64,000 nt of DNA. It comes from Betaproteobacteria bacterium (lineage in GTDB: Bacteria > Pseudomonadota > Gammaproteobacteria > Burkholderiales > SG8-39). The stretch lies in NCBI GenBank assembly GCA_005881575.1, contig VBCA01000003.1:1-64000 (forward strand), read 5' to 3'. Positions within the stretch are counted from its first letter, which is position 1; the number at the start of each line of letters is the position of its first letter. The notes under the pieces are model-generated. The model was not told the DNA's origin, made no database searches, and saw only the letters and a program-made list of their open reading frames with translations. Shown in pieces: positions 1 through 64,000 of the stretch. The position numbers were made by a program, and so were the translations under genes.

Positions 1-700
1 GACAACGTGAACGCCATGGCGGCGAACCTCACGGGCCAGGTGCGCAACATCGCGGAGGTGACCACGGCGGTCGCCAAGGGCGATCTGTCGAAGAAGATCA
101 CGGTGGACGTGAAGGGCGAGATCCTGGAGCTGAAGAGCACGATCAACACGATGGTGGACGAGCTCAACGGATTCGCCTCGGAAGTGTCGCGGGTGGCGCG
201 CGAGGTGGGCACCGAGGGCAAGCTCGGGGGCCAGGCGCAGGTGCCCGGAGCGGCCGGGACCTGGAAGGACCTCACCGACAACGTGAACTCGATGGCGGCG
301 AACCTCACCAATCAGGTGCGCGGCATAGCGCAGGTCGTGACAGCCGTGGCAAAAGGCGACCTGAAGCGAAAAGTCGCCTTCGAAGCGAAAGGCGAAATCG
401 CGGCGCTGGCCGACACCATCAACGGCATGATCGATACGCTGGCGACGTTCGCCGACCAGGTGACCAACGTGGCGCGCGAGGTGGGCACTGACGGCAAGCT
501 CGGGGGCCAGGCGAAGGTGCCGGGTGCCGCCGGACTGTGGCGGGATCTCACCGACAGCGTGAATCAGTTGGCGGCGAACCTCACGACCCAGGTGCGATCC
601 ATCGCGGACGTCGCGACGGCGGTGACAAAGGGCGATTTCACGCGGTCGATCACGGTCGAAGCGATGGGGGAAGTGGCGGTCCTGAAGGACAACATCAACG
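1..700 (+). repeat. In-frame tandem HAMP-domain coding repeats, period 276 nt (92 aa)
   Basis: gacaacgtgaac..atggcggcgaacctcac at 1 and 277, degenerate copy gacagcgtgaatcagttggcggcgaacctc at 553. Protein motif NLTxQVRxIAxVxTAVxKGDxxxxIxVxxxGE repeated. Confidence 0.85.
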
Positions 701-3545
701 AGATGATCCGCAATCTCAAGAGCACGACCCTCAAGAACAACGAGCAGGACTGGCTCAAGACCAATCTCGCAAAATTCACGCAGATGCTGCAGGGTCACAC
801 CGACCTCGTGACCGTATCGAAACTGGTGCTCTCGGAGCTGACGCCGCTCGTGAACGCCCAGCAAGGCGTCTTTTACACCCAGGTGAAGGACGGCGACGAA
901 CCCGGTCTCGAACTGCTCGCCAGCTACGCATCCAAGCCGAACAAGCATCTCGCGAAAACCCTGCGGATCGGCGAGAGCCTGGTAGGGCAGTGCGCTTACG
1001 AGAAGAAGCGCATTCTCCTCGAGGACGTCCCCGACGACTACATCCGCGTCAGCTCGTCGATCAGCTGACCGAAAGTATCGGCGTGGTATTCAACACCATC
1101 GAGGCAAACATGCGCACGGAATCCCTGCTCGAACAGTCGCAATCGCTCACCAAGGAGCTGCAAAGCCAGCAGGAGGAGCTCAAGGAAACCAACGACCGTC
1201 TGGAGCAGCAGGCGCAGAATCTGCAGAACTCCGAGAGACTGCTCAAGAATCAGCAAGAGGAGCTGCAGCGCACCAACGAGCAACTTCAAGAGAAGGCCAA
1301 GCTTCTTTCGGAGCAAATGAGGCAGGTCGAATACAAGAATCGGGAAGTCGAGCAGGCGAAAGCTGCGCTCGAGGAAAAAGCCGAGCAGCTCGCGCTCTCT
1401 TCTCGCTACAAGTCCGAGTTCCTGGCCAACATGTCACACGAACTGCGCACGCCGTTGAACAGCCTGTTGATCCTGGCGAAGCTGCTCGCGGACAACGCAG
1501 GCAACAACCTCTTGCCCAAACAGATCGATTACGCGCAGACTATTTATGCCGCCGGCACGGATCTTCTTTCCCTCATCAACGACATTCTCGATCTGGCCAA
1601 GATCGAATCTGGCACAGTCACGCTCGACATCGCCCCTGAGCGCTTCTCGGGGCTGCAGGACTACGTCGAGCGGACTTTCCGCCAGGTGGCGCAGGACAAA
1701 GGCTTGGGCTTCACGGTGAGCGCGGCTTCAGACCTGCCCGCGGTGATTCACACCGACGAGAAGCGACTCCAGCAGATCCTGAAGAATCTGCTCTCGAATG
1801 CGTTCAAGTTTACCGAAAAGGGCAAAGTGTCTCTGCGGATCTCCCTCGCGAAATCCGGTTGGACTGTGGGACACCCGCAATTGGATGCGGCGGAAAAAGT
1901 GGTGGCGTTCTCCGTCGCGGACACCGGGATCGGAATTCCCGAAAACAAGAGGAAGGTCATTTTCGAAGCCTTCCAGCAGGCTGACGGAACGACCAGCCGC
2001 AAATACGGCGGCACGGGACTGGGACTTTCCATCAGCCGCGAGCTTACTCGCCTGCTCGGCGGGGAAATTCGGGTCGAAAGCAATCCGGGCAAAGGCAGCA
2101 CGTTTGCCCTTTACCTGCCGCTTACCCACGATCCGGCGGAGGTCGAGGCGAGAGCACCGAAAGCGCCCGCCGAGGAGCCCAAGCTAAGTCCTGCGACGAT
2201 AACGCCGAAAACACCCTCCGTTGAAACACCGGCCGAGGAAACACCCGCCGAAGAGCCCAGGCTCGGTCCGGCTTACGCTAAGCGACCGACTTTCAGTCCG
2301 GCGATGAAAGCGCACGGGGTACGCCCGGAGCCTCAAGTGAGCGACGACCGCGACAACATCCAGCCGGGCGACCGCGTCGTCCTGATCGTCGAAGACGACG
2401 CCACGTTCGCCGCGATTTTGCTGGATGTCGCGCGCGAGAGCGGGTTCAAGGGCGTAGTCGCGCTGGACGGCAACACGGCGCTCGCTCAGGTCAAGGAACT
2501 TGAGCCTGACGCGCTCACGCTGGACTTGAAGCTTCCGGACATGGACGGGTGGGCGGTCTTGGATCTCCTGAAACACGATCCGAAAACGCGGCATATCCCG
2601 GTGAGCGTCATTTCCGTGGCGGGGCAGATGCACAAATGCCTTCACATGGGAGCCCTGGGAGCCGTGCGCAAGCCCGCGGTGAAGGAGGCGCTCCAGGAAG
2701 CCCTTGCCAAGACGCGCAGAATAATCGAGCACGAGATCAGAGCGCTGCTCGTCGTCGATGGAAACGACGCGGAGCGGGCGAGCATCACCGAAGCCCTGCG
2801 CGAGGAGGACGTGCAGATCACCGGTGTGCGCGCAGGCAAGCAGGCCCTCGATGCCCTGCAGAAGAATCAGTTCGATTGCATGGTGCTCGGTCCGACGCTT
2901 CGCGATATGAGCGCGATAGACTTCATCAAGAAGATCGTCCAATCCGAAACGACGTCCGAATTGCCGATCGTGATCTATGAAGCGGACGCCCTGAGCGGCA
3001 GCGAGCGGGACGATCTCAGAAAGCTGGCAGAGGTCGCCGTCCTGAAAAGCGCACGGACTCTCGAAGCGGTTTTGGAAGAGACGACGCTGTTCCTTCATCA
3101 GACGGTCAGCGATCTGCCGACGAATAAGCGCGAACAGTTGCTGGCCGCTATCCAATCGGCCACGCCGGATCTGGCCGGCAGAAAGGTGCTGATTGTCGAC
3201 GACGACATCAGAAACATATTCGCGTTGACCGGGGCTTTGGAGCAACACGGGATAACGGTGCTCAACGCGGAGAACGGCAAAGACGGGCTCGAAACGCTGA
3301 AAAACAATCCGGAAATCGATGTCGTCCTCATGGACATCATGATGCCCGAGCTCGACGGATACGACACGATCCGAATCATTCGCGGCCTGCAGGAATTCAA
3401 GAATCTTCCGATCATCGCAGTGACTGCGAAAGCGATGAAGGGGGACCGCGAGAAATGCATCGAGGCCGGGGCTTCTGACTACATCTCCAAGCCCGTCAAT
3501 ATCGAACAGCTGTTGTCGCTCTTGCGAGTCGGACTCGCCAAGTGA
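1..3545 (+). pseudogene. HAMP-array hybrid histidine kinase (HAMP repeats-GAF-HisKA-HATPase-REC-REC-REC), 5' end outside window, apparently disrupted in the GAF domain near 1050
   Basis: Frame 1 is open from nt 1 with HAMP repeats and a GAF-like start ([20 protein letters not shown]...), ending at TGA 1066-1068. Homologous continuation ([23 protein letters not shown]... HisKA MSHELRTPLNS, HATPase, REC domains) is in a different frame to 3545. About 35-40 residues of the GAF domain expected for this family are missing at the junction. Confidence 0.75.
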
Positions 3546-3557
3546 TCGGAGACGGCG

Positions 3558-6089
3558 GTGTCCGGCCCATCGCAAGCTAACATTCTTGTAGTCGACGACG
3601 AGCGGCATGGCCTGCTTGCCATGCAGCAGCTCCTTTCTGGGCCCGACCGGAACGTAGTGGCGGTCGGGTCGGGGAAGGAGGCGCTGAGACAGATTCTCAG
3701 AACCGACTTCGCGCTCATTCTGCTCGACATCCGCATGCCCGAAATGGACGGTTTCGAAGCCGCCACATTGATCCGCAAACTCAAGCGTTCTCGTCACACC
3801 CCCATCATTTTCCTCACTGCCGCTCTCGAAGACGCGCAATCGGTTTTCAGAGGGTATGAAATCGGCGCGGTGGACTACATTCTGAAGCCGGTGAATATCG
3901 ACATCCTAAAGTCGAAGGTGGCGGTGTTCGTCGATTTGTACAGCAAGAGCGCGGAGCTCGCGACGCAGGTCAACCAGCGCAAAATCGCGGAACGGGAATT
4001 GTCCAAGGTCAACGAGAGCCTTGAAACCAAAATAAGGGAGCGTACCGCGAGTCTGATCGCGGCGAACGACCTGCTGCGGAAGGAAATCGAGATGCGCAAG
4101 CAGGCCGAGGAAGATCTGCACAAGGCGAAGCGGGCGGCCGAGGCCGCGAACCTGGCAAAGTCGGAGTTTCTGGCCAACATGAGTCATGAAATCCGGACTC
4201 CGATGAACGCCATCATCGGGATGACCGATCTCGCCCTGCAGACGCCTCTGACGCCGGAGCAGCGCGAGTACCTTGAACTCGTAAAGGCCTCGGGCGGCTC
4301 CCTTTTGACGGTCATCAACGACATTCTGGATTTCTCGAAGATCGAGGCCGGGCGGCTGGAAGTCGAGACCATTCCGTTCTCGCTGAGCGAGAGCCTGGGC
4401 GACACCATGAAAACACTGGCGCTCGAGGCGCACCGAAAGGGCCTGGAGCTCGCCTATGAAATCCGACCCGACACCCCCGACGCGCTGCTCGGCGACCCGG
4501 TCAGATTGGGCCAGATCGTACTCAACCTGGTGGGCAATGCAATCAAGTTCACCGAGCGCGGCGAAGTGGTGATGCGCGTTCAACCCCAATCGAGTGATGG
4601 CGCCGAGGTGAACTGTTATTTCACCGTAAGCGACACCGGAATCGGAATCGACCGGGAAAAACAGACCGCTATCTTCGCACCGTTTCTCCAGGGCGATACC
4701 TCGACGACGCGTCTTTACGGCGGCACCGGCCTTGGGCTGACCGTTTCGGAGCGTCTGGTGGAAATGATGAACGGCAAGATCTGGGTCGACAGCGAGCCGG
4801 GCAAGGGAAGCATTTTTCACTTCACGGTACGTTTCGGCCTGCAGAAAGTGGCGCAAGGCGAACAGGTGGCGATCGATTTCAAGGAGCTGCGGGCTCTGGT
4901 TGTGGAAGATCATGCGCTCAGCCGCCGCATCCTCGTGGACGCGCTGAAACGATGGAACGTCGAGGCGCACGAAGCCGAAAGCTGCGAGTCCTTGACGGAA
5001 ACCTTGGAACAGGCGAAACGGGCAAAGGCGCCGTTCCGGCTGGTGCTTCTGGATGACACTCTGCGGGGCGTGGATAGCTATGAACTCGCCGTGCAGATGC
5101 GGAAGAACCCGCGCCTCGGGGTGGAGTCCGTGATCGTGCTCGGTTCTGCGCTGCGGCGCGAGGAAAAACGGGACCGCCTCGATGGCGAGATGTTGTCCTG
5201 CCTCACAAAGCCGGTCAAGCGATCGGAACTTCTGGATGCCCTCCGCGCCATGTCCGGCATCCCGACTCGCAGCGGAGCTCGACGGGCACCGCCGGCGTCG
5301 GGGCGCTCGCAAAGAATCAAGCCGGCGCTGCATATTTTGCTGGTCGAGGACAATCCTGTAAATCGCAGGCTCGCCCAGCACGTGCTCGAGAAAGAGGGTT
5401 ACACAGTCGCCGCCGTGGACAACGGGGCTGCCGCGCTAAAAACGCTCGAACGCGAGCGTTTCGATCTTGTCCTCATGGACGTGCAGATGCCCAGAATGGA
5501 CGGGATCGAAACCACCACGGCAATTCGAGACCGGGAAAAGATTACCGGGGGATACATTCCCATCGTCGCGTTGACCGCGCATGCGATGGTGGGTGATCGC
5601 GAACACTGCCTGAAGGCGGGCATGGACGGCTATTTGATCAAGCCCATCCAGCCGGCGACGCTGCTCGAAGCGATCGAGCAGCTGCATCTTGTCTCCGGCG
5701 GGCGGCCAAATTCTGCGCGTGCCGAAAAGATCGTGCTCGATCGGGCGAAGTTGCTCGATCGGGTCGACGGCGACATGCAGCTGCTAGGCGAGATTACCAA
5801 AATGTTTCTGCAGGAGTGCGACCCGCTCATGGCAAGTGCCCGCGAGGCGATGAAAACCGGGAACGCCGGACGTTTTGCCTACGACATCCATACCCTGCGC
5901 GGGATGTTTCGCAGCCTGTCCGCAACCGCGGCGCAGGAAGCGGCGGGAAAACTGGAGGAGCTCGATTTGGTGAAGAATCTGGAAAAAGTACAGGCGGCCT
6001 ACGCACTACTCGAGCAGGAAGCGCAAGCGCTCAAGGCCGAGCTCGGCGGGACGATCGACAAGACAGTCGCTTCCTCGGGGGTGATGTGA
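3558..6089 (+). CDS. Hybrid sensor histidine kinase: N-terminal REC, HisKA, HATPase, two C-terminal REC domains and Hpt
   Basis: [23 protein letters not shown] (REC); [15 protein letters not shown] (H box); DTGIGI..GGTGLGL (N/G boxes); [27 protein letters not shown] (REC); [14 protein letters not shown] (Hpt). Confidence 0.93.
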
Positions 6090-6100
6090 GGGTAAGCTCG

Positions 6101-6126
6101 AAAAAAAACCCCGGCGAGCGCCGGGG
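6101..6126 (-). terminator. Intrinsic terminator oriented for minus-strand transcription
   Basis: Plus strand AAAAAAAA-CCCCGGCG-AG-CGCCGGGG; on the minus strand this is a perfect GC stem followed by T8. Confidence 0.65.
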
Positions 6127-6532
6127 CCGCCTGCCCGCATCCGCACCGGGAGGGAGGGGAGGTGCTTTACAAGCAGAATTTCATCATAACGAATTAGAAT
6201 TCCGTCTGCTATAGCGCAACCGTTAATTTTCTGTGGTGAGCGAGCGACCGTAGGTAGCTGCCACGCTACTTTTTGAGGGGAGCGTCAAAACCAAGGCTCC
6301 TTCGATGCAAGAAAATCGGGGGGAGCACCTATCAGGAAATACCTTACACACTTTGGAAATCTGATCCGTAGAGGCCAATCGCATTGTCAAAATTATTCAT
6401 TTTCCCTTGCTACCAACTAATATTTTCTTGCGCAGCTAGTTTGCGAACCATCGCATCGGATTTTCCCGGTTATCCGAGGCCGAGGCGGGAGGAGATCCGG
6501 CGCCCTGTAAAGCGATACGGCGCCCTGTAAAG

Positions 6533-6898
6533 ATGTTGTACAAAGTCACCATCGAGCCGGGGTATTTGAAGGCAGAGCTTTTCAATCGCGAGACGATGGA
6601 AGAGACGCGGGAATTTTTGCAAATCGTTGCGGGCGCCGCGATGAGACATCAGCGGTCGTGCGTGCTGATCTGCGTGAATTCCTCGAACCCGGTTTTCACG
6701 GTCGAGAGGTCTGGATTTCTCGCGTACTTCAGGAGACTCGCCACCGATCCGTCACATAAGATCGCGCTGATCGGAGATTCCGAGGAGCTGGGCATCTCCC
6801 ATCAGTACATCGAATTGATAGGGCGCCAGCACGGCGTCAACGTTCAGAGTTTTCGAGACGAAGCGTCTGCGCTCAAGTGGTTCAATGGGAGGCGATGA
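6533..6898 (+). CDS. Small STAS-like / SpoIIAA-like cytosolic protein
   Basis: 121 aa, MLYKVTIEPGYLKAELFNRETMEETREFLQIV...; fold-level resemblance only; sits between signalling genes. Confidence 0.6.
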   Translation: MLYKVTIEPGYLKAELFNRETMEETREFLQIVAGAAMRHQRSCVLICVNSSNPVFTVERSGFLAYFRRLATDPSHKIALIGDSEELGISHQYIELIGRQHGVNVQSFRDEASALKWFNGRR

Positions 6899-7170
6899 TG
6901 CCGCCGCAACCGGAACCGCTTCTCCGAGCCGGTTAGGCTGTCGGACATATGTCCCGGGGGGGGGCTCGGCGACGTTTCGCGCCCTCGGGAGGGAGGGTCT
7001 GCGACAGCTTCCGACTCCTCCTTTCGGCTCACGCTCTGTGACATTTTCGTTACCTGAATTGACGCATGACGGAGGCATAATCTCCCAATTAAGCTCCGTT
7101 TGTCTGGGATAGGCCCCGAAGGGGCTCGTTGGGCATCGGATTGGGCATTGGGTGAAAAATCGGGAGGTTC

Positions 7171-8286
7171 GTGGCCACGATTCTTGTCGTCGAGGACAGG
7201 CCCGTCAATCTGCGGTTCGTTGCGACGCTGCTCGGGGACCGGGGGCACCGTGTGCTGGAGGCCCGGAACGGCGAGGAAGCGCTGCGGATCGTTCGCGCCG
7301 AAAGCCCCGATTTGGTGATCATCGACATACTCACGTCGGGCATGGACGGTTGTCAGTTCGTCCTCAACCTGCGCTCGGAGCCGAACTCGGTCCAGCCGCG
7401 GATCGTGTTTCGGGCCGCCGCTCATATCGCGGCCGAAGCCGAGGCACTGGCAACCACCTTCGGCGCGTCTTTCATTGCGAAGCCCGTCAACCCGGAGACG
7501 CTGCTGGCGGTCGTCGATGCGGCTCTTTCCGGGCCGAGCGCACTCCCGCTGGAGGTGCATTCGGAAGATAGATCCATCGACTCGTTCCTGCGCCCGATCG
7601 CCCGTAAGCTCCACCGGCATATCGCGAATCTCGAGCGGCTGAACGCCCAACTGGGTCGGGGCGTCGCCCAGCGCGACGCGCAGCTCGACGTGGTGAGAGC
7701 GGCGCTGGACCAGGAGATCAAAAAGCGGCTATTGGCGGAGGGGGAACTGACGCAGGCAAACCTCCGCTTGAAGGACCAGGTTGTGCATGATGGGCTGACC
7801 GGCCTCCATAACCGCCGCTACCTCGAGGAATCGCTCGGCCGTGAGGAAAGCCGCGCACGGCGCAGCGCGCTGCCTTTCGGCATAATGATGATCGACGTCG
7901 ACAACTTCAAGCGCTTCAACGACACGCTCGGCCACGCGGCAGGGGATGCGGTGCTGCGTGCGATAGGCCAGTACATGCTGTCCCTTGCGCGGGGCGAGGA
8001 TATCGTCTCCCGCTATGGCGGCGAGGAGTTCGTTCTGGTCATGGCTCCTGCCCAGCAGGGAATTGTCGCGGAGCGGGCCGAAAAGCTCCGCCGGGACGTG
8101 CAGAACCTCGAGATCGAGTACGAGGGCCGGCGGGTCGGACCCATCACGGTTTCCGTCGGCATCGGGATATTTCCCGACCACGGCGAGAACGGGCAGGAAG
8201 TGCTGCGTGCCGCCGACGCCGCCCTTTATCAAGCCAAGCGATCGGGGCGCAACTGCGTCGTCGTTGCGGACAAGGTGAAGGCGTGA
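7171..8286 (+). CDS. Response regulator diguanylate cyclase (REC-GGDEF)
   Basis: REC ILVVEDRPVNLRFVATLL; GGDEF domain with SRYGGEEFVLV; RGED at the I-site position 5 residues before GGEEF; GTG start with upstream ggaggt. Confidence 0.93.
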   Translation: MATILVVEDRPVNLRFVATLLGDRGHRVLEARNGEEALRIVRAESPDLVIIDILTSGMDGCQFVLNLRSEPNSVQPRIVFRAAAHIAAEAEALATTFGASFIAKPVNPETLLAVVDAALSGPSALPLEVHSEDRSIDSFLRPIARKLHRHIANLERLNAQLGRGVAQRDAQLDVVRAALDQEIKKRLLAEGELTQANLRLKDQVVHDGLTGLHNRRYLEESLGREESRARRSALPFGIMMIDVDNFKRFNDTLGHAAGDAVLRAIGQYMLSLARGEDIVSRYGGEEFVLVMAPAQQGIVAERAEKLRRDVQNLEIEYEGRRVGPITVSVGIGIFPDHGENGQEVLRAADAALYQAKRSGRNCVVVADKVKA

Positions 8287-8362
8287 TCGTCTCATCGAGC
8301 CCTTTTGCCGCGATTCTCCCGGTCTCCGTCCGCGGTTTGATGACCTTGGCGCCGGCGGCCCG

Positions 8363-8899
8363 CTAGAATAAGGGGCCACGCGGGAACGCGGTGCGAAATC
8401 GGTCTCTGGGATCGTAGGCGACGAAGTGGTAGCTGAAACCTCCTGCCCCGTCGAGAACGCGAGACTCGCGCGAGGCCTCGCGCCAGCGTAAGCGGTCGAA
8501 CTCCGGGAAGAAAGCGTCGCCCTCGAAATCGCGCTCGATCTCGGTCATATAGAGGCGGGAGGCGATCGGAATAGCGAGCGCGTAGATCTGCGCGCCCCCG
8601 ATGACGAATGCGTCCCGGGGCTCGACCACCGCCGCGAGAGCGGCATCGAGCGAACGCACTGCGCGGCAGCCCGAGCGCGTCCAATCGGGCGAGCGGGTGA
8701 TCACGATGTTGTCTCGTCCGGCAAGCGGCCCGCCGATCGATTCAAACGTTCGGCGACCCATGATCACTGCGTGACCAAGCGTAAGCTGCCTGAAACGCCT
8801 CAGGTCCTCCGGCAGGTGCCAGGGCATGCGGTTGCGGTGGCCGATGACGCCGTTGCTCGCCACGGCGGCGATGATGGCGACGCGCGAAAAGCCGGTCAT
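8363..8899 (-). CDS. folA: Dihydrofolate reductase
   Basis: IAAVASNGVIGHRNRMPWHLPEDLRRFRQLTLGHAVIMGRRTFESIG...FVIGGAQIYALA. Confidence 0.96.
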   Translation of the reverse strand: MTGFSRVAIIAAVASNGVIGHRNRMPWHLPEDLRRFRQLTLGHAVIMGRRTFESIGGPLAGRDNIVITRSPDWTRSGCRAVRSLDAALAAVVEPRDAFVIGGAQIYALAIPIASRLYMTEIERDFEGDAFFPEFDRLRWREASRESRVLDGAGGFSYHFVAYDPRDRFRTAFPRGPLF

Positions 8900-8962
8900 T
8901 TCGGGTCGACGGAACGGGAGAGCAAAGTCACGATGCGCAAAACTGCGGCATTATAGCGGGCC

Positions 8963-10429
8963 ATGAAAATCGGGCTCGACTTCCCCCAACGCTACTACCC
9001 GCGATCGTTTCTGAGCTTGCTGCTGCTCGCCTTCGCGCTCGTCGCGGCACCGCTCGTCGTGGCTTTTTACAACACTGCGGTATACGTCGAGCAGCTTGCA
9101 GGTCAGAGCCAGACCGCGGTTTCTCAGGCGGCGCAAGCCTCTCGCGGCAGCCGCCTCCTGGTCGAGCAAACCACGGCGCTCGAACGGGTCGTGCGCCAGT
9201 ATCTCATCCTCGACGACGAGGAGCTCCTCAAGGATTACGCCCGCTTGAGGGCGAACTTCAAGGCGAACACCAGCGAGCTTTCCCTGCAGCCGCTCGACGA
9301 GCCGCAGCTGCACGAGCTCAACAGCACTATCGACAAGGAGCAGGGGCTCTACGAACAGTTGCTCGGCAGGCCGAAGACGGCGGCCGACAAGAAGGCGCTC
9401 GTGGAGGGCTACTTGGTGCTGTCGGAGCTGGCGCGGGACGTGCTCAATACGAGCAACGCCTTGATCGACCGCGAGGTGGAATCCATGCGGCGCACGGGCG
9501 AGCGCGCGCAGCGCATCCTCTGGCTGCAGCTCGCCGCGACGATCCCGCTCGGGATACTCCTTGCGGTCGGAGTCACCCTTCTCATCGCGAGACCGATCCG
9601 TCAGCTCGACCAGGCGATCCGGCGCCTCGGTGCTGGCGAGTTCGAGGGCGACATCCGGGTCGGCGGGCCGGCGGACCTGAAATACCTGGGCAGCCGGCTC
9701 GATTGGCTGCGGCAACGGCTGATCGAACTCGAACAACAGAAGCGCCTGTTCCTGCGCCACGTCTCTCACGAGCTGAAAACGCCGCTGACGGCGCTTCGCG
9801 AAGGATCGGAGCTGCTGGTCGAGGGGACCGCCGGCCCGCTGTCGCCCGGCCAGCGCGAAATCGTCGAAATCCTCCGGCAAAAAAGCGTGCAATTGCAGCA
9901 GCTGATTGAGGGCCTCTTGAACTACCATCGAGCGCAGGAGAGCGTGGGGCGCCTGGAGGTGACGGCGGTGCGATTCGACCGGGTCGTAGAACAGGTGCTC
10001 GACGATCACCGGCTCGCGGTCCAGGCTCGCGGCATCCGCGCCGACCTGCGGCTGGACCCGGTCATACTTCAAGCCGACGAGGAAAAATTACGCGCCGTTG
10101 CGGCGAATCTGGTCTCCAATGCGATCAAATACTCGCCGGACGAGGGTATGATTTCCCTGGCGCTGCGAAGAGAGGGGGCTGAGGTGGTATTCGACGTGAG
10201 AGACGCGGGTCCGGGAATTCCTCCCGAGGATCGCGACCGGATTTTCGACTGGTTCTATCAGGGCGAGGACATCCACCACGGCCGCGTGCGGGGCAGCGGT
10301 TTGGGGCTCGCGATCGCACGGGAATTTGTGGTGGCTCACGACGGTCGCATCGAGGTTGTGAGCGATCGCGAAGGCGGCGCCCATTTCCGCGTCACGCTTG
10401 CGGCCGGAACGCCGCGTCCCGAGCTATGA
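8963..10429 (+). CDS. glrK: Sensor histidine kinase, GlrK/QseE family
   Basis: Two TM segments, HAMP, LRHVSHELKTPLTALREGSELL, HATPase; followed by lipoprotein and sigma-54 response regulator with overlapping starts/stops. Confidence 0.85.
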   Translation: MKIGLDFPQRYYPRSFLSLLLLAFALVAAPLVVAFYNTAVYVEQLAGQSQTAVSQAAQASRGSRLLVEQTTALERVVRQYLILDDEELLKDYARLRANFKANTSELSLQPLDEPQLHELNSTIDKEQGLYEQLLGRPKTAADKKALVEGYLVLSELARDVLNTSNALIDREVESMRRTGERAQRILWLQLAATIPLGILLAVGVTLLIARPIRQLDQAIRRLGAGEFEGDIRVGGPADLKYLGSRLDWLRQRLIELEQQKRLFLRHVSHELKTPLTALREGSELLVEGTAGPLSPGQREIVEILRQKSVQLQQLIEGLLNYHRAQESVGRLEVTAVRFDRVVEQVLDDHRLAVQARGIRADLRLDPVILQADEEKLRAVAANLVSNAIKYSPDEGMISLALRREGAEVVFDVRDAGPGIPPEDRDRIFDWFYQGEDIHHGRVRGSGLGLAIAREFVVAHDGRIEVVSDREGGAHFRVTLAAGTPRPEL

Positions 10430-10935
10430 TCCGGACCGTTGCAATCCTCTGCGGCATTTTGGCGCTTGCCGGGTGTGCCGCCTTATCCACTCCAGGTTCA
10501 GGTCCTGGAGGTTCGAGTGCCCCTTGGGTCCGCGACAACCGTGAATCGCGGCAGGTCATCGAGCTGATCGCTTACACCCAGAGAGTCGCGGCGCTCCAGG
10601 CGGATGAGCAGCAACGCGAATTGAACGCTTCGACCCAGATGCTCTCCAAGGATCGCGGCGCCTACGGACGGGTCCGGCTCGCGCTGCTGCTTGCGTTGCC
10701 TGGAACCGCGTTCAACGACGACACCCGGGCCGCGGGCCTGCTCGAGTCTCTCGCGGGCGCGGGAGCCTCCGAATCGCCGCCCGGCCCGATGCAGCAGTTT
10801 GCCGGACTGCTTTATGCCCAGATCAGCGAACGCTTGCGCGAGCAGCGCCGCACCGTCCAACTAAAGGAGCAGCTCGAGGCGCTGAAGGCGGTCGAGCGCA
10901 ATATCATAGAACGCGAGCAAGCGCGGCCAAGATGA
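10426..10935 (+). CDS. Lipoprotein of the QseG/YfhG position in the glrK-qseG-glrR cassette
   Basis: Lipobox LALAGCAAL; overlaps upstream and downstream genes by 4 nt. Confidence 0.7.
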   Translation: MIRTVAILCGILALAGCAALSTPGSGPGGSSAPWVRDNRESRQVIELIAYTQRVAALQADEQQRELNASTQMLSKDRGAYGRVRLALLLALPGTAFNDDTRAAGLLESLAGAGASESPPGPMQQFAGLLYAQISERLREQRRTVQLKEQLEALKAVERNIIEREQARPR

Positions 10936-12272
10936 GCACCATTCTCCTCGTCGACGACGATCCGGATATCCTGAAACTCATTTCCCTGCGACTTACCGCC
11001 GCCGGCCACAGCGTCAAGGGCGCGGACAGCGGGGAGAAGGCGCTCGCCGTCCTCGCGGCTTCGCGACCTGAGCTCGTCATTACCGACCTCAAGATGGGCG
11101 GAATGGACGGCTTGACCTTGTTTGACGAGATTCGCAAGCAGGCGCCGACCCTTCCGGTCATCATCCTCACCGCGCATGGGACGATCCCCGAGGCGGTCGC
11201 CGCGACCCGCCGCGGAGTTTTCGGGTTTCAGTCCAAGCCGTTCGACGGGAAGCACCTGCTCGACCAGGTGGAACAGGCCTTGCGCCTTTCCGGAGTCGCA
11301 CAGAGTGAAGGTGAGGAGGACTGGCGGCGCGATTTCGTGACGCAGAGCCCGAAAATGGAAAACGTGCTCCATCAGGCGCGCCTGGTTGCCCAGTCGGAGG
11401 TGAGCGTGTTCATCCAGGGCGCGAGCGGCACGGGAAAGGAGCTCCTCGCGCGCGCGATACACCGGGCGAGCCCTCGCTCGCAGGGACCCTTCGTGGCGGT
11501 CAATTGCGCGGCCATCCCGGAAAATCTGCTCGAATCGGAATTGTTCGGCCACCGCAAAGGCTCGTTTACCGGCGCGACCTACGACCACAAGGGCCTGGTC
11601 CCCGCCGCCGACGGAGGGACGCTGTTTTTGGATGAGATCGGCGATATGCCTCTTGCTTTGCAGGCCAAGCTCTTGCGCGTGCTGCAGGACCACGAAGTGC
11701 GTGCGGTCGGTGCGACGCAGGGAACGCAAGTCGACGTGCGCGTCATCTCCGCCACTCACCGCGACCTCGACGCGCAGATGAAAGCGGGGCGGTTCCGCGA
11801 GGATCTCTACTATCGACTGAACGTGGTCTCGCTCGCCCTCCCGCCCCTCTCCGAGCGGCGCGAAGACATCGTCCCTCTGGCGACCCATTACCTCAGAGTC
11901 ACCGCCGTGCGTTACGGAAAGGACGTGCAGGCAGTGGCTCCGGAGGGGCTTCAAACGCTACTTGCGGCACCTTGGCCGGGCAACGTGCGGCAGCTCGTCA
12001 ACGTGATCGAACAGGCGGTCGCGCTCTGCCCTTCGGGCGTCGTGCCGGCCTCGCTCATCCAGCAAGCATTGAAGGAGGAGCCCGCGCAGCTTGCGTCGCT
12101 CGAGGAAGCGCGGGGAGCCTTCGAGCGCGAATACCTGGTCCGGATCCTGCGCATCACCGGCGGCAGCGTGACCCGGGCGGCGAAGCTCGCGCAGCGCAAT
12201 CGCACCGAGTTCTACAAGCTGCTCGAGCGCCACAAGCTCGAGCCGAAGATGTTCAAGCCCGAAAAGGGCTGA
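10932..12272 (+). CDS. glrR: Sigma-54-dependent response regulator, GlrR/QseF family
   Basis: REC ([14 protein letters not shown]), AAA+ EBP motifs [14 protein letters not shown] and GSFTGAT (GAFTGA-like), C-terminal HTH ([24 protein letters not shown]). Confidence 0.92.
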
Positions 12273-12309
12273 AACCCGGGCGATCCGCGCGCGCGGAAAT
12301 TCGTCGCGT

Positions 12310-12327
12310 TGTCGCTCCGGGGCGACA
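12310..12327. promoter_or_regulatory. Putative GlrR operator TGTC-N10-GACA (core GTCG-N8-CGAC), copy 1
   Basis: TGTCGCTCCGGGGCGACA immediately downstream of glrR and 129 bp upstream of the -24/-12 promoter. Confidence 0.6.
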
Positions 12328-12373
12328 ACAAATTCCCTTTCCCATCAGTTCGATTTTTGCCGCTTGCGGGAAA

Positions 12374-12393
12374 GCGTCGTTGACAAGCGACGC
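12374..12393. promoter_or_regulatory. Putative GlrR operator, copy 2 (GCGTCG-N8-CGACGC)
   Basis: GCGTCGTTGACAAGCGACGC inverted repeat sharing the core GTCG-N8-CGAC with copy 1; cores 65 bp apart. Confidence 0.5.
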
Positions 12394-12455
12394 ATCGAAA
12401 ATATTCAGCATTCGGGATTTGGGATAACTCGTTGAGATAGCGCAAAAACTTATGC

Positions 12456-12471
12456 TGGCACGGGGATTGCA
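12456..12471 (+). promoter_or_regulatory. Sigma-54 (RpoN) -24/-12 promoter
   Basis: TGGCACGGGGATTGCA matches consensus TGGCACG-N4-TTGCW with correct spacing. Confidence 0.85.
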
Positions 12472-12553
12472 CTCATGCTCACAACTCCAACGCGATCCTC
12501 AAGCGGTGGGAGAAACAAATTTGCTAAAGCGAGAGCGCTCCAATCACGGATAA

Positions 12554-13033
12554 ATGCGGATCGATACTCTCTTCGCGGGACGGGCGGTTCCGGTGCTGAT
12601 TGCGGGTCTGATCGGCGTCGCAGCCGTCACGAGCTGGTTGCACAGCGGGCTCTCACCGAAGCAGGGCGACTCGCGGGCCGCAGACACCGGACGCAAGCCC
12701 GTCCCGGCGAATAGCTGCGCTCTGTGCGGTACGGTCGAGTCCATCCGGATCGTCGAGGTGCGCGATGAAGCGGGCGGCGCCGGAGCGACGGCAGGCGGGC
12801 CGGGCGCCGGCGAGCAGACGGTCGGGGGAGGTGGCACTGCGGTCACGCTCCTTGGGGCCGGAGGCGCGATCGCCGGCAGCGAGATCGAAAAGAACACGAA
12901 GAAGCGCTATGCATATCGAGTGACGGTGCGCATGGACGACGGCTCCTTTCGCACCATTTCTTTGTCGAGCCCGCCCACACTCGCGGTAGGCGATCAGGTG
13001 CGAGTGGTGGAAGGCAAGCTCGTGCGCACGTGA
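12554..13033 (+). CDS. Glycine-zipper (SlyB/PcpY-like) outer-membrane/envelope protein
   Basis: N-terminal signal anchor; CALCGTVESIRIVEVRDE; Gly-rich zipper GAGEQTVGGGGTAVTLLGAGGAIAGSEIEKNTKKRYAYRVTVRMDDG. Confidence 0.75.
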   Translation: MRIDTLFAGRAVPVLIAGLIGVAAVTSWLHSGLSPKQGDSRAADTGRKPVPANSCALCGTVESIRIVEVRDEAGGAGATAGGPGAGEQTVGGGGTAVTLLGAGGAIAGSEIEKNTKKRYAYRVTVRMDDGSFRTISLSSPPTLAVGDQVRVVEGKLVRT

Positions 13034-13082
13034 GAGATCAGGCATAAGAAAACCCTACTTGTTCAAGTGAGGAGGAAAGAAG

Positions 13083-13490
13083 ATGCCAAGCCCGACCCGG
13101 ACCGTCGCACGCGTTCTTGTCGTCAGCCTGTGCGCGCTGGGTCTGCCGATGCCAGCCGTGCATGCGGAGCTGGTCGCAACCGATCGAGTCGAAGCCACCC
13201 GCCAGGGCGGGTCTTCGGAGCGCGAGTTTCTGGGTTCGCTTTTTGACCGTGCCGATGTCCGGAGCGCGCTTGAGCGGCAGGGCGTGAGCGCCGACGAAGC
13301 GAAAGCCCGTGTCAACGCCATGAGCGATGACGAAGTCGCGCAGCTCGCCGCGCGGTTCAACTCGTTTCCCGCGGCAGGCAGCGGGTTCGAGAGCACGCTT
13401 TGGGTTGGGCTTCTGGTGTTCGTGATCCTTCTCGTAACGGATATTCTGGGCTTCACCAAGGTTTTCAGCTTCACCCGGCCGGCCAAGTGA
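13083..13490 (+). CDS. PA2779-family small membrane protein
   Basis: Signal peptide, RSALERQGVSADEAKARVNAMSDDEVAQLAARF, C-terminal TM; adjacent to a C39-like peptidase as in the PA2778/PA2779 pair. Confidence 0.75.
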   Translation: MPSPTRTVARVLVVSLCALGLPMPAVHAELVATDRVEATRQGGSSEREFLGSLFDRADVRSALERQGVSADEAKARVNAMSDDEVAQLAARFNSFPAAGSGFESTLWVGLLVFVILLVTDILGFTKVFSFTRPAK

Positions 13491-14476
13491 TCCTCCCCTC
13501 TCGACCGCGCCGGCGTGTCGCCCGCCGCCTTACGGCGGCGGGCATCTTTCTTCTCGGGCTTGCGGGCTGCGCCACGCTGCAGCTGCAGGCCCTGGTGGGG
13601 AGCCGTTCCGCCGGGATTCCGCAGCGCGCGGAGCTCGAAGCGGTCCCGTTCTTTCCGCAGGAGAACTATCAATGCGGTCCGGCCGCTCTTGCGATGGTGC
13701 TCAGCGCCGGAGGCAAGGCGATCGAGCCGGAGGTGCTGCGGCCGCAGGTCTATCTCCCTGATCGGCACGGGAGCCTGCAAATCGAGATGCTCGCGGCGGC
13801 GCGTCGCAACGGGTTTGTCGCGATCGAGCTCGCTCCGAGCCTCCCGGGTCTCCTGGCTGAGATCGCCGCAGGAAACCCGGTGGTCGTGCTGCAGAACCTC
13901 GCCCTGGACTGGTATCCGGCTTGGCATTACGCCGTGGCGATCGGCTACGACCTCAAGGCCCGGCGCATCACTCTGCGCTCGGGCACGGAGCGGCGCCTCC
14001 AGATGCCGCTCGATACCTTCGAGCATACTTGGCGGCGCAGCGGCTACTGGGCGATGCTCGCGCTGCCGCCGCGGCGCTTGCCGGCGAGCGTGGCCGCAGG
14101 CGACTATCTGAGCGCAGTGGCGCGGCTCGAAAAGACCGGCCGGGCCACGTCGGCGCGGGAAGCCTACGAAAGCGCGCTCGAGCGCTGGCCCGACGATCTC
14201 ACCGCGCTCATAGGGCTGGGAAATACGGCCCATCGCGACGGCGATCTGGAAGCGGCGGAGCAGGTGTTCCGGCGGGCCATTCTCGCTCATCCGCAGTCGG
14301 CCGCCGCGCACAACAATCTGGCCCAAACGCTCGAGGAACTCGATCGCCATGATGAGGCCTTGGCCGAAGCGCGCGAGGCGGTCGGGCTCGGCGGGCCGCT
14401 CGAGGACGTCTCGATGCGCACGCTGGACGCCATCGTCTCGCACGCCGGCCGGGGCGAGCAGGAATGGAACCAGTGA
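13487..14476 (+). CDS. PA2778-family C39-like cysteine peptidase lipoprotein with TPR repeats
   Basis: GTG start overlapping previous stop; lipobox LGLAGCATL; VPFFPQENYQCGPAALAMVL (C39-like Cys motif); WHYAVAIGYD (His); TPR-like C terminus. Confidence 0.82.
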   Translation: MILPSRPRRRVARRLTAAGIFLLGLAGCATLQLQALVGSRSAGIPQRAELEAVPFFPQENYQCGPAALAMVLSAGGKAIEPEVLRPQVYLPDRHGSLQIEMLAAARRNGFVAIELAPSLPGLLAEIAAGNPVVVLQNLALDWYPAWHYAVAIGYDLKARRITLRSGTERRLQMPLDTFEHTWRRSGYWAMLALPPRRLPASVAAGDYLSAVARLEKTGRATSAREAYESALERWPDDLTALIGLGNTAHRDGDLEAAEQVFRRAILAHPQSAAAHNNLAQTLEELDRHDEALAEAREAVGLGGPLEDVSMRTLDAIVSHAGRGEQEWNQ

Positions 14477-14500
14477 TCCGGGCGGCACCGAGGTGAGTAA

Positions 14501-15508
14501 ATGCGAACCTTCATGGCCATGCATCGTGGGGCGCCCACGCACAGCCTCTGGAGCGGGCTGCGGCATTTCCTTTCGCACGGGGTCATTACCTTGCTCGCGG
14601 TCGCCATCGCGTTCTCCCTCCCCGGGATGGCGAATTACATCCTGAACGAATGGTGGCCGCACGTCGAGCGCAATCCCAATCTCCTGCTCGCGACTGAAAT
14701 CGCCCTGGCATCGGTCCTCGCGCTGCTGTTCAATCTGGCCAAGATCGCCTGGGATCATCGCCAGGGCGTCCACATCGCGCGGCTCGCGTCCCTGATGTAT
14801 GCGCGCAACGCCGGAGCGGGCTGGTGGTCGCGGCGGCGGGAACGAGCCTTGGTGAGGCAGCTGCCGGCCGCGCGCGACGCTTTCGTCCTGACCCTCACCG
14901 GACACGACACCTTCGTTGCCGACGACAGTCTGCTGCGAGGTGTAATCGAGAAGGCCTACGAAATCCGCGTGATGCTGGTCAACCCGGTTGGGAAGGCGCT
15001 GCGCGAGCGGGCGGATTCCTTGCCCCCGGACATCACGGTGCTCACCTTGCACACCGAGATCGAGGCGACAATCGGGTATCTCTCAGGGATGCGCAAGTAC
15101 GGCAAGATGGTGAAGCTCAAGTTCTACGACGAGGAGCCGTTCTGGAAGCTCATCGCCATCGGCGACTACATCTGGGTGCAGCATTGCCACAGCGGATTCG
15201 CGGTCAAGCAGCAGCCCGAATTCGTGTTCGGCCTGCAGCACCGCGAGCCACGCCACGGCCTCTTCGTGCCCTTTTACATGGTGTTCCTCAACCAGTGGAA
15301 TGATGCGCGTCATCCCGAGTACGATTTCGACACGAACGAGCTGGTCTACCGCGACGCTTCTGGAAAGGAAACCGGGCGGGCCGTTCTGGGCGTTCCGATC
15401 AACGGCGCCGCCACGCCGCTGCCTTCGTCTCGGGGACTCCGCGCAGCCCTTGACTCCGGTGCGGCACTGCTGCGCCGCCTGGCACCCGAGCGCACGGCCG
15501 GACTCTAG
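14501..15508 (+). CDS. Uncharacterised membrane-anchored protein (two N-terminal TM segments, cytosolic alpha/beta domain)
   Basis: 335-aa uninterrupted ORF with hydrophobic segments [21 protein letters not shown] and [20 protein letters not shown]; no recognised catalytic motif. Confidence 0.75.
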
Positions 15509-16299
15509 ACTGCGATCGGGGCCTTGATCGCGGGGTGCGGATCGTACGCCTCGAGGGTGAAATCCTCGTAGCGGAAACCGAAAACATCCCGTATCGCCGG
15601 GTTGAGCCGCATGCGCGGCAGCGGCCGCGGCGAGCGCGCGAGCTGCGCTCTCGCCTGCTCCAGGTGGTTGAGGTAAAGGTGCGCATCGCCGAAGGTATGC
15701 ACGAATTCGCCGGGCTTGAGGCCACATACCTGCGACACCATCAGCGTGAGCAGCGCATACGAGGCGATGTTGAACGGCACGCCGAGGAAAATGTCGGCGC
15801 TGCGCTGGTACATCTGGCAGGAAAGGCGTCCGTCCGCCACGTAGAACTGAAACAGGACGTGGCACGGAGGCAGTTTCATCTTGTCGATCTCGGCGGGATT
15901 CCAGGCCGTCACGATGTGGCGGCGCGAATCCGGCCGCGTCCTGATCGAATTGACGACCTGCGCGATTTGGTCGATCGCGCCGCCTTCAGGTGAGGGCCAG
16001 CTGCGCCATTGCGAGCCGTACACCGGCCCGAGATCGCCGTTCGCGTCGGCCCACTCGTCCCAGATGGTGACGCCGCGCTCCTGCAGCCAGCGGACGTTGG
16101 TCTCGCCTCTCAAGAACCAGAGCAGCTCGTAGATGATCGACTTGAGATGGACTTTCTTGGTGGTCAGCAGCGGGAAGCCGGCTGCCAGGTCGAATCGCAT
16201 CTGCCAGCCGAAGGTGGACAGCGTGCCGGTGCCCGTGCGGTCGGTCTTCCTGTGACCGTGCTCGAGCACGTGGCGCATGAGTTCGAGGTATTGCTTCAT
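15505..16299 (-). CDS. thyA: Thymidylate synthase
   Basis: [38 protein letters not shown]...[42 protein letters not shown]; 264 aa. Confidence 0.97.
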
Positions 16300-16327
16300 C
16301 GAGGTGCGTTCGGATGCATATTCGAAA

Positions 16328-16726
16328 TCATAACGCGTTATCCGAGGGTGTTGAACGCGCTCGCGGCGGGATCGCGCGCCAGGCCCACACCACCGCCAGG
16401 GCAAACGCACAATAGGCGATCGCGAACACCCACTCGGGAAGATTGTAGTAGAGGAGCCATGCCAGCCAGCGGCCGATAAAGCTGCGCTCCTCGCGCCCGG
16501 TGGAGCGCAACACGTCCTCCCAAAGGGTGAGCGGACAGGTGAAGCCCAGCAGGGTCTCGATGGCGACAAACACGATCGCGGCGAGGTGCGCGATGCGAAA
16601 CGCGCGGTTGTGCACCCAGCCCCATCGCCCGGCGCCGGCGAGGATCAGCGCGAAGCCGCCGACCACGAACAACACGAAAAGGACATGCACGAAGAGAACC
16701 GCATCGGCGAGCCATTTCGAGCCCAT
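16328..16726 (-). CDS. DUF2784 family membrane protein
   Basis: [31 protein letters not shown]...[11 protein letters not shown]...YYNLPEWVF. Confidence 0.75.
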
Positions 16727-16733
16727 CGGGTCT

Positions 16734-17597
16734 TTAGCGCCGCGCTGCTCTCGGCTCTCCCGATTCGACCGGCCGCGAGGGATCGGCGCACCATTCGCTC
16801 CAGGAGCCGGGATAGAGGCGCGCCCCGCGCAGACCGGCAATCTCCATGGCTAGGAGGTTGTGGCAGGCGGAAACTCCGGAGCCGCAGTAGCTCACAGCGT
16901 TTTCCGCGCCTGCGGGACCGAGTACGGTTCCGAACTCCTTTTCGAGCGCTTCAGGCGACTTGAAACGCCCGCTCGCGTCGAGGTTGTCGCGGAAATAGCG
17001 GTTGCGCGAGCCGGGAATGCGCCCGCCCACGGGATCGAGCGTTTCGTTCTGTCCGCGAAAGCGGTCCGGCGCGCGCGCATCGACGAGCACCACGCCCGGA
17101 TCGTAGAGGCGGGCGCGGACAAAATCTGCACCGACCCAGTTAGAGTTTGCCTTGCCCGAAAACCGCGTCGGTTGTAGCTGTGGCACCTCGGCTGTCTGCA
17201 CTCGCCCTTCGGAGATCCATTGATTCCAGCCACCGTCCACCACGGCAACGGGTAGATGACCCAGCCAGCGCAGCAGCCACCACAGCCTCGCCGCGACCAT
17301 CCCCCCTTGAGCGTCGTAGGCAACGACCTGCTTTCTCGAATCGACGCCCGCACGCCCCAATTTCTCCATCAACACTTCCGGATCGGGAAGCGGATGTCGG
17401 CCGTTGGTTCCAGTCTTCGGAGCGGAAAGGTCCTCGTCCAGATGCAGGAAGCGTGCGCCCGGAATGTGCGATGCCGCGTACTCGGCACGTCCGCGCGCCG
17501 GGTCGGCCAGATCGTGGCGGCAATCGAACACGACCCAGTCTGGATCGTCGAGGCGCTGCGCGAGAGTTTCGGCGGCGACGAGCGCGGTGAGGATCAT
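16734..17597 (-). CDS. sseA: Thiosulfate/3-mercaptopyruvate sulfurtransferase (tandem rhodanese)
   Basis: Two rhodanese domains, active-site VSYCGSGVSACHNLLAM. Confidence 0.9.
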   Translation of the reverse strand: MILTALVAAETLAQRLDDPDWVVFDCRHDLADPARGRAEYAASHIPGARFLHLDEDLSAPKTGTNGRHPLPDPEVLMEKLGRAGVDSRKQVVAYDAQGGMVAARLWWLLRWLGHLPVAVVDGGWNQWISEGRVQTAEVPQLQPTRFSGKANSNWVGADFVRARLYDPGVVLVDARAPDRFRGQNETLDPVGGRIPGSRNRYFRDNLDASGRFKSPEALEKEFGTVLGPAGAENAVSYCGSGVSACHNLLAMEIAGLRGARLYPGSWSEWCADPSRPVESGEPRAARR

Positions 17598-17632
17598 GCC
17601 GCTATCTTACTCGCGGCCGGCGCCGAGAAACT

Positions 17633-18736
17633 CTAGAGATGCCCGGCCAGCCCGCGCTTGATGTGCTCGTGAAAATGCATCATCCCGTCTTCCATCGGCG
17701 ACTGGTAAGGGCCGGCTTCGTTCTCGCCGCGCTCCCACAGGGCGCGCCGGCCGCGGTCCATGCGCCTCGCGATCTCGTCGTCCTCGATCGCGGTCTCCCT
17801 GTAGGCGGCTTGCTCCGCTTCGACGAATTCGCGCTCGAAGAGCACGATGTCCTCCGGATAGTAGAACTCGACGACGTTGGTGGTGTGCGTCGGTGAGCGC
17901 GGTAGCAGCGTGCTCACCACGAGCACGTGCGGGTACCACTCGAGCATGACGTTCGGGTAATAGAGGAACCAGATCGCGCCCTGCTTCGCCGGTTTGCCCG
18001 CCATGTAGCGGGTGAGCGCCTCGTGCCATTTGGCGTACGTCGGCGTCCCCGGCTTCGCGAACCCGTCCTTCACTCCCACCACCTGTGCCGAATACGTTTC
18101 AGCGATGTCCCACTTGAGATCGTCGCAAGTGACGAAGTTCCCCAGCCCGGGATGATAGGGGATGACGTGATAGTCCTCGAGGTATACCTCGATGAAGGTC
18201 TTCCAGTTTTGCTCGAACTCCAGGATTTCGACGCGGTCGAGCATGTAGCCGGAGAAATCGAAGTCCTCGGCGCTTGCAAACCCGGCGAGGTCCTTCGCCA
18301 CGTCGCGTTTTCCCGCGAACAGCATGCCGCGCCAGTTCTGCAGCGGGGTCTTGCCGAGGTTGAGGCAGGGATTTTCGGGGAAGTGCGGCGCGCCGAGCAG
18401 CTCGCCCTTCATGTCGTAAGTCCAGCGGTGCAGCGGGCAGACGATGTTCTGCGCATTGCCTCGGCCTTCGAGCAGGATCGCCTGCCGGTGGCGGCAGACG
18501 TTCGAGAGGAGCTCGATGCCGTTCGCGTTCCGGACCAGCACCTTGCCGTGGTCCATCCAGGCGAGGGTGTGATAGTCGCCCGGGTTCGGCACCATCAGCT
18601 CGTGCCCGACGTAGCCGGGACTGTTCGCGAAGAGCAACTTTTGCTCCAGCTCGAAAATCTGCGGGTCGAAGTACCAGGAAACGGGAAGCTGCGATGCGTT
18701 GGGTTTGAGTCTTCGCGAACTGGGCAAGTCGGACAT
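17633..18736 (-). CDS. Aromatic ring-hydroxylating-type Rieske [2Fe-2S] oxygenase alpha subunit
   Basis: Rieske CRHRQAILLEGRGNAQNIVCPLH; mononuclear Fe motif EDYHVIPYHPGL. Confidence 0.88.
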   Translation of the reverse strand: MSDLPSSRRLKPNASQLPVSWYFDPQIFELEQKLLFANSPGYVGHELMVPNPGDYHTLAWMDHGKVLVRNANGIELLSNVCRHRQAILLEGRGNAQNIVCPLHRWTYDMKGELLGAPHFPENPCLNLGKTPLQNWRGMLFAGKRDVAKDLAGFASAEDFDFSGYMLDRVEILEFEQNWKTFIEVYLEDYHVIPYHPGLGNFVTCDDLKWDIAETYSAQVVGVKDGFAKPGTPTYAKWHEALTRYMAGKPAKQGAIWFLYYPNVMLEWYPHVLVVSTLLPRSPTHTTNVVEFYYPEDIVLFEREFVEAEQAAYRETAIEDDEIARRMDRGRRALWERGENEAGPYQSPMEDGMMHFHEHIKRGLAGHL

Positions 18737-18900
18737 ACGTCTGGAGGGCTCCCTCTGGATCGGTCACTCGTAAAATCGGCGCGATTCTAGACCTTTTTCC
18801 CGGAGGGCACCAGGGGTTTTTCCCATTTGACCGTCCTTTACTCATGGGCTATTTTGCCGTTTCCTGAACCGTACGGCGCTCCGGCGCCGGCCTCTCCTCC

Positions 18901-19143
18901 ATGTCAAAACCCGCCAAGACCGATCCACCCGAGAGCTTCGAGGCCGCCTTGGCCGAGCTGGAGAAGATCGTGGCGAGCATGGAGTCCGGGAAGCTGACTC
19001 TGGAGCAGTCCCTTGCCGCGCACAAGCGAGGGCTGGAGCTCGCTCAGTACTGTCAGGGCGTGCTCGCCCGCGCGCAGCAGCAGGTCAAGGTGCTCGAAGA
19101 AAACACGCTGAAAAACTTCCCCGGTGCCGACGACGACGAGTGA
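18901..19143 (+). CDS. xseB: Exodeoxyribonuclease VII small subunit
   Basis: SFEAALAELEKIVASMESGKLTLEQSLAAHKRGLELAQYCQ. Confidence 0.95.
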   Translation: MSKPAKTDPPESFEAALAELEKIVASMESGKLTLEQSLAAHKRGLELAQYCQGVLARAQQQVKVLEENTLKNFPGADDDE

Positions 19144-20041
19144 ATTCACCGCCTGGATGGCTAGAGTCCAGGCTCGGGTCGAAGCGGCGCTCGAACGTTT
19201 TCTCCCGGCCGCGGGAATAGCGCCGCAGCGCCTGCATGACGCCATGCGCTACGCGGTGCTCGGTGGAGGCAAGCGCATACGGCCCTTGCTCGCGTTTGCC
19301 GCCGGCGAGGCCTCGGTCGGCGAACCGGTCAGCGCCGACCCGGCGCGCCTGGAAATCGCGGCCTGCGCCGTGGAATGCGTTCACGCCTACTCGCTCGTCC
19401 ACGACGACCTGCCCTGCATGGACGACGACGTGCTTCGCCGCGGCAAGCCGGCTTGCCACGTCGAATTCGACGAGGCGACCGCGCTTCTCGTAGGCGACAG
19501 TCTGCAGTCGCTCGCGTTTCAGCTGCTCGCCGAGCACCGTCTCTCCGACGATCCCGCAGTTCAGGTCGAAATGGTGAAGATCCTCGCCGCCGCGTGCGGC
19601 AGCCGCGGCATGGCCGGCGGGCAGGCGATCGATCTCGCGAGCGTGGGCCAGCCCCTGACCGTGCCGGAGCTCGAATACATGCACATCCACAAAACCGGAG
19701 CGCTGATCCGCGCGTCGGTGGCGCTCGGCGCTCGCTGCTCGAACGTGCTCGCGCCAGGGCAGCTTGCGCGCCTCGATCACTACGCGAAATGCGTCGGGCT
19801 CGCTTTTCAGGTCGTCGACGACGTTCTGGACCAGGAGTCCTCGACCGCGACGCTCGGCAAGACGATCGGCAAGGACGCTGCGAACAACAAGCCGACCTAC
19901 GTCTCGGCGCTCGGACTCGCGCGCGCGAGGGCGCTCGCCGAGGAACTGCGCGAGGAGGCGCAGGCCGCGCTTTCGGAGCTGCACGGCGGCGCCCGAAGGC
20001 TCGCCGAGCTGGCCGATTTCATCGTGCTGCGCAAGTTCTAG
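19124..20041 (+). CDS. ispA: Farnesyl diphosphate synthase (start may be the ATG at 19158)
   Basis: GGGKRIRPLLAF, DDLPCMDDDVLRRG, QVVDDVLD; between xseB and dxs. Confidence 0.95.
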   Translation: MPTTTSEFTAWMARVQARVEAALERFLPAAGIAPQRLHDAMRYAVLGGGKRIRPLLAFAAGEASVGEPVSADPARLEIAACAVECVHAYSLVHDDLPCMDDDVLRRGKPACHVEFDEATALLVGDSLQSLAFQLLAEHRLSDDPAVQVEMVKILAAACGSRGMAGGQAIDLASVGQPLTVPELEYMHIHKTGALIRASVALGARCSNVLAPGQLARLDHYAKCVGLAFQVVDDVLDQESSTATLGKTIGKDAANNKPTYVSALGLARARALAEELREEAQAALSELHGGARRLAELADFIVLRKF

Positions 20042-20102
20042 CCGCAGAAAAGTCGCGTTCGCGCAGGACAAGCTTTCCCGGTTTGCGGGATAATTCGCCT
20101 TC

Positions 20103-22073
20103 ATGAGCGCCATCGGCAAAGCGGATCTTCCCGGCAGCAAGCCCGAGACCGGATCGACGGAATACGATCCGGCCGCGTACGAGCTGCTGAAAACCATCGA
20201 CGATCCTGGTGCGCTGCGCGCCCTGGACCGACGCGGGCTGCGGCGGCTCGCCGACGAGCTTCGCACTTTCATCCTGGAATCGGTCAGCCAGACCGGCGGC
20301 CACCTGTCCTCCAATCTGGGGACGGTCGAGCTGACCATCGCGCTGCATCACGTCTTCAATACGCCTCATGATCGCATCGTCTGGGACGTGGGGCACCAGA
20401 CCTATCCGCACAAGATTCTCACCGGCCGTCGTGAAGCGATGAGCCGCATACGCATGAGCGGGGGAATTTCGGGCTTCCCGCGCCGCAGCGAGAGCGAGTA
20501 CGACACTTTCGGCACCGCCCATTCGAGCACCTCGGTGAGCGCGGCGCTCGGCATGGCGCAGGGCGCGAAGCTGAAAGGCGATACCGGCGAGAAGAAGCGC
20601 CACGTCGTGGCGGTGATCGGCGACGGCGCCATGTCGGCAGGCATGGCTTTCGAGGCCCTCAACAACGCCGGCGTGATGGATACCGACCTGCTCGTGATCC
20701 TGAACGACAACGACATGTCGATTTCCCCCGCGGTGGGCGCGTTGAACCGCTATCTCGCGCGGCTCATGTCCGGGCGTTTCTATGCCGCGGCGAGGAAAGC
20801 AGGCGAAAAAGTCCTCGCCGGCGTGCCGCCGCTGTGGAATCTGGCGAAAAGGATGGAGGAGCACGCCAAGGGCCTGGTCGTGCCCTCGACCTTGTTCGAG
20901 GAATTCGGGTTCAACTACGTCGGCCCGATCGACGGCCACGATCTCGACTCGCTCATCCCGACGCTGAAGAACATCAAGGAGCTGAAGGGCCCGCAGTTCC
21001 TGCACGTGGTCACCAAGAAAGGTCAGGGTTACAAGCTCGCCGAAGCCGATCCTGTGCTTTATCACGGTCCGGGCAGGTTCGATCCCGCGAAAGGGATCAA
21101 GAAAGCGACCGGCGGCAGGCCGACCTACACGCAGGTGTTCGGCGAGTGGCTGTGCGACATGGCGCGGCTCGATTCGCGTCTCGTCGCAATCACCCCCGCG
21201 ATGCGGGAGGGCTCGGGGCTGGTGCGCTTCGCGGAGGAATTTCCCGACCGGTATTTCGACGTGGGCATCGCGGAGCAGCACGCGGTCACTTTCGCCGCGG
21301 GGCTGGCCTGCGAGGGGCTGAAGCCCGTGCTCGCGATCTACTCGACATTTCTGCAGCGCGGCTACGATCAGCTCATCCACGACGTCTGCATCCAGAACCT
21401 TCCGATCGTGTTCGCGCTCGACCGGGCGGGCCTCGTGGGCGGCGACGGTGCCACGCACAACGGCGCGTTCGACCTCACCTTTTTGCGCTGCGTTCCCAAC
21501 ATGGTGGTGATGACGCCGAGCGACGAGAACGAATGCCGCCAGATGCTCGCCACCGCATTCTCGCTCGATCAGCCCGCCGCGGTGCGCTACCCCCGCGGCA
21601 GCGGCCCGGGTGCGGGGATCGTGAAGGAAATGAGCCCGCTGCCGCTCGGCAAAGGGGTCGTGCGCCGGCGCGGTTCCGGCGGGCGCGGCTGCGTCGCGAT
21701 TCTCGCGTTCGGCAGCCTGCTCAAACCCGCGCTCGAGGCGGGCGATGACCTCGGTGCCACCGTCGTCGACATGCGCTTCGTGAAGCCGGTGGACGCGGAT
21801 CTCGCAGCCGAGCTCGCGGGAACTCACGCGCTCCTCGTCACCATCGAGGAGAACGCTGTCCTGGGCGGCGCGGGGAGCGGCGTCGCCGAGGCGCTCGCCG
21901 CGCGCGCCATCGTCACCCCGCTCCTCCAGCTGGGGCTTCCCGACCGCTTCGTCGATCACGGCGACCAGGCGCAGCTGCTCGCTTCGATCGGCCTGGACAA
22001 GGCGGGCGTCGTCGCCGCGATCCGCGCACATCTTGAAAAAGCGGGGAACGGAACGCATGTTAAGATCCTCTAA
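20103..22073 (+). CDS. dxs: 1-deoxy-D-xylulose-5-phosphate synthase
   Basis: [72 protein letters not shown]. Confidence 0.97.
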
Positions 22074-22102
22074 CACCGAGCCAACGTGACGAAAGGCTCT
22101 TC

Positions 22103-22906
22103 ATGAATATCCGCGATCCGCTTGTCATTCCCGACGTCCAGGGCTCCGAGGACAAGCGCAAGCTCGCCATCGACCAGGTCGGGATCAAGTCGATCCGTCA
22201 TCCCATCCGCGTCGCCGAGCGCTCGGGCGAAGTGCAGCACACCGTCGCGACGTTCAACATGTACGTCGGCCTGCCGCACCAGTTCAAGGGCACGCACATG
22301 TCGCGCTTCGTCGAGATCCTGAACGCGCACGAGCGCGAGATCTCAGTGGAGACGTTCAAGCTGATGCTGGACGAGATGGTCGAGCGCCTCGAGGCGCAGT
22401 CCGGCCACATCGAGATGACGTTTCCCTACTTCGTCAATAAAGCCGCTCCGATCTCCAAGGTCAAGAGCCTGATGGACTACGAAGTGACCTTCGTCGGAGA
22501 GATCGACAAGGGCGAGAAGTGCTTCAAGATGAAGGTCGTCGTGCCGGTGACGAGCCTTTGCCCGTGCTCCAAGAGAATCTCCGATTACGGGGCGCACAAC
22601 CAGCGCTCGCACGTCACGATCACCGCGCGCACCAAGGGATTCGTGTGGATCGAGGAGCTGGCCGATTACGCCGAGAAGCACGCCTCGAGCGAGCTCTACG
22701 GCCTCTTGAAGCGCCCCGATGAGAAGTTCGTCACCGAACGCGCCTACGACAACCCCAAGTTCGTCGAGGACATGGTGCGCGACATCGCCGCGGAGCTGAA
22801 TCGCGACAAGCGCATCGAGTGGTACCGGGTGGAGTCGGAGAACTTCGAATCCATCCATAACCATTCTGCGTACGCACTTATCGAGAAGGATAAAGCGAAG
22901 GCGTAA
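22103..22906 (+). CDS. folE2: GTP cyclohydrolase I FolE2
   Basis: [35 protein letters not shown]...[26 protein letters not shown]. Confidence 0.95.
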
Positions 22907-22909
22907 GTT

Positions 22910-22990
22910 ACGAACGGGGGAACCCTACGGTTCCCCTTGGGCTCCGCCCAAGGGCCTAATAAACGAACAGGGGAACCCTACGGTTCCCCC
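22910..22990. repeat. Duplicated hairpin element (two identical 20-nt palindromes flanking a third hairpin)
   Basis: GGGGAACC-CTAC-GGTTCCCC at 22917-22936 and 22970-22989; TTGGGC-TCC-GCCCAA at 22937-22951; upstream acgaac also repeated. Confidence 0.85.
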
Positions 22991-23027
22991 GTTACCCCCT
23001 CCCCAACCGAAGACCAGATAGACCTCG

Positions 23028-23669
23028 CTAGAACCGCCGGATCAGCACCATCGTCTGGCCTTCGCGCTTCATCTCCATGCGGTTCAGGAAGCTCATTCCG
23101 AGGAGCGCGAACGGCATCGGGTTGCCTTCCAGGACCGCTCCATCGACGTTGTTGACGAGGATGTCGCCGACGCGCACCGTATCCAGCTTCACGCGGTAGA
23201 CCACCACCGTGCCGTTGGCGGTGCCCATCAACCCCGCCTGCCCTTGCTTGTAGTCGATTCCGAGCCGCGTCGCGTCCGCCGAGGAGAGCGAGATCGCCGT
23301 GGCGCCCGTGTCGACCAGAAAGCGCACCGCGCCTCCGTTGACCTGCCCGTCCACGACGAAATGTCCGCGCGGGTCGGCGGTGAGCGTGACGCTCTGGTTC
23401 GCGGAGGCCGGAGCCGGACCCGCCTGATGCTGTCCGATCCTCAGGGTCCTTTTCTGACCGTTGATGACCAGGGTTGCCGACTCCCGGTCGGTCGAGATCA
23501 GCGTGACGCCCTCCACGGGTTTCTGGCCCACCGAAAGAACGCGCGGCGCGCCGCCGTCGATCACGACCACGGCCTTGCCGGGGAACAGGCCGATCACGTT
23601 CACCTCGGCGGTCCAGCCGGCAGAGGACAACAGCAGGAGCAGCGACGCTACAATACGGAGCTTGACCAC
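23028..23669 (-). CDS. Retropepsin-like (clan AA) aspartic protease, TIGR02281-like
   Basis: Signal peptide; HFVVDGQVNGGAVRFLVDTGATAISLSSADATRLGIDY. GTG start at 23669 is the best guess. Confidence 0.82.
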   Translation of the reverse strand: MVKLRIVASLLLLLSSAGWTAEVNVIGLFPGKAVVVIDGGAPRVLSVGQKPVEGVTLISTDRESATLVINGQKRTLRIGQHQAGPAPASANQSVTLTADPRGHFVVDGQVNGGAVRFLVDTGATAISLSSADATRLGIDYKQGQAGLMGTANGTVVVYRVKLDTVRVGDILVNNVDGAVLEGNPMPFALLGMSFLNRMEMKREGQTMVLIRRF

Positions 23670-23687
23670 GTTGGCCTCGTTTCGCGC

Positions 23688-24392
23688 ATGAAGCCGGTTG
23701 CGATTTTCCGACATAGTCAGACCGAGGGGCCGGGCTATTTTGCCACATTCCTCGACGCGCACCGCATTCCGTGGCGGCTCGTCAAGGTGGACGCGGGCGA
23801 GCCGGTCCCCGCGGATCCGCGCGAATTCTCCGGTCTCGCATTCATGGGCGGACCGATGAGCGTGAACGACGAGCTGCCGTGGATCCCTGCGGTGCTCGGG
23901 CTCGTAAACAAGGCGGTCGACTCCGACGTTCCGGTGCTCGGCCACTGTCTCGGCGGACAGCTGATGGCAAGAGCACTGGGCGGCAGAGTCACGCGCAACG
24001 GCGTCAAGGAAATCGGCTGGGGCCCGGTCACTATCGAGGACAATGCTCGCGCGCGCGAGTGGTTCGGCGCGAGGCGGGAGTTCTGCGCCTTTCACTGGCA
24101 CGGGGAGACTTTCACCATCCCGCCGAAAGCGACGCGAGTCGCCGGCAGCCCGTATTGCCCGAACCAGGCGTTCGTGCTCGGCAAGCACCTGGGCATGCAA
24201 TGCCACGTCGAGATGACACCCGAGCTGATCCGCGCCTGGTGCGAGGATTGGGAAAAGGAGCTGGTCGCGAAGGCCGGGCCGTCGGTGCAAACCCCCCAGC
24301 AGATGTTCGAGCGGCTCGACGAGCGCGTGCATTCGCTCAACGCGATCGCCGCGGGCCTCTACGGTCGTTGGATAGAAGGACTGAAAACATAG
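23688..24392 (+). CDS. Class I glutamine amidotransferase-like protein
   Basis: FMGGPMSVNDELPWIP, VLGHCLGGQLMARALGG, MQCHVEMTPELI. Confidence 0.88.
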   Translation: MKPVAIFRHSQTEGPGYFATFLDAHRIPWRLVKVDAGEPVPADPREFSGLAFMGGPMSVNDELPWIPAVLGLVNKAVDSDVPVLGHCLGGQLMARALGGRVTRNGVKEIGWGPVTIEDNARAREWFGARREFCAFHWHGETFTIPPKATRVAGSPYCPNQAFVLGKHLGMQCHVEMTPELIRAWCEDWEKELVAKAGPSVQTPQQMFERLDERVHSLNAIAAGLYGRWIEGLKT

Positions 24393-24403
24393 AGAGGTTG
24401 CTC

Positions 24404-25573
24404 ATGCCGAAAGCCAAAGCCGCGAAGGCGGCCCCGCGTCCTGCTTCGGGGCCGGTTACGCTGCTCGTCGGAACGCGCAAAGGCGTGTTCCTCATGAAGT
24501 CGGACCGCGCGCGCAAGAGCTGGACGCTCGCAGGGCCGCATTTTCTCGGCAACATCGTCAACCATCTCGTGCTCGACCCCCGCGATGGCAGGACGCTGCT
24601 CTGCGCCGTGCGCGCGGGCCATCTCGGGCCGACCGTATTCCGTTCGACCGACCTCGGCCGCAGGTGGAAGGAGGCGGAGCGCCCGCCCGCGTTCCCGAAG
24701 GCGGCTCTCGGGGAGAAGGGGCTCGCCGTGGATCACGTGTTCTGGCTCACACCGGGTCATTCTTCGGAGCCCGGCGCCTGGTACGCGGGCGTCTCACCGC
24801 CCGGATTGTTCCGCTCCGATGACGGCGGCGTCACCTGGGAAGGCGTCGCCGGCTTCAACGCCAACCCCATGCGCATCGTCTGGATCGGCGGCGAGCAGGA
24901 GCAGGGGCCGCCCGGCGGCGCGACGCTGCACTCGATCAACGTCGATCCGCGCGATCCCCGGCATCTGTACATCGGCATCTCGGCGGGTGGCGCGTTCGAG
25001 AGTTCGGACCGCGGAGAGACCTGGCGGCCGCTCAACCAGGGCGTCGCGGCCGATTTCCTTCCCGTCAAGGACCCTGAGTACGGCCACGACGTGCACTGCA
25101 TGCGACTGCATCCGCTCGCGCCCGACCGCCTGTACCAGCAGAATCACTGCGGGATATACCGCCTGGAACGCCCTGCCGAGCGCTGGGACCGGATCGGCAA
25201 CGCGATGCCGAAAGCGATCGGCGACATCGGTTTCCCACTGGTGCTGCATCCGCGCGATCCCGACGCGCTGTGGGTGTTTCCGATGGACGGCGGCACCGTA
25301 TGGCCGCGCGTCTCCCCGGGCGGCAAGCCCGCGGCCTACGTCTCGCGCGACGGCGGCCGGACCTGGCGCCGCCAGGACAAGGGCCTCCCGGCCAAGCAGG
25401 GCTGGTTCACCGTGAAGCGGCAGGCGATGTGCGCCGACGCGCACGATCCGGTGGGCGTGTACTTCGGCACGACGAGCGGCGAGGTCTGGATGAGTGCGAG
25501 CGAAGGCGGGCGCTGGACCTCGATCGCGCGCCACCTTCCCGAAATCTATTCTGTCGAGGCGGCCGGCGGCTGA
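24404..25573 (+). CDS. BNR/sortilin-like beta-propeller ('glycosyl hydrolase/exo-alpha-sialidase-like') protein
   Basis: Asp-box repeats FRSTDLGRRWKEA, FRSDDGGVTWEGV, FESSDRGETWRPL, VSRDGGRTWRRQ. Confidence 0.82.
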   Translation: MPKAKAAKAAPRPASGPVTLLVGTRKGVFLMKSDRARKSWTLAGPHFLGNIVNHLVLDPRDGRTLLCAVRAGHLGPTVFRSTDLGRRWKEAERPPAFPKAALGEKGLAVDHVFWLTPGHSSEPGAWYAGVSPPGLFRSDDGGVTWEGVAGFNANPMRIVWIGGEQEQGPPGGATLHSINVDPRDPRHLYIGISAGGAFESSDRGETWRPLNQGVAADFLPVKDPEYGHDVHCMRLHPLAPDRLYQQNHCGIYRLERPAERWDRIGNAMPKAIGDIGFPLVLHPRDPDALWVFPMDGGTVWPRVSPGGKPAAYVSRDGGRTWRRQDKGLPAKQGWFTVKRQAMCADAHDPVGVYFGTTSGEVWMSASEGGRWTSIARHLPEIYSVEAAGG

Positions 25574-25578
25574 AGGAG

Positions 25579-25839
25579 ATGAACGTCCTCATCCCCTCGC
25601 AGCTTCGCGACTACACCGGGGGGCGCGCGCAAGTGGAAGCGCGCGGGGCGACGCTCGCCGCGCTGCTCGCGGACCTCGAGCGGCGCTATCCGGGGATCCG
25701 CTTCCGCATGATCGACGAGCAGGATGCGATCCGGCGCCACATCAGGATCTTCGTCAACCAGCAGCAGGCGCCCGACCTCAGTGCCGCGCTCGCCGCGAAC
25801 GACGAGGTCGTCATCGTCGGCGCGCTGAGCGGGGGGTAG
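25579..25839 (+). CDS. ThiS/MoaD-family ubiquitin-like sulfur carrier
   Basis: 86 aa, MNVLIPSQLRDYTGGRAQVEARGATLAALLADLERRYPGI...EVVIVGALSGG, C-terminal GG. Confidence 0.83.
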   Translation: MNVLIPSQLRDYTGGRAQVEARGATLAALLADLERRYPGIRFRMIDEQDAIRRHIRIFVNQQQAPDLSAALAANDEVVIVGALSGG

Positions 25840-25863
25840 AAAAGAACGAGGGGTAGAAAAGAA
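25833..25863. repeat. Two tandem copies of GGGGTAGAAAAGAA, period 17
   Basis: 25833-25846 and 25850-25863; the first copy contains the TAG stop of the MoaD-like gene. Confidence 0.8.
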
Positions 25864-25911
25864 TTTTACCCTCCTCATCGAGGAGGGGTGCCGGCGAAGC
25901 CGGCGGGGTGG

Positions 25912-26394
25912 TCAATCCCGGAAATTCTGGAACTGCAGCGGAATATCGGTGACCGACTTGCGCACCAGCGCGATCGCCGCCTGGAGATCGTCCTTTTTTC
26001 CGCCGGAGACGCGCACCGCGGTTCCCTGGATGCTCGCCTGGACTTTCATCTTCGAGTCCTTGAGGAGCCTGACGATGCTCTTCGCCTTCTCCTGCTCGAT
26101 GCCGGCCTTGACGTGGATCGGCTGCTTCATCTTGGTGCCGATTTTCTCGACCGCCTTCGTGTCGAACATCCGCGCGTCCACGCCGCGCTTCGCGCACTTC
26201 GTGAGGAGAACGTCCGTCACCTGCTTCAGCTTGAAATCGTCGTCCGCGTAGAGCGTCAGCGCCAGTTCGGCCTGCTCGATGCGCGCGTCCGAGCCCTTGA
26301 AGTCGAAGCGGTTCGCGATCTCCTTGTTCGCCTGATCGACCGCGTTCTTCAGCTCGACCTTGTTGACTTCGGAGACGATATCGAAGGAAGGCAT
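25912..26394 (-). CDS. yajQ: YajQ-family cyclic-di-GMP-binding protein
   Basis: [40 protein letters not shown]. Confidence 0.95.
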
Positions 26395-26448
26395 GGCCCG
26401 CGATTATACCGAACGCCCGGCGCGGTCCCTTATGATAGTCTGACGTCG

Positions 26449-27375
26449 ATGGAATCCACCGCCATCTACCGCAAACCGAAGAAGTGGATTGCGGCCGTGC
26501 TGGGGTTGTTGATCCCGCCTGCAGGAATGCTGTACGTCGCCCGGCCTCGCTGGGCCGCAGCGTATTTTGCCCTTGCGCTGATCATCCCACTGGGCAACAT
26601 GTTTGTACTTCGCGACAGGGAGTTGGCCGGCAACGCTATTGCGCTTCTCGTTGCGATAGTCTGCGCGATCCATGCGTATCGCCTCGCCGGGGACTCTAGG
26701 GTGATCAGACGCCCCTGGTACAGCCGCTGGTACGGCTTGATTGGAATAGGCGCTGCGTTTGCGGCGCTGGCGTTCGGGGTTCGCGCTTTCCTTTTCGAGC
26801 CGTTCCGCTTCCCGTCGGAATCGATGGCTCCATCCATCGAGGCTCGCGCTCATCTGATTGTGAAGAAGTGGGGGTATGGCAATTACGGAACGTACGGAAT
26901 TCACCTCATGAGGACCGGCATGTCATCCGAGCTGCAAAGAGGAGACATCATTGTCTTCGAGTATCCCGAAGATACCGCCTTGAGCTTCGCCAAACGGGTA
27001 ATCGGTCTTCCGCGTGACAGGATTTCGTACTACAACAAGCGACTCAAGATCAACGATGAAGAGGTGCCGATACGCCGAATCGATGATTACGTTCACAGGG
27101 ATCGCACCACCCCCTCCCTCCAATATCTGGAACGGCTCGGCGACCGGGAGTACGCTATCCGCATTGAACCGGAAGCGCCTGCTGGCGTACCGATTGTGAG
27201 GGCGTTTCCGTTCAAGGAATATTGCGCCTACACGGCGGAGGGCCTGTCTTGCCGGGTACCCGATGGCCACTACTTCGTCCTGGGTGACAACCGCGACAGC
27301 AGCAGCGACAGCCGCACCTGGGGATTTGTCTCCGCGAGAAACATCATCGGCAAGGTTCAGTACATACTCCAGTGA
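26449..27375 (+). CDS. lepB: Signal peptidase I with extended N-terminal multi-TM region
   Basis: FRFPSESMAPSIEARA (catalytic Ser), FAKRVIGLPRDRI (Lys), GHYFVLGDNRDSSSDSRTWGFV; about 110 residues of TM segments upstream. Confidence 0.9.
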   Translation: MESTAIYRKPKKWIAAVLGLLIPPAGMLYVARPRWAAAYFALALIIPLGNMFVLRDRELAGNAIALLVAIVCAIHAYRLAGDSRVIRRPWYSRWYGLIGIGAAFAALAFGVRAFLFEPFRFPSESMAPSIEARAHLIVKKWGYGNYGTYGIHLMRTGMSSELQRGDIIVFEYPEDTALSFAKRVIGLPRDRISYYNKRLKINDEEVPIRRIDDYVHRDRTTPSLQYLERLGDREYAIRIEPEAPAGVPIVRAFPFKEYCAYTAEGLSCRVPDGHYFVLGDNRDSSSDSRTWGFVSARNIIGKVQYILQ

Positions 27376-27575
27376 AAAGATACTTCTTGTTCTTGTTTCT
27401 CGCCTTCGTATCGACAGCGGTCTCTGCCTGCACGGCGGAGGGCATTTACGAGGGCAGCCGGGCCTACAACAAGACCATCAAGTCGACGCCCATGGAAAGA
27501 TCGAAAGACGAGCTCCCGAGTTATGATCAATACGAGAAGGAACGGCGGGGCGGCGACAAGGAGGGAAGGGAATGA
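27372..27575 (+). CDS. Small secreted or lipoprotein-like protein
   Basis: 67 aa with signal peptide FLFLFLAFVSTAVSAC; GTG start overlapping lepB stop. Confidence 0.6.
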   Translation: MKRYFLFLFLAFVSTAVSACTAEGIYEGSRAYNKTIKSTPMERSKDELPSYDQYEKERRGGDKEGRE

Positions 27576-27865
27576 AAATTCCAAGATCTATATGGATCGT
27601 TCCCGTAGCGGTCCTGTCGCTGTCGCTTTCATCCGGTTGCGCGACGTACAGAACGATCTCGACAGCCGAGCAAGGGAGCTCGAAGGTATTCAGCGGCACG
27701 CGCCTCGACGTGAGCGCGATACGGGGCGATGAGGTCGCGTTGCGGAAATTCAAAGCTGATCCGCCGAGGTATCCGCTGGTCGATCTTCCGTTGAGCATCG
27801 GGTTTGATATCGCAATTCTTCCTTTGACGGTTCCCATCGCAACAGGTGAATTGCTTTTCAAATAA
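27572..27865 (+). CDS. YceK/YidQ-family lipoprotein
   Basis: LSLSSGCATYRTI lipobox, FSGTRLDVSAI, PRYPLVDLPLSIGFDIAILPLTVP. Confidence 0.8.
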   Translation: MKIPRSIWIVPVAVLSLSLSSGCATYRTISTAEQGSSKVFSGTRLDVSAIRGDEVALRKFKADPPRYPLVDLPLSIGFDIAILPLTVPIATGELLFK

Positions 27866-28091
27866 TTTCCGCTTTGCGCCGAGCTCTGTCTTGGTCGTGC
27901 TCGCATGCGTTTTGCTGCTACCTGCCGGCGGGCGCGCCGCGGTGACGTACTCTTTCGACTGGTACTGCTCGGGCTGCGCGAAGATCGGAATGGGCAGCAA
28001 CGGCAGGGAAGGGCCTTTCGGTTCGGCCTGCCAGGCGGACTCGAGCCGCCAATCAGCCCGCCAAGCTTCAGCGTTAGCAAAAAACACTTAG
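27846..28091 (+). CDS. Short secreted protein, possibly C-terminally degraded
   Basis: Signal peptide FAPSSVLVVLACVLLLPAGGRAA then VTYSFDWYCSGCAKIGMGSNGREGPFG; C terminus looks non-native. Confidence 0.35.
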   Translation: MNCFSNNFRFAPSSVLVVLACVLLLPAGGRAAVTYSFDWYCSGCAKIGMGSNGREGPFGSACQADSSRQSARQASALAKNT

Positions 28092-28415
28092 CGATCAAAC
28101 TTCATCCAGTACTTCGTACAAGTTCGAGTTAGTCCGAAAGTACGGGTTCGTGGAAATCAGAAGAAATACGAATCTGCGTTACCGTTATGCCATTGTCATT
28201 GCGCTCGGCGGCGTGGGGAACAACGCCCCTTGGGAAAGACGAGGAGGCAGGATGAGAAAGTATACGATCGCACGAATTTTCAATGCTGCGGCCCACTTCT
28301 TCACGGTGCTAGGCTTGGCGGATGTAAACCCGTCGGCCGACAGGCGCGTCGCTTTGACCCCGCAGCGCTAGCTGGCTCCGACGGCCTATTCCATCATCGT
28401 GATTGAGCCCGGGTA

Positions 28416-29366
28416 ATGCTGGTCAAGAATTCGCAGCTGCTCGCTGCATTGATCGTCGTCCTGAACAATGTGGCACTCGTTCGCACGCTCGGACGAGACG
28501 GTTTGCGCATGACGCTCGCGAGAATATCCAAGGGTGCACGGGCAATCATCCACCCGCTCACTTGCTTCAAGGTCATCAAGGTACTCACAGCCTCCGAGAC
28601 GCAGCCCGTCGCACGGGCTTCCCCACTGGTAGCGTTGAAATACTTAAGTAAGTACTTGGGAACGGAGCTGTCTGAAAGCGAGCGCGCGTCGATCTTGATC
28701 AATCACTATACGTTCCTCAAGGATCGCGTCGAACAAGGTTTCTTTCGGAAGATCGTTGACGGAAGGCCCGAGTTGTGGAAACACCTGGTCAGCAACCGCC
28801 ATGTCCGCATCTGCATGGCCTTTCCGGTCGCGAATCATAACGAGGGCGATCTGTCGCTGGTCTTTCAGAGCGATCATACTGATATCTATACCCTCTCCTT
28901 TACGATTGGTCCGGGAGGCGTTGCAGGTCTGGATGCAGACCATGCGATGTACATAGGCCGCTTGCAAGGCACGGCGGGAGAGCTGCAGCTGATCAAGGAG
29001 ACGATGAAGGACTGCCGGGACATTTCGCCTGCAGCGTTGCTGCTCGCTGCCACGGAAGGAGTCGCCACGGCGCTGGAGCTCGGTGACATCGTCGGAATCG
29101 GCGCAAACGTCCAGATTTCGGCGAGCGCCGATTCGAGACCCGAAGGACTGGTTCACGGGTACGACGAGTTCTGGGTGGCGTCGGGAGGATTGAGGCTGGG
29201 TCGCAACATGTACCATCTGGCTGTCCCGTTGCCGGAGAAGCCGATCAAGACCATCAAGCGCAATCACCGCTCGCGGGCGCTGCGCAAACGTGCTTTCAAG
29301 AAGCTCGTCAGTGAACAAGTCTGCCGCGAGTTTAGCGCGCTTGCTCTGCATCCCCGCGACCAATAG
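28416..29366 (+). CDS. DUF535 (VirK/YbjX) family protein
   Basis: HYTFLKDRVEQGFF, GDLSLVFQSDHTDIYTLSFTIG, LQGTAGELQLIKETMKDCRDISPAALLLAATEGVA, HGYDEFWVASGG. Confidence 0.82.
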   Translation: MLVKNSQLLAALIVVLNNVALVRTLGRDGLRMTLARISKGARAIIHPLTCFKVIKVLTASETQPVARASPLVALKYLSKYLGTELSESERASILINHYTFLKDRVEQGFFRKIVDGRPELWKHLVSNRHVRICMAFPVANHNEGDLSLVFQSDHTDIYTLSFTIGPGGVAGLDADHAMYIGRLQGTAGELQLIKETMKDCRDISPAALLLAATEGVATALELGDIVGIGANVQISASADSRPEGLVHGYDEFWVASGGLRLGRNMYHLAVPLPEKPIKTIKRNHRSRALRKRAFKKLVSEQVCREFSALALHPRDQ

Positions 29367-29433
29367 CCTATCGGAGCGCCCAACGGCGTCGCCGTTGTTT
29401 CCCCGCGGCTGCGCGGCTGAAGCCCCCGGGAGC

Positions 29434-30168
29434 TCAGGTCTCCACGGTCAGATCAGGCCTGAACCCGGTTTGTTCGCCCGGATAGCCGCGCGGGTTGCAG
29501 ATCACCCGAGTGCCGCGCACGCGGTAGTCGAAGAAGGTGTGGGTGTGTCCGTGGATCCACAGCGTCGCACTTCCCATGGAGTCCTCCAGATCCAGAACGA
29601 AGCCGGGGTTGGCGCGATGGCCCACGAAGGCGGGGGCGATCGAGCGCGGGTGCGGTGCAAAGTGGGTGACGACCACCGTTTTCCCCGGGAAAGGCGCGGC
29701 GAGCGCAGCGGCGAGCCAGGCGCGGTGCCGGGAGCACAGAGCGATCGCATCCTCGGGCGAAAACGCACGCGAGCCGCGCTGGATCAACTGGTAGTCCGGA
29801 TTCAGCTTGCGCGCCGCCTCGATCACAGCGGGACGCTCGCCTTGAGGCGCGAGCGAGTAATCAGTCCACAAGGTGCAGCCGAGGAAACGAACGCCGTCGA
29901 CGACGGCTGTGCTGCAGTCGAGGAGCTCGACCGAGTGCTTGCGCGCCGCCGCTGCCATGGCTTTCTGCACCGTTTCGAACTCGCCCTCGTAATACTCGTG
30001 GTTGCCGGCGAGATAGAGCACCGGGCCGCCGAAGGTTTCTCTCGCCCAGGCGATTCCGGCCGCGCCGTTGGCTATATCCCCCGCCAGCACGATCGTGTCT
30101 GCGTCGTTTGCCGGGGGCTCGAAAGGCGCGAACTCCAGGTGGAGGTCGGAATAAATTCGGATTCGCAA
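29434..30168 (-). CDS. Metallophosphoesterase
   Basis: IYSDLHLEF, LAGDIANG, LAGNHEYYEG, VVTHFAPHP, WIHGHTH. Confidence 0.92.
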   Translation of the reverse strand: MRIRIYSDLHLEFAPFEPPANDADTIVLAGDIANGAAGIAWARETFGGPVLYLAGNHEYYEGEFETVQKAMAAAARKHSVELLDCSTAVVDGVRFLGCTLWTDYSLAPQGERPAVIEAARKLNPDYQLIQRGSRAFSPEDAIALCSRHRAWLAAALAAPFPGKTVVVTHFAPHPRSIAPAFVGHRANPGFVLDLEDSMGSATLWIHGHTHTFFDYRVRGTRVICNPRGYPGEQTGFRPDLTVET

Positions 30169-30274
30169 TCGTTCTCCGTGCGGGGCGAGGGATGAGCGGG
30201 TATGATCGCGCGTTTTCGGGCGGGGCGCGGAGCGCCTTGTAGGGCGGGCACACGCCCCGTTGGAAGGAGGTCTT

Positions 30275-31042
30275 ATGGCAAAGTGGGTGCGCGTCGCCTA
30301 TCAGGGACGGGAATACTTCGGAAAGCTCGAAGGCGACAACGTCCGCGTGCACTCGGGCAGCATGTTCGCGGGTCCGGAGGCGACCTCCCAGGCGATCCCC
30401 CTCGCCGGCGCGAAGCTCCTCACGCCGAGCGTGCCGGGCAAGATCGTCGCGCTCATCGACAACTATCATGAGCTCCTCGCGAAGCTCGACCACGCGGTGC
30501 CGCCCGAGCCCCTGTATTTTCTCAAAGGCAACAATTCGCTCCTCGCGCACGGCGAGGCGATCCGCGGGCCGAAATCCTACAGCGGAAAGGTGGTGTACGA
30601 GGGCGAGCTCGGCATCGTCATCGGCAAGCGCACGAGCGGCGTGCCGGAGAGCGAGGCGGTCAAGCATATTTTCGGCTACACCTGTGTCAACGACGTTACC
30701 GCGATCGAGATCATCGCGAAAGACCCCGTCTTCGCGCAATGGACGCGCGCGAAGAGCTTCGACACCTTCGGCGTCTTCGGCCCCTGCATCGAAACCGAGA
30801 TCGAGCCGGGCAAGCTCACGGTGAAGACCGTCCTCAACGGCCACGAGCGGCAGAACTATCCGCTTTCGGACATCGTCTTTCCCCCGGAGAAGCTGGTGAG
30901 CCTGATCTCCCAGGACATGACGCTCGAGGCGGGCGACGTGATCGCCTGCGGCAGCTCGGTGGGCGTAGGGGCGATGACGCCCGGCAGCACGGTGAGCATC
31001 GTGATCGAGGGCATCGGCACGCTCACCAACAAATTCGAATAG
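30275..31042 (+). CDS. Fumarylacetoacetate hydrolase family protein
   Basis: PLYFLKGNNSLLAHGEAIRGP...VVYEGELGIVIGKR...GYTCVNDVTA...KSFDTFGVFGPCI. Confidence 0.92.
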   Translation: MAKWVRVAYQGREYFGKLEGDNVRVHSGSMFAGPEATSQAIPLAGAKLLTPSVPGKIVALIDNYHELLAKLDHAVPPEPLYFLKGNNSLLAHGEAIRGPKSYSGKVVYEGELGIVIGKRTSGVPESEAVKHIFGYTCVNDVTAIEIIAKDPVFAQWTRAKSFDTFGVFGPCIETEIEPGKLTVKTVLNGHERQNYPLSDIVFPPEKLVSLISQDMTLEAGDVIACGSSVGVGAMTPGSTVSIVIEGIGTLTNKFE

Positions 31043-31045
31043 AGC

Positions 31046-32271
<1,226 letters not shown>

Positions 32272-32275
<4 letters not shown>

Positions 32276-33231
32276 CTTTTCACCTTTTTGTTTTCGCCTT
32301 TCTTGACCTTGCCGAGCAACAGAAATTCCATCAGCGCCTTCTGCGTGTGCAATCTGTTCTCTGCCTCCTCCCAGACCACGCTCTGCGGACCGTCGATCAC
32401 TTCGCCGGCGACTTCCTCGCCGCGGTGCGCAGGCAGGCAGTGCATGAACAGAGCGTCCTTCTTCGCCACGCGCATCATGTCCGCGTCCACCTGCCAGTTC
32501 TCGAAGTCGCGCCCGCGCTCTTCCTTCTCCGACTCGAAGCCCATGCTGGTCCACACGTCGGTCGTGACGAGGTCGGCGCCGCACGCGGCGTCCATCGGGT
32601 CGGCGAAGCTCTCGTAGTGCGCATCGTCGTAGATCCCGGCCCGCTCGGCTTCCACCTCGTAGCCGGGCGGCGTCGAGACATGCACGTTGAAATCGAAGAT
32701 CGTCGCCGCCTGAAGCCAGGTGTTGCACACGTTGTTCGAATCTCCGATCCACGCCACCGTCTTGCCCCGGATCGACCCGCGGCGCTCGACGTAGGTGTAG
32801 ATGTCGGCGAGCACCTGGCAGGGGTGGTACTCGTTGGTGAGGCCGTTGATCACGGGGACGCGCGAGCTCGCCGCAAAGCGCGACAGTATCTCCTGCTGGA
32901 AGGTGCGGATCATCACCAGATCGCACATTCGCGAGATCACCTGCCCGGCGTCCTCGACCGGCTCTCCCCGCCCCAGTTGCGAGTCCCGCGTGTACAGATA
33001 GATCGCCGCGCCGCCGAGCTGGTGCATGCCCGCCTCGAACGAAAGCCGCGTGCGGGTCGAGGGCTTCTCGAAGATCATGGCGAGGGTGCGGTCTTCGAGC
33101 GGCCAGTAGCGCTCGTAGCGCTTGAACTTGTCCTTGATCCAGCGGGTGCGCGCGAACAGGTGCTCGTACTCCCCGCGCGAGAAGTCCTTGAACTGGAGGT
33201 AGTGCCGCAGCCGGGCCTGCGCTTTTTTCAT
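32272..33231 (-). CDS. argF: Ornithine carbamoyltransferase
   Basis: [56 protein letters not shown]. Confidence 0.96.
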
Positions 33232-34442
33232 GCGCGTGCGGGCATCGCCGGGGCGGGCTGCGAGAGGAACGAGCGCACCAGCGGAACGAGGATGGAAAGC
33301 ACCTGGCGGGCTTCGCCTTCGTTCATCACGAGCGGCGGCAGCAGGCGGATCACCTTGTCCATGGTGACGTTGATGAGCAGGCCCGCCTCCAGGGCCTGCC
33401 CGACCAGATCTCCGCAGGGCCGGTCGAGCTCGACGCCGATCATCAGGCCGTGACCGCGTACCTCGGCTACGCCCGCACGTCCCGCGAGCGCCTCGCGCAG
33501 CCCGGCGAGCAGGATCCCGCCGATGCGCTCCGCGTTCTTCATGAGACCTTCCTCCTCGATCGCGGCAAGCGTCGCGAGGGCCGCCGCACAGGCGAGCGGA
33601 TTGCCGCCGAACGTGGAACCGTGAGTTCCCGGCTTGAACACCTTGGCCGCGGCTCCGCGTGCGAGGCAGGCCCCGATCGGCACGCCCGAGGCAAGGCCCT
33701 TGGCGAGCAGCGCGACGTCGGGCTGAATCCCGGCGTGCTGATAGACGAACCACTTCCCAGTGCGGCCCAGGCCGCACTGGACTTCGTCCGCCATCAGCAA
33801 CCAGCCCTGGCGGTCGCACAGCTCACGCAGATCGCGCAGGTACTGCATCGTGGAAATGTTGATTCCGCCCTCCCCCTGGATCGGCTCGACCAGCACCGCA
33901 ACGATGCTCTTGTCGTGCGAGGCCGCCTGGCGCACCGATTCGATATCGTTGAACGGGACGCGCACGAAGCCCGGCACCAGGGGCTCGAATCCTTGCTGCA
34001 CTTTGCGGTTGCCGGTGGCCGAGAGCGTCGCGAGCGTTCTGCCGTGGAAGGCCTTGTCCATGACGACGATGGCGGGACTCTCCACTCCCTTGCCGTGGCC
34101 GTACAGGCGCGCGAGCTTGATCGCCGCTTCGTTGGCTTCGCAACCCGAGTTGCAGAAAAACACGCCGTCGGTGCCGCTGATCGCCGCGAGCTTGTCCGCG
34201 AGGCTTTCCTGTTCGGCGATACGGTAGAGGTTGGAGGTGTGGATCAGACGCGAGCTTTGTTCTGCGATCGCCCGCGTCAGTTTCGGATGGCCGTGGCCGA
34301 GCGTGTTGACCGCGATCCCCGCGAGCGCATCGAGGTACTTCTTTCCGGATTCGTCCCAGACCCACACGCGCTCGCCGCGTGTAAAGGCGACCGGAATCCG
34401 GCTGTATGTGTTCATCGAATGAGACATGGAATCACCCGTCAA
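33228..34442 (-). CDS. argD: Acetylornithine/succinyldiaminopimelate aminotransferase
   Basis: [56 protein letters not shown]. Confidence 0.94.
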
Positions 34443-34666
34443 TGTTTACGGCGCAGCCAAACGCTTGCGCCAAAATCTCTTTTGGAACGCGCCGCAAGGG
34501 CGCGTCGATTGCGCTTATCGCCGCGCTCGGCGTCGTCGGGTGTCGGGCCGAATGGGCGAATCCGCGGCGCCTGCGTGACGCGCTAGCCGGAGTGAGGTCA
34601 TCTCGTCGCCCTGTGCGATAATCGAATTGCTCTGAAGGGCGGGTAGCTTAGCACAACGAATCCGGC

Positions 34667-35461
34667 ATGGGAACGCGCCTGACAGTATTCAACCAGAAGG
34701 GCGGGGTCGGCAAGACGACGACCGTGCTCAACTTGGGCGCGGCGCTCGCGCGGCGGGGAGGGACCCCGCTGCTCGTCGACCTCGACGCGCAGTCGCACTT
34801 GAGCTCGATCCTCAACCCGGGAGCCGCAAGCGGCGAAAGCCTGTTCGCGTACTACAACGTAGGCAGGCCGCTCAAGGAAGTCGCGCGGCCGGTTCGCTTC
34901 GGCGGCGAGCTCATTCCCGCGCATCTGGAGCTGGTCAAGGTGGATTCGATGTTCGGCAAAGGGCCGGACATTCTGAACAAGCTCAAGCAGGGGCTGGATG
35001 CGGGCTGGGAGGGGAAGTGCCCGGTGCTGATCGATTGCTGCCCGGTGCTGGGGGTGCTGTCTCTCTCGGGGATTTTCGCCTCCGAGCGGGTCTTGATCCC
35101 AATCTCGACCGACTACTTGGCCCTGAGGGCGGCGCTCGCGCTCGAAAATACTCTGAGGGCGCTCGAGCACGTGCTGAAGCACCGCGTCGAGCGCCGCTAC
35201 CTTTTGACGCGGTTCGACTCGCGCCGGCGCATGTCGCACGACATCGCGCGGCAGCTCGCCTCCCGATTCGGGGCGGAATTGTGCCAGACGCGCATCACAG
35301 AGGCGGTGAGCCTCGCGGAGAGTCCCGTGCTCGGGAAGGACATTTTCAGCCATGCGCCCGACAGCCGCGGGGCGCAGGACTACTCGGGCCTGCTGGAGGA
35401 GTTGCTGTCTTCGGGATTTCTCGACGCCTCGTCGGCGCCCGGTGCTACTGCTACTTGCTGA
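34667..35461 (+). CDS. ParA-family ATPase (no ParB partner in window)
   Basis: FNQKGGVGKTTTVLNLGAALARRG deviant Walker A; VDLDAQSHLSSIL. Confidence 0.9.
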   Translation: MGTRLTVFNQKGGVGKTTTVLNLGAALARRGGTPLLVDLDAQSHLSSILNPGAASGESLFAYYNVGRPLKEVARPVRFGGELIPAHLELVKVDSMFGKGPDILNKLKQGLDAGWEGKCPVLIDCCPVLGVLSLSGIFASERVLIPISTDYLALRAALALENTLRALEHVLKHRVERRYLLTRFDSRRRMSHDIARQLASRFGAELCQTRITEAVSLAESPVLGKDIFSHAPDSRGAQDYSGLLEELLSSGFLDASSAPGATATC

Positions 35462-35699
35462 TCAGGGAAACGATCTCTTCGAAGCTCGTTCCGTCCGGGG
35501 CGGCCGGCGCCATGCGCGGTTGCATCGCCGCGGGTCGCATGACGCTGCGTTCCAGGACCTCGCAGTTCAGGTACATCTGCCGGAGCTTTCTCTCGGCATC
35601 GGCCTCGTCGCGGCCGTGAATCATGACGTGCTCGACCACCAGGCCCTGCGGGGTACGGATGCGAAACCCGAATTTCGTGGTGTTTAATGACGGCAGCAT
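35451..35699 (-). CDS. Conserved small protein of unknown function
   Basis: MLPSLNTTKFGFRIRTPQGLVVEHVMIHGRDEADAERKLRQMYLNCEVLE; convergent with and overlapping parA. Confidence 0.65.
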   Translation of the reverse strand: MLPSLNTTKFGFRIRTPQGLVVEHVMIHGRDEADAERKLRQMYLNCEVLERSVMRPAAMQPRMAPAAPDGTSFEEIVSLISK

Positions 35700-35771
35700 A
35701 ATTTTCTCGGACGCGCCTGTATAACACAGCATTTTTCGTGTGGCAAGGCTGATAACGGCCGCTGTGTGGCT

Positions 35772-37739
35772 CTAGCCGATGCGGCGCAGGCCGCGTTCCT
35801 CCGCCGGCTTCAGGACCCGCAAGCAGGGCAGATACCCGTCGTAGACGATCCCGTGAAGCTCGACGCGCTTCTGGGAGCGCAGCAAGCCGACCAGGTAGTG
35901 GACGATTTCCCGCGTGATGACCTGCCCGGGGACGAGCACGGGGATCCCCGGCGGATAGGGGACGATCTGGTCGGCGCACGCCCGGTCGAGCAGGTCCCGC
36001 CTGATGTGGTCTTTCTCGTCGACCAGGGGCACCAGCTCTCCGCCGCAGTAGAAGGCGTCGCGCGGCAGGTAGCGAAGGCGCGTGAATCCCGGGATCTCGG
36101 GGAAGCGGTACAGGCGGCGCGGAGCCCGGCCCTCGCGCGCGATGCGCATGAGCGCATCGTAGAGGCGCGAGACCTTGCTGCGCGTGGTGCCGATCGTGAG
36201 CAGCAGTGTCAGCGTATTGAACGTGGATTTCTCGACCTGGATGTTGTAGCGGTCGAACAGCTCCCGCTGCAGATCTTCCACCGTGTAGCCGCAGGTCGAG
36301 ATGTCGACGGTCACCTTGGTCGGGTCGAGGAGGATGTTGTCGCGTCTGACCTCCTCGGGAAGGAGTTGGTCGAGCTCGAGCACCCGAAACACGCCGGTCG
36401 AGTTGATCTGGGCGCGCAATTCCTGCGAAAGCGCAAGCGTGCGCGAGAGGAGCTTGTAGCCTTCCATCACCGCCTGCTTCCGCGCCACGTCCAGGCTCGC
36501 GATCATGCTGTACTGGGGACTGGTGGACGTGTGCATGTTGAAATTCTCCCGGAACAGGTGCTCGTTGAATCCGGGATCGTTCACGTGGATCATCGAGGCC
36601 TGGGAGAACGCCGAGAGCACCTTGTGCGTGCTCTGCGTGGCGTAATCCGCCCCAGCCTCGAGCGCAGTGGGCCGGAACGCCGGATGGAAGCGCGCGAACC
36701 CGTACCAGGCTTCGTCCACGATCACCTTGATGCCTTTCGCGTGCGCCGCTTCGACGATAGGCGCGAGGTCGTAGCGCAGCCCGTCGTAGGTGCAGGAGGT
36801 GAGGATGATCGCCTGGGCGTCCGGGTGCCTGCGGATCGCCGAAAGGATGGTCTTCTTCGGCACCGGACCGTACAAGCTGTACTTGGCGTTGATCGAGGAA
36901 TCGAGATAGATCGGATGGCCGCCCGAGAGCACCACGCCGTGGTGCACCGACTTGTGGCAGTTGCGGTCGAGGAGCAGCTTTTCCCCGGGGGCGAGCAGCG
37001 TCTGGAAAATGACCTTGTTCGAGGTCGAGGTGCCGTTGGTCGCGAAGAAAGTGCGGCGCGCGCCGAAGGCCTTGGCGGCGATGGTCTGCGCCTCGGCGAT
37101 CACACCGGTGGGCTCCATCAGCGAGTCGAGCATTTTCACCGACACCGAAAGATCGGCGTCGAAGATATGCTCGCCCATGAAATCGTAGAAATCATTGACC
37201 CAGGGGCTGCCGCGCAGCGACTCGCCGGACGAATGGCCCGGAGTGTGCCAGGAATCCTTCGCCATCCAGACGTAGTTCTTGAGCTGGTCGTAGAACGGCG
37301 TGCGCGAACGCTCCTGGACCTGCGCGTTGAGTATCCGGTATATGCCGCGGTAATCGCGCTCCTCGCGGTAGAAGTACCCGTCGACCGCCTCGGCGAAGAG
37401 CGCATCGACGATCTCGTCCTCGTGCTCCTGCGCGATCAAGATGTAGACATCGAGCTCGGGCCGAAAGCGCGTGACGCGCTGCACGAGCTCCAGCGCCGAC
37501 ATCTCCTTCTTGGGGCTCTTCTGGTTGAGGGTGTAGAGCTTGTCGTCGACCACGACGGCCTGGAGATCGCCGTCCTCCTCGATCGCGGCGAGCGCCTCGC
37601 GCGCCGTGGTGACTCCGGAAAACGCGATGCCGAGCGGATTGTCGAGCGAGCGCGCTGCAGCGTTCAGGCCCTTGACAAATTCTTTCAAGACGAGCGGCTC
37701 GTCGTTGATGATGAGGACCCGGCTGACCGGCTTTTTCAT
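35772..37739 (-). CDS. Orn/Lys/Arg decarboxylase (PLP fold I)
   Basis: N-terminal wing VLIINDEPLVLKEF; FFATNGTSTSNKVIFQTLL, VDEAWYGFARFHPAF, STHKVLSAFSQASMIHV (PLP Lys). Confidence 0.93.
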   Translation of the reverse strand: MKKPVSRVLIINDEPLVLKEFVKGLNAAARSLDNPLGIAFSGVTTAREALAAIEEDGDLQAVVVDDKLYTLNQKSPKKEMSALELVQRVTRFRPELDVYILIAQEHEDEIVDALFAEAVDGYFYREERDYRGIYRILNAQVQERSRTPFYDQLKNYVWMAKDSWHTPGHSSGESLRGSPWVNDFYDFMGEHIFDADLSVSVKMLDSLMEPTGVIAEAQTIAAKAFGARRTFFATNGTSTSNKVIFQTLLAPGEKLLLDRNCHKSVHHGVVLSGGHPIYLDSSINAKYSLYGPVPKKTILSAIRRHPDAQAIILTSCTYDGLRYDLAPIVEAAHAKGIKVIVDEAWYGFARFHPAFRPTALEAGADYATQSTHKVLSAFSQASMIHVNDPGFNEHLFRENFNMHTSTSPQYSMIASLDVARKQAVMEGYKLLSRTLALSQELRAQINSTGVFRVLELDQLLPEEVRRDNILLDPTKVTVDISTCGYTVEDLQRELFDRYNIQVEKSTFNTLTLLLTIGTTRSKVSRLYDALMRIAREGRAPRRLYRFPEIPGFTRLRYLPRDAFYCGGELVPLVDEKDHIRRDLLDRACADQIVPYPPGIPVLVPGQVITREIVHYLVGLLRSQKRVELHGIVYDGYLPCLRVLKPAEERGLRRIG

Positions 37740-37809
37740 GGGGTGGCGCGCAAAGAGAAACCGGATTGTTGCGGGAAACCGCGGGGGAGTGCAAGGAGGA
37801 AACGCCAAT

Positions 37810-37835
37810 AAAAAAGGCGGCCTAGCCGCCTTTTT
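37810..37835. terminator. Bidirectional intrinsic terminator downstream of rpsT
   Basis: AAAAAA-GGCGGC-CTA-GCCGCC-TTTTT. Confidence 0.85.
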
Positions 37836-37857
37836 CCGGTGCGAGCCTGACTCAGGC

Positions 37858-38124
37858 TTATCCCGGCATCGCCTTGAGTCGCGCCGCAAGGCGGCTCTTG
37901 TGCCGCGCTGCCTCGTTCTTGTGAACGACGTTCTTGTCGGCGATGCGATCCATGATTCCAGAGGCTTCGCTGAAAATCTTCCGAGCGGCAGCCTTGTCGC
38001 CGGCGGCGATCGCCTTGGTGACGCTTTTGATCGCGCTGGTCAGAGCGGAGCGCAGGCTGGCGTTGTGCTTGCGCCGCTTCTCGGCCTGGCGGGCCGCCTT
38101 GCGCGCGCCCTTCGTATTTGCCAT
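37858..38124 (-). CDS. rpsT: 30S ribosomal protein bS20
   Basis: [35 protein letters not shown]. Confidence 0.97.
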
Positions 38125-38210
38125 GTCAATTCCCGAACGAAAGGCCGCAATTGTAATCGGTGCAGCAACGCGGCGCAAGGTTTGCCGTCTATGAAAGCTA
38201 TAATCCGCGC

Positions 38211-39782
38211 ATGAATCTGCTGAAGGCACTCGCGACCGTGAGCAGCATGACGTTCGTGTCGCGCATTCTCGGATTCGTCCGGGACGTCCTGATCGCGAGG
38301 TTGTTCGGCGCGGGGCTCGTGACCGACGCTTTTTTCGTCGCGTTCCGAATTCCCAACCTGCTGCGGCGACTGTTCGCGGAGGGTGCGTTCTCGCAGGCCT
38401 TCGTTCCGGTGCTCTCGGAATACAGGACGCGTCGCGGCGATTCGGAAACCAAGCTGCTCGTAGACCGCACCGCGACCCTGTTGACTCTCGCGCTCCTCGC
38501 GGCGAGCGCGCTCGGCGTCGCGGCGGCGCCGCTCATCATTTACGTGAGCGCACCGGGGTTCGCGGCCACGCCCGCGAAGTTCGAGCTCACCGTCGCGATG
38601 CTGCGCATCACCTTTCCCTACATTCTTTTCATCTCGCTCGTTTCGCTCGCCGGAGGTCTCCTCAACACCTGGAGCCGCTTCGCGATACCGGCGCTGACCC
38701 CGGCGCTGCTCAATCTCGCCTTCATTTTCGGGGCGTTGTTCTTCGCGCCCTATTTCGAGCCGCCGGTGATGGTGCTCGCCTGGGCGGTATTCGCCGGCGG
38801 GGCGCTGCAGCTCGCGCTGCAGGTTCCGGCGCTGGCGAGAATCGGGATGCTGCCGCGGCCGCGGCTCGCCTTCACCGACCCCGGAGTGCGGCGAATACTC
38901 CTATTGATGGGTCCGTCGGTGCTCGGCGTTTCGGTGGCTCAGGTGAGCCTCTTGATCAATACGATCATCGCGTCGTTTCTCGGGGACGGCCGCGTCTCGT
39001 GGCTCTACTACGCCGACCGGCTCATGGAATTTCCGACCGCGCTCCTGGGCGTGGCGCTCGGGACGGTTCTGCTGCCGAGCCTCTCGAAGTATCACTCTGC
39101 CTCGGACGAGGGCGAATATTCGAGGCTGCTCGACTGGGGCCTGCGCCTGACGTTCATGCTCGCAACGCCGGCCGCCGTAGCGCTCGCGCTGCTTTCGGTG
39201 CCGCTCGTCGCGACCTTGTTTCACTACGGGCAATTCGGCGAGCAAGACCTGTGGATGACGCGCCAGGCGCTCATCGCCTACAGCGCGGGGCTGCTCGGGC
39301 TGATTCTCGTCAAGGTACTGGCGCCGGGCTTTTATGCGCGGCAGAATATTGCAACGCCCGTACGGATCGCCGTCTTGACCCTGATCGCCACCCAGGTGAT
39401 GAACGCGGTATTCATCCTGTCCCTGAAGCAGGGGGGACTCGAGCTCGCGACCGGCATCGGCCCGCACGCGGGTCTCGCGCTCGCGATCGGGCTGGGCGCC
39501 TGTCTGAACGCAGGTCTGCTCTACCACAAGCTGCGGCGGCACGGGATCTACCAGCCCCGGCCCGGCTGGGGGGCGTTCGCCCTCAAGGTCGCCGCCGCCA
39601 TCGCGGCCATGGGTCTGGTCCTGTGGCTTGCGATGGGTCCGACCCCCTGGTGGCTGGCCGCATCCGGGGCGGTGCGAGCTGCGGCGCTCACGGGACTCGT
39701 GCTCCTCGGCGGGGCGGCGTACTTCGCGAGCCTGTGGCTCCTCGGCTTCAGGCTCGGCGACTTCTCGAGACGCGCGGCGTGA
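38211..39782 (+). CDS. murJ: Lipid II flippase MurJ
   Basis: [68 protein letters not shown]. Confidence 0.96.
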
Positions 39783-40612
39783 ACGCCCGGCTCGAGCATT
39801 TCGCGCAGATCGTTTCGCGCGATCAGTTCAATCTCGCCGAGGCGAGTCTGATGCTCGCCCAGGACATCTACCCCGATCTCGACATCTCCGAGTACCTTTC
39901 CAAGCTCGACGGCATCGCGGTCGCCATCAAGCGGCGCATTGCAGACGACGCCTTTTCCGAGCAGAGGGTGCTCGCGCTGAACTATTACCTGTTCAACGAG
40001 ATGCGCTTCTCGGGCAACCTGGTCGATTACTACGATCCGCGCAACAGCTATCTGAACGAGGTCATGGAGCGCCGCACCGGGATTCCCATCACCTTGTCCA
40101 TTCTCTATCTGGAAGTCGGCAAGCGCCTCGGCCTCAACCTGAAAGGCGTTTCTTTCCCCGGGCATTTCCTGGTCAAGCTCGCGGTCAAGCGCGGCCAGCT
40201 CGTGCTCGACCCCTTCACCGGAGGGGAGGCGCAGTCCGAGTCCGATCTGCGCCAGCGCCTCGCGCAAGTTCTGCCCTCGGAGAAGGCGGAGCAGGCGCAG
40301 CTCGACCAGTATCTGGAGCCGGCGACCCCGCGCCAGATCATCGCGAGGGTCCTGCGCAATCTGAAGAACATCTATACGCAGACCGGAAGGCTCGAACAGG
40401 CGCTCGCGGTCATGCACAGGATGCTGCTCGTGATGCCGGAGTCGGCCGAGGAACTTCGCGATCGCGGGCTGGTTTACCACCAGCTCGAGTGCTTCCGGCC
40501 GGCGCTGTCCGACCTGCAGAATTATCTGCGGCGGCGGCCGCAGGCGCCGGACGCGGCGCAGATCCACGAAAAGATCCTGGAGCTCAAGCAGGCGGCCACG
40601 CGCCTGAACTAG
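39779..40612 (+). CDS. SirB1-family (transglutaminase-like + TPR) protein
   Basis: GTG start overlapping murJ stop; YYDPRNSYLNEVMERRTGIPITLSILYLEVGKRLGL...GVSFPGHFLVKL. Confidence 0.88.
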   Translation: MNARLEHFAQIVSRDQFNLAEASLMLAQDIYPDLDISEYLSKLDGIAVAIKRRIADDAFSEQRVLALNYYLFNEMRFSGNLVDYYDPRNSYLNEVMERRTGIPITLSILYLEVGKRLGLNLKGVSFPGHFLVKLAVKRGQLVLDPFTGGEAQSESDLRQRLAQVLPSEKAEQAQLDQYLEPATPRQIIARVLRNLKNIYTQTGRLEQALAVMHRMLLVMPESAEELRDRGLVYHQLECFRPALSDLQNYLRRRPQAPDAAQIHEKILELKQAATRLN

Positions 40613-41094
40613 CCGGCCAGCCTCTCTTCGATTTTTCTCCGGACGTCGCGCTTCAAGCCGAGCGCAAAGAAGACCTCGGCCACGAGGAAGATCGGCGCGA
40701 TGAATATCTGGAACAGATTGTCCGAAAGCGCGGGCCTGCGGCCTTCGAACACGTGGCCGACGAGCTGGAAGACCCAGCCTCCGACGAAGAACACGCCGGA
40801 CCAGATCCAGCCCGACGCCATGCCGGTCGCGGCCGCCAGTTTAGCGGCAAAAAAGAGCGCGCCGACCGCGGCGGTCGTGACGAGGGCGAGCGGCACGTCG
40901 AGCAGAAAGTAGTACGCGAGAACCGCGCCCAGAAACGCGTGGGCGAGGGTCACGCCGTCGCCCAGCGCGATCCAGTTCATCGGGATCAGGATCGCGAAGA
41001 TGATCGCGGGAACCCCGATGAAATGAGTCAGGCGATTCCAGCGGTTGCGATGGTAGGCGGCGTAGACCGCCATCTGCTGATCGAGAGTCTTCAT
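40609..41094 (-). CDS. DUF962/Mpo1-like membrane protein
   Basis: MKTLDQQMAVYAAYHRNRWNRLTHFIGVPAIIFAI...GWVFQLVGHVFEGRRPAL. Confidence 0.88.
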   Translation of the reverse strand: MKTLDQQMAVYAAYHRNRWNRLTHFIGVPAIIFAILIPMNWIALGDGVTLAHAFLGAVLAYYFLLDVPLALVTTAAVGALFFAAKLAAATGMASGWIWSGVFFVGGWVFQLVGHVFEGRRPALSDNLFQIFIAPIFLVAEVFFALGLKRDVRRKIEERLAG

Positions 41095-41161
41095 CCGCCC
41101 TCCGTGTGCCGGCCTATCTTACCGCTATAATTCAAAACCTTGCGTTTAATCCTGGCGCTTC

Positions 41162-42097
41162 ATGCTGCTTACCCACGGCAGTTCCGATGCGGTGCTGCCT
41201 GCGGTTGCGCTGACCGTCGGCAATTTCGACGGCATCCATCGCGGCCACCAGACGATGCTCGAGCGCCTCCGCGCCGGGGCGCGCAAGCGCGGTTTGGCGA
41301 GCTGCGTGCTCACGTTCGAGCCCCATCCGCGCGAGTTCTTCTCGCCGCGGGCGGCACCCACGCGCCTGACCTCGCTGCGCGAAAAACTCGAGCTGCTCGC
41401 GGCGCACGGAGTAGAGCGCGTGCACGTTCAGCGTTTCAGCCGCTCGTTCGCAGCCCTCGCGCCGGAAGCGTTCGTCGAGCAGGTGCTCGCGAAACGGCTC
41501 AGGGCTCGCTGGCTCCTGATCGGCGAGGACTTTCGTTTCGGAGCGAAGCGCGTCGGCGATCTCGCCTTGCTGAAGACGCTGGGCGATCGCTACGGATACG
41601 AAGTCGAAACCATGCCGACGGTGATGCACGCCGGCTCGCGGGTATCGAGCTCGGCGGTGCGCACCGCCCTCGCCGCAGGCGACCTCGCGGCGGCCGAGAC
41701 TCTGCTCGCGCGGACCTACAGCATCAGCGGGCGCGTGGTCCACGGAAGAAAGCTCGGACGCGAGCTGGGGTTCGCCACCGCCAACGTGCAACTGAAGCAC
41801 AATCGCCCTCCGCTCACCGGCATCTACGCGGCGAAGGTGCACGGCATCGGGGCCGCGGCGCGCCCGGCCGTCGCGAGCCTCGGCGTTCGGCCCACGATCA
41901 CGGCGAACGGGCGCGCGGTGCTCGAGGTTCACGTGTTCGATTTCTCGGGCGATCTCTACGCCGCGCACGTGCGCGTCGAATTTCTGCACAAGATCCGCGA
42001 CGAGGAGAAATATCCGGATCTTGAGACCTTGAAGACCCAGATCGCGCGCGACTGCGAAGCCGCCAAGAGCTTCCTCATGGATCACCGCAATGCCTGA
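41162..42097 (+). CDS. ribF: Bifunctional riboflavin kinase/FAD synthetase
   Basis: [62 protein letters not shown]. Confidence 0.96.
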
Positions 42098-44930
42098 GAA
42101 CAAGACCGACTACAAGAAAACGCTGAACCTTCCGGACACGCCCTTTCCCATGCGCGGCGATCTTGCCAGGCGGGAGCCTCACTGGGTCGAGGAATGGCAG
42201 AAGAATAGGATCTACGAGAAGATCCGCGAGGCGAGCCGAGGAAGGCCGAAGTTCGTGCTCCACGACGGGCCGCCGTACGCGAACGGGGACATCCACATCG
42301 GCCAAGCGGTCAACAAGATCCTCAAGGACGTCGTCGTGAAGTCGCGCAACATGGCGGGCTTTGACGCGGTCTACGTCCCCGGCTGGGACTGCCACGGCAT
42401 GCCGATCGAGGTGCAGATCGAGAAGACCTACGGGAAGAACATCCCGGTGGAAAAAACCCTGAGTCTCGCCCGCGCGTATGCGACTGAGCAGATCGAGCGA
42501 CAAAAAAAGGACTTCCAGCGCCTGGGCGTCCTGGGCGACTGGAACAACGCCTACACCACGATGGCGTTCAAGAGCGAAGCGGACGAGATCAGGACGCTCG
42601 GCAAGATCCTCGAGAGGGGCTATATCTATCGCGGCCTGAAGCCGGTGAACTGGTGCTTCGATTGCGGCTCCGCGCTCGCCGAGGCCGAGGTCGAATACAT
42701 GGACCGCGTCGATTTTGCGGTCGACGTGGGGTTTCCCCTCGCCGACGATCAACGCGGAAAACTGGCGCGCGCGTTCGCGTTCGATGAACTGCCGGAAGGG
42801 CCGGTCTATGCTGTGATTTGGACGACGACACCTTGGACGATTCCCGCCAACCAGGCGTTGAACGTGCACCCGGACTACCTGTATTCCCTTGTCGAAACCA
42901 AAAAGGGGAGCTTGATACTCGCAAATGATCTCAAGGAAGCTTGTTTATCGCGCTTCGGGCTGAAGCGCAGAGCTCAATCGAGCGTGTTCGATCATAGCGC
43001 TCCCGGAAGGGCTCTTGAGCTGATCAACTTCAGGCACCCTTTCTACGAAAGACTTTCGCCCGTCTACCTCGGCGAGTACGTGACGCTGGAGCAGGGTACG
43101 GGCATCGTCCACAGCGCTCCGGCCTACGGCGTCGATGATTTCATTTCCTGCCGCCGCTACGGCATGAAGGACGAGCAGATTCTCGCTCCGGTCATGGGCG
43201 ACGGAAAATATGCTTCGTCGCTGCCGTTTTTCGGAGGACTGGACATCTGGACCGCGAATTCCAGGATCGTCGAGAGGATCCGCGAAACGGGCGCCCTGTT
43301 TCATTCGGAAAAACACCCGCACAGCTATATGCACTGCTGGCGCCACAGGACCCCGATCATCTACCGCGCCACGACCCAGTGGTTCGCGGGCATGGACGAG
43401 GTGCCCGGATACAAGGGCGCGAAGCCCCCGGAGACCCTGCGCGCCACCGCGCTGCGAAGCGTGGACGCGACCCGCTTCTATCCTTCCTGGGGCCAGGCGC
43501 GCCTGCACGGAATGATCGCCAATCGTCCCGACTGGACGCTGTCGCGCCAGCGCCAGTGGGGTGTGCCGATGCCGTTCTTCATCCACAGGGAGACCGGCGC
43601 CCTGCACCCACGAACCTCGGAGCTGCTCGAAGCCGTCGCGAAGAAAGTGGAGCAGGGCGGCATCGAGGCCTGGCAGCGCATCGATGCAAGGGAATTGCTC
43701 GGCCCCGAGTCCGCGCAGTACGAGAAGGTGAAGGATACGCTCGACGTCTGGTTCGATTCGGGCTCGACGCACGAAACGGTGCTGAAGGGCTCGCACGCTA
43801 AGGAGCTGAAGTTTCCGGCGGATCTCTACCTCGAGGGCTCGGATCAGCATCGCGGCTGGTTCCATTCCTCGCTACTCGTGTCGTGCATGTTGAACGGCCG
43901 GGCGCCTTACGATGCGCTGCTCACGCATGGGTTCGTCGTCGACGGCGAAGGCCGCAAGATGTCGAAGTCGCTCGGCAACGTCATCGCTCCGCGAAAAGTC
44001 TCCGAGACGCTTGGCGCGGAGATCCTGCGCCTCTGGGTGGCGGCGACCGACTACTCGGGCGAGCTTTTCATCTCCGACGAGATCCTGAAGGGGGTGGTCG
44101 AGTCCTATCGCCGCATTCGCAACACCCTGAGGTTTCTGCTCGCGAACATTTCCGATTTCGATCCCGAGCGGCATGCGATCCCGGTGGAGAAGTGCCTCGA
44201 AATCGACCGCTACGCAATCGTGCTCGCGACGGACCTGCAGGGAAACGTGCTCGAGGACTACAAGCGCTATGAATTTCACCCGGCCGTGACTCGGCTGCTC
44301 TCCTTCTGTTCCGAGGATCTCGGCGCGTTCTATCTGGATATCCTCAAGGACAGGCTGTATACCTGTGGCGCGGATTCCTCCGCGCGCCGCTCGGCGCAAA
44401 ATGCTCTTTACCACATCACGCAAAGCGTATTGCGGCTGATAGCACCTGTTCTGAGCTTCACGGCCGAGGAAGCCTGGAGGTTGTTTCAACCGGGCGATGA
44501 CACCGTCTTCGTGCGCACCTACTATCGGCTTCCCGAAGTTTCCGGGGCGGAAGCGCTGCTCGGGAAATGGCGGGCCCTGCGCCAGATCCGTTCGGAGGTG
44601 CACAAACTCCTCGAGAATCATCGCTCCGCGGGGAGGATAGGCTCCTCGCTGCAGGCCGAAGTCGAGATCGTCGCGAGCGGCGAGAAGCTGAAACTGCTGA
44701 AAGGCCTGGGCGACGATCTGCGCTTCGTGCTCATCACCTCGCGCGCGACCGTGGCCCGGGCTGCAAGCGAAGCCGACGAAGCGATTCATACTTTGCCGAG
44801 CCCGCACCCGAAATGCGAGCGCTGCTGGCACTATCGTGCGGACGTTGACTCGGATCCTGCCCACCCGGGAATCTGCGGGCGCTGCGTGCAAAATCTCTAC
44901 GGGTCCGGCGAGCCCCGGCGATTCGCGTGA
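42090..44930 (+). CDS. ileS: Isoleucyl-tRNA synthetase
   Basis: [36 protein letters not shown], Zn motif CERCWHY...CGRCV. Confidence 0.98.
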
Positions 44931-45421
44931 TCCCTGCGAGCCTGAAACGCATCGCCCCGTGGCTCGCGCTCGCGCTCGTCCTCGCCCTGGCGGACCAGGC
45001 GAGCAAGTACGCGATCAGTGCTAGCCTGCGCTTCGGAGAGGTGCGCGAGATCGCGCCGTTCTTCAATCTGGTGCTCGCGCACAACCGCGGCGCCGCGTTC
45101 AGCTTCCTCGCCGACGCGGGCGGCTGGCAGAGAGCGCTGTTCATCGGCATAGCCGTCGCTGCGACCGGCGCCATCGTGTTCCTCCTCGTCAGGCATTCGA
45201 GCGAGCGCCTTTTCTCGGCGGGACTCGCCTTGGTACTGGGTGGAGCGCTCGGCAATCTCTGGGACCGGATCGCCCTCGGCCACGTGGTGGATTTTCTCGA
45301 CTTTCACGCCTTCGGCTGGCATTTCTGGGCCTTCAATCTCGCCGATTCGGCGATCAGCGTAGGCGCGGGACTGCTGATACTCGACGGGTTGCGTTCGGCC
45401 GGCGCGGCGCAAAAGCCCTAG
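44927..45421 (+). CDS. lspA: Lipoprotein signal peptidase
   Basis: [57 protein letters not shown]. Confidence 0.96.
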
Positions 45422-45432
45422 AATAGACCGGC

Positions 45433-46371
45433 ATGGAAGTACTGCTCGCCAATCCACGCGGTTTTTGCGCCGGTGTCGAGCGCGCGATCAGCATCGTCGA
45501 GCGCGCGCTCGCGATCCACGGCGCGCCGATCTACGTGCGCCACGAGGTCGTGCACAACAAGTCCGTCGTCGAAGACCTTAAGAGCAAAGGCGCCGTGTTC
45601 GTCGAGGCGCTGGCCGAGGTTCCCCCGGGCAGCACGGTGATCTTCAGCGCCCACGGCGTCTCGAAGGCCGTGCGCGCCGAGGCCGAGGCGCGGGGTTTGC
45701 GCGTATTCGACGCGACCTGTCCACTCGTCACCAAGGTGCATGTCGAAGTCGCGAAGATGCGCGCGGCGGGCCGCGAAATAGTCATGATCGGCCACCGCGG
45801 CCATCCGGAGGTCGAGGGGACCATGGGCCAGGCCGTCGCGGGCATGTACTTCGTGGAAACCACCGCCGACGTCGCTCGCCTGGAAGTGCGCGATCCTGGA
45901 AAGCTCTCCTACGTGACGCAGACGACGCTCTCGGTGGATGACGCCGCGGCGATCGTTGAGGCTCTGAAAGTGCGTTTTCCCGCGATCACGGGTCCGAAGA
46001 GAGACGACATCTGCTACGCGACGCAGAACCGGCAGGACGCGGTCAAGGTCATGGCGCCGCAATGCGACGTCGTGATCGTGGTCGGCTCGCCCAACAGCTC
46101 CAACTCCAACCGGCTGCGCGAGGTCGCCAAGAGCCGCGGCATCGAAGCCTACATGGTGGACAACGCCGCGCAACTGAAGGCCGAGTGGGTCGCGGGAAAG
46201 CGCCGGGTCGGCGTGACGGCCGGAGCCTCCGCTCCGGAAGTGCTGGTGAACGAGCTGATCGCGCGGCTCAAGGCGCTCGGCGCGGGCAGCGTGCGCCAGC
46301 TCCAAGGCGTGAACGAGAGCGTGGTGTTCACCCTGCCGCGCGAGCTGGCCTTGCGCTCCACGCCGCGCTAG
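45433..46371 (+). CDS. ispH: 4-hydroxy-3-methylbut-2-enyl diphosphate reductase
   Basis: [65 protein letters not shown]. Confidence 0.97.
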
Positions 46372-46406
46372 ACGCTTTTCGGCGCCCGGCGCGGGAGCGG
46401 GCCGCT

Positions 46407-49400
46407 TTAGCGTTCGCGGTAGGAGAAGCGCGCTATTCCCTTCGGGTTCCGGTTGATGTTGACGTTGCCGGTGCCCAGGCCGCCGCCGGAATCCGTGTTG
46501 ATCGTGCGGATCGACCCGTCGGTCGTTTGTATCGGCGTGAAGCCCACCAGGAACGCGCCTTGTCTCACCGCGGCGATGTTGTTCAAGGCTCCCGGAACGT
46601 AGCTTCCGGTGGTGAAATCGAGGTTGTAGATGAAGGAGTCTCCCCCGGGCGTGCAACCGCCCACGATCGGAACATTGCTCGCGAAGACCAGCGTCCCGAG
46701 CTCGAGGCGCGGGTCGAGCACGATGCGCTCGCCGGGACTGTCCCCCCCCGGATTGAGGTCGATGACGAAGCCGTCCTGGGTGGCCCAATTGACTGCATTG
46801 TTCGAGATCGTTCGGCTCGATCCGGCAGTGAGCGTCTGTCTCACCAGGTTCGCGCTGCGGATGTTCGTTCCGTAGTCGGCGTCCTTGTCCTTGAATCCGT
46901 AAATGGACTGCTGCGAGGTGTCCGACGGGTCGGTAGCGGCGAGATAGCGCCCGGTCCCGACATAGTAGAGGCGGTTGTTGTTGAGATTGGTCACCACCGG
47001 CCGCACGCTGATCGGCTGCGGATTGCCTGCGGCGTCCTTCAACGTGGCCATGTGCATCAGCGCCGGCGGCGAGGTCGACATGTCGATCCGCCAGACGTTG
47101 CCTTGCAGATCGCCGCCGTACACGAAGTCCATCTTGGCATCGACCAGTCCGGCTTTGAAGTACGCGCCCTGCCTCATCAGGCCCGAGGGCGTGACGGTGT
47201 TGCCCACTCCGGTGCCGACCTTGTCCAGCACCTGCCCGGTAATCGCATCGAGCACGTAGAAGAAACCCACGCCGGTCCCCGGGCTGACGTTGTTCAGACC
47301 GGAAGTGAGGACGACGACCCATTTCCCGTCGAACGCGCGCTTGCCGATCACGGGGTTGCCGTAGCTGAAGCCCAGATCGGTGTCGCTGTGGCTGACCGTG
47401 CTGACCGCCGGGCACAGCGTTGAATCGGAGCAGAACTCCCACAGGCCCTTCGGGTTCTTCGGATCGGTGACATCGAGCGCATAGAAGCCGCGGGCGCCGC
47501 CGTTGGCGCCTCCGACGACGATCGTCTTCCAGGCCGAGGCTGTGGCGTCGAACACGTCTCCGATCTCCGGGCTTCCGTCGAGCATGAAGCGGTGCGCACT
47601 CGCGTAACCCGTATCCGCGATCTGGTAGATGCCGGGCATGACGAACTTCGGCATGTAGGCCCAGTTTTCGCAACCTGCGACCGCGGTTGCCGAAGTCGTC
47701 GGCAGGACAGTCGGGCAAAGCGGGCTCGTTTGCGGGTCCCCGTTGGAATTCGTGGTGTTGTCGAAGGAGTGCAGCAGTCCGTCGTTTGCCGCGACGTAGA
47801 GCGCCCCGGCGCGGTTATCGTTCGCGCTCTTGAAGGTGCTGTAGCCGGTGTCGGTATAGTTGAACAGCGGAACCCGGATGAACGCCGGGGTCGCATCGAC
47901 GATGTCGCCGAGCACGGTCTGCACGGTCGCGTTGGTCACCGGATCGGTCTCGACCCGGTCGCGGAAGAGCACCGCCTCGTTGCCGGTCTGCCCGCGCAGG
48001 AACCCGATGAGCGCGGTGCCGGCGTTCACCACCGTCTTCTGGGCCAGGGTCAGAAGCGAGCACTGCGACATCGCGGTGCACTTGTTCATGAAGAAGGCCT
48101 GCTCGGCGGGCGTCATGGTCGCGAACTGGAACGCCTTGAGCTTGGTCGGCGCGGTGGTGTCGAGCATGAAGATGTTGCGCGTATCGGTGCTCGCGCCGAC
48201 CTGGGTGAGGAGCTGCTGGTCGGCTTGCCACAGGGTGATCGGCTTGCCCTGGGCGTCTTTCAGCACGGCGCCGGTAACGGCGTCGAGTCGCTGCGCCTTG
48301 ACGATCCCGGACCAGGTGTTGGTCTGATAGGTGGTGCTGAATGCGAAATTGTCCTTGGGCGTGATGTTCGGGCTCGACGTGGCCGCAGCCGCCGCCGAAG
48401 AGTTCCGCCCCGCAATGTTGGCCAAGGCGTTCTGAATTGCGTTCGCAAGGGTACGCGGGTTCAGCGCGAGGAAGTACGTCCCGCGCCCGTTGACGGCGGC
48501 GTGCCACAGATCGTCGAGCGCGCTCTGCTGGTCCTGTTGCGGCGCCGGCCAGTTGCACGTGCCCGAGGCCCAGAAACAGACGTTGGCCACTGCGTTCTTG
48601 ATGTTCGCGAAATCCCCGGGTCCCGTTTCATAATTGGGGTCGTAGAGCATCAGCCCGTCGGCGAGGCCCAGCGTGAAGGTGACCATGTGCTGGTGTTGCG
48701 CGAAGTCCTTGTTTCCCGCCTTGCTCGGGACGTTGTTCGCGGACACGTCGCCATTCGGGGGTGTGGTATTGGGACTCGTCGCGGGCCCGGTCGGTTTGTT
48801 GTTCTTGTCCACCCCGCCGCGCAGATCGGTCATGTAGTAGTACAAGGCGACGTCGGCGAGCGTGCCGGAGCCGCCGGGGTTCGTCCCGGCGACCGTCGTC
48901 GGCAGGATGTTTCCGTCGTAGGTGCCGGTGGCCCGGCTGGACACCGGATCGATATAGGCGGGCGTCACCCCGGCAGGCGTGTATAACTGGTTGTCGATAT
49001 TGTCCCAGTTTCCCATCGCGGCGCCGGCGATGTCTTGCCCCGCGTTGCTGTTCCAGAAACCGTCCGTGGTGAGGAGCGAATAGTTTTTCTGGCACGACGA
49101 CTGTATCGGGTCGTCGGCCGCCGGAATCCCTGCCGTCAGCCCCGTACCGAGCTTGCCGGCAAAAATCCATCCGGCGCGCGAAAGCGCCTCGCGCAGGGGC
49201 GTGAAGGCCCCGGGAGTCTGCTGGTAGAACTTGGTGTAGAAGTTGTTCGCGTTCGTCGTGTTGAAATTGTCGATTCTCAGGTACTGGGCCGCGGCAACGC
49301 TGCCGCTGTCCGCGGCGTGAATCGTGATGAGGCCCACGCGCAGACTGTCGGGCTTGGGTGGCGTGCCGGTCGGATTGGAGATGAACCCGCGAAACGAAAT

Positions 49401-51035
49401 TCCCACCGAGGTCTTCATCATCTGCATGCGGGTGCGGTAGTACGCGTACCACTTCGCGTAGTTCTGGATTTCCTCGGTGTAGGTGCAGGACGGCGGCGCC
49501 GCGCACTCGACCCGGAGGGGCCGCGCGCCGTAAGAGGCGACGGTGGATTTGATGGTGTCGCGGATGAACCATCCGTAGCGGGGAAACTGGTAGGTCTGCA
49601 GCCCCGTCACATTGAGGTACTTCAGCTGGCAGCGGTTGGTCTGCGGCGTGGTCGCGATGAAGGTGACTGCGCCGTGGGCGAGCGCTTCCTCCTGCGTCCG
49701 GCAGAAGCGCACGTACGCCGGGAACGGATGATCGGCGGGCGGCGTGGCGGGCGGAGCGTACTCGTTGCAGTCGGTGAGGGCGGCGTCGGTGCACCATTCG
49801 ACCGGGACGATGCGGTAGGCGAGGGCCGGGCCGGTGACGGTGCTCGCGACGTTGTAAAGGCCGTTGCGCACCCAGAATCCCGCCGTGGAAGTGATCGTGC
49901 CCCCGTTGACCGCGTATGTGAAGGTGGTCGCGGTGACGGCCGTGACACTGGCGCTGGTGACGCTCATGGCGCTGGAGGTCGGGACGAAGGTCGTGACGAT
50001 GTCGTTGACGACCAGGCCGTGGTTGCCGCTGGTGGTCACCGTGACGGTGCCGCTCGAGCGCGCGAAATTTCCCGAATCGCACTTGCGGTAGGACGCGCTC
50101 GTCGCGGTTATCGTGCCCGAACTTCCCGAGGTATAGGTGAAGGTGTTGGCGTTGGCCGTCGAGTTCACGGCGACGCAGATGACGGCCAGGCCTCCCGTGC
50201 CGCTGGTGACGAACACCTTGTCGGAAGTGGTCAGGCCGTGCGCTTCGACCGTGGTCGCGGTCACCGTGCTGCCCGCTCGCGTGAAGCTTCCGATGGGCAT
50301 CATCTCGGGAAGACCGAACACCATCGTTTGCGCGCCGCCCACTACGTTGAAGCTCGCGTTGGACTTGTTGGTGCGGTAGGGAAACTGGCCCGCCGACATG
50401 GCGTGGCCCGAGTCGTCGGTGCCCGAAACGAGCGTAAGGCCGGGGATCCCTGCGGGCGCGCCAGGTGACGCCGGGGACGCCGAGTCGGTCTGGCCGTTGC
50501 GCATGCACACGTTGTTCGAGTTGCAATACCTCCTGTCCGGTATCGCGCTCGTGACGTCGATCGTGCCCGAGGCGGCGGTGTAGGCGTCCTTCGGGGTCGC
50601 GGTGGGCGTGAGGGTCCCGCTCGGCGGATTGACGTGCGGCTGGCCGTTCGAGTCGATGCCGGCGAGGTAGCTGAAGTTCGGATCGTACCCGACGCCGTTC
50701 ATCGCAAATTCCCCGCCCGCGGAGTAAGGCGGGTCGCCTTCCACGCAGATAGTGCTTCCGGCGCTGCTGGTCATGCAGGGATTGTTCGGAGCGCTGTTGC
50801 TGCCCGAGACGGTGAAGACGGTAGTGGGGTCGACGTAGTCGGGAACGAACTGCCAGGCCATGCTCCCCGAGTTGTCGAGCGTGAAGAGAAGATTCGGGAG
50901 AATGTTGTTGCCGCCCGCAGAGGCGAGCGGCAGCTGGGAAACTGTGACCTGGGCAAACGCCGGCTGCACCGCCAGATTGGCGGCGAGTCCGTAGGCGAGG
51001 AGGCGCCTGATCAGGACGACGTGGTTGCGTTTCAT
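46407..51035 (-). CDS. pilY1: Type IV pilus assembly/adhesin PilY1 (PilC/PilY)
   Basis: VWA-like MIDAS LFTLDNSGSMAW; C-terminal PilY1 propeller (GDIVDATPAFI, AANDGLLHSFDN, YALDVTDPKNPKGLWEF); last gene of minor-pilin operon. Confidence 0.93.
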   Translation of the reverse strand: MKRNHVVLIRRLLAYGLAANLAVQPAFAQVTVSQLPLASAGGNNILPNLLFTLDNSGSMAWQFVPDYVDPTTVFTVSGSNSAPNNPCMTSSAGSTICVEGDPPYSAGGEFAMNGVGYDPNFSYLAGIDSNGQPHVNPPSGTLTPTATPKDAYTAASGTIDVTSAIPDRRYCNSNNVCMRNGQTDSASPASPGAPAGIPGLTLVSGTDDSGHAMSAGQFPYRTNKSNASFNVVGGAQTMVFGLPEMMPIGSFTRAGSTVTATTVEAHGLTTSDKVFVTSGTGGLAVICVAVNSTANANTFTYTSGSSGTITATSASYRKCDSGNFARSSGTVTVTTSGNHGLVVNDIVTTFVPTSSAMSVTSASVTAVTATTFTYAVNGGTITSTAGFWVRNGLYNVASTVTGPALAYRIVPVEWCTDAALTDCNEYAPPATPPADHPFPAYVRFCRTQEEALAHGAVTFIATTPQTNRCQLKYLNVTGLQTYQFPRYGWFIRDTIKSTVASYGARPLRVECAAPPSCTYTEEIQNYAKWYAYYRTRMQMMKTSVGISFRGFISNPTGTPPKPDSLRVGLITIHAADSGSVAAAQYLRIDNFNTTNANNFYTKFYQQTPGAFTPLREALSRAGWIFAGKLGTGLTAGIPAADDPIQSSCQKNYSLLTTDGFWNSNAGQDIAGAAMGNWDNIDNQLYTPAGVTPAYIDPVSSRATGTYDGNILPTTVAGTNPGGSGTLADVALYYYMTDLRGGVDKNNKPTGPATSPNTTPPNGDVSANNVPSKAGNKDFAQHQHMVTFTLGLADGLMLYDPNYETGPGDFANIKNAVANVCFWASGTCNWPAPQQDQQSALDDLWHAAVNGRGTYFLALNPRTLANAIQNALANIAGRNSSAAAAATSSPNITPKDNFAFSTTYQTNTWSGIVKAQRLDAVTGAVLKDAQGKPITLWQADQQLLTQVGASTDTRNIFMLDTTAPTKLKAFQFATMTPAEQAFFMNKCTAMSQCSLLTLAQKTVVNAGTALIGFLRGQTGNEAVLFRDRVETDPVTNATVQTVLGDIVDATPAFIRVPLFNYTDTGYSTFKSANDNRAGALYVAANDGLLHSFDNTTNSNGDPQTSPLCPTVLPTTSATAVAGCENWAYMPKFVMPGIYQIADTGYASAHRFMLDGSPEIGDVFDATASAWKTIVVGGANGGARGFYALDVTDPKNPKGLWEFCSDSTLCPAVSTVSHSDTDLGFSYGNPVIGKRAFDGKWVVVLTSGLNNVSPGTGVGFFYVLDAITGQVLDKVGTGVGNTVTPSGLMRQGAYFKAGLVDAKMDFVYGGDLQGNVWRIDMSTSPPALMHMATLKDAAGNPQPISVRPVVTNLNNNRLYYVGTGRYLAATDPSDTSQQSIYGFKDKDADYGTNIRSANLVRQTLTAGSSRTISNNAVNWATQDGFVIDLNPGGDSPGERIVLDPRLELGTLVFASNVPIVGGCTPGGDSFIYNLDFTTGSYVPGALNNIAAVRQGAFLVGFTPIQTTDGSIRTINTDSGGGLGTGNVNINRNPKGIARFSYRER

Positions 51036-51063
51036 GGTTTGCTCCCTCTGGGGCGGGTGCGCT

Positions 51064-51717
51064 CTAGTTGAACGCCCTCACCAAGGATTGAACGATCGAA
51101 ATCGAGTTGCGCGGTCCCACGGCCTTCGCCGTGATGCGGTAATGGGTGGCCGGCACCGTGGTATGGGAGTCCGTCGGCCGGGTCTGGTCGGAACCTTGCC
51201 CTGCCAGGGTCGACGTGGAGACCGTCTGCGCGCAGGTGTTGGGGGGGTTGGTGCCGCAGGTTGCGTTGGTGTCGCAATTGGGTACGGCGCACAAGCGGTG
51301 GATGAGGAAGTACACCGTGTTACCGCCGGCGTCGGGGTTGCCGTTGTTCAACTGCCCCGCCTCGCCCCAGTTGAGCGGATCGTACCAGTCCGGGTCGTTC
51401 GCGGCGACGCTGGAAAAGTAACCGTTGGAGGCCGTTCCGGACTGGTGGTTGTCGTTGATCAGGGTCGGGCCGAGATTCGCGGTGAGCCAGGCGACGCCGG
51501 CCTGGATTCCCTGGTCGGCCGCATTGACCGAAGCCTGCCGCAGCCCGATGTTGCCGGCCGTGATGGTCGCGGTATCCACCGAGCGCATCGTCGCGATGCC
51601 GGCCAGGGTCATGGCGACCAGCACGATGAGCGCGATGATAAGGATCGTGCCGCCTTGACGGGCGCGCCGCGGCGCGCGCGCTCGCCCGCGTTGGGAGAAC
51701 GAACGGGAACTTTTCAT
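51064..51717 (-). CDS. pilX: Minor pilin PilX
   Basis: RARRQGGTILIIALIVLVAMTLAGIATMRSVDTATITAGN; between pilW and pilY1. Confidence 0.85.
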   Translation of the reverse strand: MKSSRSFSQRGRARAPRRARQGGTILIIALIVLVAMTLAGIATMRSVDTATITAGNIGLRQASVNAADQGIQAGVAWLTANLGPTLINDNHQSGTASNGYFSSVAANDPDWYDPLNWGEAGQLNNGNPDAGGNTVYFLIHRLCAVPNCDTNATCGTNPPNTCAQTVSTSTLAGQGSDQTRPTDSHTTVPATHYRITAKAVGPRNSISIVQSLVRAFN

Positions 51718-51718
51718 G

Positions 51719-52981
51719 TCAGCTCGACTTCCATATCCAGTTGCGCAAGGGAATCGTGGTTTCGAACACCCGATACCGGTAGCATTTCCAGTCATCCGGA
51801 GCAGCCACGCTCGCACTGACATCGAGCCGCGTCTTGTAATTGAGCGTAGCGGCCCACGGGGTGCCCGTCCACGGCGGCTCGGCGGTGGTTGCATCGCACG
51901 GATCGCTGAGCTTCCCCGTCGAGGGCTTCTCAGGCAGCGCGCTGCGCGAGACCACGGCGATGCGCACCGCGATGAGGTTGGCCCAGGGCACCGGGGCCAA
52001 CGCGTTGAAGGTCGCCGCATCCACGTAGCGGTCGACGATGCCGTCGCCCTTGACCGCGGGGCCGACGTTGTACGTGACGGTCACGCCGTCGTTGATTCCG
52101 TCGTCCAGCCCGTACAGGGCGCGCATGTGGACGATGTTGTCGGCGATCGTGGTGACGGCCGGTTGGCCGTTGTCGATCTGGAACTGGGACGCCACCGTCA
52201 GGCTGCCGTTCGCCAGGGCGTAGAAGTTGTAGACGGGGAAATTGACGGGTGCGGTTCCGCCGGGGGGCGTGGTGTAGAGATTGCCGAGGTTGAATACGCG
52301 CGTCACGTTGGCCGTGCCCACCCCATCGTAGAAAACGCCTAGCCCTCCGGGCGGGTTGAATCTGGGAGTGCGTGTGAACCCTGCGCTCAAGTACGAAGTG
52401 TTGTCGTGTCTGAGCTGATTCGTACTCAAGGGTGCTAGGCCGGTGTACTCCATGATCGAGCAGTTCTTCCCCGAGTTGGGTTCGGTCAGGAGGAGCAGGT
52501 CGCCGGGCTTGTACCCGAACGGGTTGGTGACGTTGAGCGGATCGGCGCTGTTGAGGTAGTCCGCGCCAAGGGGGACGCTGCCTGCGGCCTGGGGCTGCGA
52601 GCCGTAGAGTACGGCGATCTGGTCCGGGGCCGTGGTTGCGGCCCCGGAGGTGATGAACACCGGAGCGAGTTTCATGGTGACGCCCGCCGGCGGGAAATTC
52701 GGAGTCGCGCGCTTGTTGTCGTATCCGATGATATTGCAGCCGACGAAGCCGGTGTCGTTGAATCCCATTCCCGCATTCTTGAAATCGCGCTCCATGGTAT
52801 AGAGCGCGATCACGCCGTTTTGCTGGGCGTCACCGCCGCTCGTCGTGGTGCGCTTGATGCCCTCGGAGACTTCGAACACCTGGAAGATGATGATCATGCC
52901 GATGAGCCCTATCAGCATGGCCACCAGCAGCTCCACCATGCTGAAGCCGCGCTCGGAAACACGATGTCGGAAGGGGCGCAT
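51719..52981 (-). CDS. pilW: Minor pilin PilW
   Basis: ERGFSMVELLVAMLIGLIGMIIIFQVF prepilin motif. Confidence 0.88.
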   Translation of the reverse strand: MRPFRHRVSERGFSMVELLVAMLIGLIGMIIIFQVFEVSEGIKRTTTSGGDAQQNGVIALYTMERDFKNAGMGFNDTGFVGCNIIGYDNKRATPNFPPAGVTMKLAPVFITSGAATTAPDQIAVLYGSQPQAAGSVPLGADYLNSADPLNVTNPFGYKPGDLLLLTEPNSGKNCSIMEYTGLAPLSTNQLRHDNTSYLSAGFTRTPRFNPPGGLGVFYDGVGTANVTRVFNLGNLYTTPPGGTAPVNFPVYNFYALANGSLTVASQFQIDNGQPAVTTIADNIVHMRALYGLDDGINDGVTVTYNVGPAVKGDGIVDRYVDAATFNALAPVPWANLIAVRIAVVSRSALPEKPSTGKLSDPCDATTAEPPWTGTPWAATLNYKTRLDVSASVAAPDDWKCYRYRVFETTIPLRNWIWKSS

Positions 52982-52985
52982 CGCT

Positions 52986-53465
52986 TTAGGTCGAGCTCGG
53001 ATAGACGTAGGCGATCACCGTATGGCTGTGCGCCGGAAGGTTCTGCGTCACCTCTTGGGGCAGGCGCCATCTGACGGTGATCTGCACCGTCGCTCCGGTG
53101 GGCGTCGGCGACGCCACCGGGACGGTGTTGGTCAGCGTCACGACCGGAAGCTGGTTCGCCCCGTCCGGAAGCCGGTCTTGCACCTTTTTGACCCAGACCT
53201 TGATTTTGTCGGGAGCCGCTCCCGCTCCGGCGTATGCGTAAGTGCCGATGTTCCCGTTGTCGATCCACATTTGCGCGAGCAGCTCCTGCGCGAGGAACGC
53301 CGCTTCGCTGCGATACTTGGCGCTCGCCACGTCCTTGATCGCGACGGCCTGCATCCCCACCACGGCGAGGATGCCGATCGAGAAAATGAGGATCGCCGCC
53401 AGGGCCTCGATGAGCATCACGCCGCGCTCGCTCCCCGGCGCCGGAAATCGCGTGCCTGCGCGCAT
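52986..53465 (-). CDS. pilV: Minor pilin PilV
   Basis: ERGVMLIEALAAILIFSIGILAVVGMQAVAIKD. Confidence 0.87.
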   Translation of the reverse strand: MRAGTRFPAPGSERGVMLIEALAAILIFSIGILAVVGMQAVAIKDVASAKYRSEAAFLAQELLAQMWIDNGNIGTYAYAGAGAAPDKIKVWVKKVQDRLPDGANQLPVVTLTNTVPVASPTPTGATVQITVRWRLPQEVTQNLPAHSHTVIAYVYPSST

Positions 53466-53479
53466 CGTCGTCTCTCCTT

Positions 53480-54148
53480 TCACGGGAACGCCGGGCAGCC
53501 GCGCGTATCGGAGACCGCCAGGGATGGATCGCACATGCGGACGCTTCCGCCGGCGTTGATGACAAGGCGCAGCGGACGTCTTGCGGCGGGTCCGATCTTC
53601 GTGTTGGTCATGTCGATTTTGTTGATGCTCGGTGTTCCGTCGGCGTTCGCGATGACGTTCCCCAGCGCCGCGAAAGTCACGGTGCTGGCCGCCTGCGGCA
53701 CGGGCGGGGCGGGCGGGGAGGGCACGAACATGGACGTCGCCTGAGCGTTAGGAGAACCTTCGGCGCTGGTGCGCTTTTGGAGAATTCGCCCGGGAGGAGG
53801 AACGGGCTGGCCGCTGTCGGTGGGCGCATCGCACGCGCCGGTGGGATCCGCGAGGCTCACCACCCAGCTCACCGAGACCGGCGTGGTCAGCGAGTCGCTT
53901 GACAAGACGCAACTCGAGCTCAAGTCGGAGACGAGCGCGAAGCGCACCGGGGTGTTGCGGCGCACCGCCTCCCCGCGCGCCACCTGCAAGCCGTTGAGCG
54001 TCGCCTCGGCGGCGGCGCGGATCTGCTGGTTCTGCAGCCATTCGACGAAGCCCGGGGCGCCCAGCCCGATGAGTATGCTCAGGACCGCGAGCGAGATCAT
54101 GACCTCGATGAGGTTGAGGCCGAGCTGCGGGGCGCGCACGCTCAGCAC
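53480..54148 (-). CDS. fimT: GspH/FimT pseudopilin
   Basis: LGLNLIEVMISLAVLSILIGLGAPGFVEWLQNQQIRAAAEATLNGLQVARGEAVRRN. Confidence 0.88.
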   Translation of the reverse strand: MLSVRAPQLGLNLIEVMISLAVLSILIGLGAPGFVEWLQNQQIRAAAEATLNGLQVARGEAVRRNTPVRFALVSDLSSSCVLSSDSLTTPVSVSWVVSLADPTGACDAPTDSGQPVPPPGRILQKRTSAEGSPNAQATSMFVPSPPAPPVPQAASTVTFAALGNVIANADGTPSINKIDMTNTKIGPAARRPLRLVINAGGSVRMCDPSLAVSDTRGCPAFP

Positions 54149-54606
54149 TGGCCGCCCTTCTTGATGGTCCAGCAGTTCGGATTGCTCGTGTACCCGGCTT
54201 GTTCGATCGTCGAGCCCGAAGTCACCGTGGTGGCGCGGACGTTGCCTTCGTTGATCGTGAACCTGAGGCCCGTCATGCTGCCGTCGGTGGCGTCGGCCTG
54301 GATCGTGTAATGGGTTGCATCAGGCACCGTGCAGGTGATGCTGAAACGCGCCAGCGGTGTGTAGGAAATCTGTGTCGGGGTTACAACGGCAGGAAGGGCC
54401 ACACAGCCGCCCGTAGGATACTGACGGTTATCCTGGAAGTACTGCTCCGCCTTGACCCGCATCGCGAGCAGAGCCGAAGTCGCTTCCTGGATCTTGCCGC
54501 GCCTCACGTAATCGGTGTAGTTGGGGAGGGCGATCGCCGCCAGGATCGCGACGATCGCGACCGTGACCATCACTTCAATCAGGGTGAAACCGGTTGGGCG
54601 CTGCAT
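54142..54606 (-). CDS. pilE: Type IV pilin PilE
   Basis: MQRPTGFTLIEVMVTVAIVAILAAIALPNYTDYVRRGKIQEATSALLAMR. Confidence 0.9.
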   Translation of the reverse strand: MQRPTGFTLIEVMVTVAIVAILAAIALPNYTDYVRRGKIQEATSALLAMRVKAEQYFQDNRQYPTGGCVALPAVVTPTQISYTPLARFSITCTVPDATHYTIQADATDGSMTGLRFTINEGNVRATTVTSGSTIEQAGYTSNPNCWTIKKGGQC

Positions 54607-54816
54607 GGGGAACTCCTTTTCTTGCGGCTCAATGATAGGGAACTCGGGGAGTCCGCCGCAAACCTTCCCGACGAGTGGCCGAAATCGGCGTACGTACGGC
54701 AGTTGCGCGGGAATTCTAGCGGAATTAGTTCACGTTCCGGGTCGCGGCTCTCGGGAGAGTTTGATGGATTGGAGCCTGAATTAGACAGGGTCCAAATGCT
54801 GGTCTAGAATGGATTT

Positions 54817-55242
54817 ATGAGAAAAGCGCAACACCGAAATCGCGAAAATATCGCCCAGCTCCTGCGTCGGCATGGAATCACGCCGACGCACCAGCGCATG
54901 GAGATCGCCCACGTTCTGTTCACGCGGCGCGAGCATCTCTCGGCCGATCAGATCCTGAAGCGGGTCAACACCCGCTACGCCGAAACATCGAAGGCGACCG
55001 TCTACAACACGCTGAAACTGTTCCTGGAAAAGAAGCTGATCCGGGAGCTGGTCGTGGATCCGGCCAAAATCGTCTACGACCCGAACACCGAACCGCACCA
55101 TCACCTGTACGATGTCGTGACGGGACGGCTCACCGACGTCTCCGCCGACAATATCCGCGTCGTCGGCCTGCCGGCTTTGCCGCAGGGCACGGTCGCCGAC
55201 GGCGTGGACATCATCATCCGCACGCGCCCGCAATCCCAGTAA
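54817..55242 (+). CDS. Fur-family transcriptional regulator (PerR/Irr-like)
   Basis: LLRRHGITPTHQRMEIAHVLF, HLSADQILKRV, KATVYNTLKLF, EPHHHLYD. Confidence 0.9.
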   Translation: MRKAQHRNRENIAQLLRRHGITPTHQRMEIAHVLFTRREHLSADQILKRVNTRYAETSKATVYNTLKLFLEKKLIRELVVDPAKIVYDPNTEPHHHLYDVVTGRLTDVSADNIRVVGLPALPQGTVADGVDIIIRTRPQSQ

Positions 55243-55325
55243 AACCGGGGACAGACCGCTATTTTCGGCATCTTGAGTCCTGCGCCTTTCGCCGCGAAGG
55301 AAAATGGTGGTCTGTCCCCGGTTTT
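55241..55325. repeat. REP/REPIN-like element with perfect 17-bp inverted repeat
   Basis: AAAACCGGGGACAGACC (55241-55257) and GGTCTGTCCCCGGTTTT (55309-55325), with an inner ATTTTC/GGAAAAT pairing. Confidence 0.85.
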
Positions 55326-55333
55326 GCCGCTGA

Positions 55334-55339
55334 TATAAT
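55334..55339 (+). promoter_or_regulatory. -10 box of tRNA-Thr promoter
   Basis: Exact TATAAT about 30 nt upstream of mature tRNA; its -35 region falls in the right arm of the REP-like repeat. Confidence 0.55.
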
Positions 55340-55369
55340 GCGGGCTCACCCTTCGTGCGCGGGACGCAG

Positions 55370-55445
<76 letters not shown>

Positions 55446-55510
55446 TCCAGGGCTACGAACTACCCGCGCCGATTCTTCCTCCGGCAGCGCACGAGACGGA
55501 GAGAGGCATC

Positions 55511-57043
55511 ATGAAGCTGTTCGGAGTAGGCGCGTCTGATCATCCCATGGCCGATGTGAAGGAGGCCCGGGCGATCCTCGACGCCATTCCCGCGGGCGAC
55601 CCGTTCAAGGTGCTGGAAGATCTGAGTCACTGGCTGGAATCGGTGCGCACCTGGCCCGGCTTCAAACCCGAGCACCGCGCGCAGATCGTGCAGATGGTGG
55701 ACGACGCCGCGCAGCTTCACCTTCGCAAACTCCAGCGGGAGTATGTCTCCTCGCAGCGCCCGTCCAAGTTCCTGGAAAACCGGCTGTGGTCTGTGATACG
55801 CGAATGGCATCGGCAATCCGGGCTCGCGTTCGCGATCTGCATCGACGCGTACGCAACCGGCCAGAAGGGCTGGGAGGACCTGAAACAGAGCGTGCCGCTG
55901 CTCACCGTGCGTGCGCTGCGTGCGCTCGCCGCGCAGATGAAATGGCAGCACATGCGCTACGGTCCCGCGGAGAATTCCCTGTGGGAAATGATCGCAAAGA
56001 TCTACGCGCTCTCCGAGAACCGCAAGTATTCGCAGTCCAAGGCGATCGCGTACCCAGGTTCGCCCGCAGAGACTTCGCCCGAGCAGGAATTCCTCAAGGC
56101 GGTGATGTTTGCGGCCTCGTCGCCTGACAGCTTGCTGCCAGTCGAGATTGAGCTGGTCGAGCGGTTGATCGCGCATCTTGCCGGCTCCTTCAAGCTCACT
56201 ACCAGCCCGCGGCCCGATATCGTCTACTGCTTCGATCTGGCAAATCACGAACCCCCGGTGCGTGCCGCGCATCTGCCGCACCGCGCACCAACGCTCAGGT
56301 TCTTTGCCGCAGGCGGCGCGGTGAAGGAGATCGAGAAGCTCGCTCAGACGGTGAAATCGACCGGGGCGGTGCCTTCGAGCATCGCGCTCGGCGGGAACTA
56401 CGAACCCGAGGTCGTGCTCGACGTTCTCGACCACCTTGCTCTTCACTGGGCGCCCAAGCCGCCGGAGAGGAGGGCACAGCGTCACAGAGTCAAGTCGCGG
56501 CTCACCGTCACCTATGGCTTCGACGGAGTGCGCGCCGCGCTAGACCCCACCGGGGAGGTGCAGTTCGATCCGGGCAAGGTCGAAAGCTGGATCGTCGAGA
56601 ACGTCAGCGCCGGAGGATTCGGAGCGAGCGTGCCGCAAATCAAGGGAGAGTGGCTGAAAATCGGCTGCTTGCTCGGGCTGCAGCCCGAAGGCGGCTCGAA
56701 CTGGCTGGTCGGCGTGATTCGCCGTTTGACGCGCGAATCCCCGCAGCAGGGAACGGTGGGAATCCAGACCTTGGGCCGGGCCGCGCTGCCCGTGCAGGTG
56801 AGGCTGCGGAGCGGGCAGATGGGAATCAGCCGGGACTCGGAAACTGCGATCCTGCTCAATCCGGTCGATTCCGCTCCCGAGGCGCAGCTGCTGCTGCGCG
56901 CCAATGTCCTGCTTGTCGGCCAGAATCTGGAGCTCGAGCGAAACGGGAAGGCCTACCTGCTGCTGCCTACGGGGGATATGGAACGCGGCGACGACTACGC
57001 GCTGGTGCGTTGTCGCCAGATGATCCGCGATACAGGCGAGTAG
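55511..57043 (+). CDS. PilZ-domain-like protein with large N-terminal helical region
   Basis: C-terminal RRAQRHR (RxxxR) ... NVSAGGFGA ([D/N]xSxxG) resembling PilZ c-di-GMP motifs. Confidence 0.65.
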   Translation: MKLFGVGASDHPMADVKEARAILDAIPAGDPFKVLEDLSHWLESVRTWPGFKPEHRAQIVQMVDDAAQLHLRKLQREYVSSQRPSKFLENRLWSVIREWHRQSGLAFAICIDAYATGQKGWEDLKQSVPLLTVRALRALAAQMKWQHMRYGPAENSLWEMIAKIYALSENRKYSQSKAIAYPGSPAETSPEQEFLKAVMFAASSPDSLLPVEIELVERLIAHLAGSFKLTTSPRPDIVYCFDLANHEPPVRAAHLPHRAPTLRFFAAGGAVKEIEKLAQTVKSTGAVPSSIALGGNYEPEVVLDVLDHLALHWAPKPPERRAQRHRVKSRLTVTYGFDGVRAALDPTGEVQFDPGKVESWIVENVSAGGFGASVPQIKGEWLKIGCLLGLQPEGGSNWLVGVIRRLTRESPQQGTVGIQTLGRAALPVQVRLRSGQMGISRDSETAILLNPVDSAPEAQLLLRANVLLVGQNLELERNGKAYLLLPTGDMERGDDYALVRCRQMIRDTGE

Positions 57044-57052
57044 GACCGTCCG

Positions 57053-57724
57053 TCAGGTCCCGGGGCCGAGCACCTTTCCCAGCCAGGCGCTGATATCGGC
57101 GAGCTCCTCCGGGCAGACCGAATGCGGCATCCGGTATTCACGCCATTCCACGGGGTAGCCGAGCGATTGCAAAAGCCCGCGGGACTGTTCGGCTTTGCCG
57201 AGCGGGATGATCGGGTCGTCGCTGCCGTGCGCCATGAAGATCGGGACATTGCGGTTGGCGGCGCTCGCCTCAGGGAGGAGCTTTTCCCCGACCGGCACGT
57301 AGGTGGACAAGGCCATGACTCCGGCGATGCGCTCAGGATGGCGCAAGCCGGTGTGCAGCGCGATCGCGCCGCCCTGCGAGAATCCCGCCAGCACCAACCG
57401 CTCTGCCTTCGTACCGCGCTCCCTTTCCCTGCCGATGAGGGTTTCGATGGATGCTTGCGAGGCCCGCACGCCGCGCTCGTCCTCGCGCCGGTTCGCGCCG
57501 TCGGCGATGTCGTACCATGCGCGCATGCGCATGCCGCCGTTGATCGTCACCGGCCTCACCGGCGCGTGCGGGAATACGAAGCGGATCGCTGTCTTGGGGA
57601 GCCGAAGCTCGGGCACGATCGGCGCGAAGTCGTTGCCGTCCGCGCCCAGCCCGTGGAGCCAGATGATGCTCGCTGTCGGGTTTTTTCCGGTTTCGATTTC
57701 GATTGCGGCCAGCGGCTCGGGCAT
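57053..57724 (-). CDS. Carboxylesterase / phospholipase family alpha/beta hydrolase
   Basis: IIWLHGLGADGNDFAPIVPEL, LAGFSQGGAIALHTGL, MAHGSDDPIIPL. Confidence 0.93.
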   Translation of the reverse strand: MPEPLAAIEIETGKNPTASIIWLHGLGADGNDFAPIVPELRLPKTAIRFVFPHAPVRPVTINGGMRMRAWYDIADGANRREDERGVRASQASIETLIGRERERGTKAERLVLAGFSQGGAIALHTGLRHPERIAGVMALSTYVPVGEKLLPEASAANRNVPIFMAHGSDDPIIPLGKAEQSRGLLQSLGYPVEWREYRMPHSVCPEELADISAWLGKVLGPGT

Positions 57725-57727
57725 GAG

Positions 57728-58324
57728 TCAACTCGCTTTCGGGCGGATCGCCGACTTGGGCCGGAAGGCCTTCACCACTTCCTCGCGCGTCTCGATGTAG
57801 GGCCCGCCGATGAGGTCGATGCAGTAGGGAACGGCGGCGAAGATGCCCGCGACGATTTGCTTTCCGTCCTTGCCTTTCAGGCCTTCGAGCGTTTCGCGGA
57901 TCGATTTGGGCTGGCCGGGGAGGTTGATGATGAGCGAGCGCTTGCGCACCACTGCGATCTGCCGCGAGAGAATCGCGGTGGGAACGAACTCGAGGCTGAT
58001 CCTGCGCATCTGCTCGCCGAATCCCGGCATAATCTTGTCGGCTATCGCGAGCGTGGCCTCGGGCGTGACGTCCCGGGGAGCGGGGCCGGTGCCGCCGGTG
58101 GTGAGCACGAGGTGGCAACCGTGCCGATCGACGAGGTCGAGGAGAGTCGCTTCGATCACGGGTCCCTCGTCGGGAATCAGCCGCGTTTCAGTCCGCCAGG
58201 GGGTCGCGACCGCGCGCGAGAACCATTCCTCGAGCGCCGGAATGCCTTCGTCCTTGTAGACGCCGCTCGAGGCGCGGTCGCTGATCGAAACGAGTCCGAT
58301 CAGCAGCTCTTCATTCGCCGTCAT
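57728..58324 (-). CDS. mog: Molybdopterin adenylyltransferase
   Basis: IGLVSISDRASSGVYKDEGIPALEEW, LVLTTGGTGPAPRDVTPEAT, INLPGQPKSIRETL. Confidence 0.93.
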   Translation of the reverse strand: MTANEELLIGLVSISDRASSGVYKDEGIPALEEWFSRAVATPWRTETRLIPDEGPVIEATLLDLVDRHGCHLVLTTGGTGPAPRDVTPEATLAIADKIMPGFGEQMRRISLEFVPTAILSRQIAVVRKRSLIINLPGQPKSIRETLEGLKGKDGKQIVAGIFAAVPYCIDLIGGPYIETREEVVKAFRPKSAIRPKAS

Positions 58325-58826
58325 CTTCGGGAACCGGTTGCGAATCCGCGATGATATCGCGCAGCGCCCGGAACAGCTCGCGATAGGCTCGCGGCGGGCG
58401 GCCCGCAGTGCGCTCCTCGCGCGCGTTGCGCACGAGCGTGCGCAGACGCTGGGTGTCGACGCCCGGATGGGCATGGACCAGCGTGCCGATCGCGCCGTCG
58501 TTCTCCAGCAACTTCTCGCGCCAGCGCTCGATGCGGTGAACTCGCGCGGTCTCTTCGGCCGAGACCCCGTCCCAGACCTTGAGCTTCTCGCGGATCGGTT
58601 CCGGGTCGACCGCGCGCATGAGCCTCCCGATGTATTGCAGCTGCCGACGCCGCGCCTCGTGCTTGGTCGTGCGCCGAGCAAACTCGACCGCCTCGCGCAG
58701 GTGTTCGGGCAAACCAACCGCCACGAGCTGCTCGGAATTGAGCTCGACCAGGCGCGCGCCTAGCGCCTGCAGCTCGTGCATTTCGCGCTTGCGCTGCGTC
58801 TTGCTGGGTTTTTCTTCGTCCTGCAC
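58311..58826 (-). CDS. yjgA: YjgA/DarP ribosome-associated protein
   Basis: KPSKTQRKREMHELQALGARLVEL, TKHEARRRQLQYIGRLMR. Confidence 0.92.
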   Translation of the reverse strand: MQDEEKPSKTQRKREMHELQALGARLVELNSEQLVAVGLPEHLREAVEFARRTTKHEARRRQLQYIGRLMRAVDPEPIREKLKVWDGVSAEETARVHRIERWREKLLENDGAIGTLVHAHPGVDTQRLRTLVRNAREERTAGRPPRAYRELFRALRDIIADSQPVPEDDGE

Positions 58827-58884
58827 GTTTCCCGGAAGCGGAGATAGGCTGATATATCATAGCGTCTTTCCACGGCGTTCCAGC

Positions 58885-60225
58885 ATGGCTCAAGCCCGCT
58901 TTTCGCACGACATGGCCGCATTGAAGACGATCGCGGCCGACGCTCTGGCGCACGCTGCGCAAAAAGGCGCGGGCGCCTGTGATGCCGAGGCCTCCGACGG
59001 CTACGGCCAGACGGTGACGGTGCGCAAGGGCGAGGTCGAGACGATCGAGTACAACCGCGACAAGAGCCTGGGCGTGACCGTCTACGTCGGCAAACGCAAG
59101 GGCTACGCGAGCACCGCCGATTTCACCGGGCGCGCAATCCGCGACACTGTCGACGCCGCGTTGACGATCGCTCGCTTCACTGCGGAGGACGAAGCCGCAG
59201 GGCTCCCCGATCGGGAGGACCTTGCTCGCGATCCCGGCGACCTCGACCTCTTCCATCCTTGGGATCTGCCCGTCGAGCGTGCGATCGCGATCGCGAAGGC
59301 CTGCGAGGCCGCCGCGTTCCGCCTGGACAAGCGCGTGGTGAACTCCGAGGGCGCCAGCGTCTCCTGCCAGCAGTGGCATTTCGCCCTCGCCAACAGCCAC
59401 GGCTTCCTCGACGGTTTTCCCACGTCGCGGCACACGATCTCCTGCGCGGTGATCGCCGCCGAGGACGGCCGGATGCAGCGCGACGACTGGTACGTATCGC
59501 AGCGTTCGCCGCGGGACTTGGCCGAGCCCGAAGCCGTCGGCGACTACGCCGGGAGGCGCGCGCTCGCACGCTTGAGGAGCCGGAAGATCGGAACGGTCCA
59601 GGCGCCGGTGCTGTTCGAGGCGCCCGTGGCGAACGACTTGCTCGCGACCTTCGTTTCGGCGGTGAGCGGGGGAAACCTCTACCGCAAGGCTTCGTTTCTG
59701 CTCGACAGTCTGGGAAAGGAAGTCTTCGCGCCGATCGTCACGCTGGTCGAGCGGCCGCACCTGCCGCGCGCACCGGCGAGCTCCTGGTTCGACGACGAAG
59801 GCGTCGCGACGCGCAACCGCGACGTGGTGAAGGAGGGCATGCTGCGCGGCTATTTTCTCGGGAGTTATTCCGCGCGCAAGCTCGGCATGAAGACCACAGG
59901 CAGCGCGGGCGGCAATCACAATCTGATCCTGGAGGGCGGCGAGCTCGATCTTCCCGGACTCATCAGGACGATGGGTCGCGGCCTCCTGGTGACCGAGCTG
60001 ATCGGGTTCGGGGTGAATCTCGTCACCGGCGACTACTCGCGCGGCGCGGCGGGCTACTGGGTGGAGGGGGGCGAGATCCGGTACCCCGTGGAGGAAATCA
60101 CCATCGCTGGCAACCTGCGCGAGATGTTCCGCTCCGTCGTGGCGATCGGAAACGACGTGCTTACACGCGGCTCGCGCAGTTGCGGCTCGATCCTGATCGA
60201 GGAAATGACCATCGCCGGAAACTGA
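58885..60225 (+). CDS. pmbA: Metalloprotease PmbA/TldE
   Basis: EASDGYGQTVTVRKGEVETIEYNRDKSLGVTVYVGKRKGYASTADF...TGSAGGNHNLIL. Confidence 0.93.
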   Translation: MAQARFSHDMAALKTIAADALAHAAQKGAGACDAEASDGYGQTVTVRKGEVETIEYNRDKSLGVTVYVGKRKGYASTADFTGRAIRDTVDAALTIARFTAEDEAAGLPDREDLARDPGDLDLFHPWDLPVERAIAIAKACEAAAFRLDKRVVNSEGASVSCQQWHFALANSHGFLDGFPTSRHTISCAVIAAEDGRMQRDDWYVSQRSPRDLAEPEAVGDYAGRRALARLRSRKIGTVQAPVLFEAPVANDLLATFVSAVSGGNLYRKASFLLDSLGKEVFAPIVTLVERPHLPRAPASSWFDDEGVATRNRDVVKEGMLRGYFLGSYSARKLGMKTTGSAGGNHNLILEGGELDLPGLIRTMGRGLLVTELIGFGVNLVTGDYSRGAAGYWVEGGEIRYPVEEITIAGNLREMFRSVVAIGNDVLTRGSRSCGSILIEEMTIAGN

Positions 60226-60286
60226 ACTCTGCGCCCCGGAACGGGAGTTATAATCGGGCGAGCTTTCCATCCTAGGAGGATCAGCC

Positions 60287-61411
<1,125 letters not shown>

Positions 61412-61436
61412 GAAAGCCTGAGTTTCCCGCAAGCTG

Positions 61437-61467
61437 GGAACCCCGCGCTAGGCGGGGGTTCCTTTTT
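61437..61467 (+). terminator. Intrinsic terminator downstream of TRAP solute-binding gene
   Basis: GGAACCCCGC..GCGGGGGTTCC followed by TTTTT. Confidence 0.8.
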
Positions 61468-61488
61468 CCGGCGAGTCTCACGCCGCCG

Positions 61489-63237
61489 CTATTTCTTTTT
61501 CGCTGCCGGTTTCTCGGGGCCGCCGCCCAGTGCGCGCTCGAGAGCTTTTTCCGCCTGTTCCTGTTGGGAGTCCTGGTCGCCAGGCTGATCGGCAGCGCCC
61601 GGTTCCCCCGGCGCCTCCCGCCCCTCGGCAGGCACGTCGATCTGAATATTCCGGATGTCCAACGCCTGCTTTTTCGCGATCCCTCCCGTCACGATGCCGG
61701 GGAACGAGATGATGAGCGCCACCATGACGATCTGGATCAGCACGAAGGGCACCGCGCCCCAATAGATCTGCCCAGTCGTGACCCGCGCCGTCAGCCTGCC
61801 GGTGAGCGTGTCGGTGAAATCCTTGGCAGGCGCCACGCTGCGCAAGTAGAAGAGCGCGAAGCCGAAAGGCGGGTGCATGAACGAGGTCTGCATATTGACC
61901 CCGTAGAGCACGCCGAGCCAGATGAGATCGATGCCGAGCTTCTCCGCGACCGGCCCCAGCAGCGGAATGACGATGAACGACAGCTCGAAGAAATCCAGAA
62001 AGAAGGCCAGCACGAAGATGAGGATGTTGGTGACGATCAGAAAGCCCAGCTGGCCTCCGGGAAGGTTGGTGAGCAGGCTTTCCACCCAGAGGTGTCCGTC
62101 CACGCCGTAGAAGGTGAGGCTGAACACTCGCGCGCCGACCAGGATGAACACGACGAACGCGGTCAGTTTCGCAGTCGTGTCCATCGCCTGCTTCAACAGC
62201 TTGATCGTAAGGCGGCGGCGCGCGAGCGCCATGGCGAGCGCGCCCGACGCGCCCATCGCACCGCCCTCGGTCGGCGTCGCCACGCCGAGGAAAATCGTTC
62301 CGAGCACGAGGAAGATGAGCGCGAGCGGCGGGATCAGCACGAAAGTGACGCGCTCTGCTATGCGGGACAGCAGGCCGAGCTTCGCGAAATGATTGATCAC
62401 CGACGCCGCGAACGCCACGCCGACCCCGACGGCGGTGGACACGACCAGCATCTCGTCGGTGGGCCCGTCCGGCCCGTACTTGTATTTCGCAAAACCGATC
62501 GCGGCGGCCGTGGCGACGAGGACCAGCACGACCAGCGAGCGCGTGCCGCTCGTACCGTCGGGCTCGCGCAGCGTGCGCGCCTCCTGCGGCAGCGCCGGCG
62601 CCCACGCCGGCTTGACCAGCGTGATCCCGAGGGCGTACAGGGCATACAGTCCCGCGAGCGTCAGCCCTGGAATGAAGGCGCCCTCGTACATGTCGCCCAC
62701 CGAGCGGCCGAGCTGGTCGGCCATGATGATGAGCACGAGCGAGGGTGGGATGATCTGCGCGAGCGTGCCCGAGGCGGCGATCACGCCGGTGGCGAAGCGC
62801 CGGTCGTAGCCGTAGCGCAGCATGATCGGCAGCGAAATCAATCCCATGGAAATCACCGAGGCCGCCACCACGCCGGTCGTCGCGGCAAGCAGCGCGCCGA
62901 CGAAGATCACGGCGAACGCGAGGCCGCCGCGCAGCGGTCCGAACACCTGGCCGATGGTGTCGAGCAGGTCCTCGGCCATGCCGCTGCGCTCGAGGATGAG
63001 CCCCATGAAGGTGAAGAACGGCACCGCGAGCAGCGTGTCGTTCGACATGACCGCCCAGATGCGCTGCGGCAGCGCCTGGAAGAGCGTCGGATGCAGCAAT
63101 CCCAGCTCGATTCCCCCCAGCCCGAAAAAGATGCCGATGGCGGCGAGGGAGAAAGCGACCGGGTAGCCGATCAGCAAAAAGATGACGAGCGCCACGAACA
63201 TCAGGGGCGCCATGTTGTGGGTCAGGAATGCGATCAT
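61489..63237 (-). CDS. TRAP transporter large permease (DctM-like)
   Basis: Multi-TM; PFFTFMGLILERSGMAEDLLDTIGQVFGPLRGGLAFAVIFVGALLAATTGVVAASVISMGLISLPIML; ATPTEGGAMGASGAL. Confidence 0.93.
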   Translation of the reverse strand: MIAFLTHNMAPLMFVALVIFLLIGYPVAFSLAAIGIFFGLGGIELGLLHPTLFQALPQRIWAVMSNDTLLAVPFFTFMGLILERSGMAEDLLDTIGQVFGPLRGGLAFAVIFVGALLAATTGVVAASVISMGLISLPIMLRYGYDRRFATGVIAASGTLAQIIPPSLVLIIMADQLGRSVGDMYEGAFIPGLTLAGLYALYALGITLVKPAWAPALPQEARTLREPDGTSGTRSLVVLVLVATAAAIGFAKYKYGPDGPTDEMLVVSTAVGVGVAFAASVINHFAKLGLLSRIAERVTFVLIPPLALIFLVLGTIFLGVATPTEGGAMGASGALAMALARRRLTIKLLKQAMDTTAKLTAFVVFILVGARVFSLTFYGVDGHLWVESLLTNLPGGQLGFLIVTNILIFVLAFFLDFFELSFIVIPLLGPVAEKLGIDLIWLGVLYGVNMQTSFMHPPFGFALFYLRSVAPAKDFTDTLTGRLTARVTTGQIYWGAVPFVLIQIVMVALIISFPGIVTGGIAKKQALDIRNIQIDVPAEGREAPGEPGAADQPGDQDSQQEQAEKALERALGGGPEKPAAKKK

Positions 63238-63824
63238 GCCGAAGCTTCCCGCTGCTTGCGGAGTTCTTCGGCAAGCTGCTCTTCCAGGCTCGGCCCTTCG
63301 TCCTTTTCGGTCGGATCGGGAATCAAGCCGCGCAGATACGCGATTCGCTTGATGAGCTCGGAGAAGCCCTGCAGGACGAGCAGAAAGAAGCCGACCGGGA
63401 CCATGAGCCGTGCCGGCCAGACGGTCAAGCCCCCCGCATTGGTCGAGATTTCATGGCTCCTGTAGGCGTCGATGAAAACGGGCCAGGACAGCCACATGAT
63501 TGTTATCGCCATCGGCAACAGAAACAGCAGCGTGCCGAACACATCGATCCACGCCAGAGCTCGCTTCGACAGGCGCCCGGTGATGACGTCGATGCGCACG
63601 TGCTGGTTGTGCAGGAGCGTATAGCCCGCGCAAAACAGGAACACCGCGGAGAACAAGTACCACTGGATCTCAAGCCAAGCGTTCGAGCTGCGATTGAACG
63701 CGTAGCGGACTACAGCGTTTCCGGCGCTCACCAGCACAGCGACCAGGATCAACCAGTAGATCGTCCGCCCAACGCGCTCGTTCAGCGCATCGATGAGGCG
63801 CGAAACCGACAGCAGGAAGTTCAT
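63234..63824 (-). CDS. TRAP transporter small permease (DctQ-like)
   Basis: 4-TM small permease, NAWLEIQWYLFSAVFLFCAGYTLLHNQHVRIDV. Confidence 0.92.
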   Translation of the reverse strand: MNFLLSVSRLIDALNERVGRTIYWLILVAVLVSAGNAVVRYAFNRSSNAWLEIQWYLFSAVFLFCAGYTLLHNQHVRIDVITGRLSKRALAWIDVFGTLLFLLPMAITIMWLSWPVFIDAYRSHEISTNAGGLTVWPARLMVPVGFFLLVLQGFSELIKRIAYLRGLIPDPTEKDEGPSLEEQLAEELRKQREASA

Positions 63825-64000
63825 TTTCCCTCCCCAGTGGCGTGCGATTGTCCCCTATTGCCCCTCGGTTTGGCAAAGAAGGAGCGGCGGCGTGGACGCC
63901 TCACGGGGTACGGGCAAGATAACGCATTCCCGGGTCTTGCGACCGCGGCGCCACCGTATGGACTTCCTCCGGGCGCCGGAATAAGATCAAAACCGACCGG

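Follow-up and report, generated by a model that had tools for sequence, protein, structure and literature searches.

Published work on the GlrKR (QseEF) two-component system, in the literature that we found, concerns enterobacteria and proceeds mainly via GlmY and rpoE, the sRNA GlmY being the best known output of enterobacterial GlrR (PMC6075780). At glmY, TGTCN10GACA sites and two IHF sites have been described (PMC8745638), the published number of QseF sites being three (PMC8745638; PMC6075780). On the E. coli K-12 glmY promoter, TGTCGCTTTCTGGCGACA and TGTCTCTTTTTAGCGACA lie 63 bp apart, and IHF-like sites match at 9/9 positions between the operators and at 8/9 before the promoter. GlrR/QseF also controls the sigma-54 promoter of rpoE, a gene for an envelope-homeostasis protein (PMC6075780). 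A study of qseEGF in Pseudomonadota reports a kinase–lipoprotein–regulator gene order and two conserved kinase arginines that bind QseG and, in the part of the text available, names no targets in Betaproteobacteria (PMC12691602). Likewise, no description of GlrR targets in Betaproteobacteria was found in the literature searched, which lay mostly outside subscription journals.

We analyzed a 64,000-nucleotide stretch of a Betaproteobacteria genome (hereafter the window), which carries a three-gene block in the qseEGF order on the plus strand. The glrK/qseE-type sensor histidine kinase gene (8963–10429; HAMP, HisKA and HATPase domains) encodes a protein that shares 32% identity with E. coli GlrK across 481 aa and conserves both arginines reported to contact QseG, R70 and R73, within the motif ERxxRQYxxLDD. 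The gene in the qseG position (10426–10935), between glrK and glrR, encodes a 169-aa lipoprotein with a lipobox, from a family conserved across the order; the stretch it shares with E. coli QseG is limited to a C-terminal KLExLxxIER, within a weak 38-residue match (probability 6%, E 0.006). The glrR/qseF-type sigma-54 response regulator gene (10932–12272) encodes a REC domain, a sigma-54 AAA+ domain and a Fis-type HTH. Among NCBIfam models this regulator fits GlrR best, although its 607 bits fall short of the equivalog threshold (763). Its identity to E. coli GlrR is 57.6%, and complete over a 10-residue HTH segment, and the order glrK–lipoprotein–glrR, by which GlrR/QseF members are recognized, is present. 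The sigma-54 gene rpoN occurs in one copy in the genome. Read by eye, the block and the genes behind it are flanked by two minus-strand genes, a dihydrofolate reductase-like one (8363–8899) and a thymidylate synthase-like one (15505–16569); a thymidylate synthase-like frame also lies downstream of glrR at one other locus (L060).

The gap between glrR and the first downstream gene, 281 bp long, holds two predicted GlrR operators followed by a predicted sigma-54 promoter. Operator 1 (GTCGCTCCGGGGCGAC, 12311–12326) lies within TTGTCG-N8-CGACAA (12309–12328), and operator 2 (GTCGTTGACAAGCGAC, 12376–12391) within GCGTCG-N8-CGACGC (12374–12393), 65 bp away from start to start and unchanged in congeners. 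The −24/−12 promoter (TGGCACGGGGATTGCA, 12456–12471, plus strand) starts 184 bp past the end of glrR, matches the consensus at 11/11 positions and is the sole match of at least 10/11 on either strand of the window. IHF-like sites are found in both gaps on the minus strand, a weak one between the operators (12343–12355, 7/9) and another between operator 2 and the promoter (12425–12437, 8/9). A preliminary description of this DNA had reported a near-perfect sigma-54 promoter after glrR and two GTCG-N8-CGAC sites 65 bp apart, and both the promoter and the coordinates of the sites proved right. It had also given TGTC-N10-GACA as the enterobacterial site format; operator 1 matches this exactly, in agreement with the E. 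coli glmY sites and the published motif (PMC8745638), and operator 2 reads CGTC-N10-GACG. From promoter geometry alone, transcription would start near 12482.

The arrangement thus resembles that of E. coli glmY, with its TGTCGC-N6-GCGACA-type pair, IHF-like sites in both gaps and −24/−12 promoter. It differs in that glmY is located upstream of glrK, carries three sites and yields an sRNA, whereas the window has two sites downstream of glrR and before a probable operon of four protein-coding genes. E. coli rpoE, an envelope gene under GlrR/QseF control as predicted for the window genes, is another target at another location.

The two operators are of unequal quality. With a weight matrix built from the sites of other genomes, the window being left out, position 12310 obtains the top score of the window (20.8 bits, the next being 11.6), whereas operator 2 scores only 6.3 bits and is credible mainly because of its spacing and conservation. 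Perfect TTGTCG-N8-CGACAA occurs once in the 3.8-Mb genome, at the window site, while matches with up to two mismatches are at chance level (209 versus 238 for the reversed control). It could therefore be argued from the abundance of single degenerate operators and the weakness of operator 2 that chance palindromes stand here beside a chance −24/−12 match. Since degenerate single operators are common by chance, the informative test is the paired pattern (GTCG-N8-MGAC, 45–54 bp, GTCK-N8-MGAC), which gives four matches in the genome versus none for the reversed-pattern control: the window pair (C51:12311) and those at C15:18936, C53:23316 and C82:11917. All four are followed, 81–83 bp on, by a sigma-54 promoter matching at 9–11 of 11 positions. 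Counterparts of all four are present in one congener; two others, with less complete genomes, each have counterparts of three. With these pairs and the helical phasing described below, a chance origin appears extremely improbable.

Unlinked pairs precede genes of several kinds. The C82 pair lies before a bactofilin gene (PF04519, 60 bits), the C15 pair before a gene for a secreted protein of 113 aa and one for an FN3 protein, and the C53 pair before a gene for a short basic protein; bactofilin-like genes also stand behind such promoters in two more genomes, from another family. A promoter of at least 8/11 at 60–130 bp was present at 25 of the 34 pair loci that we inspected, those at 8/11 being weak. 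At one locus (L348), the pair is flanked by sigma-54 matches on both sides, 9/11 each at 71 and 93 bp, which suggests a divergent GlrR-controlled region.

We compared 162 distinct glrR-downstream regions, which are related in sequence and in which site choice was optimized per region: in 86 of them a promoter is accompanied by two sites, in 28 by a single site and in 12 by none, and for the remaining 36 no promoter was found in the scanned stretch. The operator spacing is 63–68 bp in 81 of the 86 two-site regions. The distances from operator 2 to the promoter cluster by helical turns, near 70, 82, 93, 103 and 112 bp (R = 0.59, a value reached by none of 5000 uniform draws). IHF-like sites of at least 8/9 occur in the inter-operator gap of 46/81 regions (shuffles: mean 4, maximum 9) and in the promoter-proximal gap of 51/81 (mean 7, maximum 15). 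Both operators and the promoter are kept in the congeners with a complete region. Far from being peculiar to the window locus, the cassette stands behind glrR at most of the Burkholderiales glrR loci sampled. It is also present at some Desulfobulbaceae and Nitrospirota glrR loci, and absent downstream of glrR in Halomonas, Kushneria, Arsenophonus and other Gammaproteobacteria (L084–L106, L112). At two loci (L182, L183) the operators are 96–97 bp apart instead of ~66, an excess of about three helical turns, and the promoter distance is the usual 81 bp. Several genomes have two GlrR-like genes, and in one of them (G364) the second copy is also followed by the cassette.

The pairs track the presence of GlrR. 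In a sample of the order, they are found in 28/44 genomes with GlrR versus 7/56 without (Fisher P = 9.5e-8, shared ancestry uncorrected), and two or more pairs occur only with GlrR (14 versus 0, P = 2.6e-6, shared ancestry uncorrected). In a sample of the family, the figures are 23/30 versus 5/31 (P = 1.9e-6, shared ancestry uncorrected), with three GlrR-negative drafts, whose assemblies are possibly incomplete, carrying two pairs; in some genomes that have GlrR no pair was found. The BiofilmReg system of Burkholderia contaminans, considered as a possible GlrR system, was rejected, its regulator being of the CreB type.

As the genome encodes several further sigma-54 activators, another enhancer-binding protein (PrsR-, PilR- or AtoC-like) might own the paired sites, the adjacency of glrR being incidental. 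The PrsK/PrsR-RpoN system of PEP-CTERM genes comes to mind, as there too an NtrC-type regulator acts on surface-protein genes through sigma-54 promoters. However, none of the six activators examined besides GlrR passes the PrsR cut-off (TIGR02915, 502.6; they score at most 361, and GlrR 372), no PrsR-type regulator of the genome exceeds it, and PrsR was rejected as the binder. The HTH ends of the other activators examined differ from that of GlrR, and the paired sites match E. coli GlrR sites, follow glrR in scores of genomes and track its presence. Ownership by another activator is thus highly unlikely, and the comparative evidence (86/162 regions, co-occurrence and phasing) supports the assignment to GlrR and sigma-54 made in the preliminary description. 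Overall, the region is very probably a GlrR/sigma-54-dependent enhancer–promoter of the genes that follow it.

These are four plus-strand genes with short or no intergenic gaps. The first (12554–13033) encodes a glycine-rich membrane protein of 159 aa with a CxxCG motif, without a match in Pfam or NCBIfam. It is followed by genes for a PA2779-family membrane protein (13083–13490; NF033919, 108 bits; PF20332) and for a PA2778-family C39-like cysteine peptidase lipoprotein with TPRs (13487–14476; NF033920, 336 bits), whose GTG start overlaps the PA2779 stop. The fourth gene of the probable operon (14501–15508) encodes a 335-aa protein, also without a match in Pfam or NCBIfam, which congeners and further members of the family retain. 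This protein recurs near glrR at seven other loci, often with PA2779 and CxxCG genes.

Given that the best known enterobacterial output is GlmY, the main product of the promoter might instead be a regulatory RNA analogous to GlmY, made from the leader (12482–12553). We found no Rfam match and no plus-strand terminator in this leader, the Rfam search of the locus giving one chance match only, below the gathering threshold, and no GlmY in the genome. Moreover, the ORF that begins ~72 nt past the predicted start belongs to a family found repeatedly behind the cassette. We consider an RNA output to be a poor candidate, with a very low probability, and the prediction of a protein-coding target, not an sRNA, is supported by the leader and by the recurrent first-gene family. 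Mechanical single-linkage clustering of the first ORFs, with families named by eye and some picks certainly in wrong frames, places the CxxCG membrane family behind the cassette in 35/139 cases (window included) and BON/EF-hand proteins in 34/139. PA2779 and C39 genes recur beside glrR only sporadically (three loci); of the envelope-protein/peptidase target proposed earlier, the protein-coding nature is supported, and CxxCG or BON/EF-hand first genes are commoner than the PA2779/C39 link. PA2779 by itself was rejected as a GlrR marker, as sigma-54 promoter matches at 30 PA2779 loci were few and mostly weak.

In the mechanism that we propose, GlrK, tuned by the neighboring lipoprotein, would phosphorylate GlrR, which would bind the two palindromes 65 bp apart; IHF would bend the DNA in both gaps, and the GlrR AAA+ assembly would then contact RNA polymerase–sigma-54 at 12456–12471. 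The transcript from ~12482 would span the CxxCG membrane protein, PA2779, C39 peptidase and ORF4 genes. GlrR would also drive at least three unlinked promoters, those before the bactofilin gene, the genes for the small secreted protein and the FN3 protein, and the gene for the small basic protein. The preliminary description had suggested a rewired GlrKR regulon. The predicted output indeed differs from GlmY, but it is not specific to this locus, with at least four such promoters in the genome; the promoter apparently belongs to a widespread and apparently undescribed envelope regulon, in which this stress-type regulator would control genes for surface proteins and for the cell skeleton. Any rewiring may have run the other way, the envelope arrangement being the older one and the enterobacterial glmY output the derived state. 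The broadest reading, for which we see the chances as evenly balanced, is an order-wide GlrR regulon built on a single invariant enhancer cassette (two operators with IHF sites and a helically phased sigma-54 promoter) that serves exchangeable envelope cargo as well as unlinked genes such as bactofilin, the enterobacterial sRNA output being a derived special case.

These results provide a testable Burkholderiales regulon for GlrKR, made up of four promoters in this genome together with dozens from related genomes, those of bactofilin and BON/EF-hand genes among them, and give a regulatory context to the uncharacterized PA2779, PA2778 and CxxCG membrane protein families. The general role of the system would then be tied to envelope maintenance, and not to amino-sugar control.
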